From contig JAQGEQ010000255.1 of assembly GCA_034620365.1 (NCBI GenBank), forward strand, positions 682,001 through 746,000: a stretch of DNA of 64,000 bases. Reading direction: 5' to 3'. Position numbers and translations under genes: made by a program. Source of the stretch: Pegea sp. RAD2-039 (lineage: Eukaryota > Chordata > Thaliacea > Salpida > Salpidae). The notes under the pieces are model-generated. The model had not been told where the DNA came from. It was given only the letters and a program-made list of their open reading frames with translations, and made no database searches. Shown piece after piece: positions 1 through 64,000 of this stretch. Numbering within the stretch: position 1 is the stretch's first letter; the number at the start of each line of letters is the position of its first letter.

Positions 1-2546
1 TAGAATTATAAAGATTTAAGCAGTATTTTGCATAAACCATCCACCTACTGAAGCCTTCAAGTTGATTTCAAAGATTTAGTACTTTGCCTCGAAAAATTAA
101 ACAAATTAATCAAATTAAATCAGGATAGATAATGTTTTTAATAATTTTGTCGAATAATGATAGATAGTTTATAAACTAATAAAAAAGGAAAGGTGGCAGC
201 TATATTCTTTCTGCTTGTGAATAGTTTAGAATTATAATGGATAGCATCGTAGGCTAAAGTATTTTAAAATTATAATCCACTGTGAACATACACTTTGAAT
301 GATATTATAGTTGTCGTCTGAATATATTGACATAAGCTTTGCAACTCACAATTTTACCATTAGAGTAAACACTTGCAAGTAAATGTACTAGAAAAGTTAA
401 TTTTTTAAATTGTTGGTTTGTTCCGTAATATAACCAAACCTTTGACCGCTGAGGTTTTATATAAAGTAACAAGCAAGAAGCTCAATTTTAAAGTATTTAA
501 TTGACTTGACCACTTATTTCTTTTGTTTCTGACTAAACTATTGCTTCACCAAATTCTCTTTTAGCAGAATCAAAAATTTCAAGATTCACTCTTTATTATA
601 AAGTTTTAAACAAATTTGAATTTACTATTTAGTTTGAGAAATAATATTTTTGTGGAAATTTGATACAACTATTTTTACTTCAAAATTCCCCTAAACTAAA
701 TTTATATACTTAAATTTTTTCTTTCTAATTCTTCTTTGTCTTTATGATGACATCATCAACGAAAATGTAGTACATAGAAATATATAAATAATAACAAAAA
801 CTTATTTTGAAAAAAAACGCTTTGTGTGGCTTAACTGTTGCTACGACAAAAGAAATAATAAAAAAACTTCGTATAATCACTTCTTTAAAAACCGTTTATT
901 TTGTAGAACTTCGTTAATTATTGTTTCAAAGATCTCAAACTATTATTACGTAATTATTAAAATATAATAAAGTAAAAAACTGCCTTTATGCCTCATTACT
1001 AAAGATGGCGTCAGTCACCAATGTATCTTCGTAAGTTTATACTTAGTTACGTCACAGACTGCTTATTGATCGATTAAATGTTTATTAGTGTGGCCACTAC
1101 AAAATAAGTGACGTTGTCACTAATATAATGACAAACCTTTTAAGTTCATATCTTGTGTTGCCGTGTCTTGACGTCATCATAGCTTACATTTGTGAAAAAT
1201 CTCCTATGATAACTGTATTACGAAAGGTTATGCTCATGTTGTAGATAACACATCACTAGATGGAGCTATGTCGGCAATTGTATAAGAATTTATAAGTATT
1301 TTAAAATTTATTGATAATAAATACTAAGATTAGATTAGATAACATTTTTTAATCTTTTAATTAAAATATCCCAGCAGTGAAAAACGGTTTAACATTTATT
1401 TACAAAATTTTATAAATAATAATAAATAATAGATAGATCATAAAATAAATAATAATCATTAAACTTTATAATAATATTATAAAGTCACTGCCATAACATA
1501 CAACTTGATTATAATATATTATTTAGTTTATATAACGTTTAGTCGTTGTTTATAAACAAAATTTTTAAGAAACTTTAAATTATATTAATCTTTATTTGCT
1601 GATGATAAGTATGTCCTATAGATCAGGTAAAAAGATTAAAAAAGACTTCTTATTCTCGATATGTTTTGGCGGCTAAGTTTAGTCTGAAGTTTTTAGAAAA
1701 TTTGAAATTTTTTGACTTTTCCCAAAAATAAATTTTGCTTCGATTCAAGCTTTCTTGTTTTTCTTATAATCTGACTACAGAATTTTTGTTTAGATTTTAT
1801 TAATAATAAATAAAGTGACTTAACTTACACTTAAAAAAGTTATAAAATAAAACTTAGATTGTATGAAATAGACTCAATAGACTCAATTATTAAACTTTAA
1901 CAAGTAATAATATCGTTTTACATTGATGTAAATTGATCAAGTTGATTTTATTTCATTTATTGTCGAAAATGTGTGAAGCAACAATTTTACTGCGCGATAT
2001 CGCTTAAAAATATATTCAAGAAGAATAATGACAACGAAAATTGATGAAAAGTTAAGTATTATGGTTTGCTCAAAACAAAAACTATTTTAACGAATGAAAA
2101 CAAAAATACAGTTTATAAATGCATGAAAAAAAATAATCATTTTCTTTGAGACTGCTATTTGTTCATGCTTAAGCAACTAAGTATTGTAGATGGAATATGT
2201 GATGATTTTTATTAAAAAGAAATTCATTATATATAATTTTATATAAAATTACTAATATATAATAAATTAAAATTAAGATTAATTCAAAGCAACTTCAGTT
2301 CTATAAAATTATTAATTTCAATAATCTAATGAATATAGTGACGGTTTGATTAGTTAAAAAATAATATTTTAGCAACATTGTTAGAAATTAAACTATTGAA
2401 CATAGAGTATTAAAAAACGTACGATACAATGATTGAGAAATATTATATGTAAAGATCGAAATACTTTTAGATTAGACTAGTTTATAAGTAATAATTAGCC
2501 TAATTTGATGTAGCTAGCATCCAAAAACATGTCTTTAAACTCTCTT
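1..2546. other. AT-rich stretch with no supported gene
   Basis: No open frame of useful length and no chain of phase-compatible exons was found on either strand. Two weak hints were noted: an ATG in good context at about 1004 that runs into a possible donor after nine codons, and a short open piece on the minus strand near 540-600 that ends in a stop. Neither could be extended. A TGACGTCA octamer sits at 1169-1176. The 3' untranslated region of the zinc-finger gene that ends at 2547 must lie in the right part of this stretch. Confidence 0.5.
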
Positions 2547-5500
2547 TTAAAATTTAAAAATGTCATATTCATGTAAAGGGTCATTAAACAACTGATCAAT
2601 CGATATTTGGTCAGTTGTTGAAAGTTCAAAATCTTCTTCCGTTTCGCTCATAGTCGATTGTGGCAAAAACAAGTCTGCTGATGCTGAGTTATTAAATTGA
2701 TCTGTATCACTTGAAGAATGATCGATGGAAATGACTTGATTACTGGAGGTATCAGTAGGAGGTGCAATTTCTGTGTTCACAACTGATGTACCCAATCCAG
2801 TATTTATAAACATATCCATAGATTCAACTCTTGAAGATAATGGAAAGTCAACAGATCTAACTGGATTACTAGCAGTATTCGTGATATGCCTTTCATGCGT
2901 TGGTGGTTCTTGATTAGTTCCTTGAAGAAAGATATCCATTTGTTGATGTTCATTATTAACAAAATAGGAGTTTACTATTTGTTGTTCCATATTGATATCA
3001 ATACATTCATTAGACATGTTTGGATTACTAAAGCTGTTATTTTGTATATCCTTTGCTTTAAATTGAGGTCTTTGCAACGAAGTAGAGTTTAAGGAAGTGA
3101 CTTGATTAATTGACACCTCACTGAAAGTAACCTGATGTCTTGTTGCTACTTGATTAGCAGCTCCAAGATAACTATGATTCTCTTTAGTATTGGAATTGTC
3201 GATCAAATTGTCTATTCGTTGGTTTGAGTTACCACCTCTTTGAAACTGTACGACTTTTGGGTTTACATTACAATTCTCAGCTCTATTTGTCATCATTTTA
3301 TTCCTTTCAGATCGTTGTAAAGACTGATGGTTGGTTTGTAGCGAATTAAATTGAGGTCTTTGAATTGAACAAGAGCTTAAGGAAGAGACTTGATTAGTTG
3401 ACACCTTACTAAAAGGAGCCTGATGTCTTGTTGCTATTTGATTAGCAGCTCCAAGATAACTATGATTCTGTTTAGTATTGGAATTGTCGATCAAATTGTC
3501 TAATTGTTCGTTTGAGTTACCACCTCTTTGAAACTGTACGACGTTTGGGTTTTTATTACAAGTTTCAGCACTGTTTGTAATCATTCTATTTATTTCAGGT
3601 CGTTGTAAAGACTGATGGTTGGTTTGTATCGGATTAAATTGAGGTCTTTGCATCGAAAAAGAGCTTAAGGAAGGGACCTGATGAGTTGACACCTTACTAA
3701 AAGGAGCCTGATGTCTTGTTGCTATTTGATTAGCAGCTCCAAGATAACTATGATTCTGTTTAGTATTGGAATTGTCGATCAAATTGTCTAATCGTTGGGT
3801 TGGGTTACCACCTCTTTGAAACTGTACGACGTTTGAGTTTTTATTACAAGTTTCAGCTCTATTTGTAATCATTCTATTTATTTCAGGTCGTTGTAAAGAA
3901 TGATGGTTGGTTTGTATCGGATTCAATTGAGGTCTTTGCAACGAAGTAGAGTTTAAGGAAGTGACTTGATTAATTGACACCTCACTAAAAGTAACCTGAT
4001 GTCTTGTTGCTACTTGATTAGCAGCTCCAAGATAACTATGATTCTGTTTAGTATTGGAATTGTCGATCAAATTGTCTAATCGTTGGTTTGAGTTATCACC
4101 TCTTTGAAACTGTACGACGTTTGGGTTTTTATTACAAGTTTCAGCTCTATTTGTTATCGTTCTATTCATTTCAGATCGTTGTAAAGACTGATGGTTGGTT
4201 TGTATCGGATTCAATTGAGGTCTTTGAATTGAACAAGAGCTTAAGGAAGAGACTTGATGAGTTGATACCTTACTAAAAGGAGCCTGATGTCTTGTTGCTA
4301 TTTGATTAGCAGCTCCAAGATAACTATGATTCTGTTTAGTATTGGAATTGTCGATCAAATTGTCTAATCGTTGGTTTGGGTTACCACCTCTTTGAAACTG
4401 TACGACGTTTGGGTTTACATTACAAGTTTCAGCTCTATTTGTTATCATTCTATTCATTTCAGATCGTTGTAAAGTCTGATGGTTGGTTTGTAGCGAATTA
4501 AATTGAGGTCTTTGAATTGAACAAGAGATTAAGGAAGAGACTTGATGAGTTGATACCTTACTAAAAGGAGCCTGATGTCTTGTTGCTATTTGATTAGCAG
4601 CTCCAAGATAACTATGATTCTGTTTAGTATTGGAATTGTCGATCAAATTGTCTAATCGTTGGTTTGGGTTACCACCTCTTTGAAACTGTACTACTTTTGG
4701 GTTTACATTACAAGTTTCAGCTCTATTTGTCACCATTCTATTCCTTTCAGGTCGTTGTAAAGACTGATGGTTGGTTTGTATCGGATTCAATTGAGGTCTT
4801 TGAATTGAACAAGAGCTTAAGGACGAGACTTGATTAGTTGACACCTTAGTAAAAGGAGCCTGATGTCTTGTTGTTACTTGATTAGTAACTCGAAGATAAG
4901 TATTCCTCTCAAAAGTGTCAGAATTGTCAAACAACTCGGCCATTACTTCATCAAAACTTTCTCTTACATCGCAAGTTCCTACATTTGAGTTTATATTATT
5001 AGTGTCAGCACTTTTTGTAATCATTCTATTAAATTCAGGTCGTTGTAAAGACTGATGGTTAGTTTGTAGCAGATTACCTGGAGGTCTTTGCAACGAACTA
5101 GAGCTTAAGGAAGTGACTTGATTAATTGACACCTCACTAAAAGTAACCTGATGTCTTGTTGCTATTTGATTAGTAGCTCCAAGATAACTATGATTCTGCT
5201 TAGTATTGGAATTGTCGATCAAATTGTCTAATCGTTGGTTTGGGTTACCACCTCTTTGAAACTGTACTACTTTTGGGTTTACATTACCAGTTTCAGCTCT
5301 ATTTGTTATCATTCTATTCCTTTCAGATGGTTGTAAAGACTGATGGTTGGTTTGTAGCGGGTTAAATTGAGGTCTTTGCATCGAAAAAGAGCTTAAGGAA
5401 GGGACCTGATGAGTTGACACCTTACTAATAGGAGCCTGATGTCTTGTTGCTATTTGATTAGCAGCTCCAAGATAACTATGATTCTGTTTAGTATTGGAAT

Positions 5501-8500
5501 TGTCGATCAAATTGTCTAATTGTTCGTTTGAGTTACCACCTCTTTGAAACTGTACGACGTTTGGGTTTTTATTACAAGTTTCAGCACTGTTTGTAATCAT
5601 TCTATTTATTTCAGGTCGTTGTAAAGACTGATGGTTGGTTTGTATCGGATTCAATTGAGGTCTTTGCATCGAAAAAGAGCTTAAGGAAGGGACCTGATGA
5701 GTTGACACCTTACTAAAAGGAGCCTGATGTCTTGTTGCTATTTGATTAGCAGCTCCAAGATAACTATGATTCTGTTTAGTATTGGAATTGTCGATCAAAT
5801 TGTTTAATCGTTGGTTTGGGTTACCACCTCTTTGAAACTGTACGACTTTTGGGTTTACATTACAAGCTTCAGCACTGTTTGTAATCATTCTATTTATTTC
5901 AGGTCGTTGTAAAGACTGATGGTTGGTTTGTATCGGATTCAATTGAGGTCTTTGCATCGAAAAAGAGCTTAAGGAAGGGACCTGATGAGTTGACACCTTA
6001 CTAATAGGAGCCTGATGTCTTGTTGCTACTTGATTAGCAGCTCCAAGATAACTATGATTCTGTTTAGTATTGGAATTGTCGATGAAATTGTCTAATCGTT
6101 GGTTTGAGTTACCACCTCTTTGAAACTGTACGACGTTTGGGTTTTTATTACAAGTTTCAGCTCTATTTGTCACCATTCTATTCATTTCAGATCGTTGTAA
6201 AGACTGATGGTTGGTTTGTAGCGGATTAAATTGAGGTCTTTGCATCGAAAAAGAGTTTAAGGAAGAGACCTGATGATTTGACACCTTACTAAAAGGAGCC
6301 TGATGTCTTAGTGCAACTTGATTAGCAGCTCCAAGATAACTATGATTCTGTTTAGTATTGGAATTGTGGATCAAATTGTTTATTTGTTGGTTTGAGTTAC
6401 CACCTCTTTGAAACTGTACGACGTTTGGGTTTTTATTACAAGCTTCAGCTCTATTTGTTATCATTCTATTTAATTCGGTTCGTTGTAAAGACTGATGGTT
6501 GGTTTGTAGCGGATTCAATTGAGGTCTTTGCAACGAAGAAGAGTTTAAGGAAGAGACTTGGTGATTTGACAACTTACTGAAAGCAGCTTGATGTCTTGTT
6601 GGTGAAGGTATACTATAGCTAGTGTAGTTGTACGTATACTGCTCATAAATCTTAACTTTGTCGAACAGTTTGTCCATAAGTTTGTTGGACTTTTCACTAA
6701 CTTCGTACTTCTCCATGCTTTGGGTTGACTGAGCGGAATCAGTTCTATTCCTCACATTTCTGTTCATTTCAGATCTTTGTAAATTTGAATTGTTGATTTG
6801 TAGCCTAGTTGTAGAAGCTGAAGGGAGTTGTTGATGCTGTTTCGTGCACTTATGTTGATGACTACTATCGTTTGGTTTTGGAACGAAGAGTTTTCCACAG
6901 AAAGGGCATGGAACAGGACGAATTTTTTCTTGACTTTCAGAAACTGGGTTTAGTTGTTTAGTTTTAGTAGTACTTACTTTGCTTGTAACAGCTAATTTAT
7001 TTAAAGAGTTTGAAGTAGATGGGCTCTGTAAAAATAAAAAATTTCAGTTATCAGATGTTTATTTAAGCCACTATTCATTAATAACTTACATTTTGGTTTA
7101 ACGATTTTTCATCAGAACTCAATTTTAAATCTTTATTGTCCTTCTTTGATTTATTGTAATGCCTAGCTCTATAGAGTTTACCGGTTTTCGTAGGACTAGA
7201 AATTAAATTCAAAGAGAAATTTATCAATTAAAATCTTAAGTTATAAAATTACATCAAACAACTTTTCAAAACCATTTTCAAAAAGTTACTCTAAACAAAT
7301 TGGCAAGTAAACAAATAAGCTTAATTTACTTTCTCTTGTGACAGTTTTTGTGGTACTTTAAATGACCTTGTTGAAAGAACATTTCTCCACAACCTGGCCA
7401 GTCACACTTATATGCCCGAACTCCAGTATGCCTTCTAAAAATAGAATATTACGTAAATGTTTAAAGCAGAAATAAAAGCTGAATTGTAACTGGTCAAGGT
7501 ATAGGATATTTAGTACATTTGACTAATAAATCTAATCAAAACCTAACAGTTTCTAGTGTTATTTAATCACTAATCAGAGTAAGTTAATAATTAGCTACAT
7601 AGATAAATAATTAAATTATTTTAAGGCTCAGAACCTAAAATGTTGTTGAAGATGGTCTAGGCGCTTGTACGAGCATTCACACTGAGGACACTGAAATCGT
7701 TTAGATTCACTGTGAGCTTGTTGATGTTGCTTCAATAAGTAATGTGTGAAAAAACGCTTTTCACAATGTTCACATCTGCGTCAGAATAATTCGAATCATC
7801 ATAGAGCAAATAATGATGATAACCAATATTATTTTCAACAATTTTACATAAATGAAGAATACAAGATTTAAAAAAAAAAGTAAAAAGAAATTCTTTAAAT
7901 TAGTTGATATTTGTTCTGATTAAACACAACTTTCTACTGGTTATAAAAACACGTTAACATCTATTGATAATAATTTTGCTGTTTAGTTAATCATACCGAT
8001 ACGGTTTGTCTTCTTCATTGTTATGTGTACGAGAATGCATTGTCAGAGCACCTCTATCAGAAAACACCTCCTGTTAAAAAGCATAAATATTCAAATACAC
8101 AAGTTATTTAGAAAAAGTAAATTGTTAAAATTTACCCAACATCTTGTACACGAATAAGATTTCGTGTTGGTCTTAATAAGACTACGACTGGTTGTTGTTG
8201 CTTGAGGTGGACGGCTGCTATCAGTACTCACCTTGATTAAAAGTTTTATATTTTATATTCCTTAAATTTTATTAAATAACTATAAATATAACTTAAATAA
8301 ACTTGACTAAAAATTACATATTTGTTATCAAAACAAAGTTTGTTTTTATGTATTGTTTATTTAGCAGGCAAGAACAAAGAAATTTTAGAAAAAAACATTT
8401 TTTTTGAGAAAAGTAAACTCACAGTCTGTTGAATAGATTGTTGAATAGCCTGTAAGTTTTGTAAATTATTATTTGTTGATTGTTGCTCAGCCCTTCCAGT

Positions 8501-8557
8501 AATACGATTGTTTGATGTGATATTAACAAGAGAAGGGTTCTGCCGTGAAAAATCCAT
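2547..8557 (-). CDS. Zinc-finger protein with expanded 96-residue repeat tail (paralogue A)
   Basis: Seven coding exons on the minus strand: 8557-8423, 8231-8136, 8070-7997, 7775-7635, 7434-7330, 7195-7090 and 7025-2547. They join in frame to 1711 codons plus stop. Four C2H2 fingers lie between about residues 74 and 185. The first three are C-x2-C-x12-H-x3-H and the fourth is C-x4-C-x12-H-x3-H, the spacing seen in TFIIIA- and GLI-like fingers. A fifth finger, C-x2-C-x12-H-x3-C, starts near residue 259. After residue 361 the protein is about 12 tandem 96-residue units, then a roughly 170-residue tail rich in Ser, Asn and acidic residues. This looks like a nuclear DNA-binding protein, but no specific family was recognised. 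The start is the ATG at 8557 (MDFSRQN), which aligns with the start of the paralogue at 59418; an intron acceptor seems to lie just upstream of both starts. Exon lengths 2-6 match the paralogue exactly, which is strong support for the model. Confidence 0.88.
3057..6599 (-). repeat. In-frame coding tandem array, about 12.3 units of 288 bp
   Basis: The motif TRHQAPFSKVS and the block LQTNHQSLQR recur every 96 residues, which is 288 bp exactly, so the array keeps the reading frame. Units are nearly identical except one near the middle (about 4880-5050), which carries a divergent segment (CDVRESFDEVMAELFDNS). That segment resembles the unique sequence just before the array (NKLMDKLFDKVKIYEQYTY). 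The units are rich in Asn, Gln, Ser and Thr and contain no Trp. The paralogue at 59418-62371 has a single related segment (LKDKLFEVNKVKENNSYSY) and no array. Confidence 0.95.
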
Positions 8558-9570
8558 TCTTCTTTAATTTTAAGTAATGCACAATTAATATAGCTTAAAG
8601 TTGGTTTAACAAATCTTTTAAAAAAATTCTTAGTTGTTAATTTTGTCAGCCTTTTAATTTTAAATGATAACGGGCGAAAAAACTGTACAATTTAAAAAAT
8701 TAGCTTCTGTTTGCTTGACAGCTAAAGAAACAGTTTTAATTTTCAAAGGGGCTTAAAAAATTATTTCTAGAAAATATTAAACTTGCATTTATAAAGACGC
8801 TCATGTAACAAATTTCAAGGGCTTTTTTTCTAGTTTATAAAAAACAATTAAAGATTACATCAAAACGATTTTTAGTTGAATAACTAATGTCTTAAAAAGT
8901 AAAGTTTCAAAGACAAGCAAGATTTTATTGATTTATGTTTATTTAATAAAGTAAACTTTGTAGTTTAACTAAATTATCCGTACTAATTAACTAGAAATAA
9001 TAATCCACACACAGAAAGGGTATCAATAATATGATTAAAGTATTTTATATTTAAAATTATTTCTTTGTAAAATAAATCTGATTTATAATCTTGACCACCA
9101 TTCTAAATTCATAATCAAAAGCTCTTGATAAATAAAACTACAAACTCTTTTATCAAACTCAGAATAATCACTACTGATAGTGATAAAGTTTAATGCCCTT
9201 TTTTCATACTGGTTATTAATTAGAGTTGTAAATACTTTATATTACTTTATTAATTTACTTAATACTGACTGTATAATTAGGGGTTAAACTTCAACTTGAT
9301 CTCTGATCAGAGCTATGAGTTGCAATATAACAATAGTTTTATAAAAGTTATTATACGAAAAATAATTCTTACGTATATAAACGATAATTCAAGATTAATT
9401 TTAATCATGTTTTGTTAAAAAGCAATTAACTGACGAAAATATGACATTTAGTATTAATTCATCAACAACACAGGTAGCCTTTAAACAAACTATTCTTAAG
9501 TTCCTATCTTAATAAAAGGTTTTTAAGATAAAACGTAGTGTTCTAAATTAGGTAAAAAATAGAAACTCAC
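8558..9570. other. Probable 5' intron and upstream region of zinc-finger gene A
   Basis: No coding sequence was seen. Read on the minus strand, an AAAG acceptor-like sequence lies four bases before the ATG at 8557, as it does for the paralogue, so this stretch is probably an intron in the 5' untranslated region. Confidence 0.35.
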
Positions 9571-9640
9571 CCAATTAACAGCATGTAACTCAAACAGTCC
9601 AGTTCAACAGAAGGCGTGACTAAAGTGGTTTAATAAATTT
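9571..9640 (-). other. Candidate non-coding first exon of zinc-finger gene A
   Basis: On the minus strand this short, relatively GC-rich block ends in a good donor (GG|GTGAGTTT, with the intron starting at 9570). It faces the acceptor-like AAAG just upstream of the ATG at 8557. The 5' limit of the exon is a guess. The call rests only on splice-site quality and position. Confidence 0.3.
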
Positions 9641-12243
9641 AATAAGATATTATTCTCTTTAACAAATGACGTCATTATCTTAACGTTTTATTTTTGTATT
9701 TTAAGATTTGAATGTTTAGTTTTAGAATGTCTCTTTTTTTGTTATGGTTTAAAACTAAACATCATTTTATTTATTGTCAATTTGTTTTGAATAATGATGA
9801 CAAAATAAACGAAAGAAAACACTTTTTCTGATTCTAAGCTGGTTTATTAAAATAAATTTATTATTAAAATGTTTGCTGTTACTAATAATACTACTACTTA
9901 CTCTGGAGCTTATATTACAGATAACAATTATTTAAGTAATATCAAATTAGGCTGCTTAAAAGTAGAATCGTGACTATTTCTTCTAGTTGCCATATTCATC
10001 CGCCAACGCTATAGCACTGGCTGTAGTCGTCGCTCTTCCCAAAATTCAACTATAATTGGGAAGATATCTTCTGCGGTCGATATGTGGTATAATCGAATAG
10101 AAGATACTAAACTGTCGACAACGGTGGGATTTAAACCCACTTTTACACAACGGGCTATCAGCTAATCGATTTAACCATTTGTTTATCTCGTCGCAAAGGT
10201 GACAACAACACCTGATATAATGTATTTACTATTAATGAAATTGAAATTTATTGTTGTTTATTATTATTTATGTACGGTTGTATGTCTGTAAAATTAAGGA
10301 TCACTTCCTAAAAATAAAAACTCTTGAACTAACATAGAAAAAAATTATTTGGTATCATATCTTAATATAAACAAAAGACTTCAAAACTGAACTAAGTAAG
10401 TAAAAAATCTATCCATCTAGAGAGATGTTCAGCCTTGGGTTAAACTTAAATTCAGTTAATTTAAATTTAAACATTTAAATGTTGGAAATTTAATTTTTAT
10501 GAAACAAATCAGTTTGGAAAGTTATTTAACATTTATTAAGAAGCTAAAATAAATCTATTTTTTTTCAATGAGTAAAATTGTGAAATAAATCATAATATTT
10601 ACAAAAAGTAAACAGTTCTTAACTATTTCAAACGTTTTTAGCAAATCTAAATCAAATAAAGAAACTCACGTATACTTCAAAATATAATCATGATCTGACA
10701 TAAGGTTACTCAAAGTATTTATCCTCTTACACATTTAATAAAACAACCTTGCAATACTTTTTCGATAATCTAAAACTTAAATTTAAGAAATTTAAATAAT
10801 TTAGCAAAGTAAGCATACCTTTCTCTTAACGTTTTTTCAAAAAGTCGACAATTCAGTTGAATTAGCTAAAGACTAATTTAAACAACTTCTTAGAAACAGT
10901 TTCACAGAAATAACAAACAAAAGTTTATCAACATTTAAATTTAAATCATTAGAAAATATTTTTTATTTATGATTTATCTGGTAAATATTATCTATTTATC
11001 ATTTATACTATAAACTAAACTATATCACACACTTAAGTTTTGTAGTGTTAATTTGATGGAGTTATCTTTATAACTATTTCGTGTACTATTTTTAAATGGA
11101 CTACTAAAGGTGTATGTACTATTACTAAATGAGGTTATGTAGAAAAGTTTGTCTTTAATGCAATCATCAGAAATATTTTTCTTTTGTAAAGAAAGAAACC
11201 GTAAAAAATCAAAACATATAGACCACATTAAAATTTATCAACAATTTTATTATATTTTTATGATGTTTGATGACATTAAGCCACTTAATTATCAATCTAT
11301 ACAAAAGAGAAAAACAAATACTTGGCAATTTCTTAGCTAAAGTTTACATTTAAATAGACATAAGTATAGTATTGATAATTTGTTAATATTGATTTTGCAA
11401 TTTTATTTTACTGCCGTCAGCGACAGACAAAAAACCTTTTATTTGACCCTAAAAATTAATTTAAATTGTTTAGGAAAGATGAAATTAATCGGACACAGTT
11501 AAATAAGATCACAAATTTAAACTTCAATGAACAAACATCCAGGGAACGACTTCTATTTGTAAATAACATCAATCAGTTTGAAGAGTAGCATAAGAACACA
11601 CACATGCACAAAAATTTAACCAAAGTTACATTTACTTGATTTTATGTGCACCTAAAGTAACTTTAATCCCGTTTAATCAACTTCAGTTTAAATCCTTCTA
11701 TAGAAAAGTAGTTGAAAGTGACATTTTCAAAAACACTTTCCCCAACATATTTAAAAACTTTCTTCCTAAGACAAATTTACTATTGTTCAATTTGATTCGA
11801 AGATTAATAGGTAAAAAATAAGTATAAACTTGTCTACTGAAAAAGATGAAAGCATTGGTGGCATTGCCGCTTTGTTTTTATATATTTTCTAATCTGCCCT
11901 GTCATATATATGCATGGTCGGTTTAACCAAAGTAGGAAATGCAATATTAATCATCAAAAGTACAATGAGTTAAACTATTAAATATATTTTAGTTTACCTA
12001 TAGTTTTGAATATTTTTTATTATGAAAAACCAAACAATAAAACAATTTACTGTTTTTTGCAGCAATAACTTTACTTGTAAATTTGAAAAAAGCTATTTTT
12101 TAAAGAGCTTAGATAGTCATTTAAAAAAAGCTGCATTTATAAAAATAACTCCTTTTACTTGTATCAAAAACTGAGTAATATTTTAAAAATAATTTTTGTT
12201 AAATAATTTATAATATTTTTAAATTGTTGGTTTCATTGCCATC
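9641..12243. other. Intergenic region between zinc-finger gene A and tRNA-Arg
   Basis: AT-rich, with no supported coding exons; the open frames here are short and have no splice context or recognisable product. It contains a TGACGTCA octamer at 9667-9674, a short imperfect hairpin near 10040-10075, the tRNA-like relic at 10116-10192 and a short SINE-tail-like piece near 11895-11935. Confidence 0.5.
10116..10192 (-). pseudogene. tRNA-like relic (SINE head or tRNA pseudogene)
   Basis: Read on the minus strand, the segment has a T-arm-like stem with a B-box relative (GGTTTAAATCC against the usual GGTTCGANTCC), an anticodon-arm-like hairpin and partly pairing ends. The A box is poor and the acceptor stem has mismatches, so I do not call it a working tRNA. 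It may be the head of a SINE that includes the neighbouring GC-richer sequence from about 9975. Confidence 0.4.
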
Positions 12244-12316
12244 GGTCTTGTGGCCTAATGGAGAAGGCGTCGGACTCCTAATCCGAAGATTGTGGGTTCA
12301 AGTCCCACCAGGATCG
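12244..12316 (+). tRNA. tRNA-Arg (anticodon CCT)
   Basis: This 73-base cloverleaf has an acceptor stem GGTCTTG/CAGGATC with two G-T pairs, a D arm with GCCTAATGG, and an anticodon stem TCGGA/TCCGA around the loop CTCCTAA. The anticodon is therefore CCT, which reads the arginine codon AGG. The T arm is TGGG-TTCAAGT-CCCA. No intron is present. A T-run starts two bases after the end (12318-12322), as expected for RNA polymerase III termination. Confidence 0.9.
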
Positions 12317-15300
12317 TATTTTTAGTACTCGGCCAACGCAGATAATTATTATTTTTTTTGAAGAATATTGATAATAATTAATAATATAAAGGCTTTTAAA
12401 CATTTTAAACTTCAATTATATATTTTAATCATTTCCATACAAATAACATAATAAACTCAATTAAAATGTTCAAGATAAGCATTTATACGATTTTTTATGA
12501 GCCTTGTTTTCTCAAGTTGAAACTACTTCTGTAGAATATTGTATGACTGCAGGTAACGAGTCACACAGATTTTAAAGCGAACACAGCATTATAGGAATAG
12601 AAAGAAAAAAGTTATAAGTTTGATAATTCAACATAATTCATGTAAAACAAGTTATCAAATATCAAAGGATATTAATATTAGAACATAAACATAATACACG
12701 AAAAATAAATCACTTCTTAACAAATGTACCCAAATAATTTAGAAAAATAGAATTTGCTGCAATGATTAATTCGGAAAGATTTACACGAAAGTCGACGTTA
12801 AAAAACCATTAGTTTTACCGAAATAAACAATCCACTAGGTGGTGTTAAAAGTTTTAATCATTCTTTTGTAGTCATAACAACTACTCGAAAGCTTTTTCAA
12901 TGTTTTGATTTTCTATTCGTTTTATTATACACTGAAAGAATTCTTTGCATAAACTTTAACAGATGAAAACTGTTATAGATCTTACAGAAAGAAAATAAAA
13001 TTTTATTTACTTTGTATTTAAGTGTGTATTATTTTATTACAATCTTCGTCTATTAATTATAATTACTGATTAAGTGATTATGAAAAAAACGTAATGATTA
13101 CAGTTTACTAGAATAGCTCAACAAGTTTTGATACCACATTCAACTTGAATATATGTTAAATTTATAGAAAATTACAAGTTTATAAGGATTGGTAGTTTAA
13201 AAAAGTAAAAGCCATTCTAAAATTAAATATTAATTTATTAAACATTAGCTCAAAGAGAACGAATAAAGTCATTTTCTTAACAAAAGTCCTAATTTCTTAC
13301 ACAATAACTTATAAAAAAACTTTAAGCAGATTTAGTTTATTTATGTAGTATAAGAAACAAGGGAATATCATTTTTCTTCTGATCATTCTTGAAGTAGTAA
13401 AAACAAATTTGTAAAAATAATAAAAACTTGCTGTAACTGTATTAAAAAAAAATTGTAACAATTAAGTTGTTATAGAAATATATTTTGAAAAGACAAAAGT
13501 TGTAACTATCTTTGTTTATAATTTAAAAAACCAAACTCGCCCCTTTCTTCATTCTAAAGTACTTTGCTTGTGAATAGTTTAAAAGAAAATTAAAAGTTAT
13601 CTTTTATGAAACTTCCTTATTCTCCTAATAAATAATAAAACTTTTGTAAAATAAATATATGTAAATTTTTCCAGCATTATAGCTAAAAAAGCAAAAACTT
13701 AAAATCGGTACGACTTCACCAAAACATATAAAGTCATCGAACTTTTGCTCATTAATTGCAAATAGTTTGTTACTCTATTTGTCATTGAAGACTTGTTAAC
13801 TTCACGTTTATGCTTGCAAAATTTACTGAATTGCATTTTCAACATTAGCTTGAAAAACTATTAAGGACTAGAAAAATAAAACTAATTTATTACAATTTAA
13901 ATTATAAAACTCAACTGAATAGTTCGCTTTATTATTTTTACATAGAAAAGTATTAGTACATAAAAAAAAAACTATCTTATTCCGTGGCTTAATATTTTTG
14001 TTTAATTAAGTTTTGAAATAACATTTTTCCATAGATTAAAAGTGAAAATTATTATATGTAATATTTTAATTTTAAACACAACTACTTTTTAAGTATCTTT
14101 TATGTTACTGATACCCCCCATCTATCTGTGTGGTTACCATACCTACCTACTAAGAGCTAGATTCTGGGCTCGACCTCAGGTGGACACAAATTAGCGACAA
14201 AGAAAAGTTAAATTAAAATAACGCAGATAGAAAGGCCCTGTGCGTGTAGTTAATAACAAAACGTCTCGGAGATGCATAACTCCGAATTTAAACCCCGAGC
14301 CTTGAATGTATGGCAATGTGTGGCGACGCCAGCTGGACGTAGCTACATCAGTCAGTCTATTTCGCTACCTAACTAGGCAGGCATGGAGATTGAAATCCTG
14401 CTACAAGGGAACAACTGGATCACCATAACTTTTGCCCAGGCACATATATGCTTAGAATATATATATGCATGACCGTTTGCAGCCGAAGATATATAAAATG
14501 AAAGATTTGGATTACACTTAAAATTATGATATTTTTCTGGATTCTTAAAGTTTGAATTTATTGTTCTCGGTCATGAGATATACTTTGTTAAGACTGCCTT
14601 TAAATTGCATTAATCTTTATTAAGGCTAAGGGTAATCTAGAATTAGTATTTTTGTTCAAATAAAACTAAAAGCAAAAAATTGAAAACAATGTTTATGATA
14701 ATCATCTACTATGAAACGTTTAAAAATGCAGACATTAATTCTAGAATAAAAAATGTGATAGTTTTATTAAACACTTTGGTATTCAGTTGTCAGTCAAAAT
14801 CATTCCACTGAGACAGTTGAAAGTTGAGAATAAACTAAAACTTTTTTCAGCTGTCACAAATTTTATCAATTGAACTTAATTCAACATAAAAATGCAATCT
14901 AAACAAACAATGTTTATAAATCTCAGTAATTTCTCTATTAAAAAATTTTGTAAAATTCAATAATTATTTTATTGGAAACACTCTATTTATTTATTCAGTT
15001 CCAATATTTTATGAGTCCTAATAAATATGCATGATGATTTTTATTTAAACATTAGATATCATAAATTTTAATAATTATAATAAATATAATAAATAAATAT
15101 GAACTGGTATCTTTTAAAATGTAATTGATTTTTACGAGTATTGCTATTCAAATAGCTATAAGCTAGTTTTTCTAAATGATTGAACAAATTTAATGCTCTT
15201 TTTAATGAAAGTAGCTTCAAAAATAATAATTTTATATTCAGTTAAAAGAAAGGTATAACTTAAAATATTATTTGTTTTTTCAAAGTATAAATTTCCAAGT

Positions 15301-16348
15301 TTGTAGTTGTGAAAAATCTTTAAATGAAACTAATGTTTGAATAAAAATTGTTAACTCAAATTTATCTATTACGTAAACACTCACACACTAAACGTATTTT
15401 TTTGTTTATTTTAAAGTTAAACTATCCAAATGTATGATTCGATATTACAATGAGAAGAATAATACAATATTTTTAACTATGAATAATTTTGAGAAAGTCG
15501 GCTATTATCCAGCGAGAAAAAAAGAAATAAAAAAAAGAAAGAAAATATTTTGTGATAACACTTAGTAATAAATATTTTGAAAACGTTTCAAAATTTCAAT
15601 CATTAAAATTATTGTAAAAGAAGTTTTGAAAAATACACTTTGATTAAAAGCCTTTTCAGCCTTATATAATGAGAAACTGAAAAACTGTGTTTTAAAATAC
15701 TTTTAACTATTGATAAGAGATGACTGTTTTATCATATTTCACAGGTAGCTTCAGGAGAAAGACGGCCAAATTGTTTTAATACTTTCTACGCTTGAATAGT
15801 TCTACCTGTTAGTAATTTTCTATTGCTCAGGGCACTTAAAGTTTGATTCAAATAGTTTAGCAAAACTTTTCTCTTAGAAAATAGGACTATTTTATACTGT
15901 TGATGTTGATAAGTTGTATGTTTCTTTGGTTGTTTTTTTAACGTTATAACTAGTTTTTTTAGCTTTTATTTTAGCTTTTATTTTAAGTACACAATTTTTG
16001 AATTTTTTTTTGTTTTTTAATTTTCAAAATACTTTTTAATTTTGATTTTTATCATAAGCTTTATTATTGTTGCTTAGTTTTAACAAATAATTTTTGTTTA
16101 CAGAATGTATCAGTTTATAAAATTTCTAAAAAATTCAATATGTATTTCATACTACTAATATATGAAACATTTCTATTTGATGTTTGATAATAAAGATAAG
16201 CAATATTACTTATAAACATATTTGTAATTTTTCTCATGTCTCTTAAAAAATGTTGAAACATTTTGTAAAAACTAACAATTTTAATTTTTTTAGTTGATAA
16301 GAAATTTAAATACAGTGCAATTTAGTAAATTTTTGCGAGTAAAAGGAA
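12317..16348. other. Intergenic region, no gene seen apart from a SINE
   Basis: Strongly AT-rich with no credible coding exon. The only structured element is the SINE at about 14110-14490. Confidence 0.5.
14110..14490 (+). mobile_element. tRNA-derived SINE copy with internal extra sequence
   Basis: The left part resembles a tRNA (TGTGTGGTTACCATACC, then GGGCTCGACCTCAGGTGGAC). The right part carries a tail (AACTGGATCACCATAA, then CCCAGGCACATATATGC and GACCGTTTGCAGCCG). Both parts match, in reverse orientation, the element at 20281-20475, which defines a SINE family with a tRNA head and a conserved tail. This copy has about 150 bases more in the middle, part of which recurs near 32385-32530 and 43090-43245. 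Confidence 0.6.
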
Positions 16349-18412
16349 ATGGAATCATTAAAACAGTTGAATGGTGAGCAACTTTCTCCATATTCAAATC
16401 TGTCTTAATTAGAAAAGCACATTTCTTATCTATATGACATTTTTAAGATTTTAAAATTTAGTTAATAGAGTCCATTAGTCGAAAAATCTGATTTTTTAAC
16501 AGATGATTAATAAGAAATAATTTTACTGTAAAAAGGTTGCTTATGTTTATCAACTAAGAGTTTGCTAATATAATCATAAAACATCATTTCCTTACAAGCT
16601 TAAACATTTATAGAGAAATGTGCAAAATTTAAATTTATAATACGTTTTTTTAATCACAAACTTGGATTTACAATCTAAAGATTTGATACTAATATTTTTT
16701 ACTTGTATATACTATATGACATTTTATATGTTTAACTAGTTATGAGTAAGTCCGTTGAAGATTTAGAAGAAAGCTTAGAGCCATTAGATGAATATTTAGG
16801 TGAAAGCTGCAATTCTTCATATGAAGATAGAAAACTACCAAAAATTGGTAACGAATTTCAAGTGAGTTAAAACTTTTTAGTAATTGTGTAATATTCACAA
16901 CTTTCTTCAAAGGTTACTGAACTACCAATCGTTGGTAATGAATATGATGAAATCGAAAAGTGTGAATTAGTTTTCGATCCAAAGCGTTTGCCTGATACAA
17001 AATGTAAGTTTGTACTAAAGATAGATAAAAAAACCGACAAAAATTAGAAAATTGTCCTAATGACTTTTGAATTAAAAATAAGCATTAATATTGACTTATA
17101 GAAATATAAAACTTAAATTTTTTTCATTATAAAAATATTTTCTTAGTCTGTATATAATAACCTAAAGCGTTTTGTTTTCTTTGAAAGTTGATGATTATGT
17201 TCAAAAATGCGCTGAAGCAAGCAGCCAGCAGTCTCAATCCGAACAATTTTTTAGAGAGGCTTTAGAAATTCTCTCTAAAAACGGTTATGACGTAGATAAG
17301 GTAAGATTTCAGTAGATTGAATCTTTAAATTTGATTAATGTTAATCTTTGATAAAATCTTTAAATCACACTTTTTAAACTCGCTTAGATAAAGAAATTAA
17401 TAGTTTATTTTTTAAATACAAATGATAATATTTTGGGTTTGAGGTATTATCTGATAAGAATATCATTAAATTTATTTTTGTTTTAACTTCAAGGCCTTTG
17501 AGGTGTATTTAGCTACTCCTAAGAAAGAAGGTTTTGCTGAAAGCTGGACCGAAGAGGATTGTAAGAAGTTTGAAAGTGGTTTATACAGAAAAAGAAAACG
17601 ATTTTTCCAAATTCACAAGCATTATGTCAGAAACTTTTTAAAATTTTGTTTTATACACTTTAAATTTCATATATGTATTTCACATTTAAAATTTGTTATT
17701 TTTTAATTACGTAAAAAGTAGAAGTAATTTTGTCACAATTTTCTTTGTGCTCATGTAAGTATACTAAATAATTCTTAAATTCAACAGCTGAAAGGTAAAC
17801 AAACAAAAGAAATTGTGCAATTCTATTACCTATGGAAGAAAAGTCGTCGATATCAGATATTTAAGCAGAAAATTTCGATAAAGGCAAGAGAGTTTCAGCC
17901 TGGGGCTCAGTGAGTAATTTGCACGGCTTACGTAATTTCCACAAGTCAAAAATCTTATGGCGTCCAAAACACAAAATTTTCAGATAAAATTTGAGTTTAT
18001 ATTTATCCTGTAAGATAACTAGCTGAAACAGTAGTGTTGTAGCTTTAATATTAATTAACTAACTTATTCCTGTTACAATTAAAATTTGTATTATAATAAG
18101 CTTAAAAAATCCATTTCAAAAATAAGTGAAATTATTACTTGACAAATTAGTTGCTTTTAAATAATTAATTTTAGTTATTTCTGCTTATTTTGAAAAAAAT
18201 CTTTCTCATAATGTCAATTGAAATTCAAAAACAGCATTTTTGAAATTATACAGCTTATTCTGACATTACATCATCTTCATTTTTTTGGTTTCAGCTATGT
18301 TTTTGGTAGTGTGATTCCTGAAGAGGAACAAGAATGTAGTCATGTGAGTCAAGTATTTCGGGATCAATGTCTCTTCCAGTATATTGAAAAATTACAGAAA
18401 GAAGAATTGTAA
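16349..18412 (+). CDS. MIER-like ELM2-SANT protein
   Basis: Proposed exons: 16349-16373, 16740-16861, 16913-17003, 17188-17300, 17494-17625, 17788-17909 and 18295-18412; together 240 residues. An ELM2 region runs from about residue 44 to 115 (IGNEFQV, then LVFDPKRLP, then EQFFREALEILSKNGYDVDKA). A SANT domain follows from 134 to 180 (SWTEEDCKKFE, ending QFYYLWKKS). This order and the FYYLWKKS ending are typical of MIER and related corepressor subunits, which recruit class I histone deacetylases through ELM2-SANT. The inference is a nuclear chromatin repressor subunit. Vertebrate MIER proteins are roughly twice this length, with acidic N-terminal and long C-terminal regions; here the protein ends about 60 residues after SANT. 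The SANT middle reads RKRKRFFQIH, more basic than the usual GKDF version. The first exon (8 codons) is phase-compatible but weakly supported; otherwise translation would start at the ATG at 16742. The donor after exon 5 (GTCAGA) is non-consensus. Confidence 0.85.
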
Positions 18413-18447
18413 TCTGGTAAATCAATTATTTTTTAATTTATTCCTGA

Positions 18448-18453
18448 AATAAA
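18448..18453 (+). terminator. Polyadenylation signal of the MIER-like gene
   Basis: AATAAA lies 36 bases after the stop codon of the ELM2-SANT gene. Confidence 0.6.
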
Positions 18454-20280
18454 TGTTTATATAAAAAATCAACAAGTAAGCTAAGACATCGAAACTGATA
18501 TCTTATATGTAGCTTTTTCAATATGATAATTAAGATTTGAAATTTCCTTTCCCCTTCCATCACTACATCAGATTCTTTTTCACATTTTACATTTATACTA
18601 AAATGGTATGATTAAAATAATTTCCTCAGCAAGTGAATACAAAACTGCCAGCTTCTTTCCTTTCTTCTAATTTCTTATGTAATTATAATTTTACAAATAA
18701 ATAAAAACATATATATACATATGGATAATAATAATGATAGTAATTATCTAATTTTAAAACTTTAATTCTTCAGGTTTTTCTCAATTTTGCTCTTTTTGAT
18801 CCTAAAGAGCGATATATATATTCAGCGATGACGTCATCAAATGATATATATGTGAGATGTATAATGATTCTTAATCCTCACCAACTTCTTTCAGTTTTAA
18901 ATCTTAAAGTTATATTTTTCCTTACTTCTCCGTATAACATCGTTGTTACTCGGCGCTCTATTTCCGGTCTTGTCGATTACTTCTGATGATTTTCAAGACT
19001 TGTTAATGTATGGTTAATATAATCAGAGGTCTGAAGCAGTTTCGAAAAATAATAGTAAAAATATTTCTTAGTTTAATCATAATCACCATTAAGCAATTTT
19101 AAAGATTTGTTTGTACTATCTTTTTTCTCCAATTTCAAGTAAAGTTTTCATGGAAGTTCTTTTAGTATTGTGGAACGTGTCTATGAAAAACCATTTTAAG
19201 CTTTTGATCTCGAAATTGGTAAAATCACTTATTAATAATTACTTTTTGTTCACTTTATCTGTACTGAGGTGTGTGTTTGCAAATAAACAAACTGTTTATG
19301 CCACTATAATTTGCAGCACTTATATATAAAAGGGTAAACCAAGGGAAATCTTAAAACATGGCAGAAATAACTATTTTGTTGTTATTAATTTAATTGTAGA
19401 AAAAATCGGAAATAATATGAAAATATAAGACGTTTTTCAATAGTAGACAATATAGGTTTTGTCTAACTAATAACTTCAAAGAATATTGGACTACTTGATA
19501 ATAAATGCTTTAATAAAAAAGACTAAAAAAATAATAATAAATTAATGACTAAAGCTATGAGACTAAGCATTGCTTATCGATTTACAAACTAAGTTGACTT
19601 CACCAAGAAAACAAAGTCTTACTGATGTTTGCAAGCCAAAAATAAAAATAAAATTATTTTTGAAGCTAGTTTTAATATATATATTAATAATAATAATAAT
19701 AATATATATTAATGTGAATATTAAATGTAGTTTATATTTATCAAACTTGTATATATTACAAAGTTAAGATCAATGAAACCAGCGGATGTAAATTTAGTTT
19801 GAAAAATTGGACAAATTGGACACATTAAGCATATATGTAATTACATTCGAATTTTTGTTTTTCGCTAGATGGAGAGTCACTTTTTTAGATTATTTCTATC
19901 TAAGTAGTTTCTTATAGCTAAGATTCTGCTTACAAGTTGATTCAAATACTTTTGCTAAATTTTCATGACCTTAATTAAAATTTTGACTGTAGATAGTTTA
20001 GAGTTTGGTAACACTGTAACAGGAAATTTAGTTTTTGTAACATTTTTATCCTTTCAGATAATATATGATCTTTTGTTTAAATTGTTTTGTTCAACAATTA
20101 TCTAAATAATTTAGTAAAGAAAACTCTTTTAATAACTTCTAATATAAAATTACAAAAGGATTGTATTAAATCATTACAAAACGTATGGATAATAAAATTT
20201 GGTAATTTTTGTGATGCCTTAGATAATCAAATATTAATCCTAAAGACATTTTCTGAGTCCTTGAATATAATCTTTTTTTT
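18454..20280. other. Intergenic region, no gene seen
   Basis: No phase-compatible exons were found. It contains a TGACGTCA octamer at 18829-18836 and a short ATA/AT microsatellite near 19680-19710. Confidence 0.45.
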
Positions 20281-20475
20281 GTGACCTGCGTCTGCCGCGA
20301 ACGGCTATGCTTATATATATGCCAGGGTAGAAATTATGGAGATCCAATTGTTGCTCATGTATCAGAATTTCACACTCCACGCCCACCAGGATATACTTCC
20401 TTGTTGCTTATATGTGTCCACCTGGACTCAAACCCGGAACCTCTCGCTTTGTATGCAGGTATAATAAACGCTGCA
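20281..20475 (-). mobile_element. tRNA-derived SINE, reverse orientation
   Basis: On the minus strand the element starts with a tRNA-like head (GTGGTGCAGCGTTTA as an A-box-like segment; CGGGTTTGAGTCC as the B box). It runs through AGGTGGACACATATAAGC and ends in the tail shared with 14110-14490 (TTGGATCTCCATAATT, then CCCTGGCATATATAT and AGCCGTTCGCGGC). This is the most compact copy in the window. Confidence 0.65.
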
Positions 20476-20539
20476 CCACAATTAGAATAAAATAATCTTA
20501 GTCCCGGCTTTGAGTTTGTGTCTTCTTGCTTAATCTCTT

Positions 20540-20690
20540 TTGAAGAGGCATCAAGACATAAACCATTTGTTAGTTTCTTACTATTTTGGAAGCTATTAAA
20601 TTTGCTGTTTGCTGAGCTTTCTTACGTCTTAAAAACATTCTTGGAGCGTTCTTCAAATGTTTTGCGTTCCGTACACTTACGTATACTTTA
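20540..20690 (-). pseudogene. Possible transposon ORF fragment
   Basis: The minus strand has a short open, hydrophilic and relatively GC-rich piece beginning KTFEERSKNVLRRKKAQQ. It resembles the basic N-terminal phrase of hypothetical transposon proteins common in invertebrate genomes (my recollection, not a search). It ends in a stop or a possible donor after about 35 residues and has no partner exon. Confidence 0.3.
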
Positions 20691-20706
20691 TTTCTTAAAA
20701 ATTTAA

Positions 20707-22860
20707 TTGTTTTTTGGTAGATGAACAATTTCAAAGCTCTTTTAAACTGTTATTACATACTGAGGCATATACAAATTTAATCAAATACTCATTTATATTT
20801 TATTCTAAAGACTTGTTCTTCTTTATTTGTATTTATGAATATAAATCAAAATTATATATAAGAGAATTTGCAAAAACATTTTTTGGTTAATTATATTGAG
20901 TAAGAGATAATTAAAAGCTTAAATTACATTTCAAAATTAAAAAGATTACAAAATCTAAAATATTGTAAATAAAACTTGGTTGTGACTGTTTTAATAAAAA
21001 TCTGTCAAAGTCTTTTTTGCCTAAATTAAACTGATCAGAAAGAAATCTTATACAAGGATTAAAACTTAAACATAAAAACAAGTAAGATGAAAATTAATTT
21101 AAACTTTTAAACAAATAAAAGAATAAATTCTATATCGAACAAATTAAAAGTTAAAAATTTGTTAACTGATAGATTTTATTTCCATTATAAATATGATTAA
21201 TTTCATGTTTATAGTGTTGTTTGCATTAAAAAAAAACAAGAAAAATTGTTATGTTTAGCTTTTTGGATCAAAATATATAACAGTTTATTTACTCATGCTT
21301 ATCAATATTATAATAAATAAGTCTCTTTAGATTAGTGGCACTTTAAATAAGTTTTTTATGCTTCTTCAAAAATGGAAAATATAAGTTAGTTTACGTCACG
21401 AGTAAAAAACTCATTATCAAATTGCTGTTCTGTATCGCAGCTTTTTAAAAACTTTATACAATCAAATTGTTATGCTGAAAGTAAATTATAGCTATTGCCT
21501 AAGTCTGTTTTTATGTCTTATTTTACTTTGTAAGATTTAGACGTTTGGATTTGAAGATTTTATTTTATTCTTATATATCAAAGTAGGACGTTAAAACAAA
21601 AATTTTGTTAGATGACTAAAATTTAAGTAAATCATTTTTTACGAACAGCCTATAGCTTACTCATGTAGATACTCTACTGCAACTGCTAAAGGTACTTACA
21701 GTACGTTTACTGTAATCAGCACGAAAAAAAATTGCTGGTAAGAAAGGTTGCTTTAGCTAGTTTCAGTAAGCCGATGTATTTTCAGATTATGGGGTTAATT
21801 ACTATTAAAGGCCCATGCAAATAGAAAACACTTCACCCTGTTTTACTGTTTATAAAGGATTGATTTGTTTAGTTGAAATACAAATTGAAAACATTAGAAA
21901 AATCAAATATTTAGTTTATTATGAAATAAAAAGCTTAAGCAATTTAAAAGAAATTCTATTTAATTTATTTCCTAATAAGCTCCCAGCTGAAAAGATTAAA
22001 AATTAATTATTTTTAATAAATTTCAACATATAAAAACTTTAAATTCAGAATTAAATGAAAAATTTCAAAAAGTTTTTATGCAATCATAATTATACATATT
22101 CTATGTAAAAAATAGCTAAGTGGTTGCTCTTTAATCAGAAAATGCAATTTAAAGTCTGAAAATTCAATCACAATTTATTTTGTTAAAATATTTTTAACTT
22201 TGTTTATTCTTTGGGTCAATTTATTTTAAACAAATACAATTAGTTTAGGCTTTAACATCAAAACTAAATACCTTTGTTGTTGGTTGTTTAGTTGTCTGAA
22301 AACTGAAAAAATCTTTAGAAACAACTTAACAGTGACAAATTATTTTTAGCTACAATGAAGCAGCAGTCATTAATTTTATTAACGTATGCATGCTTCAAGT
22401 GTTTTTTAATCTTTTATTTTACTTAAACACTTCTGATAACTCTGATTATTTCCATAAAGCTATTTATAAAGTACACTCTTTTTGTTAAAATAATATCTTT
22501 ATTATTTTACGCGTGTAACTCAAATAGTGACATCTTTCTCACATTTTGAAGAATATTTCTATTTATTCGAAGATAGTTTACACTTTTGAAGTGTTAGTTT
22601 TCTTCGTAATCATACAAAAATATAAAAAAAATAACAGATAAAGTATAAAATAAGATGCATATTTATTGTTATATGCCTCTATCGTTTTAAAAAATATACT
22701 AACATTAATATGCAAAATCCTATCGAAAAATATTTAATAATAAAATTGATTATTTCAATACAGAAACGAAGAAAATTGTAAATTCAACAATTGCTTCCAT
22801 TCATAAGGGTATTTACAACTTGATTACAATAAAAGATGAAGCAAATAAACTAGATTTAGT
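20707..22860. other. Intergenic region, no gene seen
   Basis: AT-rich; no credible exons or repeats were recognised. Confidence 0.45.
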
Positions 22861-22866
22861 TTTATT
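22861..22866 (-). terminator. Polyadenylation signal abutting the 7TM stop codon
   Basis: On the minus strand the stop TGA is followed directly by AATAAA, which suggests a very short 3' untranslated region for the 7TM gene if this signal is used. Confidence 0.45.
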
Positions 22867-23772
22867 TCATTTCTTTTCTTGGTTTAACACTAGCAAAATT
22901 GGGAAAAGCATCTTTGGATATTCTTCAAAAGAAGTTAAAATGACAACGAGCTTGAGGAAAAAGAAAAGATTTATAAAAGTTGCTACAAGATAAACAGGGT
23001 AAAAATCAGGAATCATAACCATTCTTAGGGTAATACAAGCTATAGATAACAACATAGACAAAAGCATTGTTCGTGCTGAAATAAACAAAGCTCTTGTCAC
23101 TTTTTTATTCTGGTTAGATCGTCGTTTATATACCATTAAAGGGTAGATAAAAAGAGAAAAAGTTATCAAATAAAATACAATACACGCACTCATTGCAGCA
23201 TAAGAATACCAGTTATGTTCAGTTCGCAGCTCGACTGCTATACACCCATCAGTTGACATTTCATAATCATCTTCAACAACTATGATAAAAATGAAAGAAA
23301 ACAGAGCAAGGCTTGCCATGAAGAAAGTTATATTACTCAACAACTTCATAAAATTAGTTGTTTTTACGCTTAATGTTGACTTCTTACGTATAATCTTTTG
23401 TCGCAACCAATAAAAACTATCCATAGGCAAAAAGCAGAAGGCCAACTCCAGAGTAGATATCTTTATCGTTATGTTGCATAAGGTGTTTCCATTATCATTT
23501 ATCTCAGCAAATCGACCAACAAAAAACGTTGCTTGAGTTAAAACCAATCTTATAAGATTAGAAAGACAAGACAAAAAGGTTAGTTGTAATAATTGCTTCA
23601 ACGATTTTTTACTTGTGTTTCTGGTGAATTTGTTATTCGTATAATGCTTCAAACAAGCAGCTAACCAAATTGTAAGAATCATAAATAGAATGTTGATCGC
23701 TTCGATGGGATACTTGTAAGCTCCTAATTCTTGGACTTTTTTCAAAGTATTGTTGGAATGTGTGAAGTTCAT
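22867..23772 (-). CDS. Single-exon seven-transmembrane (GPCR-like) protein
   Basis: This is an uninterrupted frame of 301 residues with seven hydrophobic segments at about 24-41, 60-86, 98-124, 142-166, 189-214, 227-253 and 258-281. N-glycosylation sequons occur before the first segment. A cysteine at residue 99 (start of segment 3) and one at 177 (second extracellular loop) match the conserved disulphide of rhodopsin-like receptors. The usual DRY after segment 3 is absent (SFYWLRQK instead) and no clear NPxxY is seen. Segment 5 ends in IYPLMVYKRRSNQNKK, which would suit a basic third intracellular loop. The likely role is a plasma-membrane receptor, but no ligand family was recognised. The single-exon structure among multi-intron neighbours fits lineage-expanded or retroposed GPCR genes. 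Confidence 0.7.
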   Translation of the reverse strand: MNFTHSNNTLKKVQELGAYKYPIEAINILFMILTIWLAACLKHYTNNKFTRNTSKKSLKQLLQLTFLSCLSNLIRLVLTQATFFVGRFAEINDNGNTLCNITIKISTLELAFCFLPMDSFYWLRQKIIRKKSTLSVKTTNFMKLLSNITFFMASLALFSFIFIIVVEDDYEMSTDGCIAVELRTEHNWYSYAAMSACIVFYLITFSLFIYPLMVYKRRSNQNKKVTRALFISARTMLLSMLLSIACITLRMVMIPDFYPVYLVATFINLFFFLKLVVILTSFEEYPKMLFPILLVLNQEKK

Positions 23773-24729
23773 ATTTAAATATTCTAAACCACAACCTATT
23801 AAATGTTAAACAAAAAATTAAAATTAGTTTTAGTAGCTGATATCCATAATACTGATAAAAAATTATTACAAAATTACATCTTACATAGTACAGTCAGAAA
23901 AATTCTTTATAAAGTAACATATAAATAGATTGCTGATAAACGTTAGAGTTTATTCAATTTAAACAAACATTTTAAAAAGGTACAACAATAGATGAAATGA
24001 TTGTACTAATTAATCTTAAAGAAAATCTTTTTATAAACTAGTACATGACTGGCGTGCTTATAGATATGTATGAGCAACCAAAGTCAAATCACACAACCTT
24101 TGACTTTTATTGTTTATTTATATAACTCATAAATAGTTATAAGGCTTTCATTTATACTTTGACTTCAAATATAAACAAAGCTTTAGACATTCATATACAT
24201 CAAGCAATGCTGCTGAAAAATTATATGAATTAGGTAAACCTGTAATCAGTCATGAAATTTTAGTATTTAGAAAACTAAGGTTTTCATAAAATAAAATGAA
24301 AGATTATTGTAAGTTAAACAGAAGATTTAATAAAATCTTTTCAAAATATACAAAAAGTTGTTACATCACATTAAAAATGTTGTATATAAGCTAATGCTGA
24401 TCAACAACAGTTTGAAAGAATAACTTTTAATGTTAGTTGTATCAAAAATAAAAGAAAAGTTTATTATAAGCTTATAATAATATATGAATTAAACTACATA
24501 TATTAATTATTATACACAAAAGCAAGAACTTGGTAAAATAAACAATTAATTTAATCAAATTATTTTCAAATAATAATTTTTAATTTACCAATTTATTATT
24601 TATTTATATAAATACTAGTTTAATATAAATCTAATTTATTTAAATAATTTTATATTGATAATATCTTTAGAAATTAATTATAATAAATTATGCCACTAAT
24701 CTAATAGGGTAGAATTTATAGTTTTAATA
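23773..24729. other. Intergenic region, no gene seen
   Basis: AT-rich upstream flank of the 7TM gene. No exons were recognised and no clear core promoter motif could be chosen. Confidence 0.45.
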
Positions 24730-25575
24730 ATAATAGACTAGACCTTGGCATTACTCTATCATCTGGCTTTAAATGGCACAATTATGTTTCCAAATTCTTT
24801 ACAAAATCAATCAACCTTGTCTACCTTATTATAAAGACCTTTAATTCTAAGAATCCATACTTTTTTATTAATTTCTTCAAATTGTACGTGTATCCAATTC
24901 TTGAATACAATGTCAGTGCATGGATACCATATCAAGTTGGGGATATAAACAAAATTGAGTCTGTTCAGGCGATATTTACGAGATTGGTATGCAGGAGACT
25001 TAATATCAAATACGATAGTTATAAACATCGTCTCATCTTCTTCAATTTAGCTACATTGGAGATTTGACAGATTAAATACGATTTAATTCTTATCTTTAAA
25101 ATGATCAATAATTTAATTGACTTTCAGTTTGATGATTTCTTTTCCATTAGTCCTTCCATCAATTTCTACCAACTCAGACAACACACAATACAGCTTAATA
25201 AGCCCACATCACCTGGTACATTAATCAGATTCAATTTCTTATCATATCACACAATTATTACTTGGAACCAGTTGCCATCAGACATTGCCATGTCAGAATC
25301 ATTTGTGTTGTTCAAACAGAAGTTTAACCGTTATAGTATTGGCAACACTGCCTTATAAAGTGTGATTTTTTCATTTGTTTGTATTATTAACATTCTATGT
25401 AATTGTTCACTGTTATATGCTTTGAGGACTACCGAAATGTCATGTGTGTTACATCTATTGTTGTCTATATTGTTGACTTAATAGATGTTGTTTGTGAAGA
25501 TCTGTGTTAGCGAGAGGTGTTCTCTTCAGGCACTATCTTTTGCATTTATTGAAATCAAATTTATAAATATCTAGT
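24730..25575 (+). mobile_element. 5'-truncated LINE, C-terminal end of reverse transcriptase ORF
   Basis: One frame runs from about 24735 to 25358 with a single internal TGA (25065-25067). It reads LDLGITLSSGFKWHNYVSKF, then YPILEYNVSAWIPYQ, IESVQAIFTRLVCRR and ITWNQLPSDIAMSES. These are the thumb and C-terminal phrases of non-LTR retrotransposons of the CR1/Jockey type. A 3' untranslated piece follows to about 25575. It contains GAGAGGTGTTCTCTTCAGGC, which recurs in inverted orientation in the other LINE tails of this window. The catalytic YADD part is missing here, so it is a dead 5'-truncated copy. Confidence 0.85.
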
Positions 25576-26630
25576 ATTAAGAAATTAGGTTTTCAAAATA
25601 TTTGGATAAAATATAATTGGCCCCTATTTATATATATTTTTCAATCGCGGTTGTAATATCCTATCAACTGCTGGCTGAAAATAATGTTGGCTTTCATTCA
25701 ATATTAACTATTTACAACATGATGTACTTCGTTTCAGGTATTTTGTGCATATTTGATAAACTAAACATAAAACGGTGTTAAACTTATACGATTCTATTTG
25801 TTTATACTTGTAAAACATTATTTTTCTTTAATTATTTTCTTAAACTTCCTGCAACTTGCAATCTGAGCTTAATTTCAATAAACTATATGATTCAATAAAA
25901 AGAAATCGTTATTTACAAAATAGGTGATCTACAACTTCTAGGATCTTATATATCTTCACAGTTATAAAATTGTTAAAATGTTAAATCAAAGCTAATGCAA
26001 ATTTATTACTTCTGGTTACAAAGATGAAATAAGCAACGACAAAAATTATTTAATCACAATAGAGAAAATCATTTAATGAAGAATCAAAAATCAAAGAAAT
26101 AGAAAAGAAAGTTATCATAAACGACTTGAATAATTTTATGAGATGTCGTGATAATTAGATCTCGCTCTTTGAGAAGTTATAGGCGAATTTTGCACAGAAG
26201 TGATGTTTTTAAACCATGTGGTCATCTCAGTTGCTTTTCTTGGTTAATATAATTCTAAGTAGATATTATTAAATTCTGAAACACATTCTTGGTTAGATTG
26301 TTTAGTAACCTTATGATTTTTTATAGAAAAATAAAATAGAAATAGATTTGGCAAATGATGAAATCAAATCATTAAAATTGTACGATTGTAAGTTAAAATT
26401 TTCTTTTTCATAAATAAAATAATTCTTTAAGTTTTTTGATTTATTTTAAAAATTTGCTTTATTGTATTAGATTAAGATAATTAAAGAAAATAGCTTTATC
26501 AAAAATATAAATTTTGTGTAGAAAAATTATTATATTTATAATTGTTTTAATATTTTTAAATCCTTTGTATTTAGGGAAGAGAAAAAAAAGTATTTTAAAA
26601 TCTCACTTTATCATCGAGACTTCTTAATGT
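25576..26630. other. Intergenic region between LINE tail and the polysaccharide lyase gene
   Basis: No gene was seen. The 3' end of the lyase gene is at 26631 and its untranslated region must extend into the right edge of this stretch. Confidence 0.45.
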
Positions 26631-28759
26631 TTAGCCAGATTCTCTTCCAAGAACAACATTTTTGAACTGAATATGCAATCTGTTTGTTTTTCCTGATGGA
26701 TTATAAATACCTGTAGAAGAATTTTTAAATATAATAAAAATATATTTAGCTGAAAAATTATCATACCAAATTTAAAGTATGGAATTCTTCTTTCATCATT
26801 TCGTCCGCATGGACCATTCCAATTAATAACTTCTTTATCATCTATTGAAAGACGAATCCAAGCATTTCTTATTAAAGATCCTTCTTCTAGAATTAATATT
26901 AATGTTAAAAGTTTGTTCAATTTTGTTTGCAAAATTAACTATATCATTGTTGTTACTTAAATTTCAAAGTTTCAAAACAGTTTTATAAAACAAAATTAAG
27001 CTTAAAATAGTTTTTGTAACTTCAAATGTTTTACTTTGTCCAGTAGTTTCGTTCAGAACATTTCTATAAGCACTCCATTTGATTTTCCAAGAAAATTTAG
27101 TATAATTTGATTTAAGAAAGTTGGCATTTTTCATGAAAAGTAAGTTGACCTGTAATAAATTTAGTTGAGATAATAATACGTTAAGATAATGCTTTAAAAG
27201 TCTAGTTAATAAAAGTTTAAAATGATAAGTAACATTTAAGAAATTTTAAAGATATTTGTAATAAATTTGTAACTATTTAAAAACTTGGCAATATTTGAAT
27301 AAAAATATATTCTCGATCAATTTTAAATAACACTCTTATAATATTTACATAGTAATATAAATTAAAACTACAACTTCATAACTAATTGAAAACACGATAA
27401 TATAAGAAAATATTCATTTCGTCTCTTTAATCAAGTTAGTGCTTTGTTTTTAATATTAAATAGCTCTATTTTATCTAAATCATGAAAAATCTATCACCTG
27501 TTGCTCAGGAAAATCATTACATTGTGTTTCACATTTCTCTGTACAACCGGAATTTGGAATGAAAATTCGAGAATCAGACCGTGCTATAACCTTTATATAG
27601 CCATTATCTAATTTTAAAACTAATGGTGGATAGCCTCCTTTTTGATAAGAAAAATCTAATTCGGTCCCGTTTGAACGATGAAATACTTTTCCTGAAATTA
27701 AAAATTCATGAAATCATAAAAATAGTATTAGTAAAAAATAATTAAACCTTTTTGGCACTTATAGGTTGTGCAGGTATCAAAAAACTCTTTAGTTGTTTTA
27801 AAACTAACAACTCCGTTTTTATCTTTTACAATTCTTGGATCTGGTGAACCATGCCACTGTGTAATAATATATTTAGATGTAGACATAACACCTCTACTAA
27901 TTTTCATGCCATAGGAATAAGTATAAGTATCATTTTCTGGTTGGTTTACTGCTCCACACAACAGTGTTAAAAGTGGCTTTACAACTTTATCTAAAAATAG
28001 CTTTCGGTAAAAACAATCTGTGTATAGATGATAAACTCACCAAGAGAAACTTTAGAAGGTTTCTTTGTTGCATCATCATCTGAGGTGTTTGTACTTTTCT
28101 TTAATTCATCAAGTCTGGTAAAGCAATTTGAAAGCTCTACTCTAGATTTTTTATCTTCTATTTCTGGCTGAAAGACGAATCTGAAAATTGTATTGTAAAT
28201 TTTGTACTATTAAAAGTTTTAACTCATTCATTTGCTTGCATATGATTTTACCAAATATGATTTTTGTAGAATACTTAAAACAAAATAGATTGTTTAGCAT
28301 AAAACTTTTTAGATTATTGTAAAACAGCGAGAAATCTTGAATTAGTTTCATTTTAAACAAACTTTATTTCCTTTAGATGTGGCTCTCCTGTTTTGATCTT
28401 ATATTTTGTTTCTGAGATTCCTGTAGTAACTTTAATCCACATTTTCGTTTCTCCAAAATAAGTGTTTTCTATATTTTTTGATAAAGTAAGTTATTTCTAT
28501 AGTTATAATTGCACGTTTCTAATAACAACCAATTATAACACAGCTACAAAATAAGAATTTTTTAAATTGGTTACCGAAATTGTTTAAAAGAGAGACATCG
28601 AGATGGTACTGAGCATCATGTACAACGTAGGCTGGTAATTGAAAATTATTTGTATAAAGCAAATCTAAAAAAAAGATTTTTAAACTAATCTTATACATTT
28701 ATCAAGTTAAAAAACTCACAATTCATGAAGAAAATATGCAAGAGAGTAACAACTTCCAT
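26631..28759 (-). CDS. Secreted heparin-lyase-I-like polysaccharide lyase
   Basis: Nine exons on the minus strand: 28759-28720, 28664-28575, 28468-28363, 28180-28041, 27990-27748, 27691-27498, 27149-27035, 26886-26767 and 26710-26631. All phases agree and give 375 residues. The start MEVVTLLHIFFMNYLLYT looks like a signal peptide. KSRVELS at 90-96, YIITQWHGSPDP at 166-177 and PYFKFGIYNPSG ending near residue 356 follow the signature order of the polysaccharide lyase family that includes bacterial heparin lyase I (PL13; jelly-roll fold). There, RxEL, QWHG and KxGIY blocks line the cleft. His172 and Tyr352 are the candidate catalytic pair by analogy. The length matches bacterial heparinase I (about 375-385 residues). 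The inferred role is beta-elimination of heparin- or heparan-like chains outside the cell; other uronic-acid polymers are possible. Canonical introns argue against bacterial contamination. The donors after exons 3 (GTTTGT) and 5 (GTTTAA) are weak, so those edges are the least certain. Confidence 0.75.
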
Positions 28760-30679
28760 TGCTGTTTGTTAAATGATTATCTGGTAAATAATCTAATTAA
28801 TAATAAAGAATTGTTTTCAAAAAAGTTTGAATACAAATAAAAAATCACAAAGCTTATTGAAAGAACTTCTTTTATGAGAATAGTCTACGTTTGTTATTAA
28901 ATTAAGTCCATAAAATGATTTTTAAAAGAAATGGCAAATATTACCATTAGTTTAAATAAATTTTCTGGACTTAAACAAGTTTTTCTTCTAATTATTCTAA
29001 AAATTTATTCTAGTAAACTGTTTTAAAAGAACTTTCTATTAATACATCTTTATTTACACTTTCTCAAGTTTGGAAGAAAGCCAATATATGAAAAAGTGAT
29101 AATATAAAATCACTTGAAATATTAACTAAACTATTTCTAAATATTTAACGTTGAAGTGTTTGATACTTTGAATATCTGAAAAAGTTCTTAACTTAATTCA
29201 GTAAACTAATTAGGCTAAACTTTTAAGCACATTTGAAAATATTCTTTGATTAATGCTTTATTTGTAGCACAAAATCATCATATTTATTTTTGTTATCATT
29301 AAAAATATTTATTTATTAGTATAGTGTAATATTTATTAATATATTTTTAGTTAGAATAATATTTGGTGCGTCGTCGTCTAGGCAGTAATCTTTCAAAAAG
29401 GTAAAATTTACTGAAAAACAATTCATATTCTTCGCAATTTTAACATTTCCATTTTTATGTATAAAAAATAAGTTTTAAGATATTAATGAAAGCTGAAAAT
29501 TATTGGATTTTATTAAAATTAAGACAAAAAAATTAAATTAAATCTCAACTACACTTTCTTAGTAAATAACAGCCTTTTATTTTGAAAGTTATATTTAATA
29601 AAAATTAAACCAATATTTTCTGGCTTATATAGTATTTAAAGAAAAACATCATTTTGGTTTTTAACTATGTATAGTCTAACAAGACACTTATTAAAGTTTT
29701 TCACATTTTTGAAATTTTTTTGTAGACGATTACATGGTAAACCAATCAGATTAAAAAAACTTTTAAAATAATCTGCTCTTTGCAAAAATAAAATAGTTCT
29801 TTGTAAAAACTGACAATATCTAGTATACGTTTAGTTATTATAAGCTAAGAAATTTATAAAGAAAAAAAATTCAGATCTAAAACTAAGTTAACCGTTTCTA
29901 TTAAAACTTTAATTCTCAAAATCTAAAAGTATTTATAGATTAAAAGTTTTATCGTTTATATAATTCTATTTAAAGAGAAATTTTAATAAAAGTTCTCTTT
30001 TACAAAATTTTTTCTTTTCTATCAAACTTTTTCGGAAAGAAGGATATAGGATTTTCTTTTTAACGATTAAAATTGTTCTAAATTGTTACTACATGAAAAG
30101 TCAATAGCTTGCATTCTGATAGATTAATTGCTTTAAAAAAAACGTTCAGGATAAACTGAACTTACTCAAAATATTAGTCATTAATTTTTTCTAAAAGAAA
30201 AGTTTGCTAAAATTAACTTCCTTTAAAAATACAAATTAAATTTAGAATAGATTCATTCAAGTTTTTGCAAGAAATTTTGTATGCGTGAGCATAAATTGAT
30301 TTTGGTTTCTTTATAATATTGCCTTCTGAAAAACATTTAATATGCATTATTTTTATTAATTCAATAATTAAATAAGCTTATAAGAAGTTTAAGAGATATA
30401 AATGGTCTAGATCTTACAAAGTTGTAATTAAAAATAAGAAAAATCTGCTTAGTAGTAAAATCAGCTGAAAACGAGTTTTGAAATATATTTTTAATGAAGA
30501 ATTTGTACAAACTAATTTAAATCAGTTTAATCAAGTCAGTTTTGACAAATGTGATTTAATAAAGAACTATCAAGAACTACTATTCTTGTCAATTAAATAA
30601 TGTATACTAGAAAACTCTAAATTACTCTATTAACCTTTTCACAAATTTGTTGTTCAAATATGTTCAGAAACTAGAGATT
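28760..30679. other. Intergenic region, no gene seen
   Basis: Upstream flank of the lyase gene; strongly AT-rich, with no exons, RNA genes or repeats recognised. Confidence 0.45.
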
Positions 30680-31320
30680 TTTTTTATTTATTTAATTCAA
30701 TAAATGCAAAGGAGGGTACCTGAAAAGAGCACCTCTTGCTAACACACATTCTCACAAATAACATCTATTTAGCCAAAAATATAGAAAGCAAACGATGTAA
30801 CACGTGGCATTTCAGTAGTCCTCAAAGCATATAACAGTGAACAATTACATGGAATGTTAATAATATAAGAAAGAGAAAAAAATCACAGTTTTGAAATGAC
30901 AATGTTGGCAATATTATAACGCTTCAACTTCTCCTTGAACAACGCGAGCGACTCCGAGATGACAATGTCTGATGGCAGCTGGTTCCATGTACTAATTGTG
31001 CGGTATGAGAAAAAATTCGCTCTGACCAATGTACTAGGTGATATAGGCTTATTAACTTGTAATGGGTGTCGTCTGAGCTGATATAACTTGAACGAAGGAC
31101 TAATAGAAAAGAAATCATCAAATTGAATGTCAATTAAATTTGTTATAAGTTGATAATTTTAAATATAAGAATTAAGCCGTACTTAATCCGTCGGATTTCC
31201 AAAGTATTAAAATTGAAGAGACTGAGACGATGTTTATAACTACCATATTAAAATATTAAGTTTACTACATAATAATCTTGTAAATGTGGCCTGAACAGAT
31301 TCGATTTTTTTATATCACTA
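30680..31320 (-). mobile_element. LINE 3' end, reverse orientation
   Basis: On the minus strand this piece reads FFSYRTISTWNQLPSDIV and then SLALFKEKLKRYNIANIV, matching the C terminus of the LINE at 24730-25575. It then has the shared 3' untranslated segment with CTCTTTTCAGGTACC and ends in an (AAAT)-like tail at about 30680. Upstream coding sequence is eroded by frameshifts. Confidence 0.8.
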
Positions 31321-32063
31321 ATTTTATTAAAAAAAAAGATTGATATTATCTAACTATAAACAATTAGATAAACCATTGTTGGAAATTCTAAGAAAATGTT
31401 TGGCCTTTAAAACTATTTTTAGATGTAGACAGTTCCTGCTGTCCACAGAAAGTTAACTAATTTAAAGAAATGATTAAAAGTATAAAGTATGAGCACGCCT
31501 GCAAATATTTTGTAAATTTAAAATAAATTTAAATGTTAGATTATGTAATAAAGCTTAAAGCCGAATCATTAAGTTAAAAATGTATTTAATTTATTTAAAA
31601 ATATTTTTTATATTTCATTTAATTCCTGCAACCACACTTTATTGCTGATACTATTTTTTCATTAATATTCATTTATAAATAAATAAAATTTTGAAACGTT
31701 AAACATAAATTTATTTACGTTTTTGTAAACAAGATTAGTTTGATGAAATAGTCAAATGATTTCTGTAAATTTGGTTATATAAGAATTTATTTTATTTATA
31801 AAAGAATAAATGATTTCGAATTCTATAGAAAGTTATTTGTTCTAACTAAAACTGTTTAACTTCTACCAAACAACATTTAAAAGATGACCAACTATAAGAA
31901 ATAATTGTAAAATTCTAAATATTTAATGAGCTTAGAATGTTTAATTAAAAATTTTATTCATTTCTAAGCTTTTTCACATTGTTCGATATCTGCAAATTTC
32001 TCTAAAAATATCTAAGCAAAAAATAATACTTCTCAATTCATGAAGAAATTGACAAAATCCTTA
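31321..32063. other. Intergenic region, no gene seen
   Basis: AT-rich spacer between the LINE tail and the start of the segmental duplication. Confidence 0.45.
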
Positions 32064-32254
32064 AAATGTGAAAAATATCTTAAAATTTGTTTTCTGTAAA
32101 GTATAATAAAACAAAATACTTTATAAACGGTTAAATCAAATTAAGTTTAGCAAGTTAATTTAAGCATAATAACGTAATATACGATAACTTCATAAAGCTA
32201 TTTTAATCGTTTTATAAAGTAGTAGCAGGATAAAAGCAATTTCGTTCAAGAAAA

Positions 32255-32353
32255 ATGTATTATTTAAATTTTTGTTCATTTTTTCTTCTTTTATTTTCAA
32301 TAACTTCAGCTGCTAAGTCATCTGGAGTAGTTTCATTACCAGAGACGTCATAA
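32255..32353 (+). CDS. Short ORF with signal-peptide-like sequence, conserved in both duplicates
   Basis: A 32-codon frame starts MYYLNFCSFFLLLFSITSAA, a good signal-peptide profile, and stops soon after. A TATA-like TTTTATAAAG lies about 40 bases upstream. The twin at 42957-43055 keeps the frame and the stop. The sequence around the stop (GACGTCATAATCAG, then TCATCATCAGTTAA) resembles the end of the FGF signal-peptide region (GTGACGTCATCATCAGTTGA). It may therefore be a decayed third copy of FGF exon 1, or the first exon of an unrecognised secreted protein. Confidence 0.35.
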   Translation: MYYLNFCSFFLLLFSITSAAKSSGVVSLPETS

Positions 32354-32384
32354 TCAGTAGTTTCATCATCAGTTAAAGTTAGAG

Positions 32385-32530
32385 CCTTGTAGGCAGTTTG
32401 TCACTTAACTCAGTGTCGTTCTGGTAGCTCCTGCGATACCAGCCGAAAGTAATCACATCAGCTTGTCTGTTCCGCTGCATAACTAGTTAGTGTGGAGAGT
32501 CGAGTCTTGCAGCATAAAGTACCAACAAAT
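32385..32530. mobile_element. SINE-related fragment, left duplicate
   Basis: The GC-richer segment with CCAGCCGAAAGTAATCACAT and TGTCTGTTCCGCTGCATAAC is the twin of 43090-43245. It resembles the extra middle section of the SINE at 14110-14490 (GACGCCAGCTGGACGTAGC, then CTATTTCGCTACCTAACTAG). Confidence 0.45.
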
Positions 32531-34154
32531 TTTCCATAATTTCTCTCCTGACTTACAAGCCATTTTTAGCTGAGAAAAGTCACTTATATTATCAACGTTG
32601 CTTTTATAATTTGTTCAAAACTTTAAAAAAACATGAACTATTTGAAAACATGATTAACCAATATTGGTGTTCCTTTTTCTAGAAGCTTGTATGCAGGTTT
32701 CTTGTTTTAATTGCTGGTTTACAATTAAACAATAATTGGAATAATTAGAATATTGATATATTTAGTTAAGCTTTTGTTTAGAACGACTAATCAAATTGTC
32801 TCAAAAGTAAATGAAACGATTAGAAAATTTGTTTTATTGTTAGAGTTGCTTTGTTTACATAAATACTAATTTGAAAAATTTGTACAAAACGATTGCAAAA
32901 ACAGTTTGTTAGACCAATTAAAACTTTAAAGTAAACTTTAAAAATATGATATGAAGTCATTGCAAAAATTAAAACAATTTTATAAGAATGCTTTAAAAAT
33001 ACCATATGAAAGTATTCTCTATCTGAAGACATTCTTAATAACTAATCTAATAATTGCCTTTTACATCATTAGAACAATAACTTTAACTTATCTTCATCTT
33101 TAAAATAATTTGAGCAGTAGACTTTTTCGTAAAATTGCAAATTTATAAGCTTGTATTCATCTAAAAGCAAAGTTTTTCAAGAAAATCTTCTTTAAAATGT
33201 TCTAGAAGTTTCTTACACCACCATGATAGTTTCCTTTTTTGTTGTTTTTAAAACAAATAAGTTTCTTTTCATTTAATTTATTTAATTTTAATTGAAGTCA
33301 ACCAATTTTTTTGTGAAAAAATGCTATAAGGAAGTATTGCTTTCTTAAATCATCTTTCTTACGATGATATTTTATCATTGTTTACTATTTGATCATGTAA
33401 AATAACCAATAAACATTTTGCAAATTGTTGAAACAAAATTACTTTCATTTTACTAATTTTACGGATTTTATTGTTGTGTATATATAGCTTCTTCGAACCA
33501 TTCTAAACATAAAGAGTTTACTTACTACCTTATGACTTTAACAGCTATAAATTGCTCCAAAAAAGTATAAATAAAATTACTCATTAAAAAAAGTAATAAA
33601 GATTTTACGAGTTTTGTTGCTTTTTTGAAAAAAAAAATTATCAAAAATTATAACAAAACTAAAGAGTCTTTGTACTGAGTTGTTGGTATAATCTTTTTTG
33701 TGTATTTTATTTACTTGTACTACGGTTGCTTAAGAAATGAGGGAAAAGGTTGAATGTAATAATTAGTAATCAATTCTTTAGACTTATTAAATTAAAAAAG
33801 GTTTTATACAAAAATAGTTATTTTATGGTGAGGTATTAATCTTTAGCTAGTTTATTTATGTAATAAATATTTAAAATTGATGCAAATGATAATTTAAATT
33901 AATTTTAACTCTAACATTGCTTATTTCTGTTTTTTGTAATGTTCTTATATTCAACATTGCTAGTTACAGTAATACAGTTCAAAATCAATGACGTCATCTA
34001 CGAGCTCATTTAAGCTTCGAAAAAAGGAAACGTGGCAACATGTTATGTTGAAGTGTTTGATTGATGATGCATAATAACGATATAAGTTGCTTATAATTTC
34101 TACTACAATTGTGACATTATCAATCCATATTGTAGAAAATTGTTTGATTTCATA
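32531..34154. other. Upstream region of the intact FGF gene
   Basis: No coding sequence was seen. It is conserved with 43246-44825, apart from indels. A palindromic TGACGTCA (33989-33996) lies about 160 bases before the FGF start, in a block conserved in both copies, and is a candidate CREB/ATF-type site. In the right copy the same position reads TGATGTCA. Confidence 0.45.
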
Positions 34155-35251
34155 ATGACGTCAATTTTAGCTAAGCGATATTTTTTTCTTTATTTTATTC
34201 TGAGTTTGATCACCTTGGCTACTTTGTCATTATCAGTGACGTCATCATCAGTTGAATCATGGAAAAGCCAGCCAGATGCTGGTTTGATCAATAACCTTAA
34301 TGATAACTTTGACTCTCAAAATAGATCTCAGCCTGAAGAGAATGAAAGATTAGCTAGAACCAAGCGGTACTCAAGTAGTCGAGCTTTTAACAATATGGGT
34401 TTTCAACATCAGACAAGATTTCTCTACCATAAAATTACGGGCAAGTGTTTAACTATTACAGAAAGAGGACTTGTTACCCTTAAAGAAGGAAAACAACATG
34501 AATGTAAGTGTTACTGACATCACGACTGCATTTAATGACTTTTTCACGCAGCTCAGTTGCTGTTTTTGACTAGAATCCCAAGGACTGAGGCAGAAATGTC
34601 CTTAGTTAACCCTAAAATTGTTTTACGGATCTATTCACCAGTCTCAAAATTGTTTCTTGCGCTACGGAAACACGGGAAAGTATACGGCACAGTAAGCAAT
34701 TGATGACGTCATTAGAATTAAATTTTTGTGACGTCATTATTCACAGCCTAATCCTAAAGACAAGAATACTAAATTTACCCACGAATATTTTCCCGCATCT
34801 CATGATTCTTACCGAAGCTTCCAACACGGTAATTTTCTCGCCTTAACAGCGTTAGGAGTCAGACCAGGACATCAAGTCTATAGTAGCCACCAAAGATCAA
34901 CTATGTTTTTGGTATTGTCATCGTTTAATGACGTCTCACCTGGACATCAAATATTAGCGTTTTTTCCTTCACTTCGTGGCCCAGACTATGAACGCTGTAA
35001 CATTCTTAAAGGTAAGTGATGTTAATGTCAGTACACGCAGTAGCAAATGATAGATTAATCAATATGTATCTTTAAAGTAGAATGTCAATCGTTTTGTAAT
35101 GAAATCACTGATGACATTTTAAGAGATCAATAACTGATTTATCACGCCAACAGGTCCACGGTTAGAGCGATGTAGGAAGGCAGCATTAAGAGCCCAAAAT
35201 CCGAAAACACATCGTCATCATCGTAAACATCATTCTCACAGAAAATTTTAA
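34155..35251 (+). CDS. Secreted fibroblast growth factor, intact copy
   Basis: Four exons (34155-34503, 34552-34691, 34747-35011, 35154-35251) encode 283 residues. A hydrophobic signal sequence spans about residues 9-30. A dibasic furin-like RTKR is at 68-71. The beta-trefoil core then begins at about 88 (RFLYHKITGKCLTITERGL), passes SPVSKLFLALRKHGKVYGT (the FGF YLAMNKKGKLYGS strand pair) and TKFTHEYF, and reaches YRSFQHGNFLALTALGVRPG (the wyvALNk-G block). The intron directly after KVYGT is where FGF genes commonly carry one. The tail from about 260 is basic and His-rich (HRHHRKHHSHRKF), suited to heparan-sulphate or metal binding. FGFs act on receptor tyrosine kinases with heparan sulphate as cofactor. 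The start is the ATG at 34155; the frame is open upstream only through a TTG. Subfamily not assigned. TGACGTCA octamers lie inside exon 1 and an intron. Confidence 0.88.
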
Positions 35252-35507
35252 CCAAATACATCTACTTAGGTGTGACGTCATGGTAAACTTTTAAGAAGTA
35301 GATATTACCAAATACTAGTTGCTAAAATATTACATCACGTTGTCACCTTTTCTTGCTGACGCCATATTTTCTCTGATGTACTTCTTCAATTTTTGCTTTA
35401 AAATATCTTCTATTATAACCAAGTCAATGCTGATTTTGATTTCAGTAATGTAAACATATCAGTATACTATTTAATATCGTAATCATCACGTATAACCACT
35501 TTCCAAA

Positions 35508-35513
35508 AATAAA
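35508..35513 (+). terminator. Polyadenylation signal of the intact FGF gene
   Basis: AATAAA lies about 260 bases past the FGF stop and is conserved in the right copy. Confidence 0.45.
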
Positions 35514-37079
35514 TGGATCTATTTTCGAAAAATCGATTTTACGTTTATATCAAAGCAAAAAGTTATTCTAATACAGTCACTGAATCCTTGAGCAATCCAT
35601 AAGAAGCTTATATTATATTTGTTTTGTCGTCACTTTTTTAAATTAATTGTAAAATTTACTGACGGACAGTTGAGATATAACCTTTTTTTACTCATAGAAG
35701 TTCTACTCTAAAAAATTACGTGAGAAAAGCCAATCTACAATTTTGAAAGTTGAGTAAAATTTAAGGCCTTAGCTTTATTGTTGCTATAAAAGTTTAAGTT
35801 GAAATTTAGAAAAGTAATCATGTAAGTATGATTTACTTAAATTGCTTTACTAAAATTTAGATAGTTGTTGTTGTATTCCAAAAATCTTAACTTTTTAATT
35901 GACAAACCAAACTAATTTAGTTTTTACATTTTCTGTGCTATGCATTGAGCAACTTCAAATTAAGCTATTATCGCTCAGCCACGGTATAAATATATGTTGT
36001 TATGATACACTTGAAATACATAAGAATACAATCCGTTAGACATAGTATAAATAGCACAGTAAACACACATTTTCCTCTCATTTTAAAAACTAATCTCTAT
36101 CTTATTTTCTCACAATTTTCTACTTCGAAATTAAATTATATAACAAAAATATTTACAGATAAGTCCCTATAAAACTCTAACATTTTTAAATATTAATATC
36201 TTGGAATAAGCATTGGAAAGATAATTATGAAACTTAAAATGTGATATTAACTATTTTGTGAAAAATGCTTATAGATTAATTTAAAGATAGGCAAAACAAT
36301 CTTTTAATTTTTTAACTTTGTGAAGCTACAAGATTCAAATGGGTAAACTTCAACAGTTAGAACAAATTTTGTTGATAACACAAGGCAATTCATAGGTAAA
36401 CAAAACGACACTAACATTATAAATAGTTATTTTTAGATAACAAACATTTTTCGTAAACTTTCTGTTGGGATAAACGCGATACATGTAATCAGTTGTACTA
36501 AGAAAAAAAAACAATTTTTTAAAAACGCTAAAAAACTAAGTAGTACTGACTTAAAAAAACTGAAACTATGTTTTATATAAATATTCAATGCAAGCTAGAA
36601 ATATAATTTACTGAATAATTTTCTGTTTGTACCGAATTCTGTCTTGCTTTAATTTCTTACAGCTAGAAATAAGGCAAAAATTTTCCAAAATCTCCTAAAA
36701 TGTGGTCGAAAAATAGTTGAAAATAAGCATCTTGAATTACAGTTAGTTTTTCACCTAGAAAATTAGCATAAGAACGTAAGGAGTCTAAATAGTTTTACAA
36801 TGCTTTGAAATAGAAATTATCTAACAGTAAATTGCACCTTCTTAATAATTAATTTTAGTCGAGAAAAAAAACTACTTAAAAGTTTTTTTAGTGTAAAAGT
36901 TTGACTTTTAATTTTTAAAAAGCAGAACTAGTAAAGGAATGTTTTGTGTTTACGTTTAGTCAAAATCCATAGCCTAAGGATTGTATAATCATTAATTGCA
37001 TAATAACATAAGAGCTAATTTTTACAAGAAAGCAACATCTTATGTCTTGAAGCTGTTTAATAAGTTGTTTATTTATTTA
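35514..37079. other. Downstream flank of the FGF gene within the duplication
   Basis: AT-rich, no gene seen. It aligns piecewise with 46200-47159, and the right copy is several hundred bases shorter here. Confidence 0.4.
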
Positions 37080-37290
37080 TTACAATTAATGGGGAAGGTG
37101 CCTAAAACGAACTCCTCTTGCTAACACAAATTCTCATAAAAAACATCTATTAATTCAACAATGTAGAAATCAAAAGATGTAACACACATGGCATTTAAGT
37201 AGTCCTCAAACCATATAACAGTGAACAATTAAATAGAATTATAGTAATAATAAAAAAAGAAAATATTCACAGTTTAGAAAAGGCAAATTA
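37080..37290 (-). mobile_element. LINE 3' untranslated end, reverse orientation, left duplicate
   Basis: It matches the tail of the LINE at 24730-25575 in inverted orientation (GGTGCCTAAAACGAACTCC, then TTGCTAACACAAATTCTCAT). It is cut off at about 37290, where the 1.15-kb unit array begins. Confidence 0.75.
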
Positions 37291-38409
37291 AATTAACCAT
37301 GAAAAACTACCACGTGGGTTATTTTATTTAAAATGTTCTAAGACAGTTATAAGTTGCCATGATAGCTGCTGATTTCGAATTGGTTGAATTTTTTGTCGTT
37401 TCTGTGCAGCTCTTTAAAATCTGCTAACAAAATTTAACTGTTTAAATGGAGAAAATTTTCAATTTAATCTAAACATACTTGATAACAAGCCCAAGATGAG
37501 AAGATGTCAGAAAGCTTTAATGACACCAAACATTTTTTAAGCTGATAAAACAAAAACAACGCAGCAATTAATATTCATCTTATTCTTTTTGCTGGAGCTT
37601 TTTCAGATCTAGTAGGTGCTGCATGATCTTCTTACAGCTACACATTAGATTCTATATAAATTTGTTTTTTAGAAAGAAACAATTTCGAGTTTTTGGGAAA
37701 ATTTCTGATTAAGACGACATCCGAAATATTGATGGTGTCGAGTCTTCTGTAACTCGATGAACACATTAATTCTACAGTTTCAATTTATTTTCTTGTTTTC
37801 CAGAACGTGAATATAACATTTCAAACCTACACAAAGTTTCGTTAACTACTGATTGTAGGTCAATCAAAATCTTACCCATCAATTTCAATCATTTTTTTGA
37901 TCTGTTGCCTAAATTCCACCAAATACTCGTCGTCTTCTAGTTGCTGTAGTCGGCCAGTCGCCAGATAGGAGAAAACCTAATTTTAAAAGAATTATACAGA
38001 ACTATATGTCATGTAAATAGCAATGTATTACAAATCTACCTATTTCAACAGGAAAACTTCGAGTACTATTAGTTTAATAGCAATTTAGGGCGATGATATT
38101 GAAGAAATGGAATTTTCGCTGTATTTTATCAACTATAGACTACCTGAAACAAAATGAATTGGAATTAAACTGATATCTGAAACATAAATTTTTGATTGAA
38201 TTAAAAAATAACATCTTAACATTTTATCGGTTTTCAAAAATGGTAACCGATGTTTCTGTTTCAGATTACACAGTTCAAGCTAGTTGACATCTGATTACTC
38301 GAATCATAAAGTGGTAATCTAGTCCTACAATCATCTGAGAACTTTTCATGTCAATCATTTAACAACTGAATTCAGATTTGATGTATTTACTAGTAAAACT
38401 TTAGCAAAA

Positions 38410-38570
38410 AATAAACTAACATTACTTCTGAACATCACCACGTCGTAGACGGAGGAGGAACTGCTTGGCAAGTATTCAAAGTGTTCTAAGAAAGTTAGAA
38501 GTTGCCATGATAGCTGCTGATTTTGAATTGGTCGCATTTTTTGACGTTTTTGTGAAGCTCTTTTTAATCT
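38410..38570 (-). pseudogene. Exon-like piece B in the 1.15-kb unit (unknown protein)
   Basis: On the minus strand, after a TTAG acceptor, the frame reads RLKRASQKRQKMRPIQNQQL, then SWQLLTFLEHFEYLPSSSSS and VYDVVMFR. It keeps this frame in the inverted copy at about 41250-41330. The copy at about 39570-39720 has a 1-bp deletion in the serine run, and the copy at about 37335-37430 has a stop and is truncated. I recognise no family. It is either a fragment of a captured host gene or of a transposon ORF. Confidence 0.4.
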
Positions 38571-39018
38571 GCTAACAAAATTTAACTGTTTAAATGGAAA
38601 AAATTTTCAATTCAATCTCAAACATACTTGATAACAAGCCCAAGATGAGAAGATTTCAGAAAGCTTTAATGACACCAAACATTTTTTAAGTTGATAAACA
38701 CAAAAACAACGCAGCAATTAATATTCATCTTATTTTTTTTGTTGGAGCTTTTTCAGATCTAGTAGGTGCTGCATGATCTTCTTACAGCTAAAGATTAGAT
38801 TCTATATAAATTTGTTTTTTAGAAAGAAACAATTTCGAGATTTTGGGAACATTTATGATTAAGACGACATCCGAAATATTGATGGTGTCGAGTCTTCTAT
38901 AACTTGATGAACACATCAATTGTTGAGTGTCCCTTTATTTTCTTCTTTTCCAGAAGGTGAATATAACATTTCAAACCTACACCAAGTTTCTTTAGCTACT
39001 GATTGTAGATTAATCAAA

Positions 39019-39140
39019 ATCTTACCTATCAATTTCAATCATTTTTTTGATCTGTTGCTTAAATTCCACCAAATACTCGTCGTCTTCTAGTGGCTGTAGT
39101 CGGTCAGTCGCCAGGTAGGAGAAAACCTAATTTTAAAAGA
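39019..39140 (-). pseudogene. Exon-like piece A in the 1.15-kb unit (unknown protein)
   Basis: On the minus strand the piece AG|GTTTTCTCC ... GATAG|GTAAGA reads VFSYLATDRLQPLEDDEYLV, then EFKQQIKKMIEIDR. Related versions occur near 37880-37980, in inverted orientation at 41770-41880 and at 50672-50745 (LEDDEWMIEISQQINKMFEV). Changes between copies are mostly conservative and the splice-like edges are kept in most. The family is unrecognised. Confidence 0.4.
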
Positions 39141-39830
39141 AATATAAAGATTTAGATGTCATGTAAATAGCAATGTATTACAAATCTACCTATTTCAACA
39201 GGAAAACTTCGGATACTATTAGTTTAATAGCAATTTAGGGCGATGATATTGAAGAAATGAACTTTTCGCTGTATTTTATCAACTATAGACTACCTGAAAC
39301 AAAATGAGTTGGAATTAAACTGATATCTGAAACATAAATTTTGATTGAATTAAAAATAACATCTTAACATTTTATCGGTTCATAAAAAAAGTAACCGATA
39401 TTTCTGTCTCGGATTACACAATTCAAGCTAATTGACATCTGATTACTCGAATCATAAAGTGGTAATCTAGTCTTACAATCTTCTGAGGACTTTTCATGCC
39501 AATCATTTAACAACTGAATTCAGATTTGATGTATTTACTAGTAAAACTTGAACAAAAAATAAACTAACATCACTTCTGAACATCACCACGTCGTAGACGG
39601 AGGAGGACTGCTTGGCAAGTATTCAAAGTGTTCTAAGACAGTTAGAAGTTGCCATGATAGCTGCTGATTTTGAATTGGTCGCATTTTTTGACGTTTTTGT
39701 GAAGCTCTTTTTAATCTGCTAACAAAATATAGCTGTTTAAATGGAGAAAATTTTCAATTTAATCTAAACATACTTGATTACAAGCCCAAGATGAGATGAT
39801 GTCAGAAAGCTTTATGACATCACACATTTT

Positions 39831-41245
39831 TAAAGTTGAAAAACAGAGCAAGGATATACCGGTCAATAATCATCTTTTTCTTTTTCTTGGAGCTGTTGAG
39901 ACTTTTCAGATCGAATAAATGCTTCATGGAATGAAAAAGAAAAAGCTTTTCGGGTCTTTGTTTTTATCCTTCATCTTTTTGCAGAATAGATAGCGCCATT
40001 CCGAGTGATCCACTGCGACCTCCTCCCAGCTGCTTGTATTTATGTTAACTAACTTCAAATTACACTTCCAAGTAAGCATCATATGCAATGAATAAAATAA
40101 GTATGCATCAATATCTGGTAATTAAATTAATTAGACTACGTTTTGCAAAAACATTTTGTTAAACCATCACTGAAATCGTATACTTCAATAGAAATAATCA
40201 CTTCTGGAAACCATTTAGTTGGTTATCTCAGAAGAAAGCTGCAAATTATCACCAGCATCTTTAACTATTTTTGTGAGTTTAATCAACTGATATCAACGAG
40301 ATTATTTGAAAAAGAGCAAGTAATCACAAATGCCGCTGATTATTTATTAAAAGTTTATCTCACAAAAAATCAACAAAATTAAACAAATTTAAAAAAAAAC
40401 TGAGTTGAACTGATCTTCAAAAGAACTTTGCAACCGTTAAACAATATGAAACAACTTTGCAATTATATAAAGTGCTTATAAAAGTTTCTTTAATTAACAA
40501 ATAGTTTATCATATTTATTTTCAAGAACTTTTTCAAAAATGTATAACTTAATTACTTTAAATGTCAGCTTATTGTCAGGATTGAGGAAAGCACCAGATCA
40601 AAAAAGCCATTTTTTCTTTTATACAGTTTAATGAGACCTCTGTATAATTCACTAATTAAATTAATCATGAAAAACTACTGAGTAACTAATTTTATTCTAG
40701 GACAAGACCATTAGGATATCAATAAATAAATCCAGCAGAAAAATATTCTAGTAATATTTAAAAGTCTTAATTTGCTTATTTTCATAGAAAATCTTCATAT
40801 CAAAGTTAGGATAAAATGATAATAACTGCAAGCACTCTAATCTAGAGCTTTGATATATTTTTCAGTCAGGTAGAATGTGAAAAACAACTGGTTTCAATTA
40901 AAATAAATATTTAATCAAAAACAAAATCTTTTATTAGAGATTTTAATTCTAGTTGTGACTTTCAATGCAAAATGCTATATAATTGTAAGAACATATTTCA
41001 TAAATTTAAGTGTCTAACTGTGTGGTACTATCAGAATAAATAGTAATTTTAGTATATATTATGATATAACAAGATCAAATTCCATCTAGATATATATTAT
41101 TGCTAGTTAAAAAGACAGGTTGTATATTATAAAATATAATTTTTAAAATAAGTATTTTTAAAGTAAGTTTTCTTTAATAAAAAATTAGTTGGTTTATAAT
41201 AAAACCAACAATTTTCTGATTAAATACTAATTAATAATCTCAGGT
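39831..41245. repeat. Left arm of a long inverted repeat
   Basis: This 1.4-kb stretch is found again in reverse orientation at 49290-50600, plus its last 90 bases at 48410-48500. Shared phrases include AATCATGAAAAACTACTGAG and CAAATTCCATCTAGATATAT. The arms lie about 8 kb apart and enclose the right FGF duplicate and a LINE. A short frame at 40143-40382 lacks an ATG and is not kept as a gene. Confidence 0.85.
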
Positions 41246-41246
41246 T

Positions 41247-42240
41247 TTAACTTCTAACTGTCTTAGAACACTTTGAATACTTGCCAAGCAGTTCCTCCTA
41301 CGTCTACGACGTGGTGATTTTCAGAAGTGATGTAAGTTTATTTTTTGCTAAAGTTTTACTAGTAAATACATCAAATCTGAAGTCAATTGTTAAATTATTG
41401 ACAAAAAAGGTCTTCAGAAGATTGTATGACTAGATTATCACTTTATGATTCGAGTAATCAGATGTCAATTAGCTTGAATTGTGTAATCTGAAACAGAATC
41501 ATCGGTTACCATTTTTATAAATCAATATAATGTTAAGATGTTATTTTTTAATTCAATCAAAAATTTATGTTTCAGATATCAGTTTAATTCCAATTCTTTC
41601 TGTTTCAGGTAGTCCATAGTGGATGAAATTCAGCCAAAACTTCATTTCTTTAATATCATCGCCCTAAATTGCTATTAAACTAATAGTATCCGAAGTTTTC
41701 GTGTTGAAATAAGTAGATTTGTAATACATTGCTATTTACTTGAAATCTTACTCTGTATACTTCTTTAAAAAATAAGTTTTCTCTTATCTGGCGACTGACC
41801 GACTACAGCCACTAGAAGACAACGAATGGATAATGGAATTTAGGCAACCGATCAAAAAACTGCTTGAAATTGATAAATAAGAATTTGATTGACCCACAAT
41901 CAGTAGTTAATGAAACTTTTATGTTGGTTTGAATTGATAAATTCACCTGGAAAACAAAAAAAAAAAAATGGACACTGATTGATGTGTTCAGTACAGAAGA
42001 CTCGTCGCCATCAATATTTCGGATGTCGTCTTAATCACAAATAATTTTAGTGAACATCGAAACTGTTTTCTTTTTAAAAAACAAATTTTTTTAGTATCAA
42101 ATGTGAAGTTGTAAGAAGCACATGTTGAATTTAACTGATATGAAAAGTATCCAAACCTCCAAGATTAAAAAGAAGATGAATATTGATCGCTGCGTTAATT
42201 ATGTGTTTTTCTATTTTAAAAATGTACGATGTCAAATATA
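41247..42240. repeat. Inverted copy of the 1.15-kb unit
   Basis: It begins with the reverse complement of the unit start (AACTTCTAACTGTCTTAGAA) and follows the unit through both exon-like pieces, here on the plus strand. It is more diverged than the tandem units are from each other. It ends close to the start of the right FGF duplicate. Confidence 0.85.
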
Positions 42241-42956
42241 TCAAAATATAATCCGTTAGCTGGTGATCACTGTGTACATATTTAATACATAACTCAGTTA
42301 TCACACATTTTCTTCTTACCTGAAAAACTAATATCTCTTTTATTTTCTAAAACTTTTCTATTCTTTAAAATAAATATATTAAACATAAATATTTACAGAT
42401 AAGGTATAATATAACTTTATCATTTTAAATTGTTAATACATTGAAATACGCTTTCTTAAGATAATTCCAAAACATAAAATGCGATTTTGAAAACTTTGCA
42501 ATTAATACTTAAAAATGACTTATAAATTAATTTAAAGTTAGGCAAACAATCTATAAGTTTGTTAATTTTGTAAAACTACCATAGCCAATCAAGAAAACTT
42601 CTACAATTACAAAAATGTATTGTTAAAGAAACCTTTTTATAGGTAAGTTCAACGAATGTAACATTATAAAAAGCGATTTTTATATAACAAAAGTTTATCT
42701 TAAGCATTATAAATTACTAATCTAATAATTCACCTGCGTCTTACATCATTAGAACAATATCTGAATATATGTGAAAAATGTCTTAAAATTTGTATTTTTT
42801 ACAAATAATAAATCAAAATACTTTATAAACAGTTAAATCATATTTAATTTAGCTAGTTGTTTTAAGTATAATAACTTAATATACGATAACTTTATAAAGC
42901 TATTTTAATCGTTTTATAAAGTAGTAGCAGGATAAAAGCAATTTCGTTCGAGAAAA

Positions 42957-43055
42957 ATGTATTATTTAAATGTTTGTTCATTTTTTCCTCTTTTATTTTC
43001 AATAACTTCAGCTGCTAAGTCATCTGGAGTAGTTTCATTACCAGAGACGTCATAA
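42957..43055 (+). CDS. Short signal-peptide-like ORF, right duplicate
   Basis: Twin of 32255-32353 with the same 32-codon length and the same stop (GACGTCATAA). The TATA-like upstream block is also kept. Function unknown; it may be a relic. Confidence 0.3.
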   Translation: MYYLNVCSFFPLLFSITSAAKSSGVVSLPETS

Positions 43056-43089
43056 TCAGTAGTTTCATCATCAGTTAATTTTAGAGCCT

Positions 43090-43245
43090 TGTAGGCAGTT
43101 TGTCACTTAACTCAGTGTCGTTCTGGTAGCTCCTGCGATGCCAACCAAGAGTAATCACACCAGCTTGTCTGTTCCGCTGCATAATTTGTTAGTGAAAAGT
43201 CGAGTCTGGCTGCTAAAAGTACCAACAAAGTTTCCATAATTTCTC
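43090..43245. mobile_element. SINE-related fragment, right duplicate
   Basis: Twin of 32385-32530, with a few extra substitutions (CCAACCAAGAGTAATCACAC). Confidence 0.45.
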
Positions 43246-44825
43246 TCCTGACTTACAAGCAATTCTTAGCTGAAGTAAGTCACTATTATTATCAACGTTG
43301 CTTTTGTAATTTGTTCAAAACTTAAAAAAAACATGATGTATTTCAAAACATGATTGACCAATATTGGTGTTCCTTTTTCTAGAAACTTGTATGCAGGTTT
43401 CTTGTTTTAATTGCTGGTTTACAATTGTTAAAGAATGATTGGTAGATTTTACTAAATCTTAAGGATTATCTAAATTTGTTTATTTATCTAAAAAAATCTA
43501 AGAGTTGAAGTTGTAAAGTTGAAGACAATGAAAAACTACAAAAAGTCAAAATTTTGGTATAACCAGATAATTTTTTGCTGATAAGCTGATGGTGCTGGAT
43601 ATATTTAGTTAAGCTTTTGTTTAGAACGACTAATCAAATTGTCTCAAAAGTAAATGAAACAATCAGAAAATATGTTTTATTGTTAGAGTTCCTTTGTTTA
43701 CCTAAATACTAATTTAAAAAATTTGTACAAAACGAATGCAAAAACAGATTGTTAGACCAATTAAAACTTTAAAGTAAACTTTAAAAACATAATATGAAGT
43801 CATTGCAAAAATTAAAACAATTTTAAAAGAATGTTTCAAAAGATTATGAAAATATTCTCTACCTGAAGATATTCTTAATAACTAATCTAATAATTGCCTT
43901 TTGCATCATTAGAACAATAACTTTAACAAATCTTCATCTTTAAATTAATTTGATCAAAAGACGTTTTCGTAAAGTTTTCATCTAAAAACAAAATTTTTCT
44001 CGAAAATCCTCTTTAAAATGTTCTAGAAGTTTCTTACACCACCATGATAGTTTCCTTTTTTGTTGTTTTTAATACAAATAAGTTTGTCTTCATTTAATTT
44101 ATTTAATTTTAATTAAAGTCAACCAATTTTTTTGTAGAAAAATGCTATAAGGAAGTATTGCTTTCTTAAATCATCTTTCTTACGATGATATTTTATCATT
44201 GTTTACAATTTGATCATGTAAAATAACCAATAAACATTTTGCAGATTCTTGAAACGAAATTACTTTCATTTTACTAATTTTACGGATATTTTTGTTATAC
44301 ATATATAGCTTCTTCGAACCATTCTATACATATTGAGTTTAGTCACTACCTTATGACTTTAACAGCGATAAATTGCTACAAACAAGTAAAAAATAAAATT
44401 ACTCATTAAAAAAAGTAAAAAAGATTTTAAGAGTTATGTTGCTATTTTGAAAAAAAAACAAAGTATCAAAAATTAAAACGAAACTAATGAATCTTTGTAC
44501 TGAGTTGTTGGTCTAATCTATTTTGTGTATTTTATTTACTGGTAATACACTTGCTTAAAAATGAGGAAAAGGTTGAATGTAAAAATTACAAATCAATTAC
44601 AAATCAATAATGTTCTTATATTCAACATTGCTTGTTACAGCAATAAAGTTCAAAATCAATGATGTCATCTACTAGCTCATTTAAGCTTCGAAAAAAAGAA
44701 ATGTGGCAACATGTTATGTTGAAGTGTTTGATTGATAATGCATAATAACGATATAAGTTGCTTATAATTTCTACTACAATTGTGACATTATCAATCTATT
44801 TTGTAGAAAATTATTTGATTTCATA

Positions 44826-45921
44826 ATGACGTCAATTTTAGCTAAACGATATTTTTTTCTTTATTTTATTCTGAATTTGATCACCTGGGTTGCTTTGTCA
44901 TTATCAGTGACGTCATCATCAGTTGAATCATGGAAAAGCCAGCCAGATGCTGGTTTGATCAATAACCTTAATGATAACTTTGACTCTCAAAATAGATCTC
45001 AGCCTGAAGAGAATGAAAGATTAGCTAGGACCAAGCGGTACTCAAGTCGTCGAATTTCTAAAAAATGGGTTTTCAACAGCAGACAAGATTTCCCTACCAT
45101 AAACTTACGGGCAAGTGTTTAACTATTACAGAAAGAGGACTTGTTACCCTTAAAGAAGGAAAACAACATAAATGTAAATGTTACTGACATCACGACTGCA
45201 TTTAATGACTTTTGCACGCAGCTCAGTTGCTGTTTTTTACTAGAATCCCAAGGACTAAGGCAGAAATGTCCTTAGTTAATCCTCAAACTGTTTTACGGAT
45301 CTATTCACCAGTCTCAAAATTGTTTCTTGCGCTACGGAAACACGGGAAAGTATACCGCACAGTAAGCAATTGATGACGTCATTAGAATTAAATTTTTGTG
45401 ACTTCATTATTCACAGCCTAATCCTAAAGACAAGAATACTAAATTTACCCACGAATATTTTCCCGCATCTCATGATTCTTACCGAAGCTTCCAACACGGC
45501 AATTATCTCGCCTTAACAACGTTAGGAGTCAGACCAGGACATCCAGTCTATAGTGACAAGAGAAAATCAACTGTGTTTTTAGTATTGTCATCGCCTAGTA
45601 ATGTCTCATCTGGAAATCAGAATCTATCACTTTTTCCGTCACTTCGTGGCCCAGACTATGAACGCTGTAACATTCTTAAAGGTAAGTGATGTTAATGTCA
45701 GTACACGCAGTAGCAAATGATAGATTAATCAATATGTATCTTTAAAATAGAATGTCATTCGTTTTGTAATGAAATCACTGATGACATTTTAAGAAATTAC
45801 TAACTGATTTATCACGCCAACAGGTCCACGGTTAGAGCGATGTAGAAAGGCAGCATTAAGAGCCCAAAATCCGAAAACACATCGTCATCATCGTAAACAT
45901 CATTCTCACAGAAACCTTTAA
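44826..45921 (+). pseudogene. Frameshifted FGF copy
   Basis: Exons correspond one to one with the intact gene: 44826-45173, 45222-45361, 45417-45681 and 45824-45921. Exons 2-4 have the same lengths (140, 265, 98), but exon 1 is 348 bases against 349. The missing base lies near 45058-45066, just after RTKRYSS. It shifts the frame to a stop at 45120-45122, before the beta-trefoil core. The truncated product would be a 98-residue secreted peptide. Exons 2-4 remain open in the original frame and all splice sites are kept, so the loss is recent or is an assembly error. A patch in exon 3 (about 45540-45645) is far more diverged from the left copy than the rest. Confidence 0.8.
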
Positions 45922-47159
45922 CCAAATACATCTACTTAGGTGTGACGTCATGGTATACTTTTAAGAAGTAGATACTACCAAATACTAGTTGCTAAAATAT
46001 TACATCACGTTGTCACCTTTTCTTGCTGACGCCATATTTTATCTGATGTACTTCTTCAATTTTTGCTTTAAAATATCTTCTATTACAACCAAGTCAATGC
46101 TGATTTTGATTTCAGTAATGTAAACATATCAGTATACTATTTAATATCGTAATCATCATGTATAACCACTTTCCAAAAATAAATGGATCTATTTTCGAAA
46201 AATCGATTCTGCGTTTATATCGAAGAAAAAGTTATTCTACTATAGTCACTGACTTGTTGAGCAATCCATAAGAAGCTTACATTATATTTGTTTTGTCGTC
46301 ATTTTATTAATTAGATGTAGAAATTACTGACGGAAAGTTGAGATCTAATCTTTTTTTACTCTTTTTATAATTTTATTTTTACTTAAACATAAAATTATAA
46401 AACTTAAAAGGTTATTTTTAACAATTTATGATAAATGCTTAAACTTATACATTAATTTAAAGATAGGAATAACAAAGTTTTAGTTTGTTAATTTTGTAAA
46501 CCTACTAGCCAAGCAGCTATAGTAAAAAATGGTTTTGTTGTAAGTACCTTTTCTTAGGTAAACAAAACGACTGTAACATTATAAAAATTTATTTTAATCT
46601 AACTATTATTTATTTTAAACTTTCTGTGGCGTAAATGCAATATATGTAATCATTTGTATTCATGAAAAAAAAATTTTTTAAAAACGCTATAAAACTAAGT
46701 ATTATTGGCATAACAAAACTGAAAGTCAATTTTATATAAATATTCAACGTAAGGTAAGGCAAAAATTTGTCAAAATCTCCTAAAATTTTGTTCAAAAATA
46801 GTTGAAAATAAACATCTTGAATTACAGTTTGTTTTTCACCTGGAAAAGTAGCATAAGAAAGTTGGAATTCTAAATATGTTTACTTTGAAATGAAAATTAT
46901 CTAACACTAAATTGCTACTTCTAAATAATTAATTTTAGTTGAAACAAAAACTACTTTAAAAGTTTTTTTACAGCAAGAATTTGAATTTAAAAGTTTAAGA
47001 AGCGGAACCCAAAACAAAATGTTTTTTGTTTATGTTTGTCAAAATCGGCATAAAAACTGTATAATCATTAATTGCATAAAAACATAAGAGCTAATTTTTA
47101 CAAGAAAGTAACATCTTATGTCTTGAAGCTGTTTGATAAGTTGTTTATTCATTTATTTA
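45922..47159. other. Downstream flank of the FGF pseudogene
   Basis: No gene was seen; this part of the duplication contains the conserved AATAAA after the FGF stop. Confidence 0.4.
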
Positions 47160-48400
47160 CCTATTCCATTTAATGCTAGGGAGGGTGCCTGAAAAGAGCA
47201 CCTCTCGCTAACACAAATTCTCATAAATAACATCTTTTAATTCAACAATATAGAAAGTAAAAGATGTAACAAAGATGGCTTTTCGGTGGTCGTCAAAGCA
47301 TATAACAGGGAACAATTACATAAAATTATAGTAATAAAAAAATAAAGAAAATATTCACACTTTAGAAAAGTCATTGTTTACAATGTTATAACAATTGAAC
47401 ATCTGCTTAAACAACGTAAGTGATTATGAAATGACAATGCCTGACGGCAGCTGGTTCCATATTAGTAATTGTGCGGTAAGAGAAAAAATTCGCTATGATC
47501 AATGTACCAGGTGATATGGGCTTATTAAGATGTAATGTGTGTTGTCTGAATTGATATAACTTGAGAGAGGACCAATGGAAAAGAAATTATCAAACTAAAG
47601 GCAAAATTAAATTGTGGATAATTATAAAAATAAGAATTAAGTTGCATTTAATCATTCGAATTTCCAAAGTATCTAAATTGAAGAAACTGAGACGGTGTTT
47701 ATAACTATCATATTTAATATTAAGTTTTCCTTATAACTATCTCGTAATTGTTGCCTGAATAGACTCGATTTTTTTGATATTATTAACTTGATAAGGCACT
47801 AACGTTGTATCGAAGAATTGAACCTACAGATAATTTGAAAAGATTGATAAAAAAGCATGGATCCTTCGAACTAAAGGTCTTTATAATATGCCAGACAAGG
47901 TTGATTGATTTTGTAGTCATTTTAGAAATGTAATTGTGCTATTTTAAGTCAGATGATACAGTAATGCCAAGATCTAATACCGAAGATACTTGTTGAATGA
48001 TGATAATAATGATGAATAATAAGTGATGGAGTATTGGTTCAAGGAATTTGCAGATGGTTTACGAGAAAAAGTTATAAATTCAGGCTGGATTCTGAGCTGC
48101 CAATTCGTAGATCAGTTTTCTACACTGTGCAGTTTAAAGTTTGAAACATTACAAGACAATAGTTTGATATCATCTGCATACACAAACAGACTGTCATCAT
48201 CTACTGCTACTAGTCTTCTGATGAGGCCTTCAATGAAATTTAAAAAGAGAAGGGGGCTAAGAATGGAACCCGAAGGAACATCACAGGTGATTTGACCAGG
48301 AGTAGATAACGATCTTTGTACACGAGTTTGTTGGGTTTTACCTGAGAAGTAAGCTTCAATCGACTGTAAGATAAAGCTGATGAGTTTTAAGTTTTTAATA
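47160..48400 (-). mobile_element. LINE fragment with reverse transcriptase YADD motif, reverse orientation
   Basis: On the minus strand the frame near 48295-48160 reads DVPSGSILSPLLFLNFIEGL, then DDSLFVYADDIKLLSCN. This is the palm region of a non-LTR reverse transcriptase; the YADD codons are at 48180-48169. Further along, broken by stops and frameshifts, come the thumb and C-terminal pieces and the 3' untranslated end shared with 24730-25575. It is the longest LINE fragment here but is clearly inactive. It is bounded at about 48400 by the inverted-repeat arm. Confidence 0.85.
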
Positions 48401-48409
48401 CAGTAATGA

Positions 48410-50600
48410 GATTATTAATTAGTATTCAATTAAAAAATTGTTGGTTTAATTATAAACTAACTAATTTTTTATTCAAGAAAACTTAATTTAAAAATAATTT
48501 AAGAAATACCATTAAGAAATCTCTATTTTTGTCTTTAAATTTCTGGGTTTGTATTAAATTTAAAAAAAGACATTTTAGTAAAAATTTCAAGTCAAAACAC
48601 GTTTACAAACAAACATTAATGCCATTAAAGTATAAACTTCTATGTTTTTTATAATGTTCAATAGTTTCCTTCTCTATATAAAATTATTTTTTACGATTAT
48701 TAAATATTAATTAATAATTTTGTTGCAACATGACCATTTAAAACGTTGTTTTGTTTTTTTAGTTTTTCTAAAAACTTTATGAAAATTAGTATTAGTTTGT
48801 TTATTTAAGTTATATACTAAATTAATATCTACTTGTTATCATATCACACTTATTTGATTTTTATAATAGTTTTCAAAAATGATGATACCAGTCAATTAGG
48901 TAAGTAAAATAACAAAAGTAAACACTTATAGATTGATTGATTTTATGAAAATAACTTTGGTAATATAGTTAATTGAGTATGCATGTCAATTTCTAACTTA
49001 TCAATATATAAGTTTAAGCAAGATAATTTTTTCAGATGTTAATATTTTTGATCAATAACTAATTATATTTTTCAAAGATAAAATTCATAGAGAATGTCTT
49101 TTCCAACTTCTTTCTCAGCAAGACTATTTAAATGGCCCAAAAGTAAGATTTATATCTTCATATCATAATCATTTTTTTAAGACTTATATAAGACTTTAGC
49201 CAGAAATCTTTGTATCATATAAAACTAACCAAAACTTAAGAAGAAAGTTATTACCCTTTCTACATATAAATAAATTGAATATATAAAATATTTAAAAATT
49301 ATATTTTATAATATATAACCTGTCTTTTCAACTAGCAATAATATATATCTAGATGGAATTTGATCTTGTTATATCATAATGTATGCTAAAATTACTATTT
49401 ATTATGATAGTACCACACAGTTAGACACTTACTTTTAAGAAATATGTTCTTACAATTATATAACATTTTGCATTGAAAGTCACAACTAAAATTAAAATCT
49501 CTAATAAAAGATTTTGTTTTTGATTAAACATTTATTCTAATTGAAACCAGTTGTTTTTCACATTCTACCTGACTGAAAAATATATCAAAGCTCTAGATTA
49601 GAGTGCTTGCAGTTATTATCATTTTATCTTAACTTTTATATGAAGATTTTCTATGAAAATAAGCAAATTAAGACTTTTAAATATTACTAGAATATTTTTC
49701 TGCTGGATTTATTTATTGATATCCTAATGGTCTTGTCCTAGAGTTAAATTAGTTACTCAGTAGTTTTTCATGATTAATTTAATTAGTGAATTATACAGAG
49801 GTCTCATTAAACTGTATAAAAGAAAAAATGGCTTTTTTGATCTGGTGCTTTCCTCAATCCTGACAATAAGCTGACATTTAAAGTAATGAAGTTATACATT
49901 TTTGAAAAATTGTTGAAAATAAATATGATAAACTATTTGTTAATTAAAGAAATTTTTATAAGCACTTTATGAATTGCAAAGTTGTTTCATATTGGTTAAC
50001 GATTGCAAAGTTCTTTTGAAAATCAGTCCAACTCAGTTTGTTTTTTAAATTTGTTTAAGTTTGATGATTTTTTTGAGATATGTTTTAAATAACTAATCTG
50101 TGGTATATTTGATTACTTTCTCTTTTTCAAATAATCTCGTTGATATCAATTGATAAAAATCACAAAAAATAGTTGAAGAAGCTGGTGATAATTTGCAGCT
50201 TTCTTCTAAAATAACCAAATAAATGGTTTCCAGAAGTGGTCATTTTAATTCAAGTATGCGATTTCAGTGTTGGTTTACCATAAAACAATTATAAAAACCG
50301 TAGTCTAACTAATTTATTTTCCAAGTATTGATACATCCTTATTTTTTCATTGCATATGATGCTTACTTGGAAGTGTAATTCTAAGTTACTTAACATCAAT
50401 ACAAGCAGCTGGGAAGGAGTCGCAGTGGATCACTCCAAATGGCGCTATCTATTCTGTAAAAACATGAAGAAAACAACCGACTGCAAAGAAAAGAACATAA
50501 GTTTTAAGGGCTTTTTCATTTCATGAAGCAATTATTCGATCTGAAAAGTCTCAAAAGCTCCAACAATTAGGAAAAGATGAGTATTCTTGTTCTGTTTATC
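48410..50600. repeat. Right arm of the long inverted repeat, interrupted
   Basis: 48410-48500 matches 41245-41160 inverted, and 49290-50600 matches 41150-39840 inverted. The roughly 790 bases between (48500-49290) have no partner in the left arm and no recognised content, so they are either an insertion here or a deletion in the left arm. Confidence 0.8.
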
Positions 50601-51130
50601 AACTTTGAAAATGTTTGGTGTTATTAATGCTTTTTGACATCATCTTATTTTGGGTCTATTAAATTTTTACTAGAGTCACTAGAAGACGACGAATGGATGA
50701 TTGAAATTAGTCAACAGATCAATAAAATGTTTGAAGTTAATAGGTAAGTTGTTGCTTGATTTAGAATCAGTAATTAAAGAAACTTTGTGTAGGTTTGAAA
50801 TGTCATATTCACGTTCTGGAAAACATGAATATAAATAGACACTGTACAATTGATGTGTTCATCGAGTTAGAGAAGACTCATCACCATCATGGTTCGTCTT
50901 CATCAGATATGTTAACGGAACCTCGAAACTGTTTTCTTTCTTAAAAACTAATCTCTATAGAATCAACTGTGAAGTTTTAAGAAGAAAATTTTGATTTTTA
51001 TCGATATGAAAAGTATCAAAAGCTCCAAGAATAAAAAGAAGAGGAATATTGACTGCTTCGTTAATTATGTGTTTATTAACTTTAAAAATGTGTGATGTCA
51101 CTAAAATTGGTTGTTTATGTTTTTAGAGGA
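50601..51130. repeat. Partial inverted 1.15-kb unit
   Basis: It follows the right arm directly and carries part of the unit in reverse orientation, including exon-like piece A at 50672-50745 with a good donor (AATAG|GTAAGT). Piece B and about 600 bases of the unit are missing. Confidence 0.75.
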
Positions 51131-51849
51131 CTGATGAATAGAAGACGATAGCAGTTTCTGATTCAATGATACTTGTTTCAGATATTATTATAGTTTTTAA
51201 CTCTTTTTCGTTTCAGATTACCTAAATTTGATATTTTAGAGCTAAACTCTTTCTTCTGCCTTATCATCCGCACAAGTTGGCTTCACACTAAGGAGTACCT
51301 TAGGTTGTGCGTTTGGAATTCTAATTCAATTTAATAATATTCTTTCTTTTTACATTTTTTTATCTATCAAGCTTATCTAAATGAAATAAAATCTTTTAAA
51401 TTTAAATTTTAAATTTAAAAATCTTTTTATGATTTTTTTTCGTTCAAGACTTTTTTGAAGAAGTACGGTTAAAAATTATTTAAAGATCCGTACCTTGCGA
51501 TTGTATGAGCTTCAGAACAACGGCTGATGACATCATCACAATCCTTATGATGTCATCAGGCAACATATTTTTTAAAGAAAACATAGTACAGTTTAAAACT
51601 TGTTCAGCAATTTTAATTCAATTTTGAGTAATTTCTAGTTTTGAAAAAATTAAAATATTTAATTTGGTATGGTAAGCAAACATTAATATATTACTTCATT
51701 ATTTCATTAAATTTTTCGTTCTATTGCTTAAAGTCATTTAATTTTGTATGAATAGGACAACATTACTTATTAAATTAGTTCCTGTTTGCGCTATGAGTGA
51801 TGATATCAAAAATAAAGTAAATCAAAATGAGATACAAGGAAACTAGTAC
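51131..51849. other. Intergenic region with one perfect hairpin
   Basis: No gene was assigned. A 12-bp perfect inverted repeat, TGATGACATCAT with ATGATGTCATCA, occupies 51525-51558 with a 10-base loop. The minus strand across it is open for about 23 codons and ends in GTACGG, a possible but weak exon. Confidence 0.45.
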
Positions 51850-52052
51850 TCAACCCCACATTGAACTGCAAAAGAGTAAGTCTACATATTTAACTGCTTT
51901 GGTCGAGAAAGGCCTTGCAAGTACGCCAGGACTAAAATTATCAAAATCCAGTTTTTGCATTTGTAGTGGGATTTCGCTCTTTTCTGCCAGCAAGGTTATG
52001 TAGAGGAGCGTGCAGATGATACAACTGCGACAAGTCAGCGCCACAGCAACGA
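51850..52052 (-). CDS. Terminal exon of a small, possibly secreted peptide
   Basis: On the minus strand a good acceptor (TTTTGCTTTTAACCAG) is followed by 67 open codons and TGA. The exon is richer in GC than its surroundings. The frame begins with a hydrophobic, cysteine-containing stretch (VAVALTCRSCIICTLLYITL) that could be a signal or anchor segment. It continues with IPLQMQKLDFDNFSPG and ends FSTKAVKYVDLLFCSSMWG. There is no ATG in the exon, so a start exon must lie upstream (above 52052) in phase 1; none was found. The final Gly before the stop could be an amidation donor, as in neuropeptide precursors, but no cleavage-site ladder is seen. No family recognised. Confidence 0.4.
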
Positions 52053-53289
52053 CTGGTTAAAAGCAAAAACTAAAAATAACAGCAAAAGCAAAAGCAAACA
52101 GAAAAGTTATATTTTTGTGTAAAAATCTAACTTCTTTAGAGTTTATATACATACATCTTATCTAAAGTTTCTGTTTTTCATATAGATGTTAAAACATTTG
52201 TGAAAGTACATTTAGCACAATACATTAAAAGAATATTTTGTTGTTAACTGATGATGTGATACTATTGCAATTTATACTAGAAAAATTATAAAAGTGATTA
52301 CTTAAAAAATATAGTAGACACCTAAAAAAATTTAAACTTGCTAGAAAATATTTGGTTATACTAAAAGCCAAACACCTGATTTTGACTTATGTATTCAATG
52401 TGTGGCTGCAATAGAAAAATTCAACAGTTCTTTTAGTGAACTAGACTAACTATTATAATGCAAAAGACAATGAAAATGTTACAAGTGTCACAATGTAGAA
52501 TCAATATAGAAAAAAAACATTATAAAGACATAAATAAAATAAAAATAAAAGGTTTTATAAAACGAAATAGAAGAACAAATTCAATGTAACTGAGAAAGTT
52601 TGATCAATCACTTAATGTGGAATTTACTTTAAATTATATCACTTCAGCATAGTTTTAGAAGATGTGATTGAAATCAAATAATTTCAAAATAAATTAATTG
52701 AAACTTCAGCTAAAATGAAAATTAACAGATTATTTTATTCTTAAATTGACAATTGATTATATTTTGTTGTTATCACAATATTGTTTTGAGAAAAAGAAAA
52801 CAGTTTTTTTGACGATGACTTATTTGACATTAAATTGAAAAAATCGGTTTAAGCTAATTGTCAAAATTCTTGTACTTTGTGTAAAGTTTGTAAATGGTGG
52901 TGTCTTTAACATCAGAAATCATTATTTCGATCTTGATTTAATTTACTCAGAAACTGCAAAGATACAAAGATAGACTGTGTTCTTTATTCTGAGGACATTG
53001 TGACGATGACTATATTTTTTCTGATATTAGTTTTTTTACTGTTTTTATAACGTACTGAAATAAAAGTTACACTAAAGTATATAACATAGAGTTAAATCAA
53101 GTAGATAAAAAGATATTTGTAATCTTACGAAACTAAAAAAGACTTTTCTTGATGAAGTCAATTGTATTGTTATTTTACAATTTTATTTTTGAAAAAAGAG
53201 AAAAACATATTTTTATCCCGTTTTACTTGTTTAATTAGTTTTATCAGTAAATAAACTTAGTTTTATACTGTAGAGTTATTAAGCTGCTG
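52053..53289. other. Intergenic region, no gene seen
   Basis: AT-rich. A start exon for the peptide exon at 51850-52052 was looked for here without success. Confidence 0.4.
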
Positions 53290-53521
53290 ATTTTTATCCT
53301 GCTGGTAAATTGGATTAAGTGCTGTACTCAACAATCATTTCTCATCTTAAAATAAATTTAAAACGAAAGATTGGTAAACACTAAACCTGTTACCGCCTAA
53401 ATTGGTAAGTACATTTTTTGTTTGTCAGTCTTAATAATATTTTTTACTTAAACTCAACTTTAATCGTATTTTACTTACTTGAAACACATTTCAGAGTAAC
53501 ACTTACTTAACAGAGGAATAA

Positions 53522-53822
53522 ATGTCGAAAATTAAGAAATATTTTTCTTACCTTGAAAAACGACAAAAAGGAATAGTCGGGCATAAAAACTGGTGAGTTT
53601 TATTTTATTATGAATTATTATGATTTTTTTGATCTCAGCCTATTAGAAATGAAAAATAATATTATTGTGCATTTTATTGCTGACAACAAAACACAAAGAG
53701 ATTATTTTTCGAAATCTTTATTAACTTTTGCAAAAAAATTTTGTTATATGTTCCAAATTTATCTTTGTAACGAATTATTAAAGTTTTGTTGTTTGTCGAC
53801 CCAACAGTTTTCTTCTTATTAA
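53522..53822 (+). CDS. Hypothetical small two-exon ORF
   Basis: 53522-53592 starts MSKIKKYFSYLEKRQKGIVG and has a good donor (TG|GTGAGT). 53639-53822 follows in the right phase after a 46-base intron and ends in TAA, giving 84 residues. The second half is hydrophobic and Cys-rich (FCYMFQIYLCNELLKFCCLS). Nothing was recognised, and the frame could be chance in this AT-rich sequence. Confidence 0.2.
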
Positions 53823-54023
53823 TTTCAAGGTTTCTGCTGATTCAACAACAAACTAATCTGTAAATTTCTTAAGTTTCATAATCTTTAAACAGAACAAAAT
53901 TATAAGGTTAAAAGAAAGATAAGCTTTTTACAATGTGTAATGAAAATTTAAAACCTTGTCAACAAATTCATAGAATTTAATGAAATAATTAACTTTATCA
54001 GAAAAGAAACATTAAAATTGCAG

Positions 54024-54264
54024 ATTTAGCAAAAAGGCCAGGTTACAATAGAAACTATAAAATCCAAAAAAAATTTGAAAATTTACCAATGAACCTTAAA
54101 ACTAAACATTATTGTGGTAAGATTTATGTTCTGTTGATACCTTTTAGTTAAAACAACCTCATTTGTGATTTTTAATTAACACAATGACAGTTGTTTTTCT
54201 ATGTTTTGAAACAGAAACTGTTAACATGAAGGAATTAAAAGTTTTTAGATATTTGCAAGGCTGA
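54024..54264 (+). CDS. Possible exon pair of an unassigned gene
   Basis: 54024-54116 (AG|AT...TGTG|GTAAG) reads LAKRPGYNRNYKIQKKFENL and joins in phase to 54215-54264, which ends ETVNMKELKVFRYLQG and TGA. Both have reasonable splice sites. The upstream exon at 53522-53592 has the wrong phase to join directly, so a start exon is missing. Confidence 0.25.
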
Positions 54265-57200
54265 AAGCTGGATGAAGTTAGAAATCAACGTGTAGCAAAA
54301 AGACGGACATTTTTTCTTATACAAAAAAAGTAAAACGATTTCAGTCAGTTCCCGGATGTAGTTCAGAAATAATTATGTTATTTTAAGCTTTAAATTCTTA
54401 GAAAAAGTTTCAAGAAAGCCTTATAATATAAAAAATAAAAATTTTGTAACGACAGTTTTTCTTTGGTTGAATAATTCATCAAATTTGTGAGACACTTTAT
54501 GTGATAAAATCATGAGGTAGTTTTTTTCAGATTTTTGTACTTCCAGAAAAGTTTCCATATATTGAAGTATGAAATACTAGGATATTCATAATTAGTTTTT
54601 ATTATTTATGAGGATATTGAAGTTAATGTTGATTTTATTACCATTCAGTCAGCCAAGATGCATGAGACTTTATTGTTAATTTATATTATTTTTCAACCTT
54701 GACTATCAATGTTTCTGAAGTCAGTTTTTTCTGATGATGTCATCATCATGTTCAAAGAGGTTTTTTGATGAAGTTAAGGGGGTATAATATTTGATTTAGG
54801 ATAAGTTGGCAAAAACTAACTAACATACAACTTTTGAAATAAAACAACAATTCCCTATGATATGATTTAATTATTGTTCCTAACTCTTGATGATACTATT
54901 TTTACAACGAGAGAAAAACATATTTTTTATCATTTTTTGATTAATAAATTTTATTTTTTGTTAATTTTAAGTATATTTATGGTGAATCACAGAGAATCAA
55001 AACAAAAATTTGCAATAATTAGCTTTATGATATTTTAATCGAAAAAATTATTAGAACAATAAAATATTAATTTTAATGAATCAAAATGAAAACTTGAAAT
55101 TTTGGAAAGGAATATTTTATAAAAGAAAAAAATATTTTTCAACAAAGATTCGAACAACAAAAACAGCTTCAGCAGAAATCAAAAGTTTCAACCTTTGGAC
55201 ATTAGAATTTAGATTGTGAATCATTTGATAACAGTTTTGGAAAAAGTTAAAAAAAGCCTTATCACAAAAAAATAATAAAGAGTATGAAAAGAGCTTTTGT
55301 TCTGGTTGAGTTATTTTGGAAATGCGCGAGACAATTTAGATAAGAGAATCATTTTTAAGGTAGTTTATCAGAATTCTACATTTTCTGAAAAGCTTTGAAA
55401 TATCCCAGCATAGATGATTGATTTTAATTCTAATTTTATTAATATTCAGGCAGCAACGATGCACAAGACTTAAATGTTTTTGTTTATTTTTTTTTTGACA
55501 TTGATTAACATTTTTTCTGTCATCATTTTGTTTGCTGATTATATCAGCATCAATGAGACTTTTTGATAAATTTAAGGTTGAAATAAAAAAAATAATCCAT
55601 GGTCAAATTAAATTCAAAAAGGCTAATTAACTAATAATCAAATTTAAAAAGTTTTTTCCAATTAGATGACGTAAAATTTTTTTAGCTCTCGATGGTATAA
55701 TTTATACAGCGAGAGAAAAAGATATGTTTATCTTTTTTTAATTAATCAATCAACTATGCCTTTTTTGTAACAAAATATTTAGTTTTGTGGTGTAGGGTGA
55801 GTAAGTTGCTCATTTTCTCTTGACGTTACAGGATTTACTGCTGCCTTAAGGAATATTTTTGCTACGTTGGAACACAACCAAAAAGAGAAGATAGTTAAAA
55901 GTTCTACTTGCTGGTGTCTGAAGTGGTAAGTACATTTATTTTTAAAACTATTACAATTTTTCTTTGCATATTTTCGTTAAGACTAACCTTTATTCGCATT
56001 CTACTTTTGTAAATGTCCTTTATTAAGCTCTTTTAATCAAATTAATTTTTTTTTTCAATTTATCTTAATTTAGTTAACCGAGAAAATTGAGCTTCACTGC
56101 TCAAGCTCACTGTAAGCTCTAATAGATAGAGATGATCTTATATCTTTAGAAAAATTCTTTGTACAAGATTAGCATGAAAGTTTCAACACAGCTAAATTTT
56201 GATGTTTGTCTAGTTTTATCATCTTTTAAGTCCTGAATATCCTTCAGAAATTCGGTTTTTAATTTTAATGTTTCAAACGTGTTGGAATTAGCTCTAAGAA
56301 ATTCTTGTTCTAAAAATTTAACATCTTGAAAAACTTTTTCTTCGTTGAAATATTTTTATTGTATAGGAGATACTATAGATGATAAAATCATGTTTTTGCT
56401 AATCTAATAGACTTTTGTACTTTATTAGAGGTTTTAAAATGTGTTAATACTATTATTAGGATTAATTGTAAGACAGATTTTTATGTCAACTCAACATACA
56501 ACTACAAAACACAAAAAGAAACATTGTTCGTTTTTCTAAATTAATCTTAATTTGGCTATCAATTTTTCTGACGTCAGTTTTTTCGCTGATGATATCATCA
56601 GCATAGCGTTTTTAAAGTTTAAATCAATCTATTGACGCTATTTTTGTATAAAACTAAAACAAAAAATGTTTTATAATTGATAAGATTGCATAAATTAATA
56701 ATATACCACCACGTTAATTCAAATAAAGAAATAGGATACTCTTATCTTTTTTTCATTTATTTGATTATGCCTTTATTTGAACTGAATTAATTTAGTTTTT
56801 TTGTTATAAGGTAATTAAGCCCTGATTATTCTATTACAATGTCTGAAAAAACTTTTTAATAAGTTGGGAGACCACAACATGAAGTTCTAACTAATAGCCG
56901 TTCAAAGTGTTAACTAATATTATTTGATTACTATTTATTATAACTTTTGCAAAATTTGCATTAAAACGTAACCGTATTCGCATTCTACTTCAGTAACGGC
57001 TTTCCTATATAAAAATAATTCAATTATATTATAGTTTATGTTAGTTTCTGTTATTGTTTAAACAAAATAATTGGCTTTCATTATTTATGCTCACATAAAC
57101 TTTATGTAGACAAAACCCAAATGTTAAATATAGATTGAATATTATTTGTTTAGATAAATTCTTTAGATAAGAGTACTGAAAAGTTTCAATAGAAGAGGCT

Positions 57201-59417
57201 TTTGGTTGTTCTTGTGTTTTCTACATTTTAATTATTATGTTTAATCCAAATTATGGTTGAAGTGAAAATTATTTCATTCAGTGTTTTTAATTAGTTAATA
57301 TTATAGTTCAAATAAATACCATTGACACGATTGTTCGCCTAAAATCTCAAACTACATTAGTTAAATTTTTTTAATTTAATTATGTTTTATTGTGTGGCAA
57401 TCCTATAAAACTGTTGCTGACGTTTAAACATTCCTAAAGTGTTTTAATTTTCATTTCTGCGTAGTTCTTTTAGCAATTTAAAATAAGTCTTTAAAAATAT
57501 AAAAGGGAATACCTTATGACTGATTAAAAATATTTTTTAAACATTACTTTAGCAACAGCTTAATAAAGACATAACAACGTTACAATCGGTAAATTTAATT
57601 TTGAATTCTTGTCATTAATAAACTTAAACTAACAGAACTATTCCAGAACAGCGTATTATGAATTGAATACGGCAAAAAATTAAATTTTTAAAGTCTTATT
57701 ATTAATTATATAATCTATTTTTGTTATAAAGTTTTCTCTTGAACATTATTTAGGTTAAAATTGGGGATTTAATTAGTGGCATGCATTTGAATTGCCTTTC
57801 TCAGTTATGCTTGTTTGTCGTCTTCAGTAGTGAAGCTATCCAAACCAAAATTTGATGTTATCTGCAAATAGCAGTATAAAATCAGACCTCAGCAAAAAAA
57901 ACGTGGTTCTCAGCTTCCCATTTAATTCACTATTTTTTTTTTATAAACGTTTTTAAAACCGATTTTGTGAATTTTAAAAAGAAAATAATTGTATTAATTT
58001 ACCAGAAAAGCCTTAATATTTTGAGAGTACAAATAAGCACAGAAATATTAAAAAACAAATATAGATTTGATATCCAAAATATATTCTTGCTGCATTTTAA
58101 GATGTGAAGAATTTGAAGTACGAGGTTTGTGCTTACCGTTTCACACCCTTATAGTTCTTGCAAATTTTATGAAGTTGAATACTGTTACTCTAAAAATTAT
58201 TAAAAATGTATTAGGCTTAAATAATTAAAACAAAGCACAACTAGAAAATAAATTCAGTTAATTTAAAGAACAACAAAATTGTACATTTGGCAACATGATG
58301 ATGTTACAATAAAACAAATAACACTCAAAATCACAAGTTTTTCTCTAAACTTTTATCATAATTTATATCTTCTTTTGATATATTCCAGTTTGAAAAACAT
58401 CAATTGTGATTTTAAATTAACCCGAAGACTTATGTTTTCCTACGGTTTCGATGAGTTGTTGTCAGTAGTGTTGTAATCCAAAAAGTTATTATTCCAAAAG
58501 TTAGAGAAAAACATGTTTTCACCTTTTTCTTTGATTGATTTATTCAATAACGCCTTCTTTCAGTGATTTATTATAGTATCATTGTTTTAAACAAGTGAGC
58601 TGCTATTTTTACTCTTTTTTTACCAAGGGTAGAGTGCTGCTTTAAAAAGATCTTCCTATCGGTGGAAACTGTAAGAAAGAAAGATCATCAGAAGTTATTT
58701 CTTCTGCTTCCAAAATTAGTAAGTACATTAAGTTTAACATTTATTATGATTTTACTAATTTTATTTAAAACTAACGTTTATCTATTTATAATTCAAGTAT
58801 TTTACTTAAATAAAAGTTATTGTATACCTAGCTACTTCAATCAAATTACAGTTTTTATCAGATTCTCTTAAATATGCTGAACAAATAAATTTATCCCTGC
58901 TAGTTAAGTTCACTACTATATAAATTCCTAACAACAAAAATATATATAAAACATGAATACATTACAATACCACTATCTTTTAGATATAATCATTGCCTAG
59001 AGATAACATGATAATTAAAGAATTTTTAGGATATTTTTGTAATTTTTAAATATTTGCTAGATGCTTCAAGTGAGTTTAGGTTAAATTTAAATTTTTCTTA
59101 GATTATGAAGTTATCAATATCTAAAATACTTTGTTGAAAATTAAAAATTTGCGTGATATTTATTACAATTTTTTACAGCTTATTTTCCTGATTAGAGTGA
59201 TTTAAAAGTAATTTTTATTGCGGTTAAACAAATTAAATTTTTATTGAACTAGTCTTAATTCATTTCAATTATTTAATTTAGTTTATTTGACTTAAAATGT
59301 AAGAAATAAACATACATTCAAAAATTGAAAGTGGTTGCATGATGTTTACTGCGTTCAAAAGACTTTCAAAGATATTTTTTGTCATTTTTAAATTATGCTA
59401 TATTTTCATTAAAGACA

Positions 59418-62371
59418 ATGGAGCTGTCAGAGCAGAACACTTCAGATTTGGATGTTACGTCAATTGATCATAACAGTATGGATGTTGCAGAAGGTTCTTC
59501 TGTTAGTTCACAAGGAGAAAATTCACAGGTTATTCAACAATATATCTACTAACTACTAACTACTAATTTACTTTTCTCTTAAATTATTTTTGAATCATTT
59601 TGTTATTGATACCTTATACATAAATTTGAAAAATATCTTTTATTTTGATATCAATTATCCAGTTTTTGTTTTTATATAGAAAACTACAAACCCTAGTTTA
59701 TAATTATCCTACTTTAATAAAAGATAAAAAATGTTAATTATTAAATTTTATATCAAGGTGACCAATGAAAAGAACCGTTCATCTGAAACTAGAAAGAAAA
59801 CGCATAAAACCCTCAGGCAAAAAAAGAAATCGTTTTCGTGTAGAATATGCCGGGTAGATTTAACATTTCAATTCACTTATTAAAGTTGTCTATTTCAAAT
59901 TTTATGCTTTTTAATAGGAATCATTTCCCAATAGAAGTTCTCTGACTTTACATTCACGCACCCATACTGATGAAGAAGATAAGCCTTATAGGTAAGATCA
60001 AACTTATCAACACCATCTTTATTTATAAATAATGATATCGTTAGTGCTAGTTGATAAAAGTTATTTTTAAACAAACTAAATATTTACAAACTTGGAGCAA
60101 CTTCATTTTCCACTTTCCTTTCTCCCTTTTGCTTGTTATTTTTATCTTCATAAGCATTTTATATGTTTCTGAAGTTAGCTGAAAAGTTTTAAACGATCTT
60201 AAACTTATTAAACTTGTTGAGTCTCGATTACTTATTATAATTTTTTGCATAATGTTCTAATTGTTTGCAACGCAGATGTACACAATGTGTAAGCATTTTT
60301 TCGACTGAAGAATTATTGAAGCAACATGAAAAAACTCATAGTAAATCTAAGCCATTTCAGTGCCCTGTGTGTGATAAAGCATTTAAGCGCTTAGACCATC
60401 TGCGACAACATTTTTGGTTTGTATATTTATTATTTATTTTATACAATAAACGCAAAACATGGTGCCTGAAAATAGCACCCTCTTCTCTAAGACACATTCT
60501 CACAAATATTATCATATATAAAAATACCTATTTGACAAAAATAATTTTAAAAAAGATACTATAGTTATTTTTATATATAATTATAGTAAAAATAAAATGA
60601 TAATACTTTGATCTGTTAATTAACTTACTAAAAAGATAATTTATATTAGAAAATTCTTATTTCTTGTCTGTATAAACTATTAAGTTTTCATTAAGTTAAT
60701 GAACCAAGTATTCATCTGAAATTCGTCTTACTTCAGTCTTATTAAACGCAATTATAATTTATTACACAAAATCTGTTTTTTAGTAAACATACTGGACTCC
60801 GTCCATTCAAGTGTGACTGGCCAGGTTGTGGACAGGCGTTTAAACAACAAGGCCATTTGAAGCAGCACAAGTCTTGTCACATTAAACAGTAAATTGAAAA
60901 CTTTTTTCATTAAATCAAATCTTAGCCAACTACTTACCATTTATTTATTGTGTCATTGAACGTATTTAATATCATTTTTTAAGTAAATTTTACCTGAAAT
61001 TTCTCTTACTTTTATTTCGTAGTCCTACAAAAACAAGTAGGGCTTATAAAGCTCGACAATACTCTAAATGGATAAAGATAGATCAAGAGTTAACAAAAAA
61101 TCCTCGAATAAAGTCTGTAGAGCCAAATGTAAGTTATTGTTAAACAGTGAACCATATACGTAAATTTTTTTTTACAGTATCCATCTACCTTTAAGACTTC
61201 TACATCAAGTATACTTCTCCAAGTAATTGCTGATGCAGACAAAGCACCCGAGTTTAATACTGAAAAGGAAAAAAAGATTTACCCCTTTATCTGTTCTTGC
61301 TGCTCAAAACTATTTGCTAAGAAAGCACTCTTTAAAAATCATCAATCAATGTGCAATGCAATGATTAAACAATCAACTTCAGCTAATCCCACTCTAATGC
61401 AAGTCGACTCTTCATCTTTACCAGGATCAGAAATAACCACAAGCAAAAATGAGCTTAGTAACCTGAACACAAAAGATTTAAATCATTCAGACAGTAAGAA
61501 CTCACCCAACTTAAAAGACAAGTTGTTTGAAGTTAATAAGGTTAAAGAGAATAATTCTTATTCTTATTATACTCCTACTCCAGCACCAAAAAAGGATACA
61601 GCTTATGCCAATAATTTCTCTAGTAATCAAACATCAGAATTTGTTTCTCAATTATCTTCGGAAGTGAACAAAAATAATGTAAGTTCTGTTGGATCTAAAA
61701 CTTCCAATATAACTAGTGATATTACTATAAACGGAAAAAAAGAAAGACCAATTAGTTTAAATAAAGATTATGAGTATAAGGTGATGGATACTTATCATCA
61801 TCATGCTTTTCAAGTACCAACAAATCAGGAGATTTCTGTCAATGGTACCTCAAGTAATCAAGTCAAAACTAGCCACTCTTCGGCTACCTTACCACCTATT
61901 GCACACCAAATGAATGATACTGGATTTAAGATGGCAGCCATGAATAGCAGCAATATTGACGCTATTAGAAGTTATCAACAATCCTTTTATAATTCATTCT
62001 ATGAAAGACAGATGAATATCTACGATAAAAGATATATACCAACAACTCATGAGAAATCTATCTACAATACTTTTAGTAATCAAGTTCCATATGAATTAAG
62101 AGTTGATCCTAATAATTTTGTAGTAGATAAAAAATACCAAGACAGAAACAAAATACATATTCCTGTTAGATGCAGTTCAAGCAATCCAGTCACTTCTATT
62201 AACTATGCTCCCAGTGATCCAGGCAGATTAGGTAATTTTTCATCAACAGCCTTGTTTGTGCCACAATCGATAGCCTATCAAAGAATTCCAACCTCAGAAT
62301 TTCCACCAATGAATCAAGTACCAAACGGTCAGTTTCATAATTATTTCCCACCTGGATTTTACTTCCTTTAA
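59418..62371 (+). CDS. Zinc-finger protein (paralogue B)
   Basis: Seven coding exons: 59418-59528, 59758-59853, 59918-59991, 60276-60416, 60784-60888, 61023-61128 and 61178-62371; 608 residues. Four C2H2 fingers start at about residue 65: C-x2-C in fingers 1-3 and C-x4-C in finger 4 (CDWPGCGQAFKQQGHLKQH). The linker before finger 4 is HTGLRPFKC. A fifth C2HC finger (CSCCSKLFAKKALF ... HQSMC) begins near 250. The remaining roughly 340 residues are low-complexity, rich in Ser, Asn, Gln and Tyr, with recurring SSNQV/SSNPV motifs. The tail segment SSNPVTSINYAPSDPG with ALFVPQS matches SSNQVISIDHSSSDTD with DLFLPQS in paralogue A. A nuclear transcription factor is likely; targets unknown. The start ATG at 59418 lies three bases after an ATTAAAG acceptor-like site, suggesting an untranslated first exon upstream (see 53290-58760) or a trans-splice site. 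Intron 4 carries a LINE tail. Confidence 0.9.
60430..60520 (-). mobile_element. Short LINE 3' end inside intron 4 of zinc-finger gene B
   Basis: GGTGCCTGAAAATAGCACCC followed by CTAAGACACATTCTCACAAA matches the reversed LINE tails at 30690-30770 and 47170-47240. An AT-rich tail faces the exon. Confidence 0.65.
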
Positions 62372-62777
62372 ATCATTGGAAGAAGATTGGAAATGTGAGA
62401 GAAACTGGTTACATCGTTTAGGCATTATTTAGTCGCTACTTACAAGCTGTTCACAATAATTTAGTCATGGAAATTTATATTATCTTATTTTAGAAAAAAA
62501 GATTTCTTAAAAGTATAAATGTATGTTGTTTAATCTCTAATCTCTATAAAATTCTTTTCTTCTTAATATTTTTGATGATTTAATCGGTTTTGTACCAATT
62601 AACTATATTTGTTTGTAATCAGTTTTTTTGGTATGTTTCGTTGTTCACTTTTATTTAAAGCAATTCGTTTTGCATTACTTTTCTCATAGTTTAGAAAATT
62701 ATTACCCAAACAATAGATTAGTGTTTCACTCAAAACTTTTTCTGAAACATACTCGAATCTGTGGTATTTGTGTTACG
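62372..62777 (+). other. 3' untranslated region of zinc-finger gene B
   Basis: This runs from the stop codon to the first clear AATAAA; no other feature was seen. Confidence 0.4.
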
Positions 62778-62783
62778 AATAAA
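62778..62783 (+). terminator. Polyadenylation signal of zinc-finger gene B
   Basis: AATAAA about 400 bases past the stop, with a T-rich stretch downstream (62823-62832). Confidence 0.5.
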
Positions 62784-64000
62784 GTTTGATTTACAATAAT
62801 AAATTCATCCCTCTCTCAGCCGTTTTTTTTTTAACATTTTACCTCGATTGAGTTTCACTGCTTTCTTGTTATTTAATTCAATGCTATTCTTTACTCTAAA
62901 TCAAAATCTTTTGTACTTGGAAAATGATATGAATGCTACCCAGTATAGTTAACTATTGGTTAGTAAAGCTAATGGGTTTCGTCGACCCTAGAAAAAATAA
63001 ATTTTATTACTTAACATAATGGTCGCATAAGAACGTTAATTAATGGGAGTTTTAATAGAAAACACTTTATTTTTTGTTTAAAATATTATCGTAGTATCCG
63101 ATAAAGCTTAGAAATTGAGTTAAAAAGTTATTATTGACTGTTGCACACCTCTAAAATCTTATAAAGATTATTAAATCAAATATCATTACGGTAAACAAAG
63201 ATTAAAAGTGTGAAAACCTTTTCATGGTCACAACATAGCATAATCAGCGTAAAACGAAAGAGTATTAACAACATTAGAATTTGTAGATATAATAAGAAGG
63301 TTGAGCAATATAAAAACTGTAATTTACTTAAACTGTAACAGATTTTGCAGTTTACTTCAACATTTAAGCAGTTATTTTTAAACTTTAACTTTTACAACCT
63401 TTTGTAATTTAGAAAACCGTATATTAGTCTTATAAATCAAAATAACGATTGTAGTTTTGTTAAAATGTGATTAAGGAGCTGATGTTATATTTTAGATTAA
63501 GATTTTTAACTTTTCTTTAACTGATTGCATGATCAAACTCAAATTTAAAGTTTTGAAAGTTAACAGACTTGGTATCATTTTTAATAAAGCAAACAAATAA
63601 ATGGTAATTTGATCAACGCCTGGATATTATATAGTCATATTTTAGGAACTTTTAGACTTATTTGAAATCAATTTAAAATAAGGTTAGAAAATACGTTTTG
63701 TTGAAACTACTCTTTTTTGGATGAATTCACGTTGATTTTATGAGACATCTTTAATAATAAAATCACGTTTAAGCTAATCAAGCAAAGTTTTTTAATTTTG
63801 TAGAACTTGCCAAGATTTCATTATGCTTTCAATTTCCTATAAAATAAAATTGTTTTGCCATTTTATTAATTCAATTAATTTACAAATTCTATTTTTACTT
63901 ACAACTTTCCTGCATTTTTCTTTTTCTTTTTTAAACTTTAAAAAAACTAGTACTTGCTGTTAGATGGCACAGCCCAGTTACCTGGGATAGTCAAGTCGAC
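62784..64000. other. Intergenic edge of the window, no gene seen
   Basis: AT-rich. A piece near 63690-63790 resembles one motif of the 53290-58760 blocks. The GC-richer last 40 bases may begin another element that the window cuts. Confidence 0.4.

Follow-up and report, generated by a model that had tools for sequence, protein, structure and literature searches.

Does an animal genome carry, as a gene of its own, a polysaccharide lyase resembling heparin lyase I of bacteria, and what would such an enzyme do there? According to the usual division, as it is put in a passage of PMC11848413, uronic-acid glycans are broken down by hydrolysis in multicellular eukaryotes and by lyases in bacteria. 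For this locus an earlier note had proposed a gene of nine exons and eight introns encoding a 375-residue heparin-lyase-I-like protein with the motifs RVEL, QWHG and KFGIY, and all of these elements were recovered, on the minus strand of the window, by which we mean the whole stretch of 64,000 nucleotides that was analysed (Table 1). An exon-by-exon rebuild gave intron sizes of 55, 106, 182, 50, 56, 348, 148 and 56 nt, every intron being of the GT-AG type, and placed RVEL from residue 92, QWHG at residues 170–173 (His172) and KFGIY at residues 348–352 (Tyr352). The N-terminus, MEVVTLLHIFFMNYLLY, is hydrophobic, with a mean Kyte-Doolittle value of 1.88 over 12 residues, and the protein is probably secreted. 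This copy is referred to below as C58, and two further copies in the same genome as C53 and C46.

Table 1. Position of the C58 gene and its exons in the window, with the corresponding exons of C53; residues with which C58 positions are aligned are those of heparin lyase I.
Feature	Position	Strand	Content	C53 counterpart
Whole gene	26631..28759	minus	nine exons, eight GT-AG introns; 375-residue heparin-lyase-I-like protein
Exon 1	28720..28759	minus	start codon at 28759; hydrophobic N-terminus; ends in phase 1	also 40 nt, phase 1
Exon 2	28575..28664	minus	ends in phase 1	also 90 nt
Exon 3	28363..28468	minus	ends in phase 2	100 nt, phases equal
Exon 4	28041..28180	minus	KSRVELS; Arg92 aligned with Arg83	also 140 nt
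Exon 5	27748..27990	minus	QWHGSPD; His172 aligned with His151	also 243 nt
Exon 6	27498..27691	minus	QKGGYPPL; Gln223, Glu in 56 of 56 bacterial proteins	203 nt, phases equal
Exon 7	27035..27149	minus	FSWKIKWS	also 115 nt
Exon 8	26767..26886	minus	GPCGRND and PYFKFG; Lys348 aligned with Lys353	also 120 nt
Exon 9	26631..26710	minus	IYNPSG; Tyr352 aligned with Tyr357; stop codon TAA	77 nt, entry phase equal

The GC content of the window lies between 23 and 36% (2-kb steps), and an Rfam search over it returned one tRNA and nothing else. Inspection by eye revealed pieces resembling LINE 3' ends on both sides of the lyase gene, in opposite orientations (24708–25358 on the plus strand and 30883–31158 on the minus strand); a reading common to both runs FDDFFSISPS ... 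NKP.SP.TL ... TWNQLPSD, and two frames of the piece at 24708–25358 matched no Pfam family at E≤0.01. Also by eye, a 1498-residue open frame at 2547–7043 on the minus strand was seen to start with a zinc-finger-like part and to consist for the most part of repeating units, each some 100 residues in size; its Pfam match to COP23 (E 3.2e-9) lies on the repeats and looks spurious. Two similar frames on the plus strand, at 34086–34517 and 44757–45122 and thus about 10.7 kb apart, look like a small secreted protein that has a dibasic-like site.

The possibility that the exons were put together by chance was addressed by running an HMM of 14 bacterial PL13 proteins against the 1814 stop-to-stop frames of the window that measure at least 20 amino acids. 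The five top-ranked frames were five exons of C58, with E values of 1.2e-8, 2.3e-4, 0.46, 1.2 and 1.7; the best frame of a reversed-window decoy (1921 frames) reached E 1.2, equal to the fourth-ranked exon, and therefore just the first two exons stand out singly. The joined C58 protein matched the same 14-protein HMM at E 1.3e-22 in a search of three proteins.

A protein search of the genome (G000; small and AT-rich, 105.7 Mb in 387 contigs), in which only the best candidates were scored so that the gene count is three or more, found C58, C53 (L009) and C46 (L010). A search of the same genome with PF14099 at E≤1e-3 gave no match and missed all three copies, probably because the exons match singly. 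The C53 protein is 48% identical to that of C58, and its gene likewise has nine exons, with all eight introns in the alignment columns and phases of the C58 introns (1,1,2,1,1,0,1,1) and with exons 1, 2, 4, 5, 7 and 8 of equal size in the two genes (Table 1). The model of C46, which is open at its 3' end, has nine introns, the last seven of which show the phases 1,2,1,1,0,1,1, as in C58; four of these seven fall in the same column as their C58 counterparts, one is 1 off, another 3 off, and one lies in the unaligned N-termini. At the C46 locus (G000:C46, 1074087–1077200) EGF-like cysteine exons come first, and the subsequent reading enters a GKDLIFEGSSGKDLIFEEPS tandem repeat.

Descent of the three genes from an intron-bearing ancestor is the best explanation of this pattern. 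Because the introns are common to the paralogues, the C58 junctions are supported without RNA, and the same sharing is a strong argument against contamination. That the locus might be a bacterial contaminant or a chance assembly of frames could be argued from the bacterial character of the family and from the three of five exon frames that are not significant singly, but we consider this exceedingly improbable: intron positions and phases are conserved among copies on three contigs (those of the paralogues measure 287,741 bases for C53 and 1,435,756 bases for C46), third codon positions hold 21–26% GC, the contig around the window extends over 746 kb or more, and both significant exons outscore everything in the decoy. 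The host is an animal, as judged from 27 Wnt matches on eight contigs of its genome. A search for COX1 found none, and the spliced-leader pattern of bdelloid rotifers had 0 matches when up to 3 mismatches were allowed, a result compatible with a monogonont rotifer, since according to PMC1925144 Brachionus plicatilis lacks a conserved leader. A comparison of C58 with C53 by the NG86 method gave a dN of 0.43 and a dS of 1.09, that is, a ratio of about 0.40 with dS near saturation, and shows signs of purifying selection; the two pairs that include C46 (dN 0.75 and 0.71, dS 1.69 and 1.45) are too saturated for use. We regard it as confirmed that C58 is a real, apparently intact and constrained gene of the heparin-lyase-I kind in an animal genome.

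The family relation was then evaluated by profile. Across Pfam at E≤10 the sole family found for C58 was PF14099 (Polysacc_lyase; E 3.1e-12, 47.3 bits against a curated cut-off of 29.9), in agreement with the placement expected in the earlier note; the match spans profile positions 59–200 of 210, the N-terminal part of the profile lying outside it, and the other two animal copies likewise score above the cut-off (44.3 and 55.7 bits). When C58 was compared by phmmer with the sequences of the PDB, five heparin lyase I entries (best E 2.2e-9) and one unrelated chain (E 2.3) were returned, and with a profile of the three animal copies all five matches at E≤1 were heparin lyase I (best E 4.9e-20). 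An hhalign comparison with 14 bacterial proteins gave 99.7% and E 1.6e-26 over 282 columns, beginning at residue 52. On the strength of these matches to solved heparin lyase I structures, C58 is predicted to adopt a beta-jelly-roll fold. The PL7 family, which the earlier note had also raised for comparison, was not borne out: Alginate lyase 2 (PF08787) had no match in C58 at E≤10 and a weak one, below the cut-off, in C53 only (E 0.0086, 16.3 bits against 29.7). A jelly-roll likeness between PL13 and PL7 is stated in a part of PMC12088678. The NCBIfam search gave no family for C58, and Hepar_II_III (heparinase II/III, PL12/PL21) had no match in C58 in Pfam at E≤10.

To place the animal proteins among bacterial ones, genome contigs were scanned with an alignment that combined the three animal proteins with a single one from Bacteroides. 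The scan matched 239 stretches, 70 of them confirmed, at 66 loci; judged by record title these are all from Bacteroidota, save a partial one in Pseudoalteromonas (L080). Eight of the 66 loci gave no full reading by the motif filter (L032, L052, L058, L066, L075, L078, L079 and L080), and two more (L074 and L077) fell below 340 residues and were left out of the residue count, for which 56 proteins of at least 340 residues remain. Mean identity to the bacterial proteins is 22% for C58, 21% for C53 and 26% for C46 (overall range 18–29%), and the top bit score between an animal and a bacterial protein joins C46 and an Alistipes protein (117 bits, 25.9% over 375 columns). An earlier contig scan, with the three animal proteins as the query, had given 171 pattern matches, none of which was confirmed; no relative was confirmed on viral contigs (7 pattern matches with C58 alone, 20 with the mixed alignment), and a plasmid search with the C53 protein returned one record, from Bacteroides finegoldii, with 25.9% identity over 49% of the query.

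The residues aligned with Arg83, His151, Lys353 and Tyr357 of heparin lyase I are identical in 56 of 56 bacterial and three of three animal proteins; the reference numbering used here is that of the Bacteroides finegoldii precursor minus 16, an offset that we take to be correct. Together with Arg83, the kept positions include those in Gln149-Trp150-His151-Gly152, Gly224-Gly225-Tyr226-Pro227-Pro228, Gly343-Arg344-Asn345-Asp346 and Tyr351-Phe352-Lys353 and at Gly355 and Tyr357, and the motifs QWHG, GGYPP and GRND are preserved in all three animal copies. Position 222 is Glu in all 56 bacterial proteins and in C46, and Gln in C58 and C53; the Glu is presumably a calcium ligand of heparin lyase I. 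There are 103 positions at which the 56 bacterial proteins are at least 97% invariant, of which C58 keeps 42, C53 41 and C46 48, and the change of Glu222 to Gln is among the losses of C58. Six cysteines (98, 199, 204, 256, 264 and 336) are common to the three animal proteins; two of them, 98 and 256, have aligned cysteine counterparts in the Bacteroides finegoldii protein, and 199, 204, 264 and 336 have none there.

The likeness of C58 to heparin lyase I (PL13, from Bacteroidota; PDB 9grw, 3ikw, 3ilr, 3imn and 3ina) is thus one of profile across residues 88–362, with the Arg, His, Lys and Tyr positions and the QWHG, GGYPP, GRND and YFKxGxY motifs kept. C58 differs in being an animal gene with eight introns and four additional cysteines common to the animal copies, in its identity of 19–25% to the 56 bacterial members, in a shorter stretch between the QWHG and GGYPP parts (compared with the Bacteroides finegoldii protein), and in Gln instead of Glu222. 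Since Glu222 of the presumed calcium site is replaced by Gln, we class C58 within PF14099 and as heparin-lyase-I-like, and regard it as no more than a possible member of PL13 in the strict sense.

From these sequence comparisons we think it probable that C58 is a working polysaccharide lyase akin to heparin lyase I, a judgement that leaves its origin aside. Such an enzyme would have a beta-jelly-roll fold and would cleave a polysaccharide containing uronic acid by beta-elimination, with His172 as the proton acceptor, Tyr352 as the acid/base partner, and Arg92 and Lys348 holding the uronate carboxylate; we presume for the catalytic His and Tyr and the active-site Arg and Lys the roles that they have in heparin lyase I. 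Cleavage would take place outside the cell and may involve Ca2+. The likeliest substrate would be heparan sulphate, a heparin-like chain or some other sulphated uronate taken from the food or the environment, the next possibility being a role in remodelling the animal's own matrix. Heparan sulphate is our leading candidate, and the divergence of the protein would allow another uronate.

Against a working lyase it counts that C58 keeps only 42 of the 103 bacterial-invariant positions, that its N-terminal part aligns poorly, and that GH88 and Hepar_II_III went unmatched in the exon-by-exon genome search described below. C58 could instead have been weakened or retasked as a secreted, disulphide-stabilised jelly-roll binder of heparan sulphate or a different glycan, lectin-like or of the matrix, with C46 as the sole true enzyme. 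Such a history would fit the Gln that C58 and C53 carry at a position that is Glu in 56 of 56 bacterial proteins and in C46, the six shared cysteines with their four members lacking a Bacteroides finegoldii counterpart, and the EGF-like cysteine exons with which C46 starts; we nevertheless judge it unlikely, as none of the three copies has lost the active-site His, Tyr, Lys and Arg or the motifs QWHG, GGYPP and GRND, and a binder need not keep them. C46 is the most bacterial-like paralogue, and its EGF-like exons together with the reading into the tandem repeat suggest that it may belong to a larger, mosaic protein. Its upstream part comprises a hydrophobic N-terminus and two EGF-like-looking cysteine stretches, on which the Pfam EGF models gave E values of 0.015 to 0.23, under their cut-offs.

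The genome was also examined for other parts of heparan sulphate metabolism. Animal heparanase, which acts on a like substrate, is a hydrolase and not a lyase, and belongs to a different family from C58, GH79. A GH79 match is present in the genome (E 6.6e-4, 24.1 bits, cut-off 23.1), and a 64-residue reading taken there finds heparanase among PDB sequences (2.7e-9); the lyase would therefore be additional to heparanase rather than a replacement for it. This piece of a heparanase gene lies near positions 1367721–1367900 of another contig (G000:C32; L011). GT64 (EXT-type) matches were found on three contigs, and the host may therefore make heparan sulphate itself. Neither GH88 (unsaturated uronyl hydrolase) nor Hepar_II_III (PF07940) was matched in the genome at E≤1e-3 in an exon-by-exon search, a procedure that can miss genes, as its PF14099 version did with all three lyase copies. 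In the most far-reaching version of the proposal, a few related heparin lyases, secreted and in one case joined to EGF-like cysteine modules, would cleave or remodel endogenous heparan sulphate by beta-elimination alongside heparanase. This strikes us as rather improbable; if true, such own-matrix lyase chemistry would leave unsaturated ends on animal heparan sulphate, and we know of no animal heparan sulphate with ends of that kind.

The origin of the family is a separate matter from its function. The earlier note had proposed that an intron-bearing lyase would be a candidate ancient bacterial transfer; the animal gene, its intact motifs and its constraint were upheld, whereas the transfer itself did not gain the same footing, the Bacteroidota relatives standing at 18–29% identity and the branches to them being saturated. 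A tree was built from the three animal copies and 18 bacterial proteins hand-picked from the 56, the relatives in it being bacterial only. It groups the animal copies with a support of 100/99, but saturation affects its inner branches, which measure 7.5 and 8.9 changes per column, and C46 did not pass the test of composition; the tree was accordingly used for the animal grouping and not for the placement of a donor. An ancient bacterial transfer into an ancestor is plausible because bacteria supply the relatives outside this genome and are credited with the lyase strategy, and the family probably entered that ancestor from a bacterium long ago. Vertical inheritance of an old and widespread eukaryotic or metazoan family that was lost in model animals, a view that concerns origin and not function, is possible but on balance doubtful. 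The eight introns common to paralogues of 48% identity and the saturated bacterial branches suggest great age, and the 58 proteins that could be read at the 66 bacterial loci include no close relative of the animal copies; against this, all relatives outside the genome are bacterial, in a comparison that covered bacterial, archaeal, viral and plasmid collections and the PDB.

The open-licence literature yielded no report of a heparin lyase or heparinase in rotifers or, by transfer, in animals, and a transcript table from a snail in PMC5685644 has an entry named "heparinase-like". Taken together, three apparently intact genes of the heparin-lyase-I kind in one animal break the division between hydrolases and lyases, and this suggests that the animal can cut uronic-acid polysaccharides by a lyase in addition to the customary hydrolase. 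The divergent animal enzymes allow the minimal active site of PL13 to be read, and the family offers both a testable animal source of heparan sulphate fragments of the lyase type and a possible case of old inter-kingdom transfer.
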